Positions 1 to 56,549 of a DNA stretch of 56,549 nt are shown piece by piece (position 1 is the first letter of the stretch; the number at the start of each line of letters is the position of its first letter). Position numbers and translations under genes: made by a program. The notes under the pieces are model-generated. The model did no database searches and was not told the origin of the DNA. It saw only the letters and a list, made by a program, of their open reading frames with translations. Source of the DNA: Bacteroidaceae bacterium (GTDB lineage: Bacteria > Bacteroidota > Bacteroidia > Bacteroidales > Bacteroidaceae); the NCBI GenBank assembly GCA_017548075.1, contig JAFYNL010000044.1, positions 1 to 56,549 of the forward strand, in the 5' to 3' direction.

Positions 1-105
1 CTCCTTATGAGGGTCGTTCCAGACGAGGACGTTGATAGGAGGCAGGTGTAAAGACGGTGACGTCAAAGCCGAGCCTTACTAATTGCCCGAAACTTTCCGA
101 AGCGA
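1..105 (+). rRNA. 23S ribosomal RNA, 3' end only
   Basis: The first ~100 bases match the conserved 3' end of bacterial 23S rRNA (domain VI, with GACGTTGATAGG and the closing CTTACTAATTGCCCG typical of Bacteroidales). The gene is cut by the window edge and its 3' boundary is approximate. It lies about 75 bases before the 5S gene, as in a normal 16S-23S-5S operon. Confidence 0.85.
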
Positions 106-180
106 GTGGTTATACTTGCAGCTTTTGAAAGGAAGAGACGAGCCTTGCATTTGCTTTCGTAAGATATGTCAACCTTATTT

Positions 181-290
<110 letters not shown>

Positions 291-298
291 TTTTAGCG

Positions 299-330
299 AA
301 GCCTTCGAGAGAAATCTCGGAGGCTTTTTT
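299..330 (+). terminator. Rho-independent terminator of the rRNA operon
   Basis: A 12-bp stem (AAGCCTTCGAGA with TCTCGGAGGCTT, one mismatch) with a GAAA tetraloop is followed by a run of T. It sits directly after 5S and before the metG promoter. Confidence 0.9.
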
Positions 331-392
331 CGTTTATGGGGCGAATGAAACTAAAAAACGCTTGTTTTGCCTGCTAAATGGGAAAAAAGTCG

Positions 393-400
393 TACCTTTG
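393..400 (+). promoter_or_regulatory. -7 promoter box of metG
   Basis: TACCTTTG matches the Bacteroidota -7 consensus TAnnTTTG. A TTTTG about 24 bases upstream fits the -33 element. Its position rules out the in-frame upstream ATG at 362 and supports the start at 422. Confidence 0.75.
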
Positions 401-421
401 CATGCAATAATAACTTACAAT

Positions 422-2479
422 ATGGAAAAGCATTTCAAGAGAACTACGATTACGTCCGCTCTTCCTTATGCGAACGGACCTGTACATATCGGCCATCTGG
501 CTGGCGTTTACGTGCCTGCTGACATCTATGCCCGCTATCTCCGTTTGAAGGGCCGCGAGTGCATCTTCATCGGCGGCAGCGACGAGCACGGCGTTCCCGT
601 CACTATTCGTGCTCGCAAAGAGGGCATCACAGTTCAGGAGGTCGTCGACCGCTACCACAACCTCATCAAGGACAGCTTCGAGCGCTTCGGCATCTCTTTC
701 GACGTCTATAGCCGCACCACCAGCCCGACTCACCACAAGCTTGCCAGCGACTTCTTCCGCAAGCTCTATGACGAGGGCAAGTTCATCTCGATGACCACAG
801 AGCAGTTCTACGACGAGCAGACTGGCCACTTCCTGACTGACCGCAACATTCGAGGCGAGTGCCCGCGTTGCCATGCTCCCGAGGCTTATGGCGACCAGTG
901 CGAGAAATGCGGAGCCACGCTTTCGCCCGAGGAACTCATCAATCCCTACAACGCCGAGACCGGCAATCCCCTTGTCAAGAAGCCGACCAAGCACTGGTAC
1001 CTGCCCCTCGACAAAGACCAGCAGTGGCTCGAGAAGTGGATACTCCAGGACCACAAAGAGTGGCGCTCCAATGTCTATGGACAGTGCAAGAGCTGGCTCG
1101 ACGGAGGCCTGCGTCCTCGAGCAGTCACTCGCGACCTCGACTGGGGCATCCCCGTTCCCGTCGAAGGAGCAGAGGGCAAAGTGCTCTATGTCTGGTTCGA
1201 CGCTCCCATCGGCTACATCTCCAACACCAAGGAGCTTTGCGACAGCCGTCCTGAACTCGGTTCTTGGGAGAAGTGGTGGAAGGACCCCGAGACCAGATTG
1301 GTCCATTTCATCGGCAAAGACAACATCGTCTTCCACTGCATCGTGTTCCCCGCAATGCTCAAGGCTCACGGCGAATACATCCTGCCCGACAACGTGCCCA
1401 GCAACGAGTTCCTCAACCTCGAGGGCAACAAGATCTCGACCTCCAAGAACTACGCCGTCTGGCTCAACGAGTACCTCGACGAACTGCCAGGCCGACAGGA
1501 TGAGCTTCGCTATGTCCTCACCGCCAATGCTCCCGAGACCAAGGACAACGACTTCACTTGGGACGACTTCCAGGCACGCTGCAACAACGAACTCGTAGCC
1601 GTCTATGGCAACTTCGTCAACCGAGCCCTGCAGCTCACCCAGAAGTACTACGAAGGCCGAGTGCCTGAGTGCGGAGAACTCAACGACTACGACCGCCAGA
1701 CACTCTCCGAGTTCCGCGATGTCAAAGAGCGACTCGAGCAACTCCTCGAAGGTTTCAAGTTCCGCGAAGCACAGAAAGAAGCCATGAACCTTGCCCGCAT
1801 CGGCAACAAGTACATCGCCGACACCGAGCCCTGGAAAGTCATCAAGACCGACCCAGAGCGCGTCAAGACCATCATCTACCTCAGTCTGCAGATCACAGCC
1901 AACCTCGCCATCGCCTTCGAGCCCTTCCTGCCCTTCAGCAGCAAGAGGCTTCGTGAGATGATCAGCCTCGACACCTTCTCTTGGGAAGACCTCGGTCGCA
2001 CCGACATCCTGCCAGCAGGCAAGCAACTGCCCAAGCCCGAACTGCTCTTCACCAAGATAGAAGACGAAGTCGTGGCAGCGCAGAAGAAGAAACTCGAGGA
2101 CACCCTCAAGGCCAACGAAGCCGCAGCCTACAAGGCAGCCCCCGTCAAGCCCACCGTCAGCTTCGAGGACTTCGAGAAGCTCGACATTCGCGTCGGCCTC
2201 GTCAAAGCCTGCGAGAAGATAAAGAAGAGCAAGAAGCTCCTCAAGTTCACCCTCGACGACGGCAGCGGTCAGGACCGCACCATTCTCAGCGGCATAGCCC
2301 AGTGGTACGAACCCGAAAGGCTCATAGGAAAAAGAGTCCTTTTCATCGCCAATTTTGCCCCCAGACAAATGATGGGAGAAGAGAGTCAAGGCATGATTCT
2401 GAGCGCCGTCAACTACAACGGCGACCTCAGCGTCACCACAACCCTCGACGAAGTCAAAGGCGGCAGCCAAGTCGGATAA
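422..2479 (+). CDS. metG: Methionine-tRNA ligase
   Basis: Cytoplasmic class I aminoacyl-tRNA synthetase that charges tRNA-Met with methionine. The 685-residue product has the HIGH motif at residues 22-25, a zinc knuckle made of two CxxC pairs (C147/C150 and C160/C163), and the KMSKS-loop variant KISTSK at about 337-342. A C-terminal EMAPII/OB-fold tRNA-binding domain covers about the last 100 residues. Length and architecture are those of the long bacterial MetG. The start at 422 is chosen because the ATG at 362 lies before the promoter box. Codon use strongly favours C-ending codons, which leaves the antisense strand nearly stop-free. A small secreted-protein gene follows 8 bases after the stop. 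Confidence 0.97.
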
Positions 2480-2487
2480 AAGAGGGT

Positions 2488-3168
2488 ATGAAACGCATTG
2501 CGTGCCTTTGTTTAATTATGCTTTGCCTTTGCCCAGACTCGCTTTGGGCAGAGGTCTATACCATTGATTTTAATAGAGGTACTGTGAATGGGTTGAGCAT
2601 TAATTCCAATGTGGAAGAGGTAGAGCCTTCTTACTATTGCGCAGAAGGAAGCGACCTGTTTGTCTTACACGATAGGACATCGAAATGTTATTATAATGAT
2701 AAAGGATGTGGAATTCGTATTGCCGCAAGCAATGGTATCGGAATGTTCATAATTTCACTTCCTGCTACAACCTCTATTTCAAAAGTTGTTGCTTATGCTT
2801 CAAAGGTTTTGAATAATACCTCTTCAACCTTGACTTTTTTTGCTGGTAATACAGAAATAAAATTATTCGGTAATGAAGAGTTGAAGGCTTATTCTACGGA
2901 TAATCCTGCTTCAACATTCTATCAATTGCCGGATATGGTGGTTAACAAAGAGTTTAAAGATTTGAAGTTTCAGGCGCCCAAAGGTGGTTATGTTATGCTT
3001 CACCGCATTGACATCTATACTATGGATGATGGTTCAGAAGATGCAATAGGTTCTCTTAAGGAATTTGTCGATGAAATGGGCGTTTTTTGCAACTTAGAAG
3101 GTCAACGCATCAGAAAACCTTCGCATGGAATCTATATTAAAGAGGGCAAGAAATACATCTTTAAGTGA
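2488..3168 (+). CDS. Secreted hypothetical protein with GIYI-GKK C-terminal tail
   Basis: A 226-residue protein of unknown function. It begins with a signal peptide (residues about 1-19, hydrophobic core and an A-E junction after SLWA). The body is beta-rich with no catalytic motif that I recognise. The C-terminus (GQRIRKPSHGIYIKEGKK, then YIFK) resembles the short tail common on secreted Prevotella and Bacteroides proteins, which is often treated as a sorting or anchoring signal; that role is not proven here. The start is the ATG 8 bases after metG, so cotranscription is likely. Base composition is visibly more AT-rich than metG. Confidence 0.75.
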   Translation: MKRIACLCLIMLCLCPDSLWAEVYTIDFNRGTVNGLSINSNVEEVEPSYYCAEGSDLFVLHDRTSKCYYNDKGCGIRIAASNGIGMFIISLPATTSISKVVAYASKVLNNTSSTLTFFAGNTEIKLFGNEELKAYSTDNPASTFYQLPDMVVNKEFKDLKFQAPKGGYVMLHRIDIYTMDDGSEDAIGSLKEFVDEMGVFCNLEGQRIRKPSHGIYIKEGKKYIFK

Positions 3169-3204
3169 GATACTTAATAAGATAGGCAGTGTTGTTGAGA
3201 AACA

Positions 3205-3258
3205 AACCTGCCTACGTTTGCCATTTTAACGTGTTATGATTGCAAACTTAACGCGTTA
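3205..3258. repeat. 22-bp palindrome array R1 (2-3 units)
   Basis: TAACGTGTTA at 3227 and TAACGCGTTA at 3249 are exactly 22 bases apart and joined by a TGATTGCAAACT linker. A degenerate unit precedes at about 3205. The array lies between two convergent genes and belongs to the same family as six other arrays in the window. Confidence 0.8.
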
Positions 3259-3265
3259 AGTTGGA

Positions 3266-3757
3266 TTATTTATTTTCTTCTCCCCAGAGTTTGTATGGGT
3301 AGCGGCGCATGTGGCTGTTGTAGAAGCGGCGGTCGCCTGTGACTTCAGGTCCGATGAAACTGGGCTTTTCAAACTGGTCGCTCTCGCTCTCCAGCTCTAT
3401 CTCTGCCATAATGAGGCCTGCATTGTCCCCTTCAAAGACATCGACTTCCCATGTGTGCTTGCCGTCTGCTGCTGGCACCAGCCAGCGTGTCTTCTCTATG
3501 ATGCCTGGTTCGCAGATCTTCATCAAGGCTTCTGCCTCTGCCAGACTGATCTCTTTCTCCCATTCGAAACGCGCCAAGCCTGTCTTGTCGCCGGGGCCTT
3601 TGATGGTGAGGTAGCCTTTGTCGCCCCTGATGCGGACGCGGACAGTGCGACCATTACCCGAAGCGATGTAGCCCTGGGCTATGTGAGTGGAACTGGTGGC
3701 GAAAGGACGGAAGTCGCCAATGACGAGGAATTTGCGCTCAATTTCGGAGAAATTCAT
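3266..3757 (-). CDS. CYTH domain protein (class IV adenylate cyclase/thiamine triphosphatase fold)
   Basis: A 163-residue single-domain CYTH protein. The N-terminal ExExK signature appears as EIERKF at residues 6-11. Beta-strand motifs RVRIRG, GYLTIKGPG, EWEKEI and WEVDVF supply the basic and acidic residues that line the triphosphate tunnel of this family. Members bind or hydrolyse triphosphorylated substrates with divalent metal; the substrate of this short bacterial subgroup is not established. The gene lies downstream of prfB on the same strand, separated by about 105 bases that hold a short tandem repeat and a G/C-rich hairpin. Confidence 0.85.
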   Translation of the reverse strand: MNFSEIERKFLVIGDFRPFATSSTHIAQGYIASGNGRTVRVRIRGDKGYLTIKGPGDKTGLARFEWEKEISLAEAEALMKICEPGIIEKTRWLVPAADGKHTWEVDVFEGDNAGLIMAEIELESESDQFEKPSFIGPEVTGDRRFYNSHMRRYPYKLWGEENK

Positions 3758-3768
3758 GGTTTTTTGGG

Positions 3769-3804
3769 GGAGTTAAAGGAGTTAAAGGAGTGAAGGAGTT
3801 AAAG
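3769..3804. repeat. Short tandem repeat GGAGTTAAA (9/9/8/9 bp)
   Basis: Four near-identical words (GGAGTTAAA, GGAGTTAAA, GGAGTGAA, GGAGTTAAA) stand directly upstream of the CYTH start codon. They are probably part of its 5' untranslated region. Confidence 0.8.
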
Positions 3805-3828
3805 ACGATACATTGGGAATCATGGGCA

Positions 3829-3858
3829 CTCCCCCAAAGGGGGAGCGGGGAGGGGGCT
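3829..3858. repeat. G/C-homopolymer hairpin in the prfB-CYTH gap
   Basis: CTCCCCC-AAA-GGGGGAG forms a perfect 7-bp hairpin. It is followed by CGGGGAGGGGG, which competes for the same C-run. It sits 5 bases after the prfB stop on that strand. It has no T-tract and looks like a dispersed repeat rather than a canonical terminator. Confidence 0.6.
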
Positions 3859-3862
3859 GCTT

Positions 3863-4969
3863 TTATTCTGCGAATTCCATGAGGTAGGCTTTGATGAAGG
3901 CGTCGATTTTGCCGTCCATCACTCCGCCGACGTCGCTGGTCTGGTAGTTGGTGCGATGGTCTTTCACTCGGCGATCGTCGAAGACATAGCTGCGGATCTG
4001 GCTGCCCCACTCAATCTTCTTCTTGCCTGCCTCCACTTTTGCCTGCTCGGCCATTCGGTGCTGCAACTCTTTGTCGTAGAGGATGGAACGGAGCAAGCGC
4101 ATGGCATTCTCCTTGTTCTTGGGCTGGTCGCGCGTCTCTGTGTTCTCGATGAGGATTTCCTCTTCCTCGCCCGTATAGGGGTCTTTGTACTGATAGCGCA
4201 GACGGACACCGGACTCGACCTTGTTGACATTCTGACCACCAGCACCAGAGCTGCGGAAAGTGTCCCAAGAGATGCGAGCCTGCTCGATGTTCACCTCGAT
4301 GGTGTCATCGACAAGAGGGGTGACGAAGACAGAGGCGAAGCTGGTCATGCGCTTGCCCTGGGCATTGTAGGGAGAGACGCGGACAAGGCGATGGACGCCG
4401 TTCTCGCTCTTGAGGTAGCCGTAGGCGAACTCGCCCTGAATCTCGAGAGTGCAGGACTTGATGCCGGCATCGTCGCCCTCGAGCAAGTTGCTGACGACGC
4501 ATTTGTAGCCGTGAGTTTCGGCATAGCGCATATACATTCGCATGAGCATCTGTGCCCAGTCCTGAGCCTCTGTGCCGCCAGCGCCTGAGTTGATCTTGAG
4601 GACTGCATCCATGCTGTCTTCTTCTCGGCGGAGCATATTCTTGAGTTCGAGTTCCTCGATGGCCGTGATGGCTTTAGCATAGATGGCATCGACCTCGTCC
4701 TCGGTGACGAGTTCCTCCTTGTAGAACTCGAAAGCGGTGTCGAGTTCATCGCAGAGTGTCTTGACTTCGGCATAGCCTTTGAGCCATTTCTCCAGTCCTT
4801 TGACGAGTTTCATCTGAGCCTCGGCTCGTTTCTGGTCGTCCCAGAAGCCAGGAGCCTGAGTGCGGAGCTGTTCTTCTTCGTACTGTATCTTCTTGTTGTC
4901 GATGTCGAGGTAGCGGTGCAGCTGCTCGGTTCTATCTTTGACTTCTTTGAGTTGGTCTTGAGTAATCAT
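3863..4969 (-). CDS. prfB: Peptide chain release factor 2
   Basis: Releases finished peptides at UGA and UAA codons. The 368-residue product has the GGQ peptidyl-hydrolysis motif at residues 244-246. The codon-recognition tripeptide reads SPY (199-201) where Escherichia coli has SPF. The gene is one uninterrupted frame: at the position of the usual programmed +1 frameshift the sequence is TAC CTC GAC (Y20-L21-D22), with no in-frame TGA, so the autoregulatory frameshift is absent. The ATG overlaps the stop of the upstream acyl-CoA ligase by one base (TAATG), which suggests translational coupling. Confidence 0.96.
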   Translation of the reverse strand: MITQDQLKEVKDRTEQLHRYLDIDNKKIQYEEEQLRTQAPGFWDDQKRAEAQMKLVKGLEKWLKGYAEVKTLCDELDTAFEFYKEELVTEDEVDAIYAKAITAIEELELKNMLRREEDSMDAVLKINSGAGGTEAQDWAQMLMRMYMRYAETHGYKCVVSNLLEGDDAGIKSCTLEIQGEFAYGYLKSENGVHRLVRVSPYNAQGKRMTSFASVFVTPLVDDTIEVNIEQARISWDTFRSSGAGGQNVNKVESGVRLRYQYKDPYTGEEEEILIENTETRDQPKNKENAMRLLRSILYDKELQHRMAEQAKVEAGKKKIEWGSQIRSYVFDDRRVKDHRTNYQTSDVGGVMDGKIDAFIKAYLMEFAE

Positions 4970-6777
4970 TATTCTTCGTACATCTTATCTATTTGTTCTT
5001 TGTAGAGTTCATTGAGGACAGGGCGCTTGACTTTGAGGGTGTTGGTGAGTTCGCCCTTTTCCATGCTGAAAGGCTCTGGCAGAAGGGTGATGCGCTTCAC
5101 TTGCTCGTAGGAGGCGAGGTCTTGCTGGATGGTCTCGATTCGATCCATAATGAACTGCACTATCTGTTCGTTGGCGCAAAGCTCTTCTCGACTGCTGAAG
5201 GCGATGTGCCGTCTCTTGGCGAGGTCTTCGAGCAGTTTGTACTCGGGAATGACGAGGGCAGAGACATACTTGTGCTGGTCGGCAATGATGACGATTTGGT
5301 CGATGTAGCGGTCCACACAAAACTTCGACTCGAGCATTTGCGGGGCAATGTACTTGCCGTTGCTGGTCTTGAAAAGGTCCTTGATGCGCTCAGTCATGAA
5401 GAGTTCGCCGTCCTTCATATAGCCTGCATCGCCAGTATGGAACCAGCCTTCGTCGTCGATAGCCATAGCCGTAATCTCGGCTTTGCGGTAGTAGCCTTTG
5501 GTGATAGTGTCGCCTTTGAGGAGTATCTCGTTGTTCTCGCCGAACTTGACTTTGACGCCATCCAAAGGACGACCGATAGAGCCGAGTGAAATGGGCTGAT
5601 TCCAACGGTCGCAAGAGACGGTGGCGGTGCTTTCGGTGAGTCCGTAGCCAGTAATCATAAGGATGCCAGCCGAGCGAACAAACTCCTCGATGATTGGCGG
5701 AATGGCTGCTCCGGCAGTGGGGAAGAAGTTGCCTCGCTCCAAGCCTAAGGTCTTGAGCAACAGGGCGATGACCGTCTTCTCGTAGAAGAGGTAGCGCATC
5801 TTCAGGGCAAGTGGGGGCACAAGGCCTCGCATCTTATAATCCACATTGTAAGTCTTGCCCACTTTGAGTGCGTCCTCGAGCATCCTTCTCTGCATTGGCG
5901 AGGACTCGTTCATCTTTTCTTGGACGCCGCTATAGACTTTCTCCCAGAAGCGAGGTACTGCACACATACAAGTGGGATGCACTTCTCGAAGGCTCTGTAG
6001 GATGTCTTGCGGACGTCGGTTGACAGCCAAAGTGCAGCCAGTTTTGAGGCAGAGATACGACCAGCCTCGCTCGAAGACATGGGTGAAGGGCAGGAAGTTC
6101 ATGATGAGGTCTTTGTCGGAAAGCGGCAAGGCTCCAACATGGCCTCGGAAAGCGGCATTATACATCCTGTGAGTCAGCATCACACCTTTGCTGATGCCGG
6201 TAGTGCCACTGGTATAGAGGATGTTCGCCAAGTCGTCCTCGTCTGCTTCGGAAGTGAGTCTGGCTATGTCTTCGCTGTGGTTGTTGCCGTCGGAAAGTGC
6301 CAGAAACTCGTCGAAATAGAGGCTCACATTGTCCTGCGGGTCTTTCTGGACAGAAGGGTCGAAGATGATGAGCCTTCGCATAGATTGCTCGATTTTGAGT
6401 ATGCGATAGGCTGTGTCGTACTGGTATTGCTCGCCGACGAAGATGTAGCGAATCTTGGCGTCGCTGACCATGTACTTCACCTGAGTCTCAGAAGCGGTTG
6501 CATAGAAAGGGATGGTGATGGCTCTGATGCCATAAGCACCGAAATCGACGAACATGCACTCAGGCATGTTTTGCGAGAAAGTCGCGATGTTTTCCTGCAC
6601 TCCAACACCTAATTCGAGCAAGGAAGCAGAGACTCTAGTGGCAGTATTGGCAAAGCTTTGCCACGATATTTCTTTCCATGACTGCGAGTCATCATCGCGA
6701 TAAAGCATGGCGGCTCGATTGCCATACTTTTCGGCTTGACTCTGGATGAGCGAGGGTAGAGGGCTAGGGTTTTGCAT
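4969..6777 (-). CDS. Long-chain fatty acid-CoA ligase (AMP-forming)
   Basis: A 602-residue ANL-superfamily enzyme that activates fatty acids to acyl-CoA through an acyl-adenylate. The phosphate-binding loop YTSGTTGISKG is near residue 190. The GYGLTES motif precedes a T-rich segment, HTGDAG carries the ribose-binding Asp, and the ERIKDLFKTSNGKYIAPQ segment holds the hinge and catalytic lysine region of the long-chain ACSL/FadD15-type group. No signal peptide or membrane segment is seen. The start at 6777 (MQNPSPLPS) is preferred because the -7 box at 6801-6808 excludes the earlier ATG. It is the promoter-proximal gene before prfB. Confidence 0.9.
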   Translation of the reverse strand: MQNPSPLPSLIQSQAEKYGNRAAMLYRDDDSQSWKEISWQSFANTATRVSASLLELGVGVQENIATFSQNMPECMFVDFGAYGIRAITIPFYATASETQVKYMVSDAKIRYIFVGEQYQYDTAYRILKIEQSMRRLIIFDPSVQKDPQDNVSLYFDEFLALSDGNNHSEDIARLTSEADEDDLANILYTSGTTGISKGVMLTHRMYNAAFRGHVGALPLSDKDLIMNFLPFTHVFERGWSYLCLKTGCTLAVNRRPQDILQSLREVHPTCMCAVPRFWEKVYSGVQEKMNESSPMQRRMLEDALKVGKTYNVDYKMRGLVPPLALKMRYLFYEKTVIALLLKTLGLERGNFFPTAGAAIPPIIEEFVRSAGILMITGYGLTESTATVSCDRWNQPISLGSIGRPLDGVKVKFGENNEILLKGDTITKGYYRKAEITAMAIDDEGWFHTGDAGYMKDGELFMTERIKDLFKTSNGKYIAPQMLESKFCVDRYIDQIVIIADQHKYVSALVIPEYKLLEDLAKRRHIAFSSREELCANEQIVQFIMDRIETIQQDLASYEQVKRITLLPEPFSMEKGELTNTLKVKRPVLNELYKEQIDKMYEE

Positions 6778-6800
6778 GGAACTTTTACGGTTTGATAGCA

Positions 6801-6808
6801 CAAAGATA
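6801..6808 (-). promoter_or_regulatory. -7 box of the acyl-CoA ligase/prfB operon
   Basis: CAAAGATA on the plus strand reads TATCTTTG on the minus strand, a perfect TAnnTTTG, 24 bases before the chosen start. Confidence 0.7.
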
Positions 6809-6814
6809 CGAATA

Positions 6815-6849
6815 AATTAAGAATTAAGCGTGAAGAGTGAAGAATTATT
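6815..6849. repeat. Heptanucleotide array (AATTAAG family, five units)
   Basis: AATTAAG, AATTAAG, CGTGAAG, AGTGAAG, AATTATT follow one another with a strict 7-base period. The array fills the space between two divergent -7 boxes. Confidence 0.8.
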
Positions 6850-6861
6850 TGAGTTTTTTCG

Positions 6862-6869
6862 TAACTTTG
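6862..6869 (+). promoter_or_regulatory. -7 box of the DUF2007 gene
   Basis: TAACTTTG, a TAnnTTTG match, 30 bases before the ATG at 6899. Confidence 0.7.
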
Positions 6870-6898
6870 CACTCGAAACCATTTGTATGGGATAAACG

Positions 6899-7291
6899 AT
6901 GAAAATAAAGGATATTACATGCAACAGTCCTATCGAGGCTGAAGGGTTCCGTTCTGCTCTGTTGGAAACGGGAATAGAGAGTGACATCTTTGACGAAGAG
7001 AACAGTAAGGTGGCTCGCGGCATCCTTGACAAGAGGACTGATGTGCTCGTGAAAGAGGAAGACTATGAGAAGGCTATGCAGATCTATCAGTCGTACATGG
7101 CTGAGCAGAAGAATGTCATGCCCTGGTGTCCGAAGTGCGGAAGCGAGAATGTGGTGTTGCTGAAGAAAAAGTGCGCCACAACCAGACAGTTGCCTCGCAT
7201 ATTGGCTGCTCTGCTGACGTTTATCCCCATCGGATGCTGCACTGCCGAGAAGTTCGTCTGCAATGATTGTGGACATAAGTGGGAGCGCTGA
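6899..7291 (+). CDS. DUF2007 domain protein with zinc ribbon
   Basis: A 130-residue protein. The first ~70 residues match the DUF2007 (putative signal-transducing) alpha/beta pattern: a short element inherited between strands, then EEDYEKAMQIYQSY. The C-terminal half has CPKCG at about 77-81 and CNDCG near 121-125, a split zinc ribbon, with a hydrophobic stretch between (LPRILAALLTFIPIGCC) that could be a membrane-embedded or buried helix. Its function is unknown. It is followed by a heptanucleotide array in which the next gene starts, so the two genes may be cotranscribed. Confidence 0.75.
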   Translation: MKIKDITCNSPIEAEGFRSALLETGIESDIFDEENSKVARGILDKRTDVLVKEEDYEKAMQIYQSYMAEQKNVMPWCPKCGSENVVLLKKKCATTRQLPRILAALLTFIPIGCCTAEKFVCNDCGHKWER

Positions 7292-7292
7292 A

Positions 7293-7327
7293 AATGTTCA
7301 ATGTTTGATGTCCAATGTTCAATGAAT
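7293..7327. repeat. Heptanucleotide array (AATGTTC family, five units)
   Basis: AATGTTC, AATGTTT, GATGTCC, AATGTTC, AATGAAT run with a 7-base period from just after the DUF2007 stop into the first codons of the next gene. The next start codon (7315) is made by the fourth unit. Confidence 0.8.
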
Positions 7328-8370
7328 CTTTAACAGAGCAGGCAGTTGAGTTGCTTTGCAGGCTCATAGAAGTGCCTCGTATCAGCGGAGAAGAAGAGGC
7401 TGCCGCTGATTTGCTTCAAGACTATATGGAGAACGAACTCGGGCTCGAAGTGAAGCGCGATTTCAATAATCTCTGGTCGGTTCAGCCGAACTTCGATGCC
7501 GAGAAGCCGACTCTGCTTCTGAATGCCCATATCGATACTGTCAAGCCTGTGGCTGGATGGCAGCGCGACCCTTTCAAGGCAACTAGAGAAGGCGACAGAA
7601 TTTATGGGCTTGGCAGCAATGACGATGGTGCCAGTCTGGTCTCTTTGCTTCATGTCTTCGCTGCTCTCAAAGACCAGGACACAAAGTACAATCTTGTTTT
7701 CCTTGCCAGTGCCGAGGAAGAAAGAAGTGGGAAGTGCGGCATAGAGCATGTTTTGCCGCTGCTTCCGAAGATAGATGTCGCACTTGTCGGAGAGCCGACA
7801 GGCATGCAGCCAGCTATTGCCGAGAAAGGTTTGATGGTGCTTGATGTCACTGCTCATGGCAAGGCTGGGCACGCTGCCAGAGACGAAGGCGACAATGCCA
7901 TCTATAAGGCTCTCGAGGACATTGAGTGGTTCCGCAACTATAAGTGGGAGAAGGTTTCGCCTTTGCTTGGTCCAGTCAAAATGTCTGTCACGATCATCAA
8001 TGCTGGGACGCAGCACAATGTCATTCCCGACACTTGCACTTTTACCGTTGATGTCCGCTCGAATGAGTGCTATACAAATCGCGAATTATTCGATGAAATC
8101 GGCAAAAATGTCAAGTCGGAGGTCAAGGCTCGCAGTTTCAGATTGGGTTCTTCAGGCATCGATGTGAACCATCCTCTTGTGCAAAGAATCATCGAACTCG
8201 GTGGCAAACCTTTCGGCTCGCCTACTTTGAGCGACCAAGCCCTCATGCCTTTCCCCAGTTTGAAGATGGGTCCAGGCGAGAGCAAACGCAGCCATTCTGC
8301 CGATGAATTCGTGGAAATTGGAGAAATTCGAGCATATTTATCTCTTCTCTTGGAAGAAGTGTTGTATTAG
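7315..8370 (+). CDS. M20 family metallohydrolase, ArgE-like N-acylornithine deacetylase
   Basis: A 351-residue M20 peptidase-fold enzyme with two zinc ions. Metal and catalytic residues are visible as NAHIDTV (His and catalytic Asp), GSNDDGA (bridging Asp), SAEEE (general-base Glu), GEPTG and a late His in the KRSHSADEF segment. The Bacteroidota group to which this sequence looks closest removes the N-acetyl or N-succinyl group from ornithine in arginine synthesis, but a peptidase role cannot be excluded. No arginine genes are nearby. The start codon lies inside a heptanucleotide array. The last 33 bases overlap tadA on the opposite strand. Confidence 0.85.
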   Translation: MFNESLTEQAVELLCRLIEVPRISGEEEAAADLLQDYMENELGLEVKRDFNNLWSVQPNFDAEKPTLLLNAHIDTVKPVAGWQRDPFKATREGDRIYGLGSNDDGASLVSLLHVFAALKDQDTKYNLVFLASAEEERSGKCGIEHVLPLLPKIDVALVGEPTGMQPAIAEKGLMVLDVTAHGKAGHAARDEGDNAIYKALEDIEWFRNYKWEKVSPLLGPVKMSVTIINAGTQHNVIPDTCTFTVDVRSNECYTNRELFDEIGKNVKSEVKARSFRLGSSGIDVNHPLVQRIIELGGKPFGSPTLSDQALMPFPSLKMGPGESKRSHSADEFVEIGEIRAYLSLLLEEVLY

Positions 8371-8772
8371 TTCGGCGCATTCGTCGGCCATCACACCACT
8401 AGTGACTTCGGTTCGAGGGTGAAGAGCTTTCGGAGCAAAACGACTATAGCCTCTCTTCTCGTCTGAAGCCCCATAGACAATTCGGCTGATTTGCGACCAA
8501 CCTAAAGCTCCTGCACACATTACACAAGGCTCGATTGTGACATATAGTGTGCAGTCGTTCAGGTACTTACCACCAAGATGCTCTGCCGCTGAAGTGATTG
8601 CCTGCATCTCAGCATGAGCAGTTACATCATGAAGAAGCTCAGTCAGGTTGTGGCTCTTGGCGATGATTTTGTCCCTGCAAACCACGACTGCTCCGATAGG
8701 AATCTCGCCTTGCTTGTAGGCCTCATTTGCCTCCGCCAAAGCCTGTTTCATGTAGAAATTGTCGTCTGCCAT
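8338..8772 (-). CDS. tadA: tRNA-specific adenosine deaminase (A34 to I34)
   Basis: A 144-residue cytidine-deaminase-fold enzyme. The zinc site HAE (with catalytic Glu) and PCVMC are both present, as is the TadA-typical GEIPIGAVVV strand and the NLTELLHDVTAHAEM loop. It converts the wobble adenosine of tRNA-Arg(ACG) to inosine. The start at 8772 (MADDNFYMK) is chosen because the promoter box at 8797-8804 overlaps the upstream in-frame ATG. Its 3' end overlaps the convergent M20 gene by 33 bases. Confidence 0.93.
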   Translation of the reverse strand: MADDNFYMKQALAEANEAYKQGEIPIGAVVVCRDKIIAKSHNLTELLHDVTAHAEMQAITSAAEHLGGKYLNDCTLYVTIEPCVMCAGALGWSQISRIVYGASDEKRGYSRFAPKALHPRTEVTSGVMADECAELIQHFFQEKR

Positions 8773-8796
8773 CGTCTTTTTCCTTTCTTTTGTGTG

Positions 8797-8804
8797 CAAA
8801 GTTA
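8797..8804 (-). promoter_or_regulatory. -7 box of tadA
   Basis: CAAAGTTA on the plus strand, TAACTTTG on the minus strand, 25 bases upstream of the tadA start. It lies inside the -33/-7 interval of the divergent promoter at 8816, so the two promoters overlap. Confidence 0.7.
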
Positions 8805-8815
8805 CGAAAAATGCT

Positions 8816-8823
8816 TAACTTTG
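8816..8823 (+). promoter_or_regulatory. -7 box of the OB-HD exonuclease operon
   Basis: TAACTTTG with a TTTTG at 8788-8792 as a plausible -33 element, 27 bases before the ATG at 8850. Confidence 0.7.
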
Positions 8824-8849
8824 CGAAAGATTTTGACAAATAATAAGCC

Positions 8850-9707
8850 ATGAATAATAAAGAATACCTCGTTATCAGTCGCAGTAATGGTACTACAAAG
8901 ACTGGCTCACCTTATGCTTCACTCAAGGTTGCGAACCTCATCGAGACCATCAATGTGGCAGTCTGGGACATGCCTCCAACGGCTGAGCCACAAGTCGGGC
9001 AACTCGTTGTATTCTATAACATTAAGGACAACGACGGTAAGAAGTCGTGCGACTTTCGTGACCTCAAGGCCAATGGAGAACCGCTGCTCGACCATCCACT
9101 CTACAATCTTTTGCCTCGACCAATTCGTCGAGATGTTTGGGATGGCACGATTCAGCATCTGCTCAGCTATTGCTCGGACAAGGACTTGATGGCTGTCATC
9201 GAGGAATTTGCAGGGCGATTCTACGAGCCTTTCAGTCAGTATCCTGCAGCCACAGGCAATCATCATGCCTTTCCTGGAGGGCTCTTGAATCATACGCATC
9301 AAATGCTTCGGATGCTCGACGGACTCTATCCTTGCCTGCCTTATCAGGTGAAAGTGGAGCATTGCATCCTTGCGATACTTTTCCACGACTGCGGCAAGCT
9401 ATATGAGTACAGCAAACAAGGTGAAGCTCAGCCAGATATGTATCTGCTCGGACACATTTACATTGGTGCTCATTGGCTGCAGAACATCCTCGAGAGCAAG
9501 GGCTTCGATAAGGAAGAGACGAAGCGAATTGTGCATTGTGTCTTGGCTCATCATGGAGTTCGGGAGTTCGGAAGTCCCGTTGTTCCTTGCACTCAGGAGG
9601 CCATCGTCGTGAGTCACATCGACAATCTCAGTGCCAAGACCGATACTTGGGAAGGTGCCGGCGATATGGAATATATGAATTCTTTGGGAACGAAGAAAGT
9701 GAAATGA
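8850..9707 (+). CDS. YhaM-like OB-fold/HD-domain 3'-5' exonuclease
   Basis: A 285-residue protein with an N-terminal OB-fold nucleic-acid-binding region (about 1-85) and a C-terminal metal-dependent HD hydrolase domain. HD residues are visible: HHAFPGGLLNHTHQM, FHDCGK, AHHG and the closing HIDNLSAK. This order is that of the YhaM/CBF1 family, which degrades RNA and single-stranded DNA from the 3' end. It leads an apparent operon: its stop overlaps the ATG of the LicD gene (ATGA), so translational coupling is likely even though the downstream functions differ. Confidence 0.88.
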   Translation: MNNKEYLVISRSNGTTKTGSPYASLKVANLIETINVAVWDMPPTAEPQVGQLVVFYNIKDNDGKKSCDFRDLKANGEPLLDHPLYNLLPRPIRRDVWDGTIQHLLSYCSDKDLMAVIEEFAGRFYEPFSQYPAATGNHHAFPGGLLNHTHQMLRMLDGLYPCLPYQVKVEHCILAILFHDCGKLYEYSKQGEAQPDMYLLGHIYIGAHWLQNILESKGFDKEETKRIVHCVLAHHGVREFGSPVVPCTQEAIVVSHIDNLSAKTDTWEGAGDMEYMNSLGTKKVK

Positions 9708-10543
9708 ACTATCAAGAGGCAGAACTTCAGAAGCTTCAGGAAGCGCTTTATGCCACTTTAAGCGAGGTGGATCGCATTTGCAAGAAGCATGGAATCCGTT
9801 ACTTTGTGACGGGTGGAACGGCTGTTGGCGCTTACTTCTGGCAAAAGATTCTGCCTTGGGACGATGATGTGGATGTAGGCATGATGCGACCTGACTATGA
9901 GCGTTTTGCCGCGATTGCTCAAGAAGAGTTAGGCGACAAATTCTTCCTGCAAACTCCTCAGACAGAGCCTCATACACCTTTCTACTTCATGAAGGTCAGG
10001 ATGAATGGTTCGCGCTTCTCGGAATCCACTTTCAAGCATATCAAGATGCACCAAGGCATCTATGTCGACATCTTTCCCTTCGACAAAGTTCCCAAGCAAA
10101 AATGGCTCGAACGACTGCAGCACAAAATCCTCTTCTTCTTTAACGGCCTCTTCATCGCCAAGGAGATTTGGCAATGGAAGCATTGTGGCAAATGCGACAT
10201 TCCTGAGCCCAGAAAGCGTAGCTGGCTGCCTTGTTTCTTCACTCGACTGCTCATCACAATCCTCAGCAAACGCTCCATATATAATATAATGTATAGGACT
10301 CAGACGATGTTCAACGGCAAGCCGCTTAACGAAGTGAAGAACATCATCACCAAGAGCGAGCATCTGCCTATCGAGGACATCAAGGAAGCGCAAACTGTAA
10401 CACTTGGTCCGCTTCAAGTCTGCGCTCCAAGAGACCTTCTGCTCTACCTCAACAACCATTACGGACAAGTTCGGAAGGACATTCCCGATGAAATGAAAGT
10501 CAGCCATCGACCTGAAGAACTCGTCTTTCCAGAAGCTTTATGA
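9704..10543 (+). CDS. LicD family phosphotransferase
   Basis: A 279-residue member of the LicD family (nucleotidyltransferase-like fold), enzymes that attach phosphocholine or similar phosphorylated groups to cell-surface glycans. The motif TGGTAVGAYFWQKILPWDDD (residues about 33-52) has the GG and DDD metal-binding residues, and IYVDIFPFDKV follows. The start is the ATG overlapping the preceding stop; an upstream extension in the same frame lies wholly inside the exonuclease gene. It overlaps the next ATG by four bases. Substrate unknown; the pairing with a membrane acyltransferase points to surface polysaccharide or lipid modification. Confidence 0.87.
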   Translation: MNYQEAELQKLQEALYATLSEVDRICKKHGIRYFVTGGTAVGAYFWQKILPWDDDVDVGMMRPDYERFAAIAQEELGDKFFLQTPQTEPHTPFYFMKVRMNGSRFSESTFKHIKMHQGIYVDIFPFDKVPKQKWLERLQHKILFFFNGLFIAKEIWQWKHCGKCDIPEPRKRSWLPCFFTRLLITILSKRSIYNIMYRTQTMFNGKPLNEVKNIITKSEHLPIEDIKEAQTVTLGPLQVCAPRDLLLYLNNHYGQVRKDIPDEMKVSHRPEELVFPEAL

Positions 10544-11580
10544 AACAGAGAAATCACGCTTTCGACATTCTTTGCGGCATTTGCATCATCCGAATGGTAA
10601 CGCTGCATATCATGGCCTTCTGCGGTCAGGACAAGCAAGATTGGTGGCTCGAAGTGATGCGCTGGAGCTTCTTCTTCATGAGTTTCTTCTTCTTCAAGGC
10701 CGGCTACTTCAATAAAGGCACTTCGAAAGGAACAGACCTCGACTACCTAAAGGACAGAAGCAAGCGACTCCTGGTGCCTTATCTGATGAGCGGCATCATA
10801 GGTGCCATCGTCTATTTCAGTTTCTATTTCCCTCTTGTTGACCGCTACAAGAAGTTCGTCGAGCCGTTGGAATGGAGCCACATCTGGATGAAGAGCGGCT
10901 TCTACGGCAACTCTCCCATCTGGTTTCTCTTTTCGTTCTTTACCGTTTATATGATGGTTCGATACATCGACAAAGTGAAGTATCTTTGTTGGCTCACGAT
11001 AGCTTTTCCCGCACTCAGTTATTGGGCCTACAAGACAGGCAATAATGTGCCCATGAGCCTCGGCAATGTCTTTATCGCTTGCTACTTCTTCTATCTTGGA
11101 AGGCTGTGGCGATGGGTGATGCAGAGGTTCTCGAATCAGCAAGTTATGGCTGCCTCGTGGCTGATGGTAGCTGCTTTTGTGGTCTTGGGATTAGCGGTTC
11201 CAGGCACTTACAATATGAGCCAGAATCTCTTTACAGGCAATGCTTTGATGGCAGTTATCAATGCGACTTTGATATTGTGCGGTCTTGCAGGAGTGCTTTT
11301 GACGCTTCAAGTGCCTCGAATTCCCTTGCTTTGCTTTATTGGAGAACATAGTATGGTCTTCTTCATCTCGCACTATCCGATGCTCTATTTCTACAAGTTT
11401 ACGCATCTTTCCTTTGGCAGAAGCATCTACGGAAGAGTAGATGATGTGCTCATCCTCATTCCTGTCATCTTCTGCCTTTGTGCTTGGCTTGTGCCTTATA
11501 TTGAGAGAGTTCCGTGGCTTAGTGGCCGATGGCCTGAGAAGCAGCCTGCAACTCAAGCAGTCGAGCAACGCCAAGACTGA
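10540..11580 (+). CDS. Acyltransferase family 3 membrane protein
   Basis: A 346-residue integral membrane protein with about ten hydrophobic segments. The N-terminus (FDILCGICIIRMVTLHIMAF) corresponds to the family-3 opening, which normally has a catalytic His after an R, here seen as RMVTLH. FKAGYF and RLLVPYL are also typical. Such enzymes move acetyl or other acyl groups onto surface sugars. It is translationally coupled to the LicD gene by an ATGA overlap. Its last 62 bases are antisense to the 3' end of the convergent Nudix gene. Confidence 0.85.
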   Translation: MKQRNHAFDILCGICIIRMVTLHIMAFCGQDKQDWWLEVMRWSFFFMSFFFFKAGYFNKGTSKGTDLDYLKDRSKRLLVPYLMSGIIGAIVYFSFYFPLVDRYKKFVEPLEWSHIWMKSGFYGNSPIWFLFSFFTVYMMVRYIDKVKYLCWLTIAFPALSYWAYKTGNNVPMSLGNVFIACYFFYLGRLWRWVMQRFSNQQVMAASWLMVAAFVVLGLAVPGTYNMSQNLFTGNALMAVINATLILCGLAGVLLTLQVPRIPLLCFIGEHSMVFFISHYPMLYFYKFTHLSFGRSIYGRVDDVLILIPVIFCLCAWLVPYIERVPWLSGRWPEKQPATQAVEQRQD

Positions 11581-12076
11581 TGGACTTCAAGCCGAAGTCT
11601 TCTGGTTTGACCTCTTCCCAAGGCAACCACAGAATTTCAGCTGCATCATCCATAGCCTTTGCACTTTCAGTTTCCTTTACTTTGCAAAGGAAAAAGAGGT
11701 CGAGAGTTGGGATGTCGAGTCCACTATACCTATACATATTGGGCAGAGAAAAGAGGTAGCGAGTCTCTATGACTTCGAGCCCGGTCTCTTCCATAACTTC
11801 CCTCCGAACACCTTCTTCGCCAGTCTCATAGCAATCGCAAAAGCCTCCAGGAAGGTCGAGGGTTCCCTTTGCAGGCTCTTTACTTCGACGAACAGCCAGC
11901 AAGCGATTCCCTTCATCAACAATAACGGCAACGGTCGAGGCACTCGGGTTCATGAAATAGACAAAGCCACAAGCCTCGCATCGTTTGCTCTTCTCCGTAT
12001 CTTCGACAAAAGCCTTCGCTCCACACTTCGGGCAATAGCTAAACTGGCTCAACAAATGGTTCCCTTCCTTATTCAT
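11519..12076 (-). CDS. Nudix hydrolase with N-terminal zinc ribbon
   Basis: A 185-residue protein: CPKCG and CEACG near residues 15-40 form a zinc ribbon, then a Nudix domain with a fully canonical box (G-x5-E-x7-REVMEETGL). This layout resembles small NADH-pyrophosphatase-like Nudix proteins, but the NudC-specific SQPWPFP motif is not seen, so the nucleotide substrate is open. The start at 12076 (MNKEGNHLL) is selected because the earlier ATG lies upstream of the -7 box at 12103-12110. It shares 62 bases of its 3' end with the acyltransferase gene. Confidence 0.88.
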   Translation of the reverse strand: MNKEGNHLLSQFSYCPKCGAKAFVEDTEKSKRCEACGFVYFMNPSASTVAVIVDEGNRLLAVRRSKEPAKGTLDLPGGFCDCYETGEEGVRREVMEETGLEVIETRYLFSLPNMYRYSGLDIPTLDLFFLCKVKETESAKAMDDAAEILWLPWEEVKPEDFGLKSISLGVARLLELQAASQAIGH

Positions 12077-12102
12077 AGATGTCTTTTGATAAATGTTGTT
12101 TG

Positions 12103-12110
12103 CAAAAGTA
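12103..12110 (-). promoter_or_regulatory. -7 box of the Nudix gene
   Basis: CAAAAGTA on the plus strand reads TACTTTTG on the minus strand, 27 bases before the Nudix start. Confidence 0.65.
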
Positions 12111-12163
12111 GCGAAAAGCGCGATATAAAGCAAGTTTTCGTTGCCTATTAAGCGGAAAATTCT

Positions 12164-12171
12164 TAACTTTG
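12164..12171 (+). promoter_or_regulatory. -7 box of the NfeD-flotillin operon
   Basis: TAACTTTG, 27 bases before the ATG at 12198. A TTG at 12141 could serve as -33. Confidence 0.7.
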
Positions 12172-12197
12172 TACTTAGAAAACTAATTGTGTGAACT

Positions 12198-12815
12198 ATG
12201 ATGACTACATTTATTGACTGGTTTCAGGCGTTGCCTCCTTATATGCGCGCCTATTGGACGATAGCCATAGCTGTCTCCATCATCTTTGTTATTCAGATGA
12301 CATTAACGCTCATCGGTCTTGGCGATACCGATGCTGGTGGCGATGTTGGCGACCTCGATACAGGTGGAGCCGACCTTGGCGACGGTGACGGAGATACGAT
12401 GGACACAGGCGGAGCCATACAACTCTTTACGATTCGCAACACAGTCAACTTCCTGTTAGGTATCGGCTGGGGTGGCGTTTGCTTGAATAGCGTCATTCCC
12501 AATCGCTTCTTGCTTGCTTTGGCTGCGATTCTTTGTGGTTGCATCATGGTGGCAGCCTTTATATTAATGTATAGGCAACTGATGAAGTTGGAAGGCAACG
12601 GCTCTTATCGAATCGAGGAGAGTGTGGGCCAAGTGTGCGAAGTCTATATCCGCATTCCAGCCAATAAGAGTGGTAGCGGCAAAGTACAGATAAGCTTCCA
12701 CGGCTCAGTTCAAGAGCTTCCGGCTCAGACAGAAGGCGAAGCCATTCCTAGTGGCACAAAGGTTCGAGTGACGAAGGTCATCGACAAAGCCGTCTTGATT
12801 GTGGAAAGAATTTAA
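12198..12815 (+). CDS. NfeD/YuaF-like membrane protein with OB-fold
   Basis: A 205-residue membrane protein. Transmembrane segment 1 (about 17-42) is followed by a loop of about 30 residues made almost only of Gly and Asp. Two more membrane segments (about 75-95 and 105-127) and a C-terminal NfeD-type OB-fold (from GQVCEVYIRIP to the end) follow. NfeD proteins are normally encoded beside a flotillin, as here (35-base gap), and are thought to help place or regulate flotillin in membrane microdomains. The acidic Gly/Asp loop is unusual and may bind divalent metal. A second ATG follows the first immediately; either may be used. Confidence 0.82.
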   Translation: MMTTFIDWFQALPPYMRAYWTIAIAVSIIFVIQMTLTLIGLGDTDAGGDVGDLDTGGADLGDGDGDTMDTGGAIQLFTIRNTVNFLLGIGWGGVCLNSVIPNRFLLALAAILCGCIMVAAFILMYRQLMKLEGNGSYRIEESVGQVCEVYIRIPANKSGSGKVQISFHGSVQELPAQTEGEAIPSGTKVRVTKVIDKAVLIVERI

Positions 12816-12849
12816 CTAGAAACTCTAAATTTTAATCTATAAACTGAAT

Positions 12850-14226
12850 ATGGAACCGTTCTATCTTATTGTGATTGGAGTCGTAGTACTCGTCTTTCTC
12901 TTCATGGCCATTGTGAACCGCTATCGTCGCTGTCCCAGTGACAAGATTCTGGTTATTTATGGCAATCGTGGCAATAGCAAAAGTGCCAAATGTGTTCATG
13001 GCGGAGGTGCCTTTGTATGGCCTATCATCGAGGATTACGCCTACCTTTCTCTAACCCCAATCGGTATTGATGCGAACCTGACGAATGCCCTTTCCAAGCA
13101 GAATATCCGAGTTGATGTACCTTGCCGCTTTACTGTGGGTATCAGTACAGAGCCCGAAAGTATGCTGGCTGCTGCAGAGCGTTTGCTCGGACAGACTCCT
13201 CAACAGATTCAAGAGCTTGCTCGAGACATCCTTTTTGGCCAGCTTCGTTTGGTTATTGCAACAATGAGTATCGAGGAGTTGAACTCCGATCGCGACAAGT
13301 TCCTCGAGGCGATTACAGCCAATGTGGAAGTCGAGCTGAAGAAGATCGGCTTGCGTCTCATCAATGTGAATGTGACCGATATTAAGGACGAGAGCGGCTA
13401 CATCGAGGCTCTGGGACAGGAAGCTGCGGCAAAGGCTATTAATGAGGCCAAAGTTCGAGTTGCTGAACAGGAGCGAAATGGTGAAATTGGTAAGGCTGAG
13501 GCCGTTAGAGAGACTCGAATCCGTACTGCCGAGGCCAATGCCGAAGCCGTGAAGGGTGAGAACGAAGCCAAGATTGCGATTGCCAATTCGGATGCCGTTC
13601 GTCGTGAACGAGAAGCAGAGGCTCAGCGCAAAGCCGTTGCTGCTGAGAAGGTTGCAAGTGCTCAGGCTCTCGAAGAGGCCTATGCTGCCGAGCAGAAAGC
13701 TGAGAATGCGAGAGCCGACAGAGAGCGTGCAAGTCAGCAAGCTAACGTGATTGTAGCTCAGGAGATTGAGAAGAAACGACTCGTTATCGCTGCCGAGGCC
13801 GAGGCTGAACAAAAGCGTGTCAATGCCAAAGGTGAGGCTGATGCCATCTTTGCAAAGATGGAGGCTGAGGCTAAGGGTTTGTTCCAAGTCCTGACAAAGC
13901 AGGCCGAGGGTTACGACAAGATGATTCAGGCTGCTGGAGGCGACGCAACAAAGGCCTATACACTCTTGCTTTTGGAGAAACTCCCAGACTTGGTGAAGAC
14001 TCAGGTCGAAGCAATCAAGGGCATCAACATCGACAAGGTAACGGTTTGGGACAATGGTGGCGGAACTGGCGACGGCAAGACAAGTACGGCCAATTTCCTC
14101 GCTGGATTGATGAAGAGCGTTCCTCCTTTGTCCGAACTCTTCGACCAAGCCGGAATGGCTCTGCCAGAGTATTTGGCAAAGAAAAAAGAGGAAAAACCAG
14201 AGGAACCTGAAGAGGCTGAGGAATAG
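12850..14226 (+). CDS. Flotillin-family SPFH-domain protein
   Basis: A 458-residue flotillin of the YqiK/FloT type that forms oligomeric rings in membrane microdomains. It has one N-terminal membrane helix (about 5-25), an SPFH domain (about 28-190, including NIRVDVPCRFTVGI and EEL-rich segments), and a long Ala/Glu-rich coiled coil (about 190-340, many AEA and EAK repeats). The conserved tail includes LLLEKLPDLVKTQVEAI, and the end is acidic and Lys/Glu-rich. It is cotranscribed with the NfeD-like gene. The 22-bp array R2 starts within a base or two of its stop. Confidence 0.93.
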   Translation: MEPFYLIVIGVVVLVFLFMAIVNRYRRCPSDKILVIYGNRGNSKSAKCVHGGGAFVWPIIEDYAYLSLTPIGIDANLTNALSKQNIRVDVPCRFTVGISTEPESMLAAAERLLGQTPQQIQELARDILFGQLRLVIATMSIEELNSDRDKFLEAITANVEVELKKIGLRLINVNVTDIKDESGYIEALGQEAAAKAINEAKVRVAEQERNGEIGKAEAVRETRIRTAEANAEAVKGENEAKIAIANSDAVRREREAEAQRKAVAAEKVASAQALEEAYAAEQKAENARADRERASQQANVIVAQEIEKKRLVIAAEAEAEQKRVNAKGEADAIFAKMEAEAKGLFQVLTKQAEGYDKMIQAAGGDATKAYTLLLLEKLPDLVKTQVEAIKGINIDKVTVWDNGGGTGDGKTSTANFLAGLMKSVPPLSELFDQAGMALPEYLAKKKEEKPEEPEEAEE

Positions 14227-14324
14227 ACCTTAAGGTCGTGGGCAAAGTTAACGTGTTACGATTGCAAAGTTAACGTGTTACGTTTGCGATTTTAACGTGT
14301 TATGTTTGCCAACTTAACTGCCTT
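14227..14324. repeat. 22-bp palindrome array R2 (five units, first with a different word)
   Basis: Unit starts are 14227 (ACCTTAAGGT, perfect palindrome), 14249, 14271 and 14293 (TAACGTGTTA each) and 14315 (TAACTGCCTT, degenerate), all exactly 22 bases apart. Linkers contain ATTGC or TTTGC. The first palindrome is a different word in the same register. Confidence 0.85.
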
Positions 14325-14414
14325 TGCTGAAAAGAAGTCCTCGGCTTCTCATCAAATTTAGGTATTTTTATCTAATCGAGGCATGTAGCTGTTTGCTATG
14401 TGCCTCTTTTTTTG

Positions 14415-14422
14415 TAACTTTG
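14415..14422 (+). promoter_or_regulatory. -7 box of feoAB
   Basis: TAACTTTG, 30 bases before the ATG at 14452; a T-rich tract with TTTTTTTG lies just upstream. It rules out the ATG at 14398. Confidence 0.7.
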
Positions 14423-14451
14423 CAGAGCAAAAGGTTCCAACCGAAAGAACG

Positions 14452-16818
14452 ATGACACTCAGAGAACTTCATAAAGGTCAGTCGGCCACCATCCTCAAAG
14501 TGGGTGGTGAAGGGGCTTTGCGGCAACATTTCCTCGACATGGGTATGATACCAGGGACGCAGGTTACGTTGCAGAAGTATGCTCCTCTTGGCGACCCGAT
14601 GGAACTGCGAGTTCACGGCTACGAACTGACTTTGCGACTTGCTGATGCCGAGCAGATAGAGATAGGTCTCAATGTGGAGCAGGCTGAGATGACTTCCTTC
14701 GATAATGAACAAATCGCAGAGGTTTGTCATGAAAAGGAGCATCCAGGCTTTGGTGAGGAAGGTCGTTATCACGAAGAAGACGCATTTCACCCCATTTCAT
14801 CGGCAAAAAAGGGACCTCTCACCTTTGCTCTCGTCGGCAATCAGAACTGTGGAAAGACCACGCTTTTCAACCAATTGACGGGTAGCAAACAACATGTCGG
14901 CAACTTTCCTGGCGTGACAATTGACCGCAAAGACGGCATCATAAAAGGCCATCCGGAAGCCACCGTTACCGACCTTCCCGGCATCTACAGCCTCAGTCCT
15001 TATACCAGCGAAGAGGTCATAAGCCGTCGTTTCATCCTCGAAAACCATCCAAGCGGCATTATCAATATCGTCGATGCCACCAACATTGAACGCAACCTCT
15101 ACCTGACCATGCAGTTGATGGAACTCGGCATACCTATGGTGCTGGCTCTCAATATGATGGACGAGGTGAGGAGCAACGGCGGAACTGTTCGAATCAACCG
15201 AATGGAGCGAATGCTCGGCATTCCCGTCATCCCCATTAGTGCCATGAAAAATGAGGGTGTGGACGAGGTTGTGAGTCATGCCATCCATGTGGCTCGATAC
15301 AATGAAGGGCCGGCTCGACAGGACTTCTGCAGTCCTACGGAACACGGAGGAGCTGTGCATCGTTGCCTTCATGCCATTATGCATTTCATCGAGGACCACG
15401 CTCAAGCCGCCAACATTCCTGTTCGCTTTGCCGCAAGCAAGCTGATAGAGGGTGATAGACTGGTGGCTTCGGCACTCAATTTGACACAAAATGAGCAGGA
15501 AACAATCGAGCATATCATCTGCCAAATGGAGGAGGAAAGAGGCCTCGACCGCTGTGCCGCTCTTGCTGATATGCGGTTCCGATTCATCCTTCAGGTCAGC
15601 AATCAGGCTGTAGTCCGGCCGGATGAGAGCAACGAACAAAAGCGAAGCAGACGAATCGATAAGGTCCTGACTGGTCGCTATACTGCCATTCCGTCCTTCC
15701 TTCTCATTATGGCTGCGGTTTTCTACCTGACTTTCAATACGATAGGAGGCTGGTTGCAAGACCTCTTCCAAGTGGGAATTGACCGCTTTACGGCTTTTTC
15801 TGACGAGCTTTTGACACAATGGAACATAGCTCCACCAATCCATTCGCTCATCATCGACGGCATCTATTCTGGCGTCGGAACTGTGCTCGTCTTCCTGCCA
15901 CTCATCGTTTGTCTGTTTTTCTTCCTCAGTATGCTCGAGGACACAGGCTATATGGCTCGCATCGCTTTCGTGATGGACAAGATGCTCAGAGGCTTAGGAT
16001 TGTCCGGACGAAGCATTGTGCCTTTGCTGATTGGCTTCGGTTGCTCAGTTCCAGGCATTATGGCCAGCCGAACTCTTCCCAGCGAACGTGACCGCAGACT
16101 CACAATTTTGCTGACGCCTTTCATGTCCTGCACGGCCAAAATTCCCATCTATGCTTTCTTTGCTGCGGCTTTCTTCCCAAGGCATGCGGCTTGGGTGATG
16201 ATGTCGCTTTATGTGATCGGAATTGTGATGGGGATCATCGTGGCACTCGTCTTGAAACGGACTCTTTTCCGAGGTGAAGCGGTTCCTTTCGTCATGGAAC
16301 TGCCCAACTATCGCATGCCGGTAGCCATGAATGTCTGGCATTTGCTGTGGGACAAAGCGAAGGATTTCCTCAGCCGAGCCTTCACAGTTATCTTCCTTGC
16401 CAGCATTGTCATTTGGCTCTTGCAAACGTTCGACTTCCACCTGCAAATGGTACCTGCTGAAGAGGCTTCCAGAAGCATGTTGGCACAGATTTCGAGCCTC
16501 GTTGCCCCAGTCTTCGAGCCGCTTGGTTGTGGCGATTGGAGAGTGGTGACTTCGCTTGTCAGTGGTCTTTTGGCGAAGGAAGTGGTAGTGAGTACGCTCA
16601 GTACTCTCTTTGCTGGAGTGGCTTTGACGGAAGTCTTCACGCCAGGAGTAGCCTACACTTTGCTCGTCTTCTGCCTGCTTTACACACCTTGCATGGCTAC
16701 GATGGCGACGGTTAGACGCGAACTCGGCAGCAAATGGATGCTGTTCATTATGGTCGGACAATGTGTGATTGCTTGGTTCGCGGCATTCTTTACGTATCAA
16801 ATCATTTCCCTTCTATAA
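14452..16818 (+). CDS. feoB: Ferrous iron transporter, FeoA-FeoB fusion
   Basis: A 788-residue inner-membrane Fe(II) uptake protein. Residues about 1-75 are a FeoA SH3-like domain (LRELHKGQSATILKV). After a linker comes the FeoB G domain: G1 GNQNCGKTT at about 129-137, G3 DLPGIYSL and G4 NMMD. The helical core and paired Gate domains follow, with CSVPGIMASRT and FMSCTAKIPIYAFF. FeoA-FeoB fusion is usual in Bacteroidota. The start at 14452 follows the -7 box; the earlier ATG overlaps it. Two bases after its stop begins a gene whose N-terminus is the usual FeoB-associated cysteine-rich partner. Confidence 0.95.
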   Translation: MTLRELHKGQSATILKVGGEGALRQHFLDMGMIPGTQVTLQKYAPLGDPMELRVHGYELTLRLADAEQIEIGLNVEQAEMTSFDNEQIAEVCHEKEHPGFGEEGRYHEEDAFHPISSAKKGPLTFALVGNQNCGKTTLFNQLTGSKQHVGNFPGVTIDRKDGIIKGHPEATVTDLPGIYSLSPYTSEEVISRRFILENHPSGIINIVDATNIERNLYLTMQLMELGIPMVLALNMMDEVRSNGGTVRINRMERMLGIPVIPISAMKNEGVDEVVSHAIHVARYNEGPARQDFCSPTEHGGAVHRCLHAIMHFIEDHAQAANIPVRFAASKLIEGDRLVASALNLTQNEQETIEHIICQMEEERGLDRCAALADMRFRFILQVSNQAVVRPDESNEQKRSRRIDKVLTGRYTAIPSFLLIMAAVFYLTFNTIGGWLQDLFQVGIDRFTAFSDELLTQWNIAPPIHSLIIDGIYSGVGTVLVFLPLIVCLFFFLSMLEDTGYMARIAFVMDKMLRGLGLSGRSIVPLLIGFGCSVPGIMASRTLPSERDRRLTILLTPFMSCTAKIPIYAFFAAAFFPRHAAWVMMSLYVIGIVMGIIVALVLKRTLFRGEAVPFVMELPNYRMPVAMNVWHLLWDKAKDFLSRAFTVIFLASIVIWLLQTFDFHLQMVPAEEASRSMLAQISSLVAPVFEPLGCGDWRVVTSLVSGLLAKEVVVSTLSTLFAGVALTEVFTPGVAYTLLVFCLLYTPCMATMATVRRELGSKWMLFIMVGQCVIAWFAAFFTYQIISLL

Positions 16819-16820
16819 CC

Positions 16821-18206
16821 ATGAACATACAGAGCATCATCCTTCTCGCCATCATAGTAGTGGTCGCAGGCCTCGTCTTGTACCACTATCTGCATAGTGA
16901 CAATAAGTGCAGTTGTTGCGATGGTTGCGACAAAGATTGTTGTGCGAAGCTTCTTATCCTGCTCCTCCTTTTGCCGATGAATGTGTTGGCTCAGGACAAA
17001 CCCCTTGCTGGCAAGCAGGTTTTGGCATATAGCAACGACAGTACTCGCGATGTCTATCGTATTCCGGCTATTGCCAAGAACAAAAAGGGAGAGTTAGTCG
17101 CCATTTACGACTACCGCGTTTGTGGTACAGACATCGGTTTCGGAGAGGTCGATCAGGTGATGCGTATCTCGAAGAACAATGGCAAGAAGTGGTCGAACGA
17201 GGTCAAAATTGCCGATGGAATGGGCGGAAATGAGAATATTTTTGGCGTGGGCTTTGGTGATCCGGCACTCTGTTTGGACCGCGAAAGTGGTCGAGGCGTC
17301 CTCATTACCGTTAGTGGGAAATGCATCTATTCTTATGCCAAAGCCGACCACAGGCCCTTCATTGCAAGACAGATTACCACAGATGGGGGACATACTTGGA
17401 GTGCTCCTGAAGACATTACGACTCAGTTCTGGGGAAAGGAAGGAGCGATGTTCCAGACATCCAAAAATGACGATGGAATGGGCGTTTTTGCTTGGGCAGG
17501 CTTCTTTGGCAGCGGTAAGATTCTGCAAAGCCGAGTCACGAAGGTCGGCCAATACTATCGTCTTTATGCCGCTCTCTTGCTTCGTGGTACAGGACTGAAG
17601 GGTGCTTATGTCGTTTATAGCGATGATATGGGCATGAATTGGCAGCTTTTGGGAGGCAATCCAGCGTTCCGAGCGGCTCCGGATAGCGACGAGCCGAAGG
17701 TTGAGGAACTGCCTTCAGGACAGATTGTCTTGAGTGGTAGGAAGTGGTATGGTCGAACATTCAACATCTGGACCTTTGCCGAAGGAAGTGTTACGGAAGG
17801 TTCTTGGGACAAGCCCGTCAACAGTCATGATGTGACTGGGGGCATTAAGGTGGGTGCCAATAGTTGCAATGGCGAGATTCTCATCGTGAAAGGGAAACTC
17901 ACAGAGACGGGCCATCCTTGTTATGTCGCTCTCCAAAGCCTTCCGAAGGCCGATACAAGAGCCGATGTGACCATTTATTATAAGGTTTTAGAAGCAGACC
18001 GGATGTACACCTCTTTTGAGTTTGCTGAGGGCTGGAAACAGGGCTTGCAGGTCACCTCAAAGCGTTCCGCTTACTCCACAATGTGCCTGCAGAAGAATGG
18101 TCGCATCGCTTTCTTCTACGAAGAGGAACCCTACATCTATAATATGGTTTATGTCCCTCTCACCCTCAAACAAATCACGAACGGCGAAGTAAACTTAAAA
18201 AAATAA
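16821..18206 (+). CDS. FeoB-associated Cys-rich membrane segment fused to an exported sialidase
   Basis: One open frame of 461 residues. Residues 5-24 form a membrane helix followed by a cysteine cluster (C30, C32, C33, C36, C40, C41), the pattern of the ~45-residue FeoB-associated protein (PF12669 type) that normally follows feoB. The frame continues without a stop into a second hydrophobic stretch ending NVLAQ (44-58), a typical signal-peptide end. Then comes a six-bladed sialidase: the YRIP motif, and Asp-box-like SKNNGKKWS, TDGGHTWS and SDDMGMNWQ. Sialidases free sialic acid from host glycans. No ATG precedes the second hydrophobic stretch, so the sialidase seems to depend on the Feo-type start. 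Fusion, or a sequencing error joining two genes, are both possible. Confidence 0.85.
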   Translation: MNIQSIILLAIIVVVAGLVLYHYLHSDNKCSCCDGCDKDCCAKLLILLLLLPMNVLAQDKPLAGKQVLAYSNDSTRDVYRIPAIAKNKKGELVAIYDYRVCGTDIGFGEVDQVMRISKNNGKKWSNEVKIADGMGGNENIFGVGFGDPALCLDRESGRGVLITVSGKCIYSYAKADHRPFIARQITTDGGHTWSAPEDITTQFWGKEGAMFQTSKNDDGMGVFAWAGFFGSGKILQSRVTKVGQYYRLYAALLLRGTGLKGAYVVYSDDMGMNWQLLGGNPAFRAAPDSDEPKVEELPSGQIVLSGRKWYGRTFNIWTFAEGSVTEGSWDKPVNSHDVTGGIKVGANSCNGEILIVKGKLTETGHPCYVALQSLPKADTRADVTIYYKVLEADRMYTSFEFAEGWKQGLQVTSKRSAYSTMCLQKNGRIAFFYEEEPYIYNMVYVPLTLKQITNGEVNLKK

Positions 18207-18215
18207 AAAAAACCC

Positions 18216-19118
18216 ATGAAAAGGTCTTTTCTGCTGGTCATTCTGACCATTGTGTCCTTAAACATTCTTGCGAAGGACAAATCGGATAAACTGCGTGACA
18301 ATCTCTTCCGCAATCCCAAGTATGTCACCGTCGTAGCACATCGAGGCGATTGGCGCAACCATCCCGAGAACTCCATTCCCGCTTTCCAAAGCTGTATCGA
18401 TATGGGTATCGATATGATTGAGATTGATGTGCGACGCACCAAAGACGGCCAACTCGTATTGATGCACGACCCAACAGTTGACCGCTGTACCAATGGGAAA
18501 GGCAAGGTAGCCGATTTGACCTACGACGAGATACAGAAACTGCGACTTCGTCCCCAGCACAACGCATCCATTACTCGCAACCATATCCCCACGCTCGAAG
18601 AGGTCCTCGTCCTTTGCAAAGGGAAAATCCTCATCAACATAGACAAGGGCTACGACTACTTCCAGCAAGTGTACGAACTGATGGAAAAAACGGGCACCAC
18701 AAACCAAGTCATCATCAAGTCGAGCAACTCCATCGACAAAGTGAAGAGCGAGAACGGTGCGATACTCGACAAAGTCATCTATATGCCCGTCGTGAACCTG
18801 AACGACAAGAATGCCGAGAAGAATCTCGACGAGTTCATCAGCATCCATCCCGTCGCTATTGAGTGTTGCATTGGCAAGTACGACGAAAATGTAGGTCGCT
18901 TGCTTCAGAAGATTCGTGATGCCGGCATCAAGATATGGCTCAACAGCATTTGGGCCAGCCTTTGTGATGGTCACGACGATGACCGGGCTGTGGAACTGGG
19001 TGAGCCAGACGAAAGCTGGGGCTGGATATTGGATAGAGGTGGTGCCGTCATCCAGAGCGACCGCCCATTAGACCTTGTGCACTATCTGAAGAAACACAAG
19101 CGTCACAAGCTAAAATAA
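18216..19118 (+). CDS. Exported glycerophosphodiester phosphodiesterase family protein
   Basis: A 300-residue protein with a signal peptide (about 1-19, ending NILAKD). The GDPD TIM-barrel hallmarks are all present: AHRGDWRNHPENS (His, Arg, Glu), MIEIDVRRTKDG (metal-binding Glu and Asp) and MHDPTVDRCTNG (catalytic His). It probably splits glycerophosphodiesters to glycerol-3-phosphate and an alcohol in the periplasm or at the surface. It follows the sialidase by 9 bases, so the feoAB-sialidase-GDPD genes are likely one transcript. It ends 38 bases from the convergent lrp-like gene. Confidence 0.88.
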   Translation: MKRSFLLVILTIVSLNILAKDKSDKLRDNLFRNPKYVTVVAHRGDWRNHPENSIPAFQSCIDMGIDMIEIDVRRTKDGQLVLMHDPTVDRCTNGKGKVADLTYDEIQKLRLRPQHNASITRNHIPTLEEVLVLCKGKILINIDKGYDYFQQVYELMEKTGTTNQVIIKSSNSIDKVKSENGAILDKVIYMPVVNLNDKNAEKNLDEFISIHPVAIECCIGKYDENVGRLLQKIRDAGIKIWLNSIWASLCDGHDDDRAVELGEPDESWGWILDRGGAVIQSDRPLDLVHYLKKHKRHKLK

Positions 19119-19156
19119 CCTGGCGTTTTGTCAGCTTCTGTCTCTTGCTGTTGAGT

Positions 19157-19624
19157 TCAGCTCAGCGGCAATTGGTGTGCGTTCTTGACCTCTCCGAGCA
19201 CGAAGAACGAGTTGAGCGAGCCGATGCAATCGAGGTCGCCGAGTATTCTGAGCACGAATTCCTGATAGGCTTTCATGTCGGAAACGAAGATTTTGAGCAT
19301 GAAGTCGTAGTCGCCGCTGATGTTGTAGCACTCCACAATCTCGGGGATTCGCTGCACGGCTTCCATGATGCGTTGCGAGTTGTTGTAGGAGTGCTGTTTC
19401 ATCCTCAAGTTGCAGAAGGCACAGAAACCGCGATTTATCTTCTCCGCATCCAGTACCGCCATGTATTTTCTGATGTAACCTTCGCGTTCCAGACGCTTTA
19501 CACGCTCGAAAGTGGGGGTGGGAGAGAGGTGAATCTTCGCAGCTAACTGCTTGTTAGTCAGGCGGGAATCGTCCTGAAGAAGGCTCAAAATCTTCAAATC
19601 TGTTTCGTCGAGTTGGCTTGTCAT
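19157..19624 (-). CDS. Lrp/AsnC family transcriptional regulator
   Basis: A 155-residue regulator: N-terminal winged HTH (LDETDLKILSLLQDDSRLTN, then LAAKIHLSPTPTFERVKRL) and C-terminal RAM ligand-binding domain (about 70-145, with ISGDYDFMLKIFV). Such proteins bind amino acids and act as octamer-like dimers of dimers. It is divergent from metY-cysK, and the shared upstream region holds two direct AATATTTC repeats, so control of sulfur amino acid synthesis is a reasonable inference. Confidence 0.93.
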   Translation of the reverse strand: MTSQLDETDLKILSLLQDDSRLTNKQLAAKIHLSPTPTFERVKRLEREGYIRKYMAVLDAEKINRGFCAFCNLRMKQHSYNNSQRIMEAVQRIPEIVECYNISGDYDFMLKIFVSDMKAYQEFVLRILGDLDCIGSLNSFFVLGEVKNAHQLPLS

Positions 19625-19700
19625 ATTGCTGAAAGAATTTTATTCCTGCTGGAATGCTGTTTTGTTACGCTTTTCAGGTAAATATATCTCTTTGATGGTG

Positions 19701-19708
19701 CAAAGTTA
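19701..19708 (-). promoter_or_regulatory. -7 box of the Lrp/AsnC gene
   Basis: CAAAGTTA on the plus strand, TAACTTTG on the minus strand, 77 bases upstream of the ATG, giving a longer leader than usual here. Confidence 0.65.
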
Positions 19709-19711
19709 GTA

Positions 19712-19750
19712 AATATTTCTAAATTATCAATTCTTCTTGGAGAATATTTC
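19712..19750. promoter_or_regulatory. Candidate operator: two direct AATATTTC repeats
   Basis: AATATTTC occurs at 19712-19719 and 19743-19750, 31 bases (about three helical turns) apart, between the divergent lrp and metY promoters. Lrp-family octamers often bind several phased AT-rich sites. This assignment is inference only. Confidence 0.35.
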
Positions 19751-19759
19751 ATGTTGCCG

Positions 19760-19767
19760 TAACTTTG
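19760..19767 (+). promoter_or_regulatory. -7 box of metY-cysK
   Basis: TAACTTTG, 60 bases before the metY ATG, with TTGG near 19738 as a possible -33 element. Confidence 0.7.
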
Positions 19768-19827
19768 CACCGTCGAAAGGACATAAAAACGCACAATTAG
19801 AAACGTAACAATACATTATTTTATATT

Positions 19828-21114
19828 ATGAGTACACAGAAATTACACATCGAGACCCTCGCCGTCCATGCAGGACAAGTAGCAGACCCCACAACAGATT
19901 CTTGTGCAGTTCCCATATATCAGACCGCCAGCTATGTTTTTCATAACGCCCAACACGCCGCAGACCGCTTTGGATTGCGTGATGCAGGCAATATCTACGG
20001 ACGCTTGACGAACTCCACTCAAGGTGTGCTTGAGGACAGAGTGGCTGCCCTCGAAGGTGGCGTGGCAGGTTTGGCAGTCGCTTCTGGAGCCGCAGCCATC
20101 ACCTATTCCCTGCAAAATGTGCTCCGGGCAGGTGACCATATCATCGCAGCTGACAACCTTTACGGAGGCTCTTACAACCTCATCACTCACACCCTCGCAA
20201 CGTCAGGAATTGCCCATTCCATCGTAAAAATTAACGATCTTGCAGCCGTCGAAGCTGCCATCCGTCCCAACACGAAAGTCATCTATGCCGAGACTCTGGG
20301 CAACCCCAATAGCGATGTCCTGAACATAGAAGGTGTGGCCGAGGTTGCTCACAAGCACGGCATCGTCTTTATCGTAGATAACACCTTTGCTCCGCTGTTG
20401 ATTCGTCCCCTGGAGCATGGTGCAGACGTTGTGGTGCATTCAGCCACGAAGTTCATTGGCGGACATGGAACCAGCCTGGGTGGTGTGATTGTTGATGGCG
20501 GAAAGTTCGACTGGAAGGCCAATGCAGACCGTTATCCCAGCATCGCAAAGCCCGATCCCAGCTACCATGGAGCCGTCTTTGCCGATGTTGCTGGAGCCGC
20601 TGCCTTCGTGACAAGGATTCGTGCCGTCATCCTTCGCGACACAGGAGCAGCCATTTCGCCCTTCAATGCCTGGGCTTTGCTGCAAGGAGTCGAGTCGTTG
20701 CCCCTGCGCATCCAGCGCCACACAGAGAATGCCCTGAAGGTCGTCGATTACCTCTCCAAGCATCCTTTGGTGGAGAAGGTGAATCACCCGGCCATTCCTT
20801 CGCATCCCGACCACGAACTCTATCTGAGCTACTTCCCCAATGGAGGAGCCAGCATCTTCACCTTCGAGATAAAAGGTGGCGAGAAAGCAGCTTGGAAGTT
20901 CATCGATTCGTTGCAGATTTTCACCCTTTTGGCGAATGTTGCCGACGTGAAGAGTCTGGTCATTCACCCAGCCACAACCACTCACTCGCAGCTCTCCCCA
21001 GAGGAACTTGCCGAGCAGCACATCACTCCAGGCACAGTCCGTCTGAGTATCGGAGTAGAGCACATCGACGACATCATCGCCGACCTCGACCAGGCTTTCG
21101 AGGCAATAAAATGA
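19828..21114 (+). CDS. metY: O-acetylhomoserine aminocarboxypropyltransferase (sulfhydrylase)
   Basis: A 428-residue PLP enzyme of the Cys/Met metabolism family that makes homocysteine from O-acetylhomoserine and sulfide. The N-terminus ETLAVHAGQ, the YGRLTNST segment and the PLP-lysine motif HSATKFIGGHGTSLGG (Lys near 213) are diagnostic, and TTTHSQL lies near the C-terminus. The long insert YHGAVFADVAG... is typical of MetY rather than MetB. It is followed after 35 bases by cysK, making a short sulfide-assimilation operon. Confidence 0.93.
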   Translation: MSTQKLHIETLAVHAGQVADPTTDSCAVPIYQTASYVFHNAQHAADRFGLRDAGNIYGRLTNSTQGVLEDRVAALEGGVAGLAVASGAAAITYSLQNVLRAGDHIIAADNLYGGSYNLITHTLATSGIAHSIVKINDLAAVEAAIRPNTKVIYAETLGNPNSDVLNIEGVAEVAHKHGIVFIVDNTFAPLLIRPLEHGADVVVHSATKFIGGHGTSLGGVIVDGGKFDWKANADRYPSIAKPDPSYHGAVFADVAGAAAFVTRIRAVILRDTGAAISPFNAWALLQGVESLPLRIQRHTENALKVVDYLSKHPLVEKVNHPAIPSHPDHELYLSYFPNGGASIFTFEIKGGEKAAWKFIDSLQIFTLLANVADVKSLVIHPATTTHSQLSPEELAEQHITPGTVRLSIGVEHIDDIIADLDQAFEAIK

Positions 21115-21149
21115 GAAAAAATACGTTATATTAATAAATACCAAAGATT

Positions 21150-22079
21150 ATGGCTATCTACAAATCAATTACTGATCTCATCGGCAGGACGCCGTTGGTT
21201 CAGCTCAGCACTTTTGCACAAAAGCGCAACCTGAAAGCGAACCTCATCGCGAAAGTGGAATTCTTCAACCCAGGTGGCAGCGTGAAAGACCGCATCGCCC
21301 TCAGCATGATACTCGATGCCGAAGAGAAAGGCATCCTCAAGCCCGGCGGCACCATCATAGAGCCGACAAGCGGCAATACTGGCGTAGGCCTCTCGCTCGT
21401 AGGTGCAGTTCGTGGCTATAAAGTCATCCTGACCATGCCCGAGACGATGAGCATAGAACGCCGCAAACTGGCTCAGGCTTATGGTACGGAAATCGTTCTC
21501 ACACCTGGCAGCGAAGGCATGAAAGGAGCTATTTGCAAGGCCGAAGAGCTGCGCGACAGCACTCCCGGAGCCGTCATTCTGCAGCAGTTCGAGAACCCAG
21601 CCAACCCAGCCATTCATGTGAAGACAACTGGCGAAGAGATTTGGACAGACACAGACGGAAAGGTCGATGTCTTTGTGGCTGGCGTAGGTACTGGCGGAAC
21701 CGTTTCCGGCGTTGCCAAAGCCCTCAAAGCTCACAACCCCAAAGTGTATGTCGTAGCCGTAGAACCCGCTTCCAGTGCAGTCCTCTCCGGTCAGCCCTCG
21801 GGAGCCCATAAGATTCAGGGCATTGGAGCAGGCTTCGAGCCCAAGAACTTCGACCGTCCACTCATCGACGAGATTCTGCCCGTCTCGAACGAAGATGCCT
21901 TTGCCACCTCTCGTGCTATTGCCAAGGAAGAAGGTATTTTCGTCGGCATTTCCTCAGGCGCAGCCGCTTATGCAGCCACCGTCGTTGCTCAGCGTCCCGA
22001 GTTTGCCGGCAAGAACGTCGTCGTCCTCCTGCCCGACACAGGCGAAAGGTATCTATCTACGGCTCTGCTGGAGGAATAA
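21150..22079 (+). CDS. cysK: Cysteine synthase A
   Basis: A 309-residue PLP enzyme that makes cysteine from O-acetylserine and sulfide. Visible are [11 protein letters not shown] (PLP lysine near 45), the substrate-binding TSGNTGVGL loop, [13 protein letters not shown] for the phosphate, and [11 protein letters not shown] near the end. Length is normal for CysK. The gene shares the metY promoter and is closed by a terminator. Confidence 0.95.
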
Positions 22080-22103
22080 CCTCTCCTCTCTTTTGCCATA
22101 CAC

Positions 22104-22140
22104 AGCCCTTCTGTCACCAAGCGGAGGGGCTTTTTGTTTT
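22104..22140 (+). terminator. Terminator after cysK
   Basis: AGCCCTTC pairs with GGAGGGGCT (one G-T pair) and is followed by TTTTTGTTTTT. It marks the end of the core metY-cysK operon and the start of about 760 bases without a recognised gene. Confidence 0.8.
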
Positions 22141-22148
22141 TGCAAACT

Positions 22149-22268
22149 TGACCTGCGTCGAGCTGAATCTTAACGAGTGTCGTTTGCAAACTTCACGTGT
22201 GATCTTTGCAAAGTTAACGTGGGTCGTTGACGATTTACCTTAAGGTCTTTAGGGAATTACCTGTAGGT
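22149..22268. repeat. 22-bp palindrome array R3 with changing words
   Basis: In-register units start at 22149 (degenerate), 22171 (TAACGAGTGT), 22193 (TCACGTGTGA, perfect palindrome), 22215 (TAACGTGGGT), 22237 (ACCTTAAGGT, perfect) and 22259 (ACCTGTAGGT, perfect). All are 22 bases apart. Three different half-site words keep the same spacing, and the next register position (22281) is the first base of element A. Confidence 0.8.
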
Positions 22269-22280
22269 CTTTTATAAAGT

Positions 22281-22430
22281 ACTCTACACTCTACACCAGT
22301 CTGCCATAATCGATTGAAACTCAGCAATTAACGAGGGTGTAGAGGCTCTACATCACTCTACACCCACTCTACACCGCTGTATTCGTCTGTATATCAAAGC
22401 CTTAAGAGGGGTTGGTGTAGAGTGCAGAGT
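22281..22430. repeat. Paired-hairpin element A (150 bp, CTCTACAC words)
   Basis: Terminal inverted repeats of 17 bp (ACTCTACACTCTACACC and GGTGTAGAGTGCAGAGT, one mismatch) bound the element. Inside, CTCTACACC pairs with GGTGTAGAG (22336-22344). CACTCTACACC, present twice in tandem (22354, 22365), pairs perfectly with GGTGTAGAGTG (22414-22424) around a 38-base loop starting GCTGTATT. The layout matches element B base for base in spacing. No coding capacity. Confidence 0.85.
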
Positions 22431-22494
22431 GTTTTGAAAATTTCAGTTTGTTCGTTTTCCTCCTATATAATAAGATAATGCTTTTATTCATTTC

Positions 22495-22593
22495 CTCAAA
22501 ATTTATTTGGCAATTTTTCCCGAAATTCTCAAAATTTACTAAGCAGTTTTCTCCAAAATCCTCAAAATTTAAAGTGAAATGTTATTCCGATGA
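22495..22593. repeat. Three 33-bp iteron-like direct repeats
   Basis: CTCAAAATTTA recurs at 22495, 22528 and 22561, exactly 33 bases apart. Units 1 and 2 agree at 25 of 33 positions; unit 3 keeps mainly the first 11. They are AT-rich and lie midway between elements A and B. Confidence 0.7.
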
Positions 22594-22661
22594 TATGCTT
22601 TCGCAGTCTTGCGACAAAAGTTCCTGAAGTTATAGGGCTGCGAAATACTTTTTGCAAGAAC

Positions 22662-22810
22662 ACTCGTCACTCATCACCTTTTGCCTCTAACCAATTGATT
22701 ATTAGTTCTCTAACGATGTGATGAGTGCCTGACGACCCATCACCCACTCATCACCCATGTATTTTGCTGTATCTCAGCGGATTAAGTACCCTTGGTGACG
22801 AGTGATGAGT
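22662..22810. repeat. Paired-hairpin element B (149 bp, CTCATCAC words)
   Basis: Same architecture as element A with a different stem word. Arms are ACTCGTCACTCATCACC (22662-22678) and GGTGACGAGTGATGAGT (22794-22810). CTCATCAC pairs with GTGATGAG (22718-22725). CACTCATCACC (22745-22755) pairs with GGTGACGAGTG around a 38-base loop. That loop shares 23 of 38 positions with the loop of A, including TGTATT, CTGTAT, TCA and TTAAG in the same places. Confidence 0.85.
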
Positions 22811-22872
22811 ATTTTTGATTTTTCTTGATGCATTTTTCTTGGAGAGAATGTTGTAATATGAAAGGAAAATCG

Positions 22873-22880
22873 TATATTTG
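22873..22880 (+). promoter_or_regulatory. -7 box upstream of the helicase-methyltransferase operon
   Basis: TATATTTG fits TAnnTTTG. It is 19 bases before the small open frame at 22899 and about 320 bases before the helicase start; no closer match to the helicase was noticed. Confidence 0.55.
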
Positions 22881-22898
22881 CAGACGAAAGGGCATAAA

Positions 22899-23105
22899 AT
22901 GCTCCTTATGGAGCAACAAACCTCAGCGGAGGTGCCTTTCAATCTTATTGGTTATTATAGCGTTAGTGCTATATTCGGTGATGTCCCTGAACCTAGCAAA
23001 TTCATTATGACATTATGCACGAATAAGTACCAGCGCCTACGCGATAGCGTGGGCTGGGCTTATCTGCATGAATGGGGTTTTGCTAGGACCTTGGGACATC
23101 GATAA
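22899..23105 (+). CDS. Possible small protein (68 aa) or structured leader
   Basis: An ATG stands 19 bases after a -7 box and opens a 68-residue frame (MLLMEQQTSAEVPFNLIGYY...). I recognise no family. The same DNA holds several hairpins: TGCTCC-TTAT-GGAGCA over the start codon (22900-22915), CTACGC-GATA-GCGTGG near 23038-23053 and, after the stop, CTATCT-CCGAAC-AGATAG near 23152-23169. It may therefore be a regulatory leader of the helicase mRNA rather than a gene. Either reading is weakly supported. Confidence 0.3.
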   Translation: MLLMEQQTSAEVPFNLIGYYSVSAIFGDVPEPSKFIMTLCTNKYQRLRDSVGWAYLHEWGFARTLGHR

Positions 23106-23199
23106 GAGCGGTTCACGCTTTTATTGTGTCCTGAGGTTCTACGTTGATAACCCTATCTCCGAACAGATAGTCCTTTCGCGCGTTATCAATTGCGTAGAT

Positions 23200-26100
23200 A
23201 TGGCAGACACACCTCTCTCGTCTCATTTCTTTACAAACAGAGACGGAAATACGTTAATTAAAGAGTTTGAGGGCATTCTTACAAACAATCCTCAAATCAC
23301 GAATCTTGATGCAGTAGTAGGTTTCCTTCGTGCTTCAGGTTATTTCACTCTGCGCCCATTTCTCGATAATATCAACAAGGCTCGCATCTTGGTTGGCATT
23401 GATGTTGACAAATATATAGCAAAGGCTCAGCAAAAGGGAGTATTATTCTTAGCTGCCGAGGAAGACATTAAGGAAGAATGTCTGCGGATGTTGAAGGAAG
23501 ATATCGAGCAATCCCATTATACTAAGCAGGTTGAGGACGGGATGCTTCAGATGGTACAAGACTTAATCGATGGAAAATTGGAATTACGCGCTCATCCTTC
23601 GAAAAAGATTCATGCCAAATTCTATATTCTCTATCCCGACAACTTCAATCAACACACTTTTGGAGCTGCTATTACTGGCAGCAGCAATCTAAGTGGAAAT
23701 GGTCTGGGCATCGGAGATGATAAGCAATACGAGTTCAATGTAAAACTGACGCAATTTGATGATGTCTCGTTTGCCAAGAACGAGTTCGAATTGTTATGGG
23801 AAGAGGCAAAGGGTGTGCCTATTACTGCGGAAGACTATCAGGAAACAATAGACAAGACATATTTGAGGGGAGATGTGTCACCCTATGAACTTTACATAAA
23901 AATGCTGATGGAGTATTTCTCCGATAGAGTCTTGGAAATAGACAGGGACGACCCATTCGACATACCTGATGGCTATGACAAATTCGAATACCAGATGGAT
24001 GCTGTTGTCGAGGGCTATCAGAAGTTGTTGCGCTATGATGGTTTCTTCCTGGCCGATGTTGTGGGTTTGGGTAAGACAGTTATTGCCACAATGATTGCCA
24101 AGAAGTTCCTTATCGAAAACGGATACGAGCACACAAAAATTCTTGTGGTTTTCCCGCCAGCAGTAAAGGACAACTGGGTTTCTACATTCAGAGACTTTGG
24201 TATCGACAAATATGCCCGCTTTGTGTCAAACGGCAGTCTGGATAAGGTGCTGAGTGATGATGACCCTGAAATATGGAATGCCGAAGAATACGACCTTGTT
24301 TTGGTGGACGAGGCCCACAAGTTCCGCAACCATACAACTGGCGCTTTCCAGCAATTACAGGAAATCTGTAAGATGCCTCGATTGGAAACAGGCTACATTC
24401 CTGGCTACAAGAAGAAAGTGATGCTCATCTCTGCAACTCCGATGAACAATTCGCCTGCTGATATTTACTATCAGATTTTGATGTTCCAAGACCCTCGCCA
24501 ATGCACTATCGATGGTGTACCCAATCTGACCGCATTCTTCTCGCCCCTGATACAGGAATTCAAGAAGTTCCGCAGACAAGAAGATGCCGACTTGAAGCAA
24601 TACAAAAAGCTGGCAGAACGGGTTCGCGACAGAATTATAAAGCCTCTGACTGTTCGCAGAACGAGAACGGACATTGAAAGTATTGAGCGATATAAGAAAG
24701 ATGTCAAAGCGTTTCCTAAGGTAGAAAAACCTATCAAGAAAGAATATGAACTGAATGACCATTTGGCTGACCTCTTCGAGAAAGCAATGGAAACGCTTGA
24801 CAAGCGATTGAGCTATGCGCGTTATCAAGCAATTGCCTATTTAAAGCCCGATGCAGCACCAGGACTCTACGATAATGCGGAGGTTATCAGCCGCAGCTTG
24901 GCAGGCATCCGAAAGAATGGTATGGTAAAGCGACTGGAAAGCAGTTTCTACGCCTTTAAGATTTCTGTCGAGAACTTCCGCCAAGCCAACGAGAATCTAA
25001 TAAATATGTGGGAAAATGACCGCATATTCATCGCACCTGATATGGACATCAATTTGCTTTATTCGCAAGGATATTCCGATGATGAAATTGAGGAGAAGCT
25101 AAACGAGAAAGCAGAAGAAAACCCCAAGAATGCAGTCTTTTCGAGGAACGATTTTCGTCCTGAGTATATTGAAATGCTCCGCAAAGACCAAGTACTCCTC
25201 GAGCAAATGGAAAAGGAATGGGAGAACATTGATGATGCAGACGACTCGAAGTTTGCAAAGTTCGCAGACCTGCTGAAGCACGAACTCTTCAAGAAAGACA
25301 AGAATCCAGGCGGGAAACTTGTAGTCTTCTCAGAATCCGTTGATACCATTGAATATTTGGAAAGGCGTATAGGTCGTGATGATGTTCTTGTCATTTCTTC
25401 AAAAAATAGAGGCTCATACTTTAAGACTATTCGCGAGAACTTCGATGCCAACTGGAAAACGAAAAAGAACGACTATAATATCATTCTCACTTCCGATGTA
25501 TTGGCCGAAGGTGTGAACCTTCATCGCTCAAACATTATCATTAACTATGATACCCCTTGGAACTCTACTCGACTGATGCAGCGAATTGGTCGTGTGAATC
25601 GTATAGGCTCCACTTCGAACACCATCTTTAATTATGTATTCTATCCGTCTCGACAAGGCAATAAGCAGATAAGGCTCAATCAGATTGCCCTCAGTAAGAT
25701 TCAGACTTTCCACACTACATTTGGCGAGGACAACCAGATTTACTCTACAGACGAAATCATTGACCGCGACCTCGACAAACTCTTCAAGGAAGGCATCAAG
25801 CAAGAACAGGAAGACCGCAATCTAGAATTGCCTTTTTACGAAGAACTTCGAGCACTCTACAAAGAAGACCGCAAGGAGTACAAACGCATTTCCCAACTGT
25901 CTCTTAGAAGCAGAACTGGGCGTGAGCAACGTGAAGTGGATGGTGTAACGCTTTCTGGCGACACTCTGGTATTCCTGAAGACCAATTTCCGCAAGCTGTT
26001 TTATCTGGTCAATGATGAGCAAACGCGTGAACTTTCTGTGCTCGATGCGCTAAACTACTTCAAGGCAACACCCGACGAACAGGCTGTGCCAAGAATAATC

Positions 26101-26511
26101 CAGCATCACATTCATGTAGATAAGGCCCTCAATAGCTTTAATGTTGTAAAACAGCGAGAACTACAGGAGGAGGAAGCTAACCAGAACCAACGCAGCAATT
26201 TGGGTGCACAGGTTACAACAGCTATTAGTTTGATAAACTCTATGATGCCTCATATAGAAGATGGTGACATCCGATTGAAGTTGATACAGCTTAAGGAATT
26301 GGTAGAGCGAGGCACAATCACCAACATTGCCAAACGATTGCAGCGCATACAAAAGGATTTGCAAAAGCCAGGCAAAGCTAAGATGACTTTCGAAGTCGCC
26401 TTGAAACAAGTGCTCGATTTGGCAAACAAATACAATACCTATTATCGTGACACACAGCATGCTGAAGAAGAGTCTGCTGCCACAATCATTCTCTCTGAGA
26501 GTTTCCAATAA
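23200..26511 (+). CDS. PLD-nuclease/Snf2-type helicase fusion of a restriction-like defence module
   Basis: A 1103-residue protein. Residues about 1-200 form a phospholipase-D-like domain with HAKFY (HxK motif, His about 138) and GSSNLS (about 160). Then comes a superfamily 2 Snf2-like helicase: Walker A VGLGKT near 289-293, DEAH near 369-372, SAT near 410, and motifs V/VI (TSDVLAEGVNL, then QRIGRVNRIGS) near 765-805. The C-terminal 250 residues are helical and unknown. Only one HxK half-motif is visible, so an active PLD nuclease would need dimerisation. The start MADTPLSSHFF at 23200 is preferred to the ATG at 23068 because conserved-looking sequence begins there. The methyltransferase gene follows after 27 bases. 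The role inferred is DNA translocation and cleavage of unmodified foreign DNA. Confidence 0.85.
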   Translation: MADTPLSSHFFTNRDGNTLIKEFEGILTNNPQITNLDAVVGFLRASGYFTLRPFLDNINKARILVGIDVDKYIAKAQQKGVLFLAAEEDIKEECLRMLKEDIEQSHYTKQVEDGMLQMVQDLIDGKLELRAHPSKKIHAKFYILYPDNFNQHTFGAAITGSSNLSGNGLGIGDDKQYEFNVKLTQFDDVSFAKNEFELLWEEAKGVPITAEDYQETIDKTYLRGDVSPYELYIKMLMEYFSDRVLEIDRDDPFDIPDGYDKFEYQMDAVVEGYQKLLRYDGFFLADVVGLGKTVIATMIAKKFLIENGYEHTKILVVFPPAVKDNWVSTFRDFGIDKYARFVSNGSLDKVLSDDDPEIWNAEEYDLVLVDEAHKFRNHTTGAFQQLQEICKMPRLETGYIPGYKKKVMLISATPMNNSPADIYYQILMFQDPRQCTIDGVPNLTAFFSPLIQEFKKFRRQEDADLKQYKKLAERVRDRIIKPLTVRRTRTDIESIERYKKDVKAFPKVEKPIKKEYELNDHLADLFEKAMETLDKRLSYARYQAIAYLKPDAAPGLYDNAEVISRSLAGIRKNGMVKRLESSFYAFKISVENFRQANENLINMWENDRIFIAPDMDINLLYSQGYSDDEIEEKLNEKAEENPKNAVFSRNDFRPEYIEMLRKDQVLLEQMEKEWENIDDADDSKFAKFADLLKHELFKKDKNPGGKLVVFSESVDTIEYLERRIGRDDVLVISSKNRGSYFKTIRENFDANWKTKKNDYNIILTSDVLAEGVNLHRSNIIINYDTPWNSTRLMQRIGRVNRIGSTSNTIFNYVFYPSRQGNKQIRLNQIALSKIQTFHTTFGEDNQIYSTDEIIDRDLDKLFKEGIKQEQEDRNLELPFYEELRALYKEDRKEYKRISQLSLRSRTGREQREVDGVTLSGDTLVFLKTNFRKLFYLVNDEQTRELSVLDALNYFKATPDEQAVPRIIQHHIHVDKALNSFNVVKQRELQEEEANQNQRSNLGAQVTTAISLINSMMPHIEDGDIRLKLIQLKELVERGTITNIAKRLQRIQKDLQKPGKAKMTFEVALKQVLDLANKYNTYYRDTQHAEEESAATIILSESFQ

Positions 26512-26538
26512 CTTACCAACTCATAAAACCACTAACTC

Positions 26539-29500
26539 ATGAATTTTAAGGAAGTCATAGAATCGAGATACAACCGTCAGAACTGGCAACTATTATTGCA
26601 CGACATCTTCGGTAGCAAGATTAAGTTCTGGCAAACACCATCAGAAGTTCCCACAAGCAGCCCTTTTGCTCGTCAGGCTTTATGGCTTGGAACAATCACT
26701 TTGAGTGACGAACAGACCATCTCTGTATATGAAGTAGAGTTGGCAGATAGTGTGGATATAGAGCGCAATCGCAGAGGCATTCGCGATATGCTACTAACAG
26801 ATTGGCGCAATAACGGTAATGCAGGAGCTTTTATGTTCTGCTATCGCAAGAATGAGAGTGTGCTCCGTTTCTCATACGTCAGCGAGGCCTGGAAATTTGC
26901 CGATGATGGTACATATCAAAAAGAATCCACAGATACAAAACGATTTACCTATCTTTTGGGTGAAGGTCATCGCAGTCGTACTGCCATTCAGCAGTTCGAG
27001 AAATTGAAAGCAAGTGACCTTTCTCTGAAAGACCTGACAAAAGCGTTCTCTGTGGATGCTGTCAGCGACATGTTCTTCGCTGGTTATAAGAAGCAGTATG
27101 AAGATATTATCTTCTATGTTACAGGCAAGCGAATGGTGAAGGTTGCCAATAAATGGGAAGAACGTCAGGAAGGGAAGCCCAATGCCTTTATCATGCAGCA
27201 GTTTGCCCGTTTTGATAATCCTGAGAAAGCTGTTCGCGACTATGTGAAGAAACTGATGGGCCGTTTGGTATTCCTTCAGTTCTTGCAAAAGAAAGGATGG
27301 ATGGGTGTACCTGTCAATAAGGAATGGGGCGAAGGTGATGCGGAGTTTGTGCTTCATCTTTTTGAGCGATGTACAGATAAAGACCATTTCATAGATAATG
27401 TATTAGAGCCACTCTTTGATGATTTGAATACCGAACGCAAAAACGATCTTGTGTCGCCGGCTGTTGGCAGAAGTATTCGTGTCCCTTATCTAAATGGCGG
27501 TTTGTTCGAGCGTGAAGATACAGACGAAACCCAATTCCCTTTGCCTGGCAAATACATGGATTCGCTTCTTGCATTCTTTGCGTCATACAATTTCACTATC
27601 GATGAGAACGACCCAGACGATGCAGAAGTTGGTGTTGACCCAGAAATGTTGGGCCGCATCTTTGAGAACTTGTTGGAGGACAACAAAGACAAAGGAGCTT
27701 TCTATACGCCAAAGGAAATCGTTAGCTATATGTGTCGCGAAAGCCTAATCGCTTACTTGCAAACAGATGTTGAGGACGAACCGACAAAGGAGGCCATTCG
27801 TCAGTTCGTGACCACTCATGAAGTCAATGCCCTTGGCACTAACGACAAGTTCCGTCAACAGGTGGATGAAGCTTTGAAGAACGTCAAAATCTGCGACCCT
27901 GCAATTGGCTCTGGCGCATTCCCTATGGGCTTGCTGAAAGAACTCTTCCTTTGTCGTACAGCTATTGAAGGCATTGAACAAAGCAAAGCAGCGGAAATCA
28001 AGAAACATATCATTCAGCAGAATATCTATGGCGTAGATATTGAACGTGGTGCTGTTGATATTGCCCGCCTCCGTTTCTGGCTCTCCCTAATTGTTGATGA
28101 AGAAACGCCGCAGGCTCTGCCAAACCTCGACTTCAAGATTATGCAGGGCAACTCGCTGTTGGAGCAGTACAAGGGTGTTGACCTTTCAACGATGACGGAA
28201 GTCACGACAGAAAAACATGGTACAGTACAACTGACGTGGTACGATAATCAGTTAGATGATTTACGTCGTCGTTTACGTGAAATGCTAACAGAGTACTACG
28301 ACTGTACCGACCATCACAAAAAGCAAAGTCTTCGGGCAAAGATTATCGATAACGTAAAGCAACAATTACGCGAGCAAAGCATCAACGTTGACTTTGGAGA
28401 CCTTGACCTCTCAGGTAATAACCAATTCATGCTTTGGCACACCTGGTTCTATGATGTATTCTCGCAAGGTGGGTTTGATATTGTAATTGGCAATCCGCCG
28501 TATATTAGACCACATAAGGTGAAAGATGATGAAAAAGTTGTTTTGTGGAAGAAGTATTATGTAGCCCAGCAAAAAACAGATATCTACGCTTTCTTTATTG
28601 AAAAGGGTTGTCAGTTGCTAAGAGTAAATGGTCTTCTATCATTCATTACACCCAAAACGTGGTATAGTCTTTATTCATTCAAGAAATTAAGAGATATTTT
28701 GCTCCACGAATACGATATTGTCCAAATAGGTGTTCTTCCAGAAAAGGTATTCGATAGTGCAACAGTAGAGACTGCACTTTTATTTGTAATAAATGACAAC
28801 AAGTCTTCAGATATCCTTTTCAAAGACGTTTATAAAGACACTCTGATTGCAAGTAGGTCTAAAGAATCAATATTAGCAGATGCTGATTTGAATATAAACA
28901 TCGAAGAAACACAACATACAGACTCAACTCCATTAGGTGATTTGTGCAAAATAATTGTTGGTATTGTTAGTGGTAATGATAAAAAGTATTGTCGATATGA
29001 GAAAATGACGGATCTTGATAAACCATGTATACGAGGGACAAACATATCAAGATATACCATTAATTATACAGGGGAATATATTTGGTATGACAGAGATCAG
29101 ATAATTTGGGATGGAAACCACAAACCAAAAAGTTCACTAAAGCAAGCTGTTGGTCAAAGTAGCCCCAAAAAACCAGAAGACTTTGAATTACCCCAAAAGA
29201 TAGTAATGCAGCGTATTTCAAAGAAGATAATTGCTGCATTGGATACGAATCAGTATTATGCACATAGTTCTGTAGTTATCATTAAGCCCAGTGAAAGTTA
29301 TGACCTGAAAGTTATCTTGGCTATACTGAACTCGAAATATGTAGATTCTTGGCTGAAGAAAAACTCCTCCAATATATCTATCAATATAGGTACTGTAAAA
29401 AAGATTCCAATTCCATCTGTTACAATCAATCAACAGGCGGAAATTGTCTCATTAATTGATAAGATTCATGATGCAAAACGAGAGAATCCCTCTGCCGACA

Positions 29501-29589
29501 CCTCTGCCTTAGAATCCGAAATCGACCGTCTCGTCTATCACCTCTATGGCTTGACGGAAGAAGAAATCAAAATCGTAGAACAATCATAA
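26539..29589 (+). CDS. Eco57I-type DNA adenine N6-methyltransferase (restriction-modification)
   Basis: A 1016-residue protein. The N-terminal ~350 residues include VYEVELADSVDIERNRRGIR, a possible degenerate nuclease-like or family-specific region. The MTase core has motif I ICDPAIGSGAF (Asp about 453) and the catalytic NPPY motif at about 651-654. Residues about 740-1016 resemble a type I-like target-recognition domain, ending with IPIPSVTINQQAEIVSLIDKI. It should methylate adenine in a specific site and so protect self DNA. The DNA from about 28490 onward is visibly more AT-rich than the first 2 kb, as expected if the recognition part was exchanged. It pairs with the upstream helicase. Confidence 0.9.
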   Translation: MNFKEVIESRYNRQNWQLLLHDIFGSKIKFWQTPSEVPTSSPFARQALWLGTITLSDEQTISVYEVELADSVDIERNRRGIRDMLLTDWRNNGNAGAFMFCYRKNESVLRFSYVSEAWKFADDGTYQKESTDTKRFTYLLGEGHRSRTAIQQFEKLKASDLSLKDLTKAFSVDAVSDMFFAGYKKQYEDIIFYVTGKRMVKVANKWEERQEGKPNAFIMQQFARFDNPEKAVRDYVKKLMGRLVFLQFLQKKGWMGVPVNKEWGEGDAEFVLHLFERCTDKDHFIDNVLEPLFDDLNTERKNDLVSPAVGRSIRVPYLNGGLFEREDTDETQFPLPGKYMDSLLAFFASYNFTIDENDPDDAEVGVDPEMLGRIFENLLEDNKDKGAFYTPKEIVSYMCRESLIAYLQTDVEDEPTKEAIRQFVTTHEVNALGTNDKFRQQVDEALKNVKICDPAIGSGAFPMGLLKELFLCRTAIEGIEQSKAAEIKKHIIQQNIYGVDIERGAVDIARLRFWLSLIVDEETPQALPNLDFKIMQGNSLLEQYKGVDLSTMTEVTTEKHGTVQLTWYDNQLDDLRRRLREMLTEYYDCTDHHKKQSLRAKIIDNVKQQLREQSINVDFGDLDLSGNNQFMLWHTWFYDVFSQGGFDIVIGNPPYIRPHKVKDDEKVVLWKKYYVAQQKTDIYAFFIEKGCQLLRVNGLLSFITPKTWYSLYSFKKLRDILLHEYDIVQIGVLPEKVFDSATVETALLFVINDNKSSDILFKDVYKDTLIASRSKESILADADLNINIEETQHTDSTPLGDLCKIIVGIVSGNDKKYCRYEKMTDLDKPCIRGTNISRYTINYTGEYIWYDRDQIIWDGNHKPKSSLKQAVGQSSPKKPEDFELPQKIVMQRISKKIIAALDTNQYYAHSSVVIIKPSESYDLKVILAILNSKYVDSWLKKNSSNISINIGTVKKIPIPSVTINQQAEIVSLIDKIHDAKRENPSADTSALESEIDRLVYHLYGLTEEEIKIVEQS

Positions 29590-29604
29590 TAATAGGCATA
29601 AAAA

Positions 29605-30030
29605 ATGAGAATTATTAATAATGCAATCAATACAATTAAGTATGAGTGGTATATCGATCATGCCATTTTGAATGAACTCATACTAAGAGGAAAGGCAATG
29701 CGAATGGATTTTTCTGAAAAGGAATTCATTCAATATAGAAATGATGCTATGGGATGGCTTTCCCAGACTTGTGAGAAAGTTGGTGATTATGAATTAGCTA
29801 ACAATTTTTTAGCAAAGTCGATAGATGTTATAAATCTTGATGGTAATCTTGCACATTTAGAAAATAATAATAACCAAGATGAACTTTATTCATTTAGAAA
29901 AGTGCAATTAGAGGGGATATTACAGATATTGGAACATTTCCAATTGAGTCATAAATTAATATGGACGAATATACGTTCATGGTTGGCAATAATTATCTCG
30001 GTCCTCGCATTAATAATAAAATTCCGTTAA
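29605..30030 (+). CDS. Hypothetical protein with C-terminal membrane anchor
   Basis: A 141-residue protein that I do not recognise. It is mostly helical and polar, with an Asn-rich linker (LENNNNQDEL) and a single C-terminal hydrophobic segment (about 124-139, SWLAIIISVLALIIKF) that would anchor it in the membrane with the body in the cytoplasm. It starts 15 bases after the methyltransferase stop, on the same strand, and is AT-rich like the methyltransferase 3' end, so it is probably part of the same acquired transcription unit. Confidence 0.6.
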   Translation: MRIINNAINTIKYEWYIDHAILNELILRGKAMRMDFSEKEFIQYRNDAMGWLSQTCEKVGDYELANNFLAKSIDVINLDGNLAHLENNNNQDELYSFRKVQLEGILQILEHFQLSHKLIWTNIRSWLAIIISVLALIIKFR

Positions 30031-30041
30031 TACTGACAAAT

Positions 30042-30110
30042 ATGTCACGACTCTGCGATTTATACAAAGCAATGGAAACATTGCGAAAAGAAGGGGCGTC
30101 AACACTATGA
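30042..30110 (+). CDS. 22-codon open frame coupled to the next gene
   Basis: ATG at 30042 opens a 22-residue frame (MSRLCDLYKAMETLRKEGAS, then TL) whose TGA overlaps the ATG at 30107 (ATGA). It may be a leader peptide or a remnant of a longer gene. No homology is known to me. Confidence 0.3.
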   Translation: MSRLCDLYKAMETLRKEGASTL

Positions 30111-30442
30111 AACTTAGAACATTTCTTGACTATTACAAACCGCTTGATTCCGAAGAGAAAATCGACAAGCTGTTTGCACTTTGCTTCAATAGCAAGTTCC
30201 AATCAATATGTACATCCGATTATACCCAAATACTGGATGTTACAAACGAAAACATAAGACAGTATTTCATGGAGAAAAAGGCAGAATTGGACAACCAGGT
30301 TGAGCAATTAAGTAAAGAGAGAAAGAAGCTAAAGAAGTTGAAGAAAAAAGGAGCAAAAGGACGTAGGCATTCGTCGCCATCGGTTTATAATAAAGATGAA
30401 ATAGTTTATAAGCGAATACGCATCATTAGTACTGCGATGTAA
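30107..30442 (+). CDS. Small basic hypothetical protein
   Basis: A 111-residue protein. An N-terminal helical part (LRTFLDYYKPLDSEEKIDKL) is followed by a short coiled-coil segment and a run of lysines (about 66-84, ERKKLKKLKKKGAKGRR), so nucleic acid or membrane binding is possible. No family is recognised. It lies in the same AT-rich tail of the island as its neighbours. Confidence 0.5.
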   Translation: MKLRTFLDYYKPLDSEEKIDKLFALCFNSKFQSICTSDYTQILDVTNENIRQYFMEKKAELDNQVEQLSKERKKLKKLKKKGAKGRRHSSPSVYNKDEIVYKRIRIISTAM

Positions 30443-30493
30443 CAAGAGATGGAACCCGAATACCAAATGGCAGCAGAAGAATAGTTGTTGATT

Positions 30494-30643
30494 ATGTGGA
30501 TAATAGGCTTTATCATATTAGTAGTGGCAATGTTTTTCTTTAAAGCAGGAGGGAGTTCCTTCAATAGCGGAAATGGAGGGAGCAGAACTCAATGGAGACA
30601 AGATGATGAAGACTGGGCCCAACTGGATGAAGACCTCGAATAA
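30494..30643 (+). CDS. 49-residue single-pass membrane protein with acidic tail
   Basis: ATG at 30494 opens a 49-residue frame: a membrane helix at residues 2-17 (WIIGFIILVVAMFFF), a Gly/Ser-rich linker (about 19-30), and an acidic tail rich in Asp and Glu ending in DEDLE. The hydrophobic-then-acidic organisation and the terminator 30 bases downstream support a real gene. The tail would face the cytoplasm or periplasm depending on topology. Function unknown. Confidence 0.5.
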   Translation: MWIIGFIILVVAMFFFKAGGSSFNSGNGGSRTQWRQDDEDWAQLDEDLE

Positions 30644-30671
30644 GCGAAAGTAATGTTGAAATTAAAAGAAT

Positions 30672-30705
30672 AAGCCCCCTGACTTTGCGGTCAAGGGGCT
30701 TTCTT
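30672..30705. terminator. Bidirectional terminator
   Basis: AAGCCCCCTGAC pairs with GTCAAGGGGCTT (one mismatch) around TTTGCG. A T-rich run follows on the plus strand and AATAAGAAAAT-type T-runs on the minus strand. It ends the island on one strand and the tRNA-Leu gene on the other. Confidence 0.8.
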
Positions 30706-30709
30706 CTTG

Positions 30710-30796
30710 TGCCCGGAACGGGAATCGAACCCGTACGGCCATCACTGGCCAAGGGATTTTAAGTCCCTCGTGTCTACCAATTCCACCATCTGGGCA
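30710..30796 (-). tRNA. tRNA-Leu (anticodon UAA)
   Basis: The minus strand folds as an 87-base class II tRNA. The acceptor arms are TGCCCAG and TTCCGGGCA, the D-loop is GGTAGACA, the anticodon loop is ACTTAAAAT with TAA, a long variable arm is closed by GGCCAGTGATGGCC, and the T-arm has GGTTCGATTC. CCA is not encoded. Its 3' end faces the accessory island. Confidence 0.95.
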
Positions 30797-30819
30797 GCAG
30801 CAATTCGCTAATTGCGGGG

Positions 30820-30827
30820 CAAAGGTA
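30820..30827 (-). promoter_or_regulatory. -7 box of tRNA-Leu
   Basis: CAAAGGTA on the plus strand, TACCTTTG on the minus strand, 24 bases upstream of the tRNA. The leader between them forms a perfect GCAATT-CGCT-AATTGC hairpin (30800-30815). Confidence 0.7.
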
Positions 30828-30839
30828 CGACTTTTTATG

Positions 30840-30875
30840 GAAATAAGAAAATAAGAGATTAAGAAAATAAGAAAA
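30840..30875. repeat. Short tandem repeat GAAAATAA (about 8 bp)
   Basis: GAAATAA, GAAAATAA, GAGATTAA, GAAAATAA, GAAAA follow one another between the cdsA 3' end and the tRNA-Leu promoter. Confidence 0.65.
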
Positions 30876-30912
30876 AACCTACATTTCTACATTTCTTATT
30901 GTCTAATTTTCA

Positions 30913-31755
30913 CTATGTCAATATGAAATAAATGACTGAGGCTGGGATGACGAGCAGGGCACTGTCGAAGCGGTCGAGCAGTCCTCCGTGGCCGGGCAGG
31001 ATGTGTCCGCTGTCCTTGATGCCGAGTTGACGCTTGATGAGGCTCTCTACGAGGTCGCCCCAAGTGCCGAAGACTACAACGGTGAGGCCGAATCCGAGCC
31101 AACGCCATAGTGGCATGGTTTCTGGTTGCCAGAGCCAGATGAGAACGGCTGCCAGCAGGGTGAAGAGTCCGCCTCCGAAACTTCCTATCCACGATTTCTT
31201 TGGCGAGATGCGCGGAAAGAGTTTCAGGGGGATGTACTTCTGCAACGAGCATCCGCAAAGGTATGCGAAGGTGTCGTTCACCCAAAGGAAGATGAAGAGG
31301 GCGATGGGGTAGATCCAGTTGTAGGCGAAGGTGTTCGAGTCGGCATTATAGACGATGCTGAGCAGGGGCAACAGGGCAAACGGAACGGCAATGTAGATCT
31401 GCGAAGCGAAGCAGAGTGCCCAGTTCTTCAAGGGATTTTCGGCTCGTCGATAGAGTTCGCTGATGATGATGTAGAGCAGCAGAAGTCCGTAGAGAGCGAG
31501 CATCTTTGCAGTCTGAGGACTGGCAATGGCACTGAGCCAGACGGCTGCCACGAGCACCAGTCCAGCCATCGCATTGATGGGACGGGGAAGGTTGGCTCCG
31601 TTGTAGGTGTTCATTAGTGTGCCGAACTCCCACAGAGTGCCTGCCGCAGCAATGGCAAAGAAGAAGAATGCACTGACGGGACTATAGACTGTACAGCCGA
31701 TGAGCAGCAGTACGTAAACTGCACCAGTAAGGGTGCGAATGATCAAATTGCGCAT
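30913..31755 (-). CDS. cdsA: Phosphatidate cytidylyltransferase (CDP-diacylglycerol synthase)
   Basis: A 280-residue inner-membrane enzyme with about eight hydrophobic segments that makes CDP-diacylglycerol from phosphatidic acid and CTP, the branch point of phospholipid synthesis. The family signature is complete near the C-terminus (KRQLGIKDSGHILPGHGG, then LLDRFDS). FPRISPKKSWIGS is also conserved. It is the last gene of the rsfS-ftsH-cdsA operon; a GATTAGG array separates it from ftsH. Confidence 0.95.
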   Translation of the reverse strand: MRNLIIRTLTGAVYVLLLIGCTVYSPVSAFFFFAIAAAGTLWEFGTLMNTYNGANLPRPINAMAGLVLVAAVWLSAIASPQTAKMLALYGLLLLYIIISELYRRAENPLKNWALCFASQIYIAVPFALLPLLSIVYNADSNTFAYNWIYPIALFIFLWVNDTFAYLCGCSLQKYIPLKLFPRISPKKSWIGSFGGGLFTLLAAVLIWLWQPETMPLWRWLGFGLTVVVFGTWGDLVESLIKRQLGIKDSGHILPGHGGLLDRFDSALLVIPASVIYFILT

Positions 31756-31761
31756 TTGCTG

Positions 31762-31789
31762 GATTAGAGATTAGGGATTAGGGATTAGG
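31762..31789. repeat. Heptanucleotide array (GATTAGG, four units)
   Basis: GATTAGA, GATTAGG, GATTAGG, GATTAGG with a 7-base period. The array contains the last two residues and the stop codon of ftsH (read on the minus strand) and ends 7 bases before the cdsA start. Confidence 0.8.
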
Positions 31790-33778
31790 GGTGGTTTCTG
31801 GTTGGTCGGGTTTCTCTTCGGCTGGAGTTTCTGTCTGGAGCAACTCTTCTGTTCGGCTGGCCCATGGACGGGGACCGAAGATGCGTTCTACGTCTTCTGC
31901 AAAGATGACTTCTCGCTCGACAAGCAACTGTGCAAGGGCAGCGTGACCTTCTGCATTCTTGCTGAGGATGTCCTTTGCCCGAGCATATTGCTCTGCAATC
32001 ATCGCCTTCGTCTCTTCGTCGATGAGCTGAGCCGTTGCCTCGGAATATGGCCGTTGGAAGCCGTACTCCTGATTGTCGTAGTAGCAGAGGTTGGGCAGTT
32101 TGTCGCTCATACCCATGTAGGTTATCATGCTGTAGGCCTGCTTGGTAACGCGTTCCAAGTCGTTCATCGCTCCGCTGCTGATTTGTCCGCAGAAGAGTTC
32201 CTCAGCTGCACGACCTCCAAGGGTGGCGCACATCTCGTCGAGCATCTGTTCGCGAGTGGTAATCTGACGTTCTTCGGGCAGATACCAAGCGGCTCCAAGG
32301 GCTCTTCCTCGAGGTACGATGGTGACTTTGACGAGCGGATTGGCGTACTGAAGCAGCCAGCTGATAGTGGCGTGACCAGCTTCGTGGAGGGCGATGGTAC
32401 GCTTTTCCTCAGCCGTCATCACTTTAGTCTTCTTCTCGAGTCCGCCTATGATACGGTCAACGGCAGCAAGGAAGTCGTCCTTATCGACGGCTTTCTTTCC
32501 GTTTCTGGCAGCAATGAGGGCGGCTTCGTTGCAGACGTTGGCAATGTCGGCTCCGCTGAAGCCAGGTGTTTGACGGGCAAGGAAATCGATGTCGAGCGAA
32601 CTGTCGGTCTTGATGGGTTTGAGGTGGACTTGGAAGATGGCCTTGCGTTCGCTTACATCGGGCAGTTCGACATGAATCTGACGGTCGAAGCGACCTGCAC
32701 GGAGCAGGGCTTTATCGAGGATGTCGGCTCTGTTGGTGGCAGCCATAATGATGACGCCGCTATTGGTTCCGAAACCGTCCATTTCTGTGAGCAATTGGTT
32801 GAGAGTGCTCTCGCGTTCGTCGTTGGCTCCCATCTGGACTCCACGACTGCGAGCACGGCCAACTGCGTCGATTTCATCGATGAAAATGATGCAGGGAGCC
32901 TTCTCTTTGGCTTGGCGGAAGAGGTCGCGAACTCGGCTTGCACCAACGCCCACAAACATCTCCACGAAGTCGCTACCCGACATACTGAAGAAGGGCACAT
33001 CGGCTTCGCCGGCAACGGCTTTTGCGAGGAGTGTCTTACCCGTTCCCGGAGGTCCTACAAGCAGGGCACCTTTGGGAATCTTACCGCCGAGGTCGGTATA
33101 GCGTTTCGGGTTCTTGAGGAACTCCACGATTTCCTGCACCTCGAGCTTTGCACCTTCCTGACCGGCCACATCGGCAAAAGTCACCTTATTGTCGTCGTTC
33201 TTCTCGAAGAGCTTGGCACGGCTCTTGCCCACATTGAAGATGCCCATCGGTCCGCCACCATCGCTTCCTCCACTCATTCTTCGCATTAGGAAGATCCAGA
33301 AGAGCACGATGAGGATGAGCGGTCCGAAGCTCCAGATGAAATGCATGAAGTCGTCCTCGCCCTGGCGATACTCTATCTCGCCCTTGAAGTTCTCGAGAGC
33401 TTGTTGTTCGCTAACGAAATCCTCGAGTTTGTCGGCTGAAGGCACTTGCACAACCACATAAGGCCGAGTGCCGCTATCCACTTTCTGGTCCTTGAAGACA
33501 TCTCTTATATGGCTCGGCTCGACGTACATTTGCAGCGAACCCTCGTTCTTGTTTACGACGATTCGGGAAGCGTAGCCCTGTTCCACATAACTCTTGAATT
33601 GGCTGTAAGTTGCGTTTCGCGAAGAGCCGCCCGAAAGAACGGAACTGTCGCCGCTCAGAAGCAGATAGCCAAGAACGAAGGCGATAATCATGTAGATCCA
33701 AGTCAGGCTGAACGAAGGCCCTTGCTTCTTGTTCTTGTTCGGGTTGTTTTTCTTGTTGTTATTCTTGTTGTTGCTCAT
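31778..33778 (-). CDS. ftsH: ATP-dependent zinc metalloprotease FtsH
   Basis: A 666-residue membrane-bound AAA+ protease that degrades misfolded and regulatory membrane proteins. An Asn/Lys-rich N-terminus leads to membrane segment 1 (about 25-43). A periplasmic domain and membrane segment 2 ([15 protein letters not shown]) follow. Walker A GPPGTGKT is at about 242-249, Walker [10 protein letters not shown] follows, then the second region of homology and the zinc site HEAGH at about 465-469. The start at 33778 (MSNNKNNN) is chosen; a TTG further upstream overlaps rsfS. The last residues (TTPNP) and the stop are formed by a heptanucleotide repeat. Confidence 0.96.
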
Positions 33779-33789
33779 AAGTGGGGAGT

Positions 33790-34152
33790 TCAATCGATGT
33801 TAGGAATGTTGCGAAGGTCGGCATCGGCCCAAAGGTGTTCGATGTCGTAGAACGAACGAAGTTCAGGCAGGAAGATGTGTACGATGACGTCTGCAAAGTC
33901 CATAGCCACCCACATGGAATTGTGAAGTCCGCTTACTGCAATAGGTTTTGCTGCAACCTTTTCGCGGCAGACATCTCCAACAGAATGGGCAAGTGCCTGA
34001 ACTTGTTGTGGGGAACCACCCGAACAAATGACGAAATAGCGGCAAACGGCATCGGAAATATCCGTCAGGTCGGCCACTACGATGTCTCGTCCCTTCTTAT
34101 CCTGCAATCCTTCTACTATGGCTTCTACCAACTCGTTCTTTTTTCTCTTCAT
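33790..34152 (-). CDS. rsfS: Ribosomal silencing factor RsfS
   Basis: A 120-residue protein that binds L14 on the large subunit and blocks joining of the subunits during starvation. The family core is visible: DIVVADLTDISDAVCRYFVI, a GSP segment, and SMWVAMDFADVIVHIF with the final FYDIEHLW. The start at 34152 (MKRKKNELVE) is supported by the -7 box at 34190-34197; the longer frame begins upstream of it. It heads the ftsH-cdsA operon, 11 bases before ftsH. Confidence 0.94.
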   Translation of the reverse strand: MKRKKNELVEAIVEGLQDKKGRDIVVADLTDISDAVCRYFVICSGGSPQQVQALAHSVGDVCREKVAAKPIAVSGLHNSMWVAMDFADVIVHIFLPELRSFYDIEHLWADADLRNIPNID

Positions 34153-34189
34153 TCGCAATATATTATTATATGTATTAATCTTAATTGAG

Positions 34190-34197
34190 TGCAAAGA
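34190..34197 (-). promoter_or_regulatory. -7 box of rsfS-ftsH-cdsA
   Basis: CAAAGATA on the plus strand, TATCTTTG on the minus strand, 38 bases before the rsfS start. Confidence 0.7.
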
Positions 34198-34272
34198 TAC
34201 GAATAAGCACGCAAAATTCAAAATAAATAAGTTTTTTTTGGCAATTTATTTGGTGAGTTTATAAAAATGCCT

Positions 34273-34280
34273 TACCTTTG
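34273..34280 (+). promoter_or_regulatory. -7 box of tRNA-Gln (and perhaps corA)
   Basis: TACCTTTG, 10 bases before the mature tRNA 5' end. No separate promoter was seen before corA, so the tRNA and corA may be one transcript. Confidence 0.7.
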
Positions 34281-34289
34281 CAGCGCAAT

Positions 34290-34360
34290 TGGGCTATGGT
34301 GTAATGGTAACACTGCAGATTCTGGTCCTGCCTTTCCTGGTTCGAGTCCGGGTAGCCCAA
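34290..34360 (+). tRNA. tRNA-Gln (anticodon CUG)
   Basis: A 71-base tRNA. Acceptor arms TGGGCTA and TAGCCCA pair perfectly, the D-arm has GGTGTAATGGTAACACT, the anticodon loop TTCTGGT holds CTG, and the T-arm has GGTTCGAGTCC. CCA is not encoded. The anticodon stem GCAGA/CCTGC has an A-C mismatch next to the loop. Confidence 0.93.
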
Positions 34361-34392
34361 CGAGGAATCATCAAAATAAGTTTTTAACAACG

Positions 34393-34460
34393 ATGGACGA
34401 CTATCACGCGGATAATTACAATTCTTAGCGCTCTGGAGTCTGCATCGCCATGCATGCTCC
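34393..34460 (+). promoter_or_regulatory. Putative corA leader: short ORF followed by a hairpin
   Basis: An 11-residue frame (MDDYHADNYNS, 34393-34428) with three Asp and two Tyr ends seven bases before a hairpin GGAG/CTCC with inner GCAT/ATGC (34435-34460). This stands between tRNA-Gln and corA. In Salmonella a short leader ORF controls corA; whether this one does so is inference. Confidence 0.35.
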
Positions 34461-34520
34461 AACGGGAGCCGAGATTTATGTGCATGTGCTCTATCCCTAA
34501 AAAGAAGAGAAGACAAGACG

Positions 34521-35447
34521 ATGCGAACTTACTGGAACACTTCGAATGGTCTGCGTACCATTAAAGAATGGCAACCAGGTTGCTGGGTACAGGTAACCTG
34601 CCCTACAGAGGAAGATGTGAACTTCCTGGAGCAAACGCTCAAAATTCCCGATTACTACATTAGCGACATCGCCGATACCGACGAGAGAGCCCGTTATGAC
34701 ATAGATGACGGTTGGGTGCTCATCATCTTGCGTATTCCTTATGTAAAGGAAACCAAGAGCAGAACCCCTTTCACCACGATTCCTCTGGGTATCATCATGA
34801 AGGGAGATGTGCTGATAACAGTCTGCAACTTCGAGACAAACATGATGATCGACTTCGTGTCGTATCAGCAGAAACGCGGTTTGGGCTTTGTCGATTCTGT
34901 GGATATGATATTCCGTCTGTTCCTCAGTTGTGCCGTCTGGTATCTGAAACGACTGAAGCAGATCAGTACTCGCATAGATAAGGCCAAGCAGAACCTCGAT
35001 CACAAGATCAGCAATACCGACCTTATCGCTCTGAGCCGCTTGCAAGACAGTCTCACTTACTTCGTTACATCCATTCGTGGCAATGAGAATCTGCTTTCGA
35101 AGCTCAAGTTCAAACTGCCTATCGACGAACTTGATGCGGATATGATAGAGGACGTCGGCATCGAGATGAGCCAGGCTCGCGAAACCACAAACATCTACGC
35201 GAACATCCTCGACTCTACGATGGACACCTATGCCAACCTTATCAACAACAACATGAGTTCAGTCATGAAGATGCTTACAAGCATCAGCATTATCCTGATG
35301 TTCCCGACGCTCATAGCCAGCCTCTTCGGAATGAACCTCATCAACGGCATGGAACAGTGGGTTTGGGGCTTCCCCATTGCACTCTTCCTCTCAATTGGAG
35401 TCACCGTTCTCTTTATGTGGTATTTCAAGAGAAAAACGTGGATTTAA
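34521..35447 (+). CDS. corA: Magnesium/cobalt transporter CorA
   Basis: A 308-residue CorA/Mrs2-type channel subunit for Mg2+ influx. A large cytoplasmic alpha/beta and helical part is followed by two C-terminal membrane helices with the signature GMN loop (LFGMNL near residue 275) and a basic end (FKRKTWI). The first helix contains MLTSISIILMFPTLIAS. Length is normal. It lies downstream of tRNA-Gln and ends at a terminator. Confidence 0.95.
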   Translation: MRTYWNTSNGLRTIKEWQPGCWVQVTCPTEEDVNFLEQTLKIPDYYISDIADTDERARYDIDDGWVLIILRIPYVKETKSRTPFTTIPLGIIMKGDVLITVCNFETNMMIDFVSYQQKRGLGFVDSVDMIFRLFLSCAVWYLKRLKQISTRIDKAKQNLDHKISNTDLIALSRLQDSLTYFVTSIRGNENLLSKLKFKLPIDELDADMIEDVGIEMSQARETTNIYANILDSTMDTYANLINNNMSSVMKMLTSISIILMFPTLIASLFGMNLINGMEQWVWGFPIALFLSIGVTVLFMWYFKRKTWI

Positions 35448-35469
35448 CGAACTAACTCAAAAAAAATAG

Positions 35470-35499
35470 GCCCTTTCCTTGCAGGTTAGGGCTTTTTTT
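35470..35499 (+). terminator. Terminator after corA
   Basis: GCCCTTTCC pairs with GGTTAGGGC (a T-T mismatch inside) and is followed by seven T. Confidence 0.75.
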
Positions 35500-35546
35500 A
35501 TTTATTTTGCATCCACTATACCTATATTTAATTAAAACACACAACG

Positions 35547-37427
35547 ATGGACTCTTTAGAGACTAATGAAACTACTGCCCTTGAGCAGTCTTCTGAGATT
35601 ACTAACGAACAAGTATCCGAACCCGAAGTTGAGCAGGTGGTTGAACCCGCAACAGAGCCGGAAGTAGAGAACGAGGTAGAGGAAGCCTCCGAACCTGAGC
35701 AGGAAATCGTGCAACAAATCTTCAAGACGAAGGAAGAAGTGGTTGCCCGAGTTCAGGAAATCGCCCAAAGTGGTGAGGCTGGAGACAAGACTGAACTCAA
35801 CCTCTTGAAACAGCTCTTCTACAAATTCCACAATGCGGAAGTTCAAGAGGCCTACAATGCTTACCTCGAGGCAGGTGGCGAAGAAGGTAAGTTCACGCCA
35901 GAGATCGATGCTGCAGAACCCGCTTTCCGCGAGGCTATGCAGACCATTCGCGACCGTCGTGCCGCTATTCAGGAAACCCTGGAAAAGCAGAAGCAGGACA
36001 ACCTGAAACGCAAACTCGAAATCCTCGAACGCATTCAGCAACTCGCATCAACTCCAGAAGAAGCCAACAAGAACTTCGACGAGTTCAAGGCTCTGCAGAA
36101 TGAGTGGAAGGAAATCAAAGCCGTTCCTGCCGAAAGAGCTACAGAACTTTGGAAGAACTACCAGCTTTATGTGGAGCAGTACTACGATCTTCTCAAACTC
36201 GGACACGAACTTCGCGACTACGATTTCAAGAAGAATCTCGAGACAAAGATGCGTCTCATCCAGCAAGCAGAAGCCCTCGCCGAGAATCCTGACGTTTTGC
36301 AGGCCTTCAATCAACTGCAGACACTCCATCAGGAATGGAAGGAAACGGGCCCGGTTGCTAAGGAGATTCGCGAAGATGTCTGGGCAAAGTTCAAGGAAGC
36401 CTCTACCGTCATCAACAAGAAACATCAGGCTTATTTCGACGCCATAAAGGCTCGCGAAGAAGAGAATCTGACCAAGAAAACCGCTCTTTGCGAGCAGCTC
36501 GAAGCCTTTGATACAGAAGGACTTAAGTCTTTCGCTGATTGGGACGGCATCACACAAAAGATAAAGGATCTGCAGGCAGAGTGGAAGACGATTGGTTTCG
36601 CTCCTCAAAAGATGAATACAGCCATCTTCGAGCGTTTCCGTCAAGGTTGCGACGCTTTCTTCGAAAAGAAGAATGCTTTCTTCAAGAACGTTAAGGAAGA
36701 ACTCAACACCAACCTCGCAAAGAAGAAAGAGCTTGTTGAAAAGGCCGAATCTTTGATGGAAAGTACGGACTGGCGCTCAACTGGAGACATTCTCATCAAC
36801 CTCCAAAAGCAATGGAAGGAGATAGGAAATGTGCCCAGAAAATACAGCGAAGACCTTTGGAAACGCTTTACCGCGGCTTGCGACCACTTCTTCGAGGCTC
36901 GACAAGTGGCAACTGCAGACGTTCGCAACGAAGAGAAAGCCAACAAGGAACAGAAGCTCGGCATCATAGAACAACTGAAGCAACTTGCTGAAACACAGGG
37001 CGAAAACGTCATTTCACAAGTGAAAGAACTTCAGCAGAAATGGAGCGAAGTAGGTCATGTACCTTTCCGCGACAAAGAAACTCTCTACAAAGAGTATCGT
37101 GCACTCTGCGATAAAATCTACGATGCTTATGGCGTCAGTCAGGCTCAACGCCGTCTCAATAACTTCCGCAAGAACCTTGCATCGAAGATGGAGAATGCCG
37201 GCAACTCTCTCGACAACGAGCGTCAACGTATGCAAAAGGCTTACGAACGCATGCTTGCAGAGATAAAGACCTACGAGAACAACATAGGTTTCCTGAATGC
37301 AGGCAGCAAGAAAGGCAACTCCTTGGTTGAGGCTATGAACAAGAAGGTGGAGAAACTTCGCGACGAACTCAACCTCTTGGCACAGAAGATCAGAGCCGTC
37401 GATGAACAGATGACTTCGGAAGAGTAG
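35547..37427 (+). CDS. DUF349 repeat protein
   Basis: A 626-residue cytoplasmic protein. The first ~65 residues are acidic and low in complexity (Glu, Val, Pro, Thr). The remainder is a series of about six helical DUF349 repeats, each with a W-K-x-hydrophobic-G/x-P element (EWKEIKAVP, EWKETGPV, EWKTIGFAP, QWKEIGNVP, KWSEVGHVP). The end is a coiled coil (NERQRMQKAYERMLAEIKTY). Function is not established in this phylum. The gene is single, with a terminator about 200 bases downstream and array R4 in between. Confidence 0.88.
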   Translation: MDSLETNETTALEQSSEITNEQVSEPEVEQVVEPATEPEVENEVEEASEPEQEIVQQIFKTKEEVVARVQEIAQSGEAGDKTELNLLKQLFYKFHNAEVQEAYNAYLEAGGEEGKFTPEIDAAEPAFREAMQTIRDRRAAIQETLEKQKQDNLKRKLEILERIQQLASTPEEANKNFDEFKALQNEWKEIKAVPAERATELWKNYQLYVEQYYDLLKLGHELRDYDFKKNLETKMRLIQQAEALAENPDVLQAFNQLQTLHQEWKETGPVAKEIREDVWAKFKEASTVINKKHQAYFDAIKAREEENLTKKTALCEQLEAFDTEGLKSFADWDGITQKIKDLQAEWKTIGFAPQKMNTAIFERFRQGCDAFFEKKNAFFKNVKEELNTNLAKKKELVEKAESLMESTDWRSTGDILINLQKQWKEIGNVPRKYSEDLWKRFTAACDHFFEARQVATADVRNEEKANKEQKLGIIEQLKQLAETQGENVISQVKELQQKWSEVGHVPFRDKETLYKEYRALCDKIYDAYGVSQAQRRLNNFRKNLASKMENAGNSLDNERQRMQKAYERMLAEIKTYENNIGFLNAGSKKGNSLVEAMNKKVEKLRDELNLLAQKIRAVDEQMTSEE

Positions 37428-37455
37428 AAAACGAGGCTAGGGTTGTTGCCAAACA

Positions 37456-37575
37456 TAACACGTTAACTTCGCCAACTTAACTCGTTAAGTTTGCCAACGT
37501 AACACGTTACGTTTGAATTTTAACTGTGTTACGTTTGAATCTTAACTGTGCTACGTTTGAATCTTAACTGCGTTA
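37456..37575. repeat. 22-bp palindrome array R4 (six units)
   Basis: Units start at 37456 (TAACACGTTA), 37478 (TAACTCGTTA), 37500 (TAACACGTTA), 37521 (TAACTGTGTTA), 37543 (TAACTGTGCTA) and 37565 (TAACTGCGTTA). Spacing is 22 bases, with one step of 21 where the centre grows from 2 to 3 bases. It is the longest array in the window. Confidence 0.85.
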
Positions 37576-37623
37576 CGTTTGGAAACGCTCCTCGCCGAGT
37601 TCTTTTTCGCAACACTTTAAAAT

Positions 37624-37677
37624 AGCAAACGCTTGCTCCGGAAATGCACTTCTTGGGTCAAGTGTTTGCTCTTTTTT
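37624..37677 (+). terminator. Terminator after the DUF349 gene
   Basis: AGCAAACGCTTG pairs with CAAGTGTTTGCT (one G-T pair) across a 23-base loop and is followed by CTTTTTT. The rest of the 416-base gap to the GNAT gene holds array R4, a CAGATGT/ATCTCGA pair and the next promoter. Confidence 0.7.
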
Positions 37678-37787
37678 ATGTCCTTTATTTCCTCAGATGT
37701 TCTGCAAAAACTCTTCTAATATCTCGAAAAAGGGAACAAAGGCGCAAATTTGGTGACCAAAATAGTGCTTTTTCGAGTAATTATTCG

Positions 37788-37795
37788 TACCTTTG
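37788..37795 (+). promoter_or_regulatory. -7 box of the GNAT-KS-ACP-oxidoreductase cluster
   Basis: TACCTTTG, 49 bases before the ATG at 37844. The leader contains a GTGCGC-ACTATGC-GCGCAC inverted repeat (37806-37824). Confidence 0.7.
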
Positions 37796-37843
37796 CAGCC
37801 GATTAGTGCGCACTATGCGCGCACGTATGAGGACAATAGTAGT

Positions 37844-38977
37844 ATGAATTGTACCGTAAAAGCCGTCCAGACAAAACGTCAGATGAAAGACTTTTTGGCA
37901 CTTCCCCGAAAGATCTATCGGGGCAATTCCTGCTATGTACCCGATATGGAGTCGGATGTGAAAGGATGGTTCGATCCCAAGCACAACCCAGGTCTTCAGC
38001 ATTGCGAGGTAGTTCCGTTTGTGGCTTATAGCGAGGACGGAGAGCCAGTTGGCCGCATAGTCGGCATCATCAACCGTAAGGCAAACGAGACTTGGAAAGG
38101 CAGTTGTGTGCGTTTCGGCTGGATTGAGTTTGTGGACGACACAGATGTCTCTGCAGTTCTCCTGAAAGCCGTAGAGGAATGGGGCCGCTCGAAGGGAATG
38201 GATTCCATACAGGGACCTCTCGGCATCTCCGACTTTGATAAGGAAGGAATGCTCGTTGAGGACTTCGACCAAATGGGTTCCGCCATCACTATCTACAATC
38301 CTCCTTACTACCCGGAACACATGAAATTGCACGGCTACGGCAAAGAAGTGGACTGGGTTCAGGTGAAGATAGAGATTCCAAAAGAAGTGCCGGAACGCTT
38401 TGCAAGAGTGCAAAAACTCGTCGAGGAGATGTACGGATTGAAGGTGAAGAAACTTACGTCTCACGAAGTCTTCAAGGAACATTATGGACGCAAGATTTTC
38501 CGTCTGCTCAACGAGGCTTATGGTCAGCTTTTCGGCTACACCCCTCATTCCGAAGAGGAGGCAGATGCTTTCGTCTCGCAATACATTAAGTATCTCGACT
38601 TGCAGATGCTTCCGATGGTGGAAGACGATAAGGGCAACCTCATAGCATGCAGCATAACGATGCCCAACCTTGCCCGAGCTTTGCAGAAATGCAAGGGAAA
38701 AATGTTCCCACTTGGTTGGTATCATCTTCTGAGCGCACTTAAGTTCAAGCACGAAGACGAGGTAGAACTGCTCCTCATAGCCGTTCATCCTGAATGGCAA
38801 GCACTTGGCATCAACGCTCTCATCTTTGCAGACCTCATTCCTGTCTTCAACAAAAAGGGCTTCCATTTTGCAGAAACAGGGCCGATGCTCGAAGATAATC
38901 TGAAGGTGCTCACACAATGGAAGGCTCTGAATCCGACAACCTATAAGCGTCGTCGTTGCTTCAGTAAGGAAATATAA
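37844..38977 (+). CDS. GNAT-fold N-acyltransferase, YghO/bacterial ceramide synthase-like
   Basis: A 377-residue protein with a GNAT-type fold. The central segment (GPLGISDFDKEGMLVEDFDQ, then an IYNPPYYPEHMKLHGYGKEVDW run) follows the pattern of the YghO family, which includes the bacterial ceramide synthases that N-acylate long-chain bases. A late VHPEWQALGINALIF corresponds to the acyl-CoA/ACP-binding strand-helix. The start at 37844 lies after the -7 box. The next genes encode a ketosynthase and an ACP, so the acyl donor may be a dedicated ACP. No serine palmitoyltransferase gene is in the window, so a ceramide role is only inference. Confidence 0.75.
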   Translation: MNCTVKAVQTKRQMKDFLALPRKIYRGNSCYVPDMESDVKGWFDPKHNPGLQHCEVVPFVAYSEDGEPVGRIVGIINRKANETWKGSCVRFGWIEFVDDTDVSAVLLKAVEEWGRSKGMDSIQGPLGISDFDKEGMLVEDFDQMGSAITIYNPPYYPEHMKLHGYGKEVDWVQVKIEIPKEVPERFARVQKLVEEMYGLKVKKLTSHEVFKEHYGRKIFRLLNEAYGQLFGYTPHSEEEADAFVSQYIKYLDLQMLPMVEDDKGNLIACSITMPNLARALQKCKGKMFPLGWYHLLSALKFKHEDEVELLLIAVHPEWQALGINALIFADLIPVFNKKGFHFAETGPMLEDNLKVLTQWKALNPTTYKRRRCFSKEI

Positions 38978-39011
38978 AAACTTGAATCGAAATATAATTG
39001 TAAAAGACATA

Positions 39012-40232
39012 ATGGCAAACAGAGTAGTTATAACAGGCATGGGCATTTGGTCTTGCATCGGAACAAGCCTCGACGAAGTGCGCGACGCACTCTATCAGGG
39101 CAAGAGTGGTATTATCTTCAGCCAAGAACGAAAGGACGCAGGTTTCCGTTCGGCACTTGTGGGCAACGTTCCCAAAGTTGATATCAAGGCTTATGTTCCT
39201 CGCAGCCTTCGCAACTTCATGCCCGAAGAGGCCCAGTACGGCTACATTGCAACAAAGCAGGCTCTCGAGAATGCAGGCCTCGATGAAGATTATATCAACA
39301 CTCACGAAGTAGGTATCATCTATGGTAACGACTCTGTGGCTGAGGCTACAATGAACAGTCTCGACAAATTCCGTCAGGCAAATAGCACAGTTGCTTGTGG
39401 TAGTGGAGCCATCTTCCAGAGCATGAACTCCAATATCACCATGAATCTGGCTTGTCTTTTCAAGCTTCGCGGCATCAACCTAACTGCTTCTGCGGCTTGT
39501 GCATCTGGTTCGCAGAGTATCGGTCTGGCAGCATTGCTCATATCTCAAGGCCTGCAGGATTGTGTGGTTTGTGGTGGTGCAGAAGAGAACAATATGTACG
39601 GCATCGCATCCTTCGACGGCATTCAGGCCTTCTCTATTCGTGAGGACGAGCCCGAGAAAGCCAGTCGTCCCTTCGATGCAAGCCGCGATGGACTCGTGCC
39701 AAGTGGTGGTGGCGCAACCGTCATCCTTGAAAGCTACGAGCATGCAGTCAAGCGTGGAGCTAACATTATCGCAGAGGTAGTAAGTTGGGGCTTCTCGGGT
39801 AATGGCGATCATATCTCTACTCCCAATGTGGCTGGACCTGCTCGTTCACTCGAACTTTGCCTTCGTAATGGAGGCATCGACCCCAAGCAGATTGGCTACA
39901 TAAATGCTCACGCCACCAGTACTATCATAGGTGACCAGCGCGAAGCAACTGCTATCGCACAACTTTTTGGCGAGCGTACAGTTCCCGTTACCTCAACAAA
40001 GAGCCAGACAGGACATGAGATGTGGATGGCTGGAGCCAGCGAAATCATCTACTCGACCTTGATGATGAAGAACGGCTTCATTGCCGGTAACATCAACTTC
40101 GAGAGTCCCGACGAAGTCACAGCCTGTCTCAATGTCTTGCCCGAAACAAAGGAACAATACTTCGATATGTTCCTCTCCAACAGTTTTGGCTTTGGCGGAA
40201 CCAACTCCACCATTATCGTAAAGAACGTTTAA
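39012..40232 (+). CDS. Beta-ketoacyl-ACP synthase (FabF/KS family)
   Basis: A 406-residue condensing enzyme with the complete catalytic triad: Cys about 163 in AACASGSQS, His in NAHATSTIIGD and His in KSQTGHEMWMAGA. The glycine-rich FGFGGTNST ends the fold. It elongates acyl chains with malonyl-ACP. The start MANRVVITGMG at 39012 is the standard KS opening; the upstream TTG extension is not supported. It precedes a dedicated ACP by 38 bases and is thus probably not the housekeeping FabF. Confidence 0.9.
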   Translation: MANRVVITGMGIWSCIGTSLDEVRDALYQGKSGIIFSQERKDAGFRSALVGNVPKVDIKAYVPRSLRNFMPEEAQYGYIATKQALENAGLDEDYINTHEVGIIYGNDSVAEATMNSLDKFRQANSTVACGSGAIFQSMNSNITMNLACLFKLRGINLTASAACASGSQSIGLAALLISQGLQDCVVCGGAEENNMYGIASFDGIQAFSIREDEPEKASRPFDASRDGLVPSGGGATVILESYEHAVKRGANIIAEVVSWGFSGNGDHISTPNVAGPARSLELCLRNGGIDPKQIGYINAHATSTIIGDQREATAIAQLFGERTVPVTSTKSQTGHEMWMAGASEIIYSTLMMKNGFIAGNINFESPDEVTACLNVLPETKEQYFDMFLSNSFGFGGTNSTIIVKNV

Positions 40233-40270
40233 AACAAATATTTATCAATAATTAACTCAGAGAAAACAAA

Positions 40271-40513
40271 ATGACAAGAGAAGAAATTATCGCTGAGATC
40301 AATGCTGAATTGGCAGAAGAGTTTGAAATCGACGAGGCTGCTATCACTCCCGATGCTCCTATTTACCAGACACTCGAACTCGACAGCCTGAGTCTTGTTG
40401 ACCTTATTGGCATTGTTCAGACCAAGTATGGTGTGCTCATCTCTAAGACAGAGCTCCCCAACATCAAGACTTTTGCTCAGCTCTACGATTACATCGAGCA
40501 GCATCAAAAGTAA
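40271..40513 (+). CDS. Acyl carrier protein, dedicated
   Basis: An 80-residue acidic four-helix protein with the phosphopantetheine attachment motif ELDSLSLVDL (Ser39). It carries acyl chains as thioesters for the neighbouring ketosynthase and perhaps for the GNAT acyltransferase. It touches the next gene: TAA is followed directly by ATG. It differs from housekeeping ACP, which typically has DSLDTVE after the serine. Confidence 0.92.
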   Translation: MTREEIIAEINAELAEEFEIDEAAITPDAPIYQTLELDSLSLVDLIGIVQTKYGVLISKTELPNIKTFAQLYDYIEQHQK

Positions 40514-41917
40514 ATGCACGATGTCCTGATTATCGGCAGCGGCCTGGGTGGACTTGAGTGTGGCGCTTTGCTCGCTCAACGAGGACTTAGGGTGCTCGTG
40601 CTAGAAGGCTCAAATCAGCCTGGTGGCTGCATGCAGAGTTTCCGCAGAGGCGGACTGCATTATGATACAGGACTGCACTATGTAGGCGGGTTAGCTCCTG
40701 GGCAAGCAATGCACAAAGCTTTTGCTCAACTCGGACTCATGGACCTGCCTTGGCAACGGATGGATGAAGACTTCGATCACGTCATAATTGGTGGTCGACA
40801 CTTCGCTTTCCATCAAGGTTATGAAGCATTCGTCGAAGGACTGGCAAAGGACTTTCCCCATCAGCGGGAAGCACTCCAAAGCTTTGTCCAAAGACTGCAG
40901 AACATCACGGCAGAAGATATGGATGTCTGCGCATACGACTACTTGTGCCAGACGTTCTCTGACGAATTGCTGTTAAATGTAGTTAGTGCGGCTGCGATGA
41001 AGACAGAACTCCGTCGGGAATCGCTCCCACTCTTTAACTTCGCCCACACTTGTTCCAGCTACATCGAAAGCAGTTGGCGACTTAGAGGAGATGGCAACCT
41101 TTTGGTAAACAAACTGATAGATACTATCAAGCAGGCAGGTGGCGAAGTACAAACGAATAGCAGAGTCGTACGATTGACTGAGGATGATGGGCGCATCACA
41201 AAGGCAATCTGTGCCGATGGAACGACCTACGAAGCCGGTTATTTCATTTCCGACATACATCCAGCAGTACTCTGCCAGTTGCTCGAAGAGTGTCCTTCAG
41301 TTCGCAAGGCCTTCCGCAGAAGGATGACTTCAGGAGAGAACACTTGTGGTATGTTCACTGCGCAACTCTGCATCAAGCCAGATGCGCTACGCTATTTCGG
41401 ACACAATGTCTTCGTCTACGACAAGCCAAATGTCTGGACAATGACTGAAGAAAATGACCCTGTGAAAGGTGTCATGATAAGTGCAAGAGTTCCAGAAGAC
41501 GGATCAGAAGCACTTCGACAAATAGACCTCCTCACACCCATGCCTTGGCACGAATGCCAACCTTGGACAGAGACAAAGGTCGGGCATCGAGGTGAAGACT
41601 ATAAAGACTTCTGTCGGAGGAAAGCAGAGCAATGCATCACTCTTGCCGAGCAATATATACCTGATCTTCGCAGTATGATTGAAACGTGTTATACCAGCAC
41701 ACCACTCACTTACCGCGATTATCTGGGAAGTCCTGAAGGTGGTGCGTTCGGTATGCGTAAAGACTGTAGAGCATCGATGCTCAGTTTCCACTCGGTAAAC
41801 ACGCCATTGCCCAACCTGCTACTCACAGGACAAAGCGTCATCCTGCCCGGAATAGAGGGTGTTACGATGACTGCCTTTGAAACATGTAACAAGATTATTC
41901 AAGATAACGCGAGATAA
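40514..41917 (+). CDS. FAD-dependent oxidoreductase (phytoene desaturase/CrtISO-like)
   Basis: A 467-residue flavoprotein with an N-terminal Rossmann dinucleotide motif (IIGSGLGGLECG) and the following GSNQPGGCMQSFRRGG, the usual opening of the phytoene desaturase, carotene isomerase and retinol saturase group. The C-terminus has NLLLTGQSVILPGIEGV, also typical. Its substrate is unknown; next to KS and ACP it may desaturate or reduce an acyl chain bound to lipid or ACP. It has no gap to the ACP gene and 10 bases to the next gene. Confidence 0.85.
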   Translation: MHDVLIIGSGLGGLECGALLAQRGLRVLVLEGSNQPGGCMQSFRRGGLHYDTGLHYVGGLAPGQAMHKAFAQLGLMDLPWQRMDEDFDHVIIGGRHFAFHQGYEAFVEGLAKDFPHQREALQSFVQRLQNITAEDMDVCAYDYLCQTFSDELLLNVVSAAAMKTELRRESLPLFNFAHTCSSYIESSWRLRGDGNLLVNKLIDTIKQAGGEVQTNSRVVRLTEDDGRITKAICADGTTYEAGYFISDIHPAVLCQLLEECPSVRKAFRRRMTSGENTCGMFTAQLCIKPDALRYFGHNVFVYDKPNVWTMTEENDPVKGVMISARVPEDGSEALRQIDLLTPMPWHECQPWTETKVGHRGEDYKDFCRRKAEQCITLAEQYIPDLRSMIETCYTSTPLTYRDYLGSPEGGAFGMRKDCRASMLSFHSVNTPLPNLLLTGQSVILPGIEGVTMTAFETCNKIIQDNAR

Positions 41918-41927
41918 TAAACAATAT

Positions 41928-44462
41928 ATGACAAGAAAACTTTTTGCAGCTCTTGTATTGCTTTTAACATTCGCAACGAATGTTCTAGGACAGAAGATCA
42001 CAGGTGTCATCCTTGATGCCTCTACAGGTGATAGTCTTTCCCTTGCTGGCGTAACATACAAGGAGCGCAAGGTTTCTACTATAGCCGACTTGGACGGCAT
42101 CTTTTCTATTGCACGCATCAACGGCGCTACACTCTCTTTTACCTGCATGGGTTATAAAGAGGAAAAGGTGAATATCACCAAAGCTACTCCCAGCCGTCTC
42201 ACTATCAAACTCAAGCCTGACACGAAGAATCTTCAAGAAGTTGTTGTCAAAGCAGAGAGGAAACGCTATGTCCGTAAGGACAATCCTGCCATTGACCTCA
42301 TGAAGCGTGTAATAGAGGCAAAGAAAAGCACGAAACTCGAGAACCACGACTACTATATGTACAACAAGTACCAGAAGTTGTCGATGGCTTTGAACGACTA
42401 TAAGGTCAAGGAACTGGATAGTACGGATGTAGGCAAGGTTAAGTGGACGCAACAAGCAGAGCTTAGCCCGTACAACAAAAAGATGGTTGTGCCTATTTCC
42501 CTTGATGAAACGGTCACGCAGCATATCTATCGCAAAGACCCGAAGCAAGAGAAAGACATCATAACTGGCGAGCAGAGTACTGGCTTGAACCAGCTCTTTG
42601 CAACTGGCGAGATGATAAACACGACATTGAAAGAGGTCTTTCAGGATGTTGATATCTACGATCAGTATATCAAGCTATTGAAGTTCCCCTTCTTGAGTCC
42701 TATCGCTTCCGGAGCGACGTCATTCTACAGATACTACATTGCAGATACAGTACTTGTTGACCGCGATTCGTGCTACCACTTGACGTTTACGCCCAACAAT
42801 CCACAGGACATAGGTTTCGATGGTGATATCTATATCTTGAAAGACTCGACCTTGCACGTCAAAAAATGTCATTTAAGTATTCCAAAGAAGAGCGACGTTA
42901 ACTTCGTCAGTTCGTTGCATATCAACCAAGTTTACAGTCAATTGCCTAACGAAGAATGGGCATTGACTACTGACGATATGTGGGCTGAGATGACGCTTTT
43001 GGGTAAGAGTCTGTTGGTGGTTCGTAATACGCGTCTATCTGACTACAGTTTCGAGCCTTTACACAAGAACCTTTTCAAGGGACAGGCAAAGGTGAAACAC
43101 ATGGCCGACTCTCGTAATCAGGATGAAGACTTCTGGAATCAGTATCGCGCAGTAGAATTATCGCAAAAGGAAGGCGGCCTTGGTGACTTCATGACGGCAA
43201 TGTCGAAGTCAAAGAACATGCGTATTCCTTTGCTTGTGGTCAAGACTCTTTTCGAGAATTACATCGAAACATCAAGAGCAGGCAAGCCGAGCAAGTTCGA
43301 TATAGGTCCCGTCATCAGTACTTTCTCGACAAACTTCTACGACGGTTTCCGTACTCGTATAAGTGGTAAGACTACGGGTGCTTTCAACAAGCACCTGTTC
43401 ATGGAAGGTTATTATACTCACGGCTTCAAGTCGGGAGGCAATTATTATGGTATTACCGCCAACTATTGCTTCAACAAGAAGAAGAACTCTTCCTTCGAGT
43501 TTCCACAACGAATGATTGTCTTCGAAAGTTCTCTCGACGTCAGATCAGTCTCCGATAAGTTCCTTAAGAACAGTAAGGATAACCTTTTCGTCAACTTTAA
43601 GACTGAAACGGTCAACATGCTCTACAAGAACAACAAGCAGAAACTTGGCTTTGTTTGGGAGACGGACTATGGCTTGAACTTCAACACATTCATTGTGGCC
43701 GAGAGTAATCGTCCAGTAGGTGACCTTCATCTTGTTCACGTTTCCGATGGAACGGAGGACTTTAGGATGCGTACTACAGAGTGGAATGCTGCAGTACAGT
43801 TCTGTCCAGGACAAACCTACATCAATACTAAACAAGATCGTTGGCCGATTAACAAGGACAGACCTGAGTTTACTATCCGTCATGCCATTTGCTTCAAAGG
43901 CATTCTGGGAGGTCAATATGCTTCCAATCAGACAGAGGTTGGCATCTTTAAGCGTCAATGGTTAGGCAGTTGGGGACGTATAGATCTTTACGCTTCTGGC
44001 TCTATGCAATGGAATAAGGTTCCATTCCCACTACTTATTACGCCGCCAACATGTATCTCTTATGTCGAGCAGGAAGGTACGCTTAACATGCTCCACAATA
44101 TGGAGTTCTTTATGGATCGCCGCGTCTTCTGGTCTGTAGCATGGAACATGAACGGTAAGATATTCAACCGTATTCCTTTGTTCAAGAAGTTGAAGTTGCG
44201 CGAGTACCTCGCTTTCCGAGGTGTTTGGGGTACGCTTACAGACAAGAATAACCCAGAGATGAATCCAACGGATGATATGCTTTATGCGTTCCCAGAAGGT
44301 TCTTATCCTCTTTTGGGAAGCACTCCTTATATGGAAGTTGCAGTCGGCATTCGTAACATTTTCAAGCTCTTCGGCGTCGATTATGTGCGTCGTCTCAACT
44401 ATCTCGACCATCCTGGAACCAAGAAGAACGGCATCCGTTTCAATCTGACCTTCTCCTTCTAA
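41928..44462 (+). CDS. DUF5686 outer-membrane protein with carboxypeptidase-regulatory-like domain
   Basis: An 844-residue protein: signal peptide (1-21, ending VLGQK), a CarboxypepD_reg-like beta-sandwich (about 24-105, starting KITGVILDASTGDSL), then the DUF5686 region. The latter contains alternating aromatic strands and ends in a hydrophobic Phe (FNLTFSF), as in outer-membrane beta-barrels inserted by Bam. Function unknown; homologues are common in Bacteroidota. The start at 41928 (MTRKLF) is chosen because it opens the signal peptide; the frame extends upstream into the oxidoreductase gene. Confidence 0.82.
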   Translation: MTRKLFAALVLLLTFATNVLGQKITGVILDASTGDSLSLAGVTYKERKVSTIADLDGIFSIARINGATLSFTCMGYKEEKVNITKATPSRLTIKLKPDTKNLQEVVVKAERKRYVRKDNPAIDLMKRVIEAKKSTKLENHDYYMYNKYQKLSMALNDYKVKELDSTDVGKVKWTQQAELSPYNKKMVVPISLDETVTQHIYRKDPKQEKDIITGEQSTGLNQLFATGEMINTTLKEVFQDVDIYDQYIKLLKFPFLSPIASGATSFYRYYIADTVLVDRDSCYHLTFTPNNPQDIGFDGDIYILKDSTLHVKKCHLSIPKKSDVNFVSSLHINQVYSQLPNEEWALTTDDMWAEMTLLGKSLLVVRNTRLSDYSFEPLHKNLFKGQAKVKHMADSRNQDEDFWNQYRAVELSQKEGGLGDFMTAMSKSKNMRIPLLVVKTLFENYIETSRAGKPSKFDIGPVISTFSTNFYDGFRTRISGKTTGAFNKHLFMEGYYTHGFKSGGNYYGITANYCFNKKKNSSFEFPQRMIVFESSLDVRSVSDKFLKNSKDNLFVNFKTETVNMLYKNNKQKLGFVWETDYGLNFNTFIVAESNRPVGDLHLVHVSDGTEDFRMRTTEWNAAVQFCPGQTYINTKQDRWPINKDRPEFTIRHAICFKGILGGQYASNQTEVGIFKRQWLGSWGRIDLYASGSMQWNKVPFPLLITPPTCISYVEQEGTLNMLHNMEFFMDRRVFWSVAWNMNGKIFNRIPLFKKLKLREYLAFRGVWGTLTDKNNPEMNPTDDMLYAFPEGSYPLLGSTPYMEVAVGIRNIFKLFGVDYVRRLNYLDHPGTKKNGIRFNLTFSF

Positions 44463-44480
44463 TCCTTACAAGCACTTCCC

Positions 44481-44975
44481 ATGAAGAATTCGATTCTTTG
44501 CACCATACTAGGCACTTTGTTTTGTCTCGCTTCGCAGGCAATCACGATACCCAAGGATCATGTCTTTGTGTTCGAACGCAACACGAATACGAACTATGTT
44601 TGTTACGACATCAACCTCAAGAATGGTGTGCTTCAGCAGAAGGAGCCGCTCAATGCCTATTGGGTGCTGGGCAAAGAAACCAGGATAGAAAGCTTGACTT
44701 TTCTGGATAAGAAGATGGCTTTTGGAGTAAAAGTCGTTAGTTCTACGCAGGAAGAAGCCATCGTCCATCTGTCTGCCTATAAGGACTTGAAGATTCGTAT
44801 CTGCAAGCACAAAGGCAAATGGGTCGGCATTGTCAAGCTGAATGGAAAGGAAATAATCGTTCAGAAGATGTTTGCCCAGATGAAGCAACCAATTGGTGTG
44901 AAGTGCGAGTATGTGGAGATTATGGGCACAGACCTCAAGACTGGCGAGAAACGGAACGAGCGAATAAAGCCGTAG
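44481..44975 (+). CDS. Secreted DUF4833 protein
   Basis: A 164-residue exported protein with a signal peptide (about 1-20, ending ASQAIT). The sequence HVFVFERNTNTNYVCYDINL, then YWVLG, then KKMAFGVKVV follows the DUF4833 pattern. It begins 18 bases after the DUF5686 gene, so it is probably the last gene of the lipid-type cluster. Its role is unknown; DUF4833 proteins may be periplasmic partners of lipid or envelope systems, which is inference. Confidence 0.75.
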   Translation: MKNSILCTILGTLFCLASQAITIPKDHVFVFERNTNTNYVCYDINLKNGVLQQKEPLNAYWVLGKETRIESLTFLDKKMAFGVKVVSSTQEEAIVHLSAYKDLKIRICKHKGKWVGIVKLNGKEIIVQKMFAQMKQPIGVKCEYVEIMGTDLKTGEKRNERIKP

Positions 44976-45019
44976 CAGCCTTTCCCATTTTCCGACAGAA
45001 CATTTCGTATCGAAAAACG

Positions 45020-45116
45020 TAACATGGTTAAATCGTAAACGTAACGTGTTACGTTGGCCAACTTAACGTGTTATGATTGCAATCGTAACGTGTTATGTTT
45101 TGATTTTAACCTAGAG
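45020..45116. repeat. 22-bp palindrome array R5 (four to five units)
   Basis: Units start at 45020 (TAACATGGTTA), 45042, 45064 and 45086 (TAACGTGTTA each) and a degenerate one at 45107. The array lies between convergent genes. Its right end (CTAGAGTAGTTT) recurs at the left end of array R7. Confidence 0.85.
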
Positions 45117-45123
45117 TAGTTTT

Positions 45124-46269
45124 TCAGAGCAACATTTCTATTGCCTTTTCGAGGTCAGGAATATCTTCCTGACGAGCCTGCAGATCGCAGTTTCTATCAA
45201 TGAGGAAATAGCAAGGCAAATGTTGCACATTATATAGAAGAAGCATATCGTTTTCCAATCCTTCCTCGCAATAAACGCTAACCCAAGGCAGAGCTTCGCT
45301 TCTTTGTTTCCATAGATGTTCGTTCGCATCCAAGCCTACTTGGTAAATATCGAAACCTCTGTCGTGATATTTGTCGTAAAGTTCTCGCAACAAGAGCGTT
45401 CTTTCTGTGCTTCCGTCCAAAGAAAATGCGGTGAAATCGAGCAAAATTACATTTCCGCGAAGGTCGCTAAGTGTCCTTTCCTGACCATGAATGTCTGGGA
45501 AAGTCATATCTATGATACCCAACTCTCGCACTTTTTCCCCATCAACATCGAGCACAATTTGTTGGGGTTTGGCGTGATTTCGACGGCATTCCTGAATGAT
45601 GTTGCAGAGGTTTTGGGTGCGTGGACTCGACGGATATTTGTTGTTCCAAGCGTTAGCAACTGCTCGCATCCAAGTCAGATCGCTCTTTTCCTGCATTGGG
45701 TTGAAGACGAGACTTGAGCCAAGAGTCTGGAAACAAGCGTAATAACTATAGCTTTTGTCGTAATGGTCGAACAGGAAATCCTTCTTGACTTCTGCTTTGT
45801 ATTTGTTCAAAAGACCTGCAATCAGACTGTCTCGCTCCTCGATTGTGAAGTTGCGATCTGCAGAGATGCGGCGTGCTTCTCGCTCTAAATCAGCAAGTTT
45901 CAAGCAGAGAAGTCGAATTGTGTCGCAAGTTCCGCTACCCTCAACTTTGTAGCCAAACGACAGATTCTCGAGGTCAGCCTCTATTCGAACCGTTTCCGTA
46001 CTATCGATAGCGAGGTTGATGCCTTGACCACCAATGCGGAGACGATAGAACTCAGGACTCGTTACGCCTTCCTTTTTGAAACAGAAACTTCCGTCTTCTT
46101 TCAGCCGAACACTATCGATAGCGACTGTTCCCTCGCCCAAAGTAAGGTGTTCCAAGTAGAGCATACAAGAGTCTGCACCGCTGATTTGGCCCTCGATGCA
46201 GAACTTGTTCTCTTGTCGGCAAGCACTCAGCAAAACGAGTGCAAAGAGTATTGTAAGTGTCTTCTTCAT
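45124..46269 (-). CDS. DUF4369/thioredoxin-like lipoprotein without the CxxC active site
   Basis: A 381-residue lipoprotein: the lipobox LLSAC (Cys about 16) ends the signal peptide. An N-terminal DUF4369 beta-domain (about 22-95) and a helical middle follow, with a C-terminal TlpA/AhpC-like thioredoxin fold (about 240-381). Where active family members have WCxxC after the FxA strand, this protein reads TAFSLDGSTER, so it cannot be a normal disulfide reductase. It may act as a chaperone or a binding protein. The start at 46269 follows the -7 box at 46294. It is downstream of the di-haem gene but has its own promoter. Confidence 0.8.
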   Translation of the reverse strand: MKKTLTILFALVLLSACRQENKFCIEGQISGADSCMLYLEHLTLGEGTVAIDSVRLKEDGSFCFKKEGVTSPEFYRLRIGGQGINLAIDSTETVRIEADLENLSFGYKVEGSGTCDTIRLLCLKLADLEREARRISADRNFTIEERDSLIAGLLNKYKAEVKKDFLFDHYDKSYSYYACFQTLGSSLVFNPMQEKSDLTWMRAVANAWNNKYPSSPRTQNLCNIIQECRRNHAKPQQIVLDVDGEKVRELGIIDMTFPDIHGQERTLSDLRGNVILLDFTAFSLDGSTERTLLLRELYDKYHDRGFDIYQVGLDANEHLWKQRSEALPWVSVYCEEGLENDMLLLYNVQHLPCYFLIDRNCDLQARQEDIPDLEKAIEMLL

Positions 46270-46293
46270 TCCTTTCAAGTCGTAAATGCAGTG

Positions 46294-46301
46294 CAAAGGT
46301 A
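46294..46301 (-). promoter_or_regulatory. -7 box of the thioredoxin-like lipoprotein gene
   Basis: CAAAGGTA on the plus strand, TACCTTTG on the minus strand, 25 bases before the start at 46269. Confidence 0.7.
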
Positions 46302-46362
46302 CGAAGAAGCAAATACAATACAAAGCAAACTAATCAATAATTTGCACTTAAGGGTGCAGACG

Positions 46363-48075
46363 TCAAATGGATTCTATGAAGAAGACGACTTGGTCGCGCT
46401 CTTTCTTGCTGAGGTTGCGGAACTTAAGAACCGAGTTGTAGGCATCGCTTGTACCGCCTTCCCATTTGCATCCGTGCCACATAATGGCCTCGATGACATT
46501 GCGAGCACGGCAATCGTGAAGTCTTTCAACACCTCCTCCACACTTAGCCGCCAACCCTCGTCCCCACAGAGGAGTGGTGCGACACCAGCCTGTTCGAATG
46601 TCGTTCTTCATCCAAAGTCGGTGCTGAACGAAGTCGGAATATGGCCAAATCTTCTGATTGGGATAGCGAGGCATGTCGTTGTCAGCAAGGAAGAACTTGG
46701 CTGGGTCTTGGATGTGGTCTTCTCCTGTCTGCCAAGAAGGACGATGACAGGCTGCACAACCTATCTGTGAGAAGAGTCGCTTACCTTCCTTGAAGTCTTC
46801 TGTGGCAGTATTGCGAGCCGCCGGAACCGCAAGACCTCGATGCCAAACCATCAGGTTTCTGTACTGTGCATCACTCATCTCGGCCTCGAGCGACTTGCTT
46901 GTCAGGTAGGTATAAATGTCCTGCTCAAGGTTGCCTGTGTGCCATTCAGGATGTTTCTGTTCGGGGTCTATGCGGTTTATGTACTCCTCGAAGCCTGCTT
47001 GAACATCGGCATCCGCAGAAGCTTTCGTGGCATAATACTTGCCGGCAAGGTCGAGGTAATGGTATCGACGGTCTGAACGCGTCACATTCGTTATGTTCCA
47101 GATGGCATTGGCACCAGCTGCATCAAGCAGAGGACCTCGTGAAAGAGCATAAGTATAGCGTCGAACATACTTCGTACCATCACCTTGAAGAGAGTTACTA
47201 TAGAAGCTGTTCCAAGTGTCTGTAGCGCTATTCCACATAGCAGGATTTAGCGCATCAGTCCGTCCAATGCTCTTGAAGTACTCGCTTTCTGCTTTCCATT
47301 GATCCGTGATGTCTTCGTCGGGAATGGCATCGGTGAGTCCCGTTCCATAAATGCCGATGGTAGATTCCAGCAAGACGCCAATTTCGTTGTTATACTCATC
47401 TTCGGAAAGTTCTGTATCTGTGCCGCTTCGTTGAACAACGACGGGAGCATAATAGGCTGTATAAGGAATCGAAACCTCGGGATAGATAAGGGAATAAGTC
47501 TCGCCATCGGGGAACTGATTGTCCCATTCGTCTGTGTAATAGTTCCAAGCAATCTTGATTTGATTCTCGTCGATAGGAGCTTTGAAGGGCTTTACGGCAC
47601 CCGTCTGCGGCATTCCAGCAACGGAACGAATATAGGCGTTTGTTGTCTTATCATAGATGACAAGCAAATAGCCGTTTCGATGATTGTCGGCCTTATACTC
47701 AGTCTGTCGTGCTCCATGACCATATCCAGGATGGCAATAGAGACAACCTCTGCGGACATAAACAGGACCGAGACCGCTGAAAGCCCCTTCTGTATTGGTG
47801 TTGTAGTCTTTCTCGAAAAGGTATGCTCCCTCATTGAAAGCCGTCATCATATTAGCATTCTTTACTGCTTTTGTGGGTTGTTCGTAAGCAGTAGCCGTGT
47901 TATCGGTAGTTGTGCCAAGCAAGCCACCAGCATAGTAGTCCTCAGAATAGTCGGAATTCGAAGGGTCGCCTATGTCCCAACTGATGGGCGTAGCAGGTCC
48001 TTCGTCTGCACAACTGACAAGGAATGAAAGGATGAGGAAATGAAAGAATGAAAGGATAAAGGCTTGTTTTTTCAT
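46363..48075 (-). CDS. Di-haem oxidoreductase (DUF1111-like) lipoprotein
   Basis: A 570-residue exported lipoprotein (lipobox LVSCAD). Two c-type haem motifs are visible: CLYCH near residue 110 and CAACH near 435. The family (di-haem oxidoreductase, formerly thiol oxidoreductase) is regularly linked to imelysin iron-uptake proteins, as here. It may change the redox state of iron or haem at the surface. Its ATG overlaps the imelysin stop (ATGA), so the two are translationally coupled. The signal-peptide region is coded by a degenerate short repeat (GAATGAAAG-like, 48020-48062). Confidence 0.87.
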   Translation of the reverse strand: MKKQAFILSFFHFLILSFLVSCADEGPATPISWDIGDPSNSDYSEDYYAGGLLGTTTDNTATAYEQPTKAVKNANMMTAFNEGAYLFEKDYNTNTEGAFSGLGPVYVRRGCLYCHPGYGHGARQTEYKADNHRNGYLLVIYDKTTNAYIRSVAGMPQTGAVKPFKAPIDENQIKIAWNYYTDEWDNQFPDGETYSLIYPEVSIPYTAYYAPVVVQRSGTDTELSEDEYNNEIGVLLESTIGIYGTGLTDAIPDEDITDQWKAESEYFKSIGRTDALNPAMWNSATDTWNSFYSNSLQGDGTKYVRRYTYALSRGPLLDAAGANAIWNITNVTRSDRRYHYLDLAGKYYATKASADADVQAGFEEYINRIDPEQKHPEWHTGNLEQDIYTYLTSKSLEAEMSDAQYRNLMVWHRGLAVPAARNTATEDFKEGKRLFSQIGCAACHRPSWQTGEDHIQDPAKFFLADNDMPRYPNQKIWPYSDFVQHRLWMKNDIRTGWCRTTPLWGRGLAAKCGGGVERLHDCRARNVIEAIMWHGCKWEGGTSDAYNSVLKFRNLSKKERDQVVFFIESI

Positions 48076-49268
48076 GATTTCTTTATGTTTACAATCGATT
48101 TATAAAGTTTCTGCGCATTATCAGCAAGAAGACGATAGGTGGCGAGCACAACTTTATCAACATAGTTTTCGTTGATGACTTGGCATTGAGCCTCAACAAC
48201 TGCGTTACCAGCATAGCTGTTGAGTGTCTCTGAAAGAGCACCAAGAGCATCATCCAACTCGCCCAAAGCGTCGATGGCTTCCTTGCAGGAAGCATCCGAA
48301 TAGTGAAGAGCAAAGGGAGCCTTCATTGCCTTGATCTTAGCCAAAGCAATCTCAAGTTTAGAAACGACGACATTTGCTTGATTTGCCAACGTGGCATTGC
48401 CTGCATTGCGGCAGAAGTAGATGATTGACTTCTCGTTTGGAGAGGTTGCTTCCATCTGTCCGTAAAGAGCATTCTTACACGAAATGATGTTGTCGTAGAA
48501 GTCCGTAATCGAGTTGTAAGCATAAGGAGACTCAATATAAGTTGCATCCTCGCCAGTATAGGGAAGACCAATCTTCGAGTCGCCAACCTCGCCTATAATG
48601 TCCTGACAACCTGAAATGATTTCAAGCGTAGCTTCGAGTGCCGTTGCCCAATCGCCAGAGCCTGGAGTCTTGAAGGCTTTGCCGAAGTTCTGGAAGCCTG
48701 CTAGCGTGCCCTCTTGATTGCCTTCATCGTCGATAGCCAAATGAGTTGCGACATAATCCTTTGCAATTGCCAATCGTTCAGCATTACTTTCGCGAGAGTC
48801 CCAAGCAGCTTCCAAAGTTGCAGTTGCATAATAGAGATCTTTCGCAACTGCGCAAATGTATTTGTACTCGAGGTTCGTTATCTGGTCAATCTTGCGAGGT
48901 TGTCCTTGACGGAAGAGCACATATTCCAAACCATGATAACCCAAGATGCCTGAATTAGCAGTCTTGATAAAGTTGTCGAGATTCGACATAGCATTCTCGT
49001 CGCGCAACACTTGAGCGAGGTCGTTGGCTGCAACTGGCCAAGTATCTGTATGGGGATCAATGGAATAGACATCTGCCGCTCCAAAGAGGAAAGCCTCTGA
49101 ATTCTCCCAATTTGCTCTAGCTGTCTTCCAATCGCGACAAGCTTGATCGAGTGCAGCTTGAGTTCCTGTTACAACAGAATTATCGAAATCATCATCGTTT
49201 GAACACGATACAAAAGCAGAAAATACGGCAGTCAGAACTGCCACTTTCAAGAGATTTTTTGTTTTCAT
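48072..49268 (-). CDS. Imelysin family iron-uptake lipoprotein
   Basis: A 398-residue lipoprotein (lipobox SAFVSCS) made of helical bundles with the imelysin signature GYHGLEYVLF (GxHxxE, about 115-122). Imelysins such as IrpA and EfeO-related proteins bind iron in the periplasm or at the surface. The N-terminal helix contains the WKTARANWENSEAFLFG segment typical of the family. It is the middle gene of the porin-imelysin-di-haem operon, 26 bases after the porin gene. Confidence 0.9.
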   Translation of the reverse strand: MKTKNLLKVAVLTAVFSAFVSCSNDDDFDNSVVTGTQAALDQACRDWKTARANWENSEAFLFGAADVYSIDPHTDTWPVAANDLAQVLRDENAMSNLDNFIKTANSGILGYHGLEYVLFRQGQPRKIDQITNLEYKYICAVAKDLYYATATLEAAWDSRESNAERLAIAKDYVATHLAIDDEGNQEGTLAGFQNFGKAFKTPGSGDWATALEATLEIISGCQDIIGEVGDSKIGLPYTGEDATYIESPYAYNSITDFYDNIISCKNALYGQMEATSPNEKSIIYFCRNAGNATLANQANVVVSKLEIALAKIKAMKAPFALHYSDASCKEAIDALGELDDALGALSETLNSYAGNAVVEAQCQVINENYVDKVVLATYRLLADNAQKLYKSIVNIKKS

Positions 49269-49294
49269 TCTATATTAATTTAAGTTCTTAGCAA

Positions 49295-50680
49295 TTAAAG
49301 GAACCATCCACAATAGGTCACACCCAGACTGATGCTTGGTTCGTTGTTGTAAGGTTGCTTGTAAAGTGGACTGTCGGAAGTAAGTCCGTTGTTGTTCGGC
49401 TTCTCGAAGAAACGATAGGAATACTCGCCTTTGATGGTGATTTGCTTTATTGGAGAATAGTTCACACCAAAGGCACAACGATATTTCTTCGTGTATTTGT
49501 ACATCGACTGATAGGTGCCAGAAGCCATCGTATTGTAGTGCTCGAAGCGTCCAAACAAGAAAAGTTTCCCATCTTTTTGCTTCAACTTAGGTATTTGAGA
49601 GAAGACATTATAGCCAGCCTCTATGCCATAAGCCAAAGCATTACTGCCTATATTAGTATAGTGATGCGGATTTCCGTCCTGATATTTGTGGTGAGTCCAG
49701 TTCGCTTGATTGTAGGCAGAAATCTCGTCGGCATCGCTAAAATGTGCATAATCCACGTTTCCTCTTACAATCCAATTCCATCTGTTGAGGGTGAAATCGA
49801 GAGCCGCAATACCCAAAGCCCCAGTCACATCCTCGTATTTACTGCCTGGAGTGCGAAGCGTATTACGGAAAGTATAGCCATAATAGCCGCTCAAACCGAT
49901 GCGCAAGCCTTTGATGGAATAATTGTCGATGCGTAAAGCTCCTGCAAAGTTGTTGGCAACCTTGAATTCATAAGGACTTGTGGCGCCATAATGAACGAAG
50001 TTTTCAGCCGTAAAACTCTCGGAGTTCAAGCCTGAAAGAAACAGAGCTTCATAACGCCAATCCTTTACTTTTCCCCAAAGAGAAAGGCCAACTTGGTGCC
50101 AAGTATTGGGAAAAATGGTTGATTCGCCTTCAGGACGATAGCAAGTAAAGAACTGATTAGGCTCGTGATAGGCATTCGAATAGCCTACAGGAACGATAAT
50201 TTCGCCTGCTTTTATGTTGAACTTCCCGTTCCAAAAGGCTTTGTTGATCCAGAATTGTTCAAGATTCACTTCACCGCCTTTCTCGACTTCTGCCTCGTAT
50301 TCGCCAGCCTCTTCGGCCTCTATCTCAACTGCCGAACCAGTTCCTCCGTGCTCGAACTCAATCTCAGTACCCATCGTCCAACCTTTGCCGAAGTCGTAAC
50401 CTATGTTTAGACAAACATGAGGCAAGTCGAAACGACCATGACTTTTGTCATCTTTGAAGTTTTCTGGTTTCTTGTAACGGTTGAAACTTTGACTGTAGAA
50501 GTTGCGCGTCATTACTGCCTCACCATAACCTCCAATATGTAAGCGCGAAAGGAAGTTCGTCAGATTCTTTTTCTTCTCGACTTGCTGCGAAGCGCCAGTC
50601 GTAGCATCCACTTCTGTTTCCTGCCCAAATATGTTAATAGAGGACAGCAAAAGAATGACTATAAATAATGTATTTCTCAT
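49295..50680 (-). CDS. Outer-membrane porin-like beta-barrel protein
   Basis: A 461-residue protein with a signal peptide (1-20, ending NIFGQE), a short linker, and a beta-barrel made of alternating aromatic and polar residues. Strand starts are rich in Gly and Tyr (IGGYGEAVM, LSGYYGYTFRN, FGVNYSPIKQITIKGEY). The final segment ends in Leu after an aromatic pair (GWFL), consistent with Bam recognition. An acidic loop (EIEAEEAGEYEAEVEKGGE) may bind cations. First gene of the operon with imelysin and di-haem protein, so a role in metal or haem entry is likely. Confidence 0.8.
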   Translation of the reverse strand: MRNTLFIVILLLSSINIFGQETEVDATTGASQQVEKKKNLTNFLSRLHIGGYGEAVMTRNFYSQSFNRYKKPENFKDDKSHGRFDLPHVCLNIGYDFGKGWTMGTEIEFEHGGTGSAVEIEAEEAGEYEAEVEKGGEVNLEQFWINKAFWNGKFNIKAGEIIVPVGYSNAYHEPNQFFTCYRPEGESTIFPNTWHQVGLSLWGKVKDWRYEALFLSGLNSESFTAENFVHYGATSPYEFKVANNFAGALRIDNYSIKGLRIGLSGYYGYTFRNTLRTPGSKYEDVTGALGIAALDFTLNRWNWIVRGNVDYAHFSDADEISAYNQANWTHHKYQDGNPHHYTNIGSNALAYGIEAGYNVFSQIPKLKQKDGKLFLFGRFEHYNTMASGTYQSMYKYTKKYRCAFGVNYSPIKQITIKGEYSYRFFEKPNNNGLTSDSPLYKQPYNNEPSISLGVTYCGWFL

Positions 50681-50712
50681 TTCTTGCTAGTGTTTTTTCT
50701 ATATTTCGAGTG

Positions 50713-50720
50713 CAAAATTA
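50713..50720 (-). promoter_or_regulatory. -7 box of the porin-imelysin-di-haem operon
   Basis: CAAAATTA on the plus strand, TAATTTTG on the minus strand, 33 bases before the porin start. Confidence 0.65.
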
Positions 50721-50830
50721 CTTCCTTTCTACGGGGCTCGCAATACCCAAAAGTGAGTGTTCTTTCTTGAAAGTGAAGCCATCCATACTCGTTTGTTATG
50801 ACTCCAATACCGCATTATAATTATAAATAA

Positions 50831-50857
50831 TGTAGGGAAAAGTGGCAATTACCTACA
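50831..50857. promoter_or_regulatory. Candidate operator TGTAGG-N15-CCTACA
   Basis: A perfect 6-bp inverted repeat with half-sites 21 bases apart lies between the divergent porin and hemerythrin-LuxR promoters. It abuts the expected -33 region of the latter. It could be a binding site for the LuxR-type protein; this is inference. Confidence 0.4.
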
Positions 50858-50888
50858 ATTGGGGATTGTGATTTTCGAGGGAAAAGCG

Positions 50889-50896
50889 TACCTTTG
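50889..50896 (+). promoter_or_regulatory. -7 box of the hemerythrin-LuxR gene
   Basis: TACCTTTG, 26 bases before the ATG at 50922. It excludes the upstream in-frame ATG at 50859. Confidence 0.7.
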
Positions 50897-50921
50897 CAGT
50901 CGAAAAAAGGAAGAAAACGCT

Positions 50922-51875
50922 ATGAAAAGGATGAAACTATACGAGGCTGAGGACAAGATGATCGACCTTATAAGCGACAATTACAGCATGCTTCAGGGCT
51001 TGAGCGCCTTTGGTATTCGGCTTGGATTTGGCGACAAAACGGTCAACGAAGTCTGCTTCGAGCAAGGAGTTGACTGCTATACTTTCCTGACTGTCGTCAA
51101 TTTCCTCATCAACGGCTATGCTCCAAAGGAGACTGACGACAAGATTTCTGTGAAGACGCTCCTCGCTTATCTGCAGGCTTCGCATCGCTATTTCCTTGAT
51201 TATCAGCTGCCTTCCATCCGAACGAAACTCGAGGAATCGCTCCACAAAGGCGACGATCTGGCCTCTCTTATTCTGCGTCTTTATGACGAGTATGCTCACG
51301 ATATCCACCTTCACATGAAGTATGAGGAGAAGACGCTCTTCCCTTATGTTGAGGCTCTTCTTCGTGGCGAGCAACCTTCTGGCTATAATGTCGATATCTT
51401 TTCGAAGCATCATAGCGATACTACAGGCAAGTTCCAGGAGCTGAAGAACATTATCATCAAGTATTTGCCACATAATGGATTGGCTAACAATCAGTTGACT
51501 GCGACACTTTACGACATTTATAATAATGAAGAGTGGCTTCTCAACCATAGTAATGTGGAAGAGGTCTTGTTCGTCCCAGCCATTCGTCTTTTGGAACAGA
51601 AGTTAAAGGAAGAGGATGTCTCGGCCAAGATTTCCAGCATGATTAACAAGGCCGAATCGACGGAAACGGTATCGGAACGCGAGAAAGAGATTATTATGTG
51701 TCTGGTTCAGGGAATGTCGAACAAAGAGATTGCGGCCAAGTTGTTCATCTCCGTCAATACGGTTATTACACACAGACGAAACATTTCGCGAAAGCTCCAA
51801 ATACATTCTCTTGCAGGCCTCACCATTTATGCAATCGCCAATAACATGATTGATGCGAAATGTCTCTCTCGTTAA
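50922..51875 (+). CDS. Hemerythrin-domain LuxR-type transcriptional regulator
   Basis: A 317-residue one-component regulator. Residues about 10-70 resemble the ScdA_N leader of RIC/YtfE di-iron repair proteins without its cysteines. Residues about 83-240 form a hemerythrin-like four-helix bundle with likely iron ligands (SHRYFLDYQLP, HDIHLHMKYEE, FSKHH, NHSNVEE). Residues about 255-312 are a LuxR HTH (VSEREKEIIMCLVQGMSNKE, then TVITHRRNISRKL). It should sense oxygen, nitric oxide or iron through the di-iron site. It is divergent from the porin-imelysin-di-haem operon. Its stop codon falls in array R6. Confidence 0.88.
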   Translation: MKRMKLYEAEDKMIDLISDNYSMLQGLSAFGIRLGFGDKTVNEVCFEQGVDCYTFLTVVNFLINGYAPKETDDKISVKTLLAYLQASHRYFLDYQLPSIRTKLEESLHKGDDLASLILRLYDEYAHDIHLHMKYEEKTLFPYVEALLRGEQPSGYNVDIFSKHHSDTTGKFQELKNIIIKYLPHNGLANNQLTATLYDIYNNEEWLLNHSNVEEVLFVPAIRLLEQKLKEEDVSAKISSMINKAESTETVSEREKEIIMCLVQGMSNKEIAAKLFISVNTVITHRRNISRKLQIHSLAGLTIYAIANNMIDAKCLSR

Positions 51876-51962
51876 GTCTGTCAACATAACACGTTACGAT
51901 TGCAATCATAACACGTTAACTTTGCCAACGTAACACGTTAAGTTTGGATTTTAACTGTGTTA
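51865..51962. repeat. 22-bp palindrome array R6 (five units)
   Basis: Units start at 51865 (TCTCTCGTTA, half-degenerate and coding), 51887 and 51909 and 51931 (TAACACGTTA each) and 51952 (TAACTGTGTTA). The first unit supplies the stop codon of the hemerythrin-LuxR gene. Confidence 0.85.
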
Positions 51963-52070
51963 AGTTTTCAGATGTCGTTAGTTGCGTTTTATCTCGATAA
52001 ACGTCAACGAAATAGACTTTCAAGGTGTGCCATAATCTCAACAAAGGCACAAAATCGACATTTAGTGCAT

Positions 52071-52105
52071 AATTATGAACTATGAATTATGAACTATGAA
52101 CTATT
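52071..52105. repeat. Heptanucleotide array (AAYTATG, five units)
   Basis: AATTATG, AACTATG, AATTATG, AACTATG, AACTATT with a 7-base period. It ends 5 bases before the pnp -7 box and so replaces the usual -33 region. Confidence 0.85.
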
Positions 52106-52110
52106 TTTCT

Positions 52111-52118
52111 TACCTTTG
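52111..52118 (+). promoter_or_regulatory. -7 box of pnp
   Basis: TACCTTTG, 57 bases before the pnp start. The 299-base gap upstream holds array R6, a CAGATGT/ATCTCGA pair and the heptanucleotide array. Confidence 0.7.
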
Positions 52119-52174
52119 CACGATTTTATATCATATATGTGACGTAAAGGAAACAATAAGTTAACTTAATTAAG

Positions 52175-54439
52175 ATGAACGTAATTACAAAGACAGTCGA
52201 GTTGCCTGATGGAAGAACCATCAGCATCGAGACCGGGAAACTTGCCAAACAAGCCGATGGTTCCGTGATGCTTCGTATGAACAACACAATGCTCCTGGCC
52301 ACTGTTTGCGCAGCCAAAGATGCCGTTCCCGGTACAGATTTCATGCCCTTACAGGTTGAGTACAGAGAAAAGTATTTTGCCGCCGGTCGTTTTCCCGGTG
52401 GTTTCACGAAGCGTGAGGGTAAGGCAAATGACGACGAGATACTTACTTGTCGCCTTGTTGACCGCGCTCTGCGCCCCCTTTTCCCCAGCAACTATCATGC
52501 TGAGGTGTATGTAAATGTTATTCTTTTCTCTGCCGATGGTGAGGATATGCCTGATGCTCTGGCTGGCTTTGCCGCTTCTGCAGCTCTGGCTTGCAGTGAT
52601 ATTCCTTTTGAGGGACCCATCTCAGAGGTTCGCGTGGCTCGCATCAACGGCGAGTTTGTCATCAATCCTACCTTCCAACAACTCAAGGACGCCGATATGG
52701 ATCTCATGGTTGGCGCTACCGAAGAGAACATTATGATGGTGGAGGGCGAGATGAAGGAAGTTCAGGAAAGCGACCTGCTCGCAGCCCTCAAGTGTGCTCA
52801 CGAGGCTATCAAGCCTATGTGCCGCCTTCAGAAAGAACTGAGTAAAGAGCTTGGCAAGGATGTTAAGCGCGAATATTGTCATGAAGTAAATGACGAAGAA
52901 CTGCAGGCAGCCGTTAAGGAGGCTTGTTATCAGAAGGCTTACGACGTTACCAAGCAGGGCCTTGAGAAGCATGCTCGTGCAGAGGCTTTCGAGGCTATCC
53001 GCGAGGACTTCAAAGCCGCTTATGCCGAGGCTCACACAGATATGCCTGCCGAGGAACTCGAAGAGAAGAATACTTTGATTGACCGTTATTATCATGATGT
53101 CGAGAAGGATGCTATGCGTCGCTGTATTCTTGACGAAGGCATTCGCCTCGATGGTCGTAAGACAACCGATATTCGTCCTATCTGGTGCGAGGCTAGTCCT
53201 CTTCCCGGACCTCATGGAAGTGCCATCTTTACCCGTGGTGAAACGCAATCTTTGGCAACTTGTACGCTCGGCACAAAGCTCGACGAAAAGCTTGTCGACG
53301 ATGTGCTCGTTCGCGAATACCAGCGTTTCTTGCTCCACTATAACTTCCCTCCCTTCTCTACTGGCGAGGCAAAGGCACAAAGAGGCGTAGGTCGTCGCGA
53401 GATCGGTCATGGCCATCTTGCTTGGCGCGGCCTGAAGGGACAGATTCCTGCTGACTTCCCTTACACCATCAGAGTAGTGAGCGACATTCTGGAGAGCAAC
53501 GGTTCCAGCTCAATGGCAAGTACCTGCGCAGGTTGCTTGGCATTGATGGATGCAGGTGTTCCCATTAAGGCTCCCGTAAGTGGTATCGCTATGGGACTCA
53601 TCAAGAATCCCGGCGAGGACAAATATGCCGTGCTGAGTGACATTCTTGGCGACGAGGATCACCTCGGAGATATGGACTTCAAGACCACAGGTACCCCGAA
53701 TGGTCTGACCGCAACACAGATGGATATCAAGTGCGATGGACTTTCATACGAGATTCTCGAAAAGGCTCTCATGCAAGCAAAGGCTGGTCGCGAGCACATC
53801 CTCGCTGAGATGATGAAGACACTCGACGCTCCTCGTCCAGAGTTGAAGCCTCATGTTCCTCGCATCGAACAGATGATTATCCCGAAGGAATTCATTGGTG
53901 CTGTTATCGGTCCTGGCGGAAAGATCATTCAGGGAATGCAGGAAGAGACCGGAGCTACCATTACTATCGACGAAGAAGATGGTGTTGGCAAGATTCAGGT
54001 AAGCGGTCCCAACAAGGAAATCATCGACGCAGCTATGGCTAAGATCAAGACTATCGTGGCTGTTCCAGAGATTGGCGAAGTCTATGAAGGCACAGTTCGC
54101 AGCATCATGCCTTACGGTTGCTTCGTAGAGTTCATGCCCGGTAAGGACGGACTTCTGCATATTAGCGAGATCGATTGGAAGCGTCTTGAGACTGTTGAAG
54201 AAGCTGGTATCAAGGAAGGCGACAAGTTGCAGGTGAAACTTCTCGAAATCGATCCGAAGACCGGCAAGTTCAAACTGAGCCGTCGTGCCCTTCTTGAGAA
54301 GCCCGAAGGCTATGTTGAACGTGAGCGCGAACGCCGTCCCCGTCCTGAACGCGGCGAGCGCCGTCCTCGTCCCGAACGTGGCGAACACAGAGAACATCGT
54401 CCTCGTCCTGAGCAAAACGAGGACCCAACTGCAGAATAA
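52175..54439 (+). CDS. pnp: Polyribonucleotide nucleotidyltransferase (PNPase)
   Basis: A 754-residue phosphorolytic 3'-5' exoribonuclease of the RNA degradosome. Two RNase PH domains (about 10-240 and 320-560, with [17 protein letters not shown] and [11 protein letters not shown]) flank an alpha-helical region. A KH domain ([18 protein letters not shown], near 570-585) and an S1 domain ([17 protein letters not shown]) follow. The C-terminus carries a repetitive Arg/Pro/Glu tail ([16 protein letters not shown]...). The start [13 protein letters not shown] is typical. A terminator follows. Confidence 0.97.
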
Positions 54440-54464
54440 AGCAACGGTCTCTGAATAATGAAAA

Positions 54465-54500
54465 CGTGCCTTCCTTTCGAGGAGGGCACGCTTTGTTTGT
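54465..54500 (+). terminator. Terminator after pnp
   Basis: CGTGCCTTCC pairs with GGAGGGCACG (one G-T pair) around TTTCGA, followed by CTTTGTTTG. Confidence 0.8.
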
Positions 54501-54527
54501 GAACGACGCTAGAGTAGTTTCCAAACG

Positions 54528-54603
54528 TAACGTGGTTAAATCGCAAACTTAACGTGTTACGTTGGCAATCATAACGTGTTACGTTTGCCTTCGTAACGTG
54601 CTA
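54528..54603. repeat. 22-bp palindrome array R7 (four units)
   Basis: Units start at 54528 (TAACGTGGTTA), 54550 and 54572 (TAACGTGTTA each) and 54594 (TAACGTGCTA). The array fills the gap between the pnp terminator and the sufS stop codon of the convergent operon. Confidence 0.85.
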
Positions 54604-54618
54604 CGTTTTCCAACGCAT

Positions 54619-55833
54619 CTAAAACATTTTCTTGATACGCTGTATTCCTTCGACCAGCGCATCAATATCTTCTCGTGTATTATAAAGGGCGAAACTGGCT
54701 CTGCAAGTGCCTTCGATGCCCAAACGACGCATGAGCGGTTCGGCACAATGATGACCTGTGCGAACTGCTATGCCGAGCCTGTCGAGCAGGGTTCCCATGT
54801 CGAGATGGTGGATGTTGCCAACCTGGAAGGAAATGACGGCAGCTGTCTTTTGGTCGTGAGGCCCGTAAATCTTCATGCCTTCCACTTCCATGAGGCGCTG
54901 CAAGGCATAAGAAGTCAGGTCTTTTTCGTGGGCTTCGATAGCGTCGAAACCAATCGAAGTGACATAGTCGAGTGCCTTTGCAAGACCGGTAGAAGCGATA
55001 TAATCGGGTGTGCCGGCTTCGAACTTATAGGGCAATTCGTTGAATGTTGTCTTCTCGAAGCTGACGCTCTTTATCATCTCGCCACCTCCCATATAAGGAG
55101 GAATGCGTTCCAGCCACTCTTCCTTGCCGTAAAGTACGCCAATGCCGGTAGGTCCGTAAATCTTGTGACCACTGAAAGCGAAGAAATCACAATCGAGGCC
55201 TTGTACGTCAACGGTCATATGAGGCGTGCTTTGAGCACCGTCTATGAGCACGGGAACGCTGTGTTCATGGGCAATGCGAATAATGTCTTTGACAGGATTG
55301 ACAGTCCCCAACACATTACTTACATGGGTGATGCTGACGATTCGAGTGCGTTCGTTGAAGAATTTCTCGTACTCTTCCATCTTGAGTTGCCCGTCATCCG
55401 TGATAGGAACAATGCGCAAACGAATGCCTTTCCTTGCCTGCAAGAGTTGCCACGAAACGATGTTGCTGTGATGTTCCATCTCCGAAAGAATGACTTCATC
55501 GCCTTCTTTCATGAAAGCTTGCCCGAAGCATGATGCTACGAGGTTAATGCTTTCGGTTGTTCCACGAGTGAAGACAATCTCCGATGTGCTGCGAGCATTG
55601 AGGAAACGACGAACCGTTTCTCTAGAAGCCTCGTGAAGTTCCGTAGCTTGTTGCGAGAGAAAATGTACGCCACGATGCACGTTGGCATTCACATTATAGT
55701 ACTCCTCCGTCATGGCCTCCACAACTTGTCGCGGCTTTTGAGTCGTTGCGGCATTGTCCAAATACACCAAAGGGTACTTGCCATAAATGACCTTTTGGAG
55801 GATGGGAAAGTCGTCTTTTCTTATTATTGGCAT
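54619..55833 (-). CDS. sufS: Cysteine desulfurase SufS
   Basis: A 404-residue PLP enzyme that passes sulfur from cysteine to the SUF iron-sulfur assembly system. YLDNAATTQKP opens the fold, the PLP lysine is in SGHKIYGPTG (about 228), and the persulfide-forming Cys is in RTGHHCAEP (about 365). The class II pattern (short active-site loop) fits SufS/CsdA rather than IscS. The start at 55833 (MPIIRKDDFPIL) is preferred; two earlier ATGs would lengthen the overlap with sufD. It overlaps sufD by about 10 bases, as in a tight suf operon read right to left. Confidence 0.95.
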   Translation of the reverse strand: MPIIRKDDFPILQKVIYGKYPLVYLDNAATTQKPRQVVEAMTEEYYNVNANVHRGVHFLSQQATELHEASRETVRRFLNARSTSEIVFTRGTTESINLVASCFGQAFMKEGDEVILSEMEHHSNIVSWQLLQARKGIRLRIVPITDDGQLKMEEYEKFFNERTRIVSITHVSNVLGTVNPVKDIIRIAHEHSVPVLIDGAQSTPHMTVDVQGLDCDFFAFSGHKIYGPTGIGVLYGKEEWLERIPPYMGGGEMIKSVSFEKTTFNELPYKFEAGTPDYIASTGLAKALDYVTSIGFDAIEAHEKDLTSYALQRLMEVEGMKIYGPHDQKTAAVISFQVGNIHHLDMGTLLDRLGIAVRTGHHCAEPLMRRLGIEGTCRASFALYNTREDIDALVEGIQRIKKMF

Positions 55834-56549
55834 AGTTTGCATCCTTCGCATTTGCTTAGTTCGCCCCTCAAACGCTTGTCCATAACCACATGCAAGCGGT
55901 CACGGAGCGATTCAAGGGGAATGGTTTCGATGACTTCGGTGATGAATGCGGCCTTGAGCAACAAGCGAGCTTCCTTCTCGTCGATGCCTCTTTGACGCAT
56001 GTAGAAGAGTGCCGCTTCATCCATCTGCCCGACTGTACTGCCGTGACTGCATTTTACGTCGTCGGCATAAATCTCGAGCATCGGCTGAGTATACATTCGA
56101 GCCGACTTCGTGGCACAAAGGTTGGCGTTCGTTTCTTTGCTGATGGTCTTCTGTGCACCCTCGCGAACCAACACCTTTCCAGCAAAGGCTCCAACTGCGC
56201 TATCGTCGAGTACGTACTTATAAAGCTCGTTGCTTTGACAGTTAGGCACTTGATGGTCGATGAGCGTATTGTTGTCCACCCTCTGCATCTTGTCGGCAAT
56301 CACACAACCATTAGCAGTTACTTCGCTACCTTCGCCTTGCAACTTAATCTCGAGACGATTGCGAGTGTGGCCATTGAAGAGCGTCAGGTTTGTATGATGA
56401 AAAAGGCTGTTTCTGCCTTGCTGCACGAAGACACTATTGTATCGAGTGCAGAGAAGATGCGTCTCTTCTACTTCATAAAGGCTGAGACGCGAGTCGTCCT
56501 TCATCACGACCTCAATGACTTGATTCGTCAGGAAACGGCTTTGCGAAGC
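55824..56549 (-). CDS. sufD: Fe-S cluster assembly protein SufD, C-terminal part
   Basis: The frame is open to the window edge, so the N-terminus lies outside. The visible 241 residues form the beta-helical core and helical C-terminus of SufD/SufB-type scaffold proteins: QGRNSLFHHTNLTLFNGHTR, then HQVPNCQSNELYKYVLDD, then TNANLCATKSARMYTQPMLE and VKCSHGSTVGQMDEAALFYM (SHG-x-TVG-x-D/E, the family signature). SufD pairs with SufB and SufC to build and deliver clusters. Upstream sufB and sufC are expected beyond the window. The Cys-rich end (CEGCKLCQ) is noteworthy. Confidence 0.93.
   Translation of the reverse strand, partial: ASQSRFLTNQVIEVVMKDDSRLSLYEVEETHLLCTRYNSVFVQQGRNSLFHHTNLTLFNGHTRNRLEIKLQGEGSEVTANGCVIADKMQRVDNNTLIDHQVPNCQSNELYKYVLDDSAVGAFAGKVLVREGAQKTISKETNANLCATKSARMYTQPMLEIYADDVKCSHGSTVGQMDEAALFYMRQRGIDEKEARLLLKAAFITEVIETIPLESLRDRLHVVMDKRLRGELSKCEGCKLCQ

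Follow-up and report, generated by a model that had tools for sequence, protein, structure and literature searches.

Two repeat elements of a Bacteroidaceae chromosome are probably orphan iteron-type origins of VapE/DUF3874 Rep proteins

We conclude that the two inverted-repeat elements described here, A and B, are quite probably orphan, dispersed copies of the iteron-type origin of Rep proteins that carry a VapE-like domain and DUF3874. What we observe is the linkage of such elements to a rep gene, an association between their repeat word and residues of the Rep, a strong predicted fold, recurrence in several genomic contexts, and absence from the orthologous sites examined. Both elements lie in the window, by which we mean the whole stretch of 56,549 nucleotides that was analysed (contig C38 of a 2.66 Mb assembly in 66 contigs, 88% complete). 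R1, the covariance model used throughout, was built from eight copies that include A and B, so the bit scores of the two elements in the following list are self-inclusive; the basis of each row is given in brackets.

22281..22430 (150 bp), minus strand: element A, putative orphan iteron origin with the TAC word, GGTGTAGAGT (R1 match, 140 bits, self-inclusive)
22281..22297, plus strand: outer heptads of A, putative iterons, ACTCTAC-ACTCTAC-ACC (sequence)
22298..22335, no strand: spacer of A (family-average AT)
22336..22375, no strand: inner block of A, putative iterons in both orientations (sequence, repeats)
22376..22413, no strand: spacer of A, diverged reverse complement of the other A spacer (family level)
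22414..22430, minus strand: outer heptads of A, putative iterons, inverted, minus strand ACTCTGC-ACTCTAC-ACC (match at 22414-22429)
22662..22810 (149 bp), minus strand: element B, putative orphan iteron origin with the RTC word, GGTGAYGAGT (R1 match, 161 bits, self-inclusive)
22662..22678, plus strand: outer heptads of B, putative iterons, ACTCGTC-ACTCATC-ACC (pattern match)
22679..22717, no strand: spacer of B (sequence; family level)
22718..22755, no strand: inner block of B, putative iterons in both orientations (sequence, repeats)
22756..22793, no strand: spacer of B (sequence; family level)
22794..22810, minus strand: outer heptads of B, putative iterons, inverted, minus strand ACTCATC-ACTCGTC-ACC (pattern match)

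The coordinates proposed for A and B in an earlier, sequence-only reading are exact, as are the arm order and spacing it described and its count of 23 identical positions in the 38-base loops (61%). Both elements are imperfect palindromes over their whole length. Comparison with gene-linked copies places their natural orientation on the minus strand, where two heptads (ACTCxxC ACTCxxC ACC) are followed by a spacer of 37-39 nt, an inner block with heptads running both ways, a second spacer and two inverted heptads. The second spacer is roughly a diverged reverse complement of the first, the two aligning better than shuffled sequence in 61 of 80 elements, and spacers are richer in AT than arms (65-66% vs 49%, in 80 of the 105 elements placed). 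The predicted folds of A and B on both strands lie far below those of dinucleotide shuffles (z -5.3 to -6.6), none of 200 shuffles being as good for any of the four folds; together with the family members found elsewhere in the genus, this bears out the earlier claim of real, repeated inverted repeats. That reading also held that each stem word is matched in every arm, which is true of most arms; the exceptions are one outer heptad of A (ACTCTGC vs ACTCTAC), the outer heptads of B (ACTCGTC/ACTCATC), whose order mispairs at two places, and one inner unit of B, which reads CCCATCACC.

With E up to 0.01 and at most 22 candidates scored per genome, R1 matched elements in at least 37 of 139 genomes of the genus, the window's own included. 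At least 105 elements, A and B among them, were placed in 88 sources (80 fetched stretches, the window and 7 loci) taken from the top-ranked matches, so that the 105 places are part of the family; the own genome has at least 10 element places, again counting A and B. The majority core is TGAYG in 65 elements, TGTAG in 37 and another in 3. Elements end in GAAATCAAAAAC / GTTTTTGATTTC or GTTTTGCAAAA, and in many copies the terminal inverted repeats reach GAAATCAAAAAC. Loose copies adjoin unrelated genes, and no element was found at the orthologous cysK loci examined (the best 29 among 103 relatives that gave a match). At a second locus one gene is followed, in close relatives, by elements of different types; L345 (RTC-ACC) and L348 (RTC-AGG, with a truncated 5' arm) have a common 3' flank, and at that same locus L346 and L347 are tandem element pairs and L349 has none.

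Two element types recur as a tandem pair, an RTC word followed after some 12-25 bp by a TAC or TTC/TAC word, at L119, L117, L128, L127, L129, L134, L109, L111, L103 and L107; on the minus strand of the window B likewise precedes A, at a distance of 231 bp. Beside the element at L144 (G015:C45) there is an ORF with regular SFNPRPYERGD / SIHAPTRGAT-like peptides, which resembles a translated CRISPR array.

The sequence-only reading had proposed looking for a cognate protein in other genomes, and one was found. Nine of the 105 placed elements stand directly after a gene for a protein of about 400 amino acids, called Rep here, which is VapE-like (PF05272, 4e-30), carries DUF3874 (PF12990, 1.2e-12), has matches to helicase and primase families of phages (2.2e-41 at best) and resembles PriRep1 (PDB 7pds), with a like helicase fold; in PLSDB, distant relatives go by the names BT4734/BF3469 family protein or VapE domain protein. 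The element lies 3' of the stop codon in all ten genus Rep genes at 74% identity or more, and in the close clade the site begins within about 20 nt of that codon. Across eight loci the DNA similarity extends over rep, some of the 5' leader and the element. By eye, the neighbours of these eight loci represent at least five genomic settings, with housekeeping, plasmid-like or R-M genes as flanking ORFs; three of the eight have their 3' neighbours in common but not their 5' ones. A close Rep (74% identity or more) is present in 8 of the 37 element-bearing genomes and was not found in the other 29 (MAGs, 62-97% complete), and G007 and G037, whose elements are strong, gave no Rep match at 1e-10.

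A single scan of the GTDB contigs yielded 58 named Rep loci, by their titles mostly from rumen and gut Bacteroidales. Gene-specific words stand directly 3' of all 33 Reps at 60% identity or more (for example GGTGAAG, GTGAAGA, ATGTAGAG and ACTTCAC), and more distant Reps often have other words there, such as AGGT-bearing ones. In a 3' word test on 56 of the 58 loci (L234 and L263 left out, the partial L249 kept), a score of 5 or more was reached by 23 of 56 Reps vs 0 of 2240 shuffles and 1 of 136 control ORFs, and a score of 4 or more by 35 of 56 vs 18 of 2240 and 6 of 136; the score-4 Reps L213, L236 and L246 owe their score to a 7-mer other than the iteron. The 21 Reps scoring below 4 include most of those under 50% identity, as well as L250 and L254, after which words can still be seen by eye. 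A low-scoring sub-clade near 57% identity (L237, L239-L243, L245, L247, L248, L252 and L260; scores 2-3) may have its origin elsewhere than 3' of the gene. The C-terminus in this sub-clade is often KETNKGMKYQLIE.

The repeat word can be read against a motif, G[CFY]xxx[H/R]xXxG, which corresponds to residues 383-392 of P0001; residues 388 and 390 fall within the wing of the winged helix at the C-terminus. The rule was spotted by eye on the same data before it was counted. The count covers 34 of the 58 loci, namely the 33 with at least 60% identity and L238, which was included once its word had been seen; the other 24 loci, under 60%, were left out. Residue 388 is H with TGA in 27 of 27 cases and R with TGT in 7 of 7, under a core pattern in which the scored base can only be A or T. 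Residue 390 goes with the two preceding bases: K with GG (12/12), R with TG (12/12) and Y with CC (2/2), and among the rarer residues M with CA and TA, T with AA, AA and TA, S with AA, and N with AG and GG. This association holds in 31 of 34 Reps, and label permutation, which ignores kinship, reached at most 23; the modal prefix is a narrow one at L236 (GG 3 vs GA 2) and L234 (AG 4 vs GG 2). On a tree of 31 of the 34 scored Reps, built with the DUF3874 columns removed, H/R and the scored base each change five times, residue 390 changes 12 times and the prefix 10. Independent pairs on well supported branches agree in 4 of 4 cases for H/R, 3.5 of 4 for K/GG and 3 of 3 for R/TG, with none opposed, the pairs being too few for sign tests to reach significance (p 0.125 and 0.25). 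Natural near-isogenic Rep pairs separate the body of the protein from its C-terminus. Two of 18 Reps collected later have the motif: L325 fits both rules and L326 the H rule, its residue 390 being H, for which no rule exists. By association, then, the word tracks two wing residues of DUF3874, and Rep and word appear to belong together. Because the word tracks these residues and the changes recur on a DUF3874-free tree, the arms resemble the iterons of a Rep-ori module of the SaPI type.

Neither A nor B has a rep gene adjoining it, and in this sense both are orphan copies. Their own genome has a single Rep match, L169 (H388/K390), in an assembly 88% complete; B carries the word that matches this Rep, and a cognate R388 Rep, which A would need as its partner, was not found in that 88% complete assembly. 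Over the whole element, A is 83% identical to the L105 origin, 3' of an R388 Rep, and 68% to the origin of the own genome's H388 Rep, and B is 83% identical to L016, the origin 3' of the own genome's Rep. Spacers alone separate them less clearly (A: L105 0.76, L016 0.68, L108 0.63; B: L016 0.76, L105 0.71). Since each is thus closest to a different type of rep-linked origin, A and B are not necessarily a single element that has undergone compensatory mutation.

A general model can be drawn from these observations. In its complete form the origin would lie directly 3' of rep, and gene and origin together would make a stand-alone chromosomal cassette of about 1.4-1.6 kb. The arm heptads would be the iterons, read by the DUF3874 wing, and the inverted iteron sets would bracket AT-rich spacers that would be melted; Rep would bind the DNA, the origin would fire and the helicase would be loaded. 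The stem words would change together because every iteron in an origin has to fit the same Rep, and Reps differ in their wing residues. DUF3874 very likely binds the heptads, and by analogy with SaPI Rep and Cch2 the site is fairly likely to be a replication origin. Loose origins would have spread by recombination or by Rep-driven copying; whether they still respond to a Rep in trans is a question on which we are nearly balanced, leaning slightly towards doubt. More tentatively, and with more reserve than conviction, we suggest a new, transposase-free class of mobile element, in which free-standing rep-ori cassettes of about 1.5 kb and a non-autonomous swarm of loose origins, their specificity set by a two-residue wing code, might colonise the chromosomes of Bacteroidales, either through copying driven by Rep and reinsertion or through homologous swapping at their ends.

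Iterons flank an AT-rich region in SaPI-type origins, and AT-rich spacers with tandem iterons are typical of origins. A SaPI Rep-ori module with iterons and C-terminal specificity was reportedly described by Ubeda in 2007, and PriRep1 (7pds) is a satellite initiator. The present family has a VapE-type AAA+ initiator, as do the SaPI Rep-ori, PriRep1 and the SaPI5 primase-helicase (7om0, 7ola), and it has iterons that flank an AT-rich region. Short iterons lie directly 3' of rep here as in SaPI, where the C-terminal domain gives origin specificity, according to passages of PMC7581432. The same passages describe SCCmec Cch2, likewise a helicase with a putative origin; its C-terminal domain alone binds direct repeats that lie downstream of the gene. 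Cch2 is of another helicase family (Primase_Cterm/D5) and sits within a large recombinase-bearing cassette. No recombinase was seen near our elements in an unsystematic inspection. SaPI/PICI satellites should have close relatives among viral contigs or in phage records, and none were found here: viral_contigs, scanned by two short patterns, gave 24 loci at no more than 31% identity, and the phage records gave 487 matches, at no more than 36% identity among those listed. The RTC arm pattern occurs on no viral contig and the TAC pattern on five (best R1 score 24 bits).

It is unlikely, in our view, that the site is instead the Rep's own operator, or a terminator or attenuator after rep. The palindromic form and the closeness to the stop codon in the close clade would suit such a role, but AT-rich spacers and tandem iterons are typical of origins, the helicase fold of Rep is like that of PriRep1, and the loose copies stand beside unrelated genes.

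Nor do we favour an ordinary MITE of an unseen transposase, with the arms as transposase-binding ends and the VapE linkage as a capture by one lineage, a reading that we consider improbable. The elements are multi-copy, have terminal inverted repeats and lack a long ORF, and there is a precedent in a relative, the BrickBuilt MITE of Porphyromonas gingivalis (PMC4596501, in part), also a dispersed intergenic Bacteroidales repeat with inverted ends. BrickBuilt has IS5-like ends (GAGACC...), absent from the present elements, and a 23-nt minisatellite, with no rep gene described in the available portion of PMC4596501. Against a MITE, no target duplication was seen by eye in the element flanks, gene-specific words recur 3' of rep in other Rep lineages with other words, and the code ties those words to Rep, not to a transposase.

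The sequence-only reading had taken the stem words, constant within a copy and different between copies, as the mark of a structured RNA or single-stranded DNA element. Such an element, with stems selected for pairing, could for example be a transcribed hairpin or an ssDNA-binding target. The words do change together within copies, but pairing as the cause now seems decidedly improbable. Over 101 of the 105 elements, the variable dinucleotide agrees in heptads that would pair at 0.55 (a1:d1) and 0.52 (a2:d2), and in heptads that would not at 0.67 (a2:d1) and 0.49 (a1:d2), so that among homologues found with the covariance model the covariation fails to single out the paired arms. Direct copies agree as well, at 0.43 for a1:a2 (shuffle mean 0.29, maximum 0.42) and 0.49 for d1:d2 (0.22 and 0.34). 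The commonest heptad class (10/101) mispairs at two positions, and the next (6/101) pairs fully there. For selected pairing speak the strong predicted folds on both strands, the 5 of 36 predicted pairs that change on both sides in the eight-copy alignment, and inverted copies that agree slightly more than direct ones; against it, the elements have no Rfam family match at gathering score, the window's only matches at that score being 5S, an LSU end and two tRNAs. Since unpaired and direct heptads agree like paired ones, the word behaves as a unit, as iterons predict, and since the C-terminal residues of Rep change with the letters of the site, the matching changes look like protein-DNA recognition and not RNA folding. 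The heptads may be kept alike in part by quasi-palindrome correction or by conversion from copy to copy, and it is possible that a cruciform or ssDNA structure plays a role.

REP/BIME repeats spread by a RAYT (Y1) transposase are an extremely improbable identity for the elements, which are palindromic and have words containing GTAG or CGTC, REP tags in the part of PMC3733652 available, but which are 150 bp long vs 20-40 bp for REPs (same source), have iteron words tied to Rep, many of them with neither tag, and occur in genomes where Y1_Tnp, present in 6 of 16 tested, was not found (the own genome, G000, 88% complete, and 5 of 9 other element-bearing genomes tested).

The surroundings of A and B have features of their own. 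As the earlier reading said, a defence-like operon lies downstream: 23068-29589 holds an SNF2 helicase with an HKD-like match (DrmD/PLD-helicase relatives), an Eco57I/PglX-like methylase and, after it, two small genes with no clear family. The stretch ends near tRNA-Leu (30709-30795) and so is perhaps a defence island insertion; we found no evidence that links A and B to this operon. Before the helicase gene, 22868-23130 is a conserved stretch (GAAAGGGCATAAAATG..CTCAGCGGAGGTGC..GCGTGGGCTG) that recurs over 32-258 bp in 21 of 139 genus genomes, own included, and may be a shared leader RNA or promoter; it has no Rfam match at gathering score. By eye, 6 of 14 such loci have R-M or defence-like genes next (HsdM-like at L375, HKD-helicase-like at L372, DUF4011-like at L376; methylases at L373, L170, which overlaps L378, and L172), and the others unknown or secreted-protein genes. 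At 22137-22275, units some 22 bp long, whose cores are palindromic (ACCTTAAGGT, CACGTG), form an array that abuts A; such arrays abut many other elements, and similar ones follow cysK in element-free relatives (L274, L277). Between A and B, at 22493-22571, a 13-bp core (TCCTCAAAATTTA..) occurs three times at 33-bp spacing.

The mechanism class, a Rep-iteron origin, is already known; what is new, as far as our literature searches reach, is the proposed free-standing cassette, the MITE-like swarm of loose origins, the role of DUF3874 and the two-residue code. No paper naming DUF3874 was found in the literature searched, and the domain can now be given a likely function, that of a winged helix which reads origins. 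Its residue-to-base code may allow the site to be predicted from the protein sequence. The stem covariation seems here to be due to protein-DNA co-evolution, a trap for RNA discovery that relies on covariation alone. Finally, our observations suggest that, in the chromosomes of gut and rumen Bacteroidales, a VapE/DUF3874 gene that stands alone can be a minimal replicon whose origins are nearby or dispersed.
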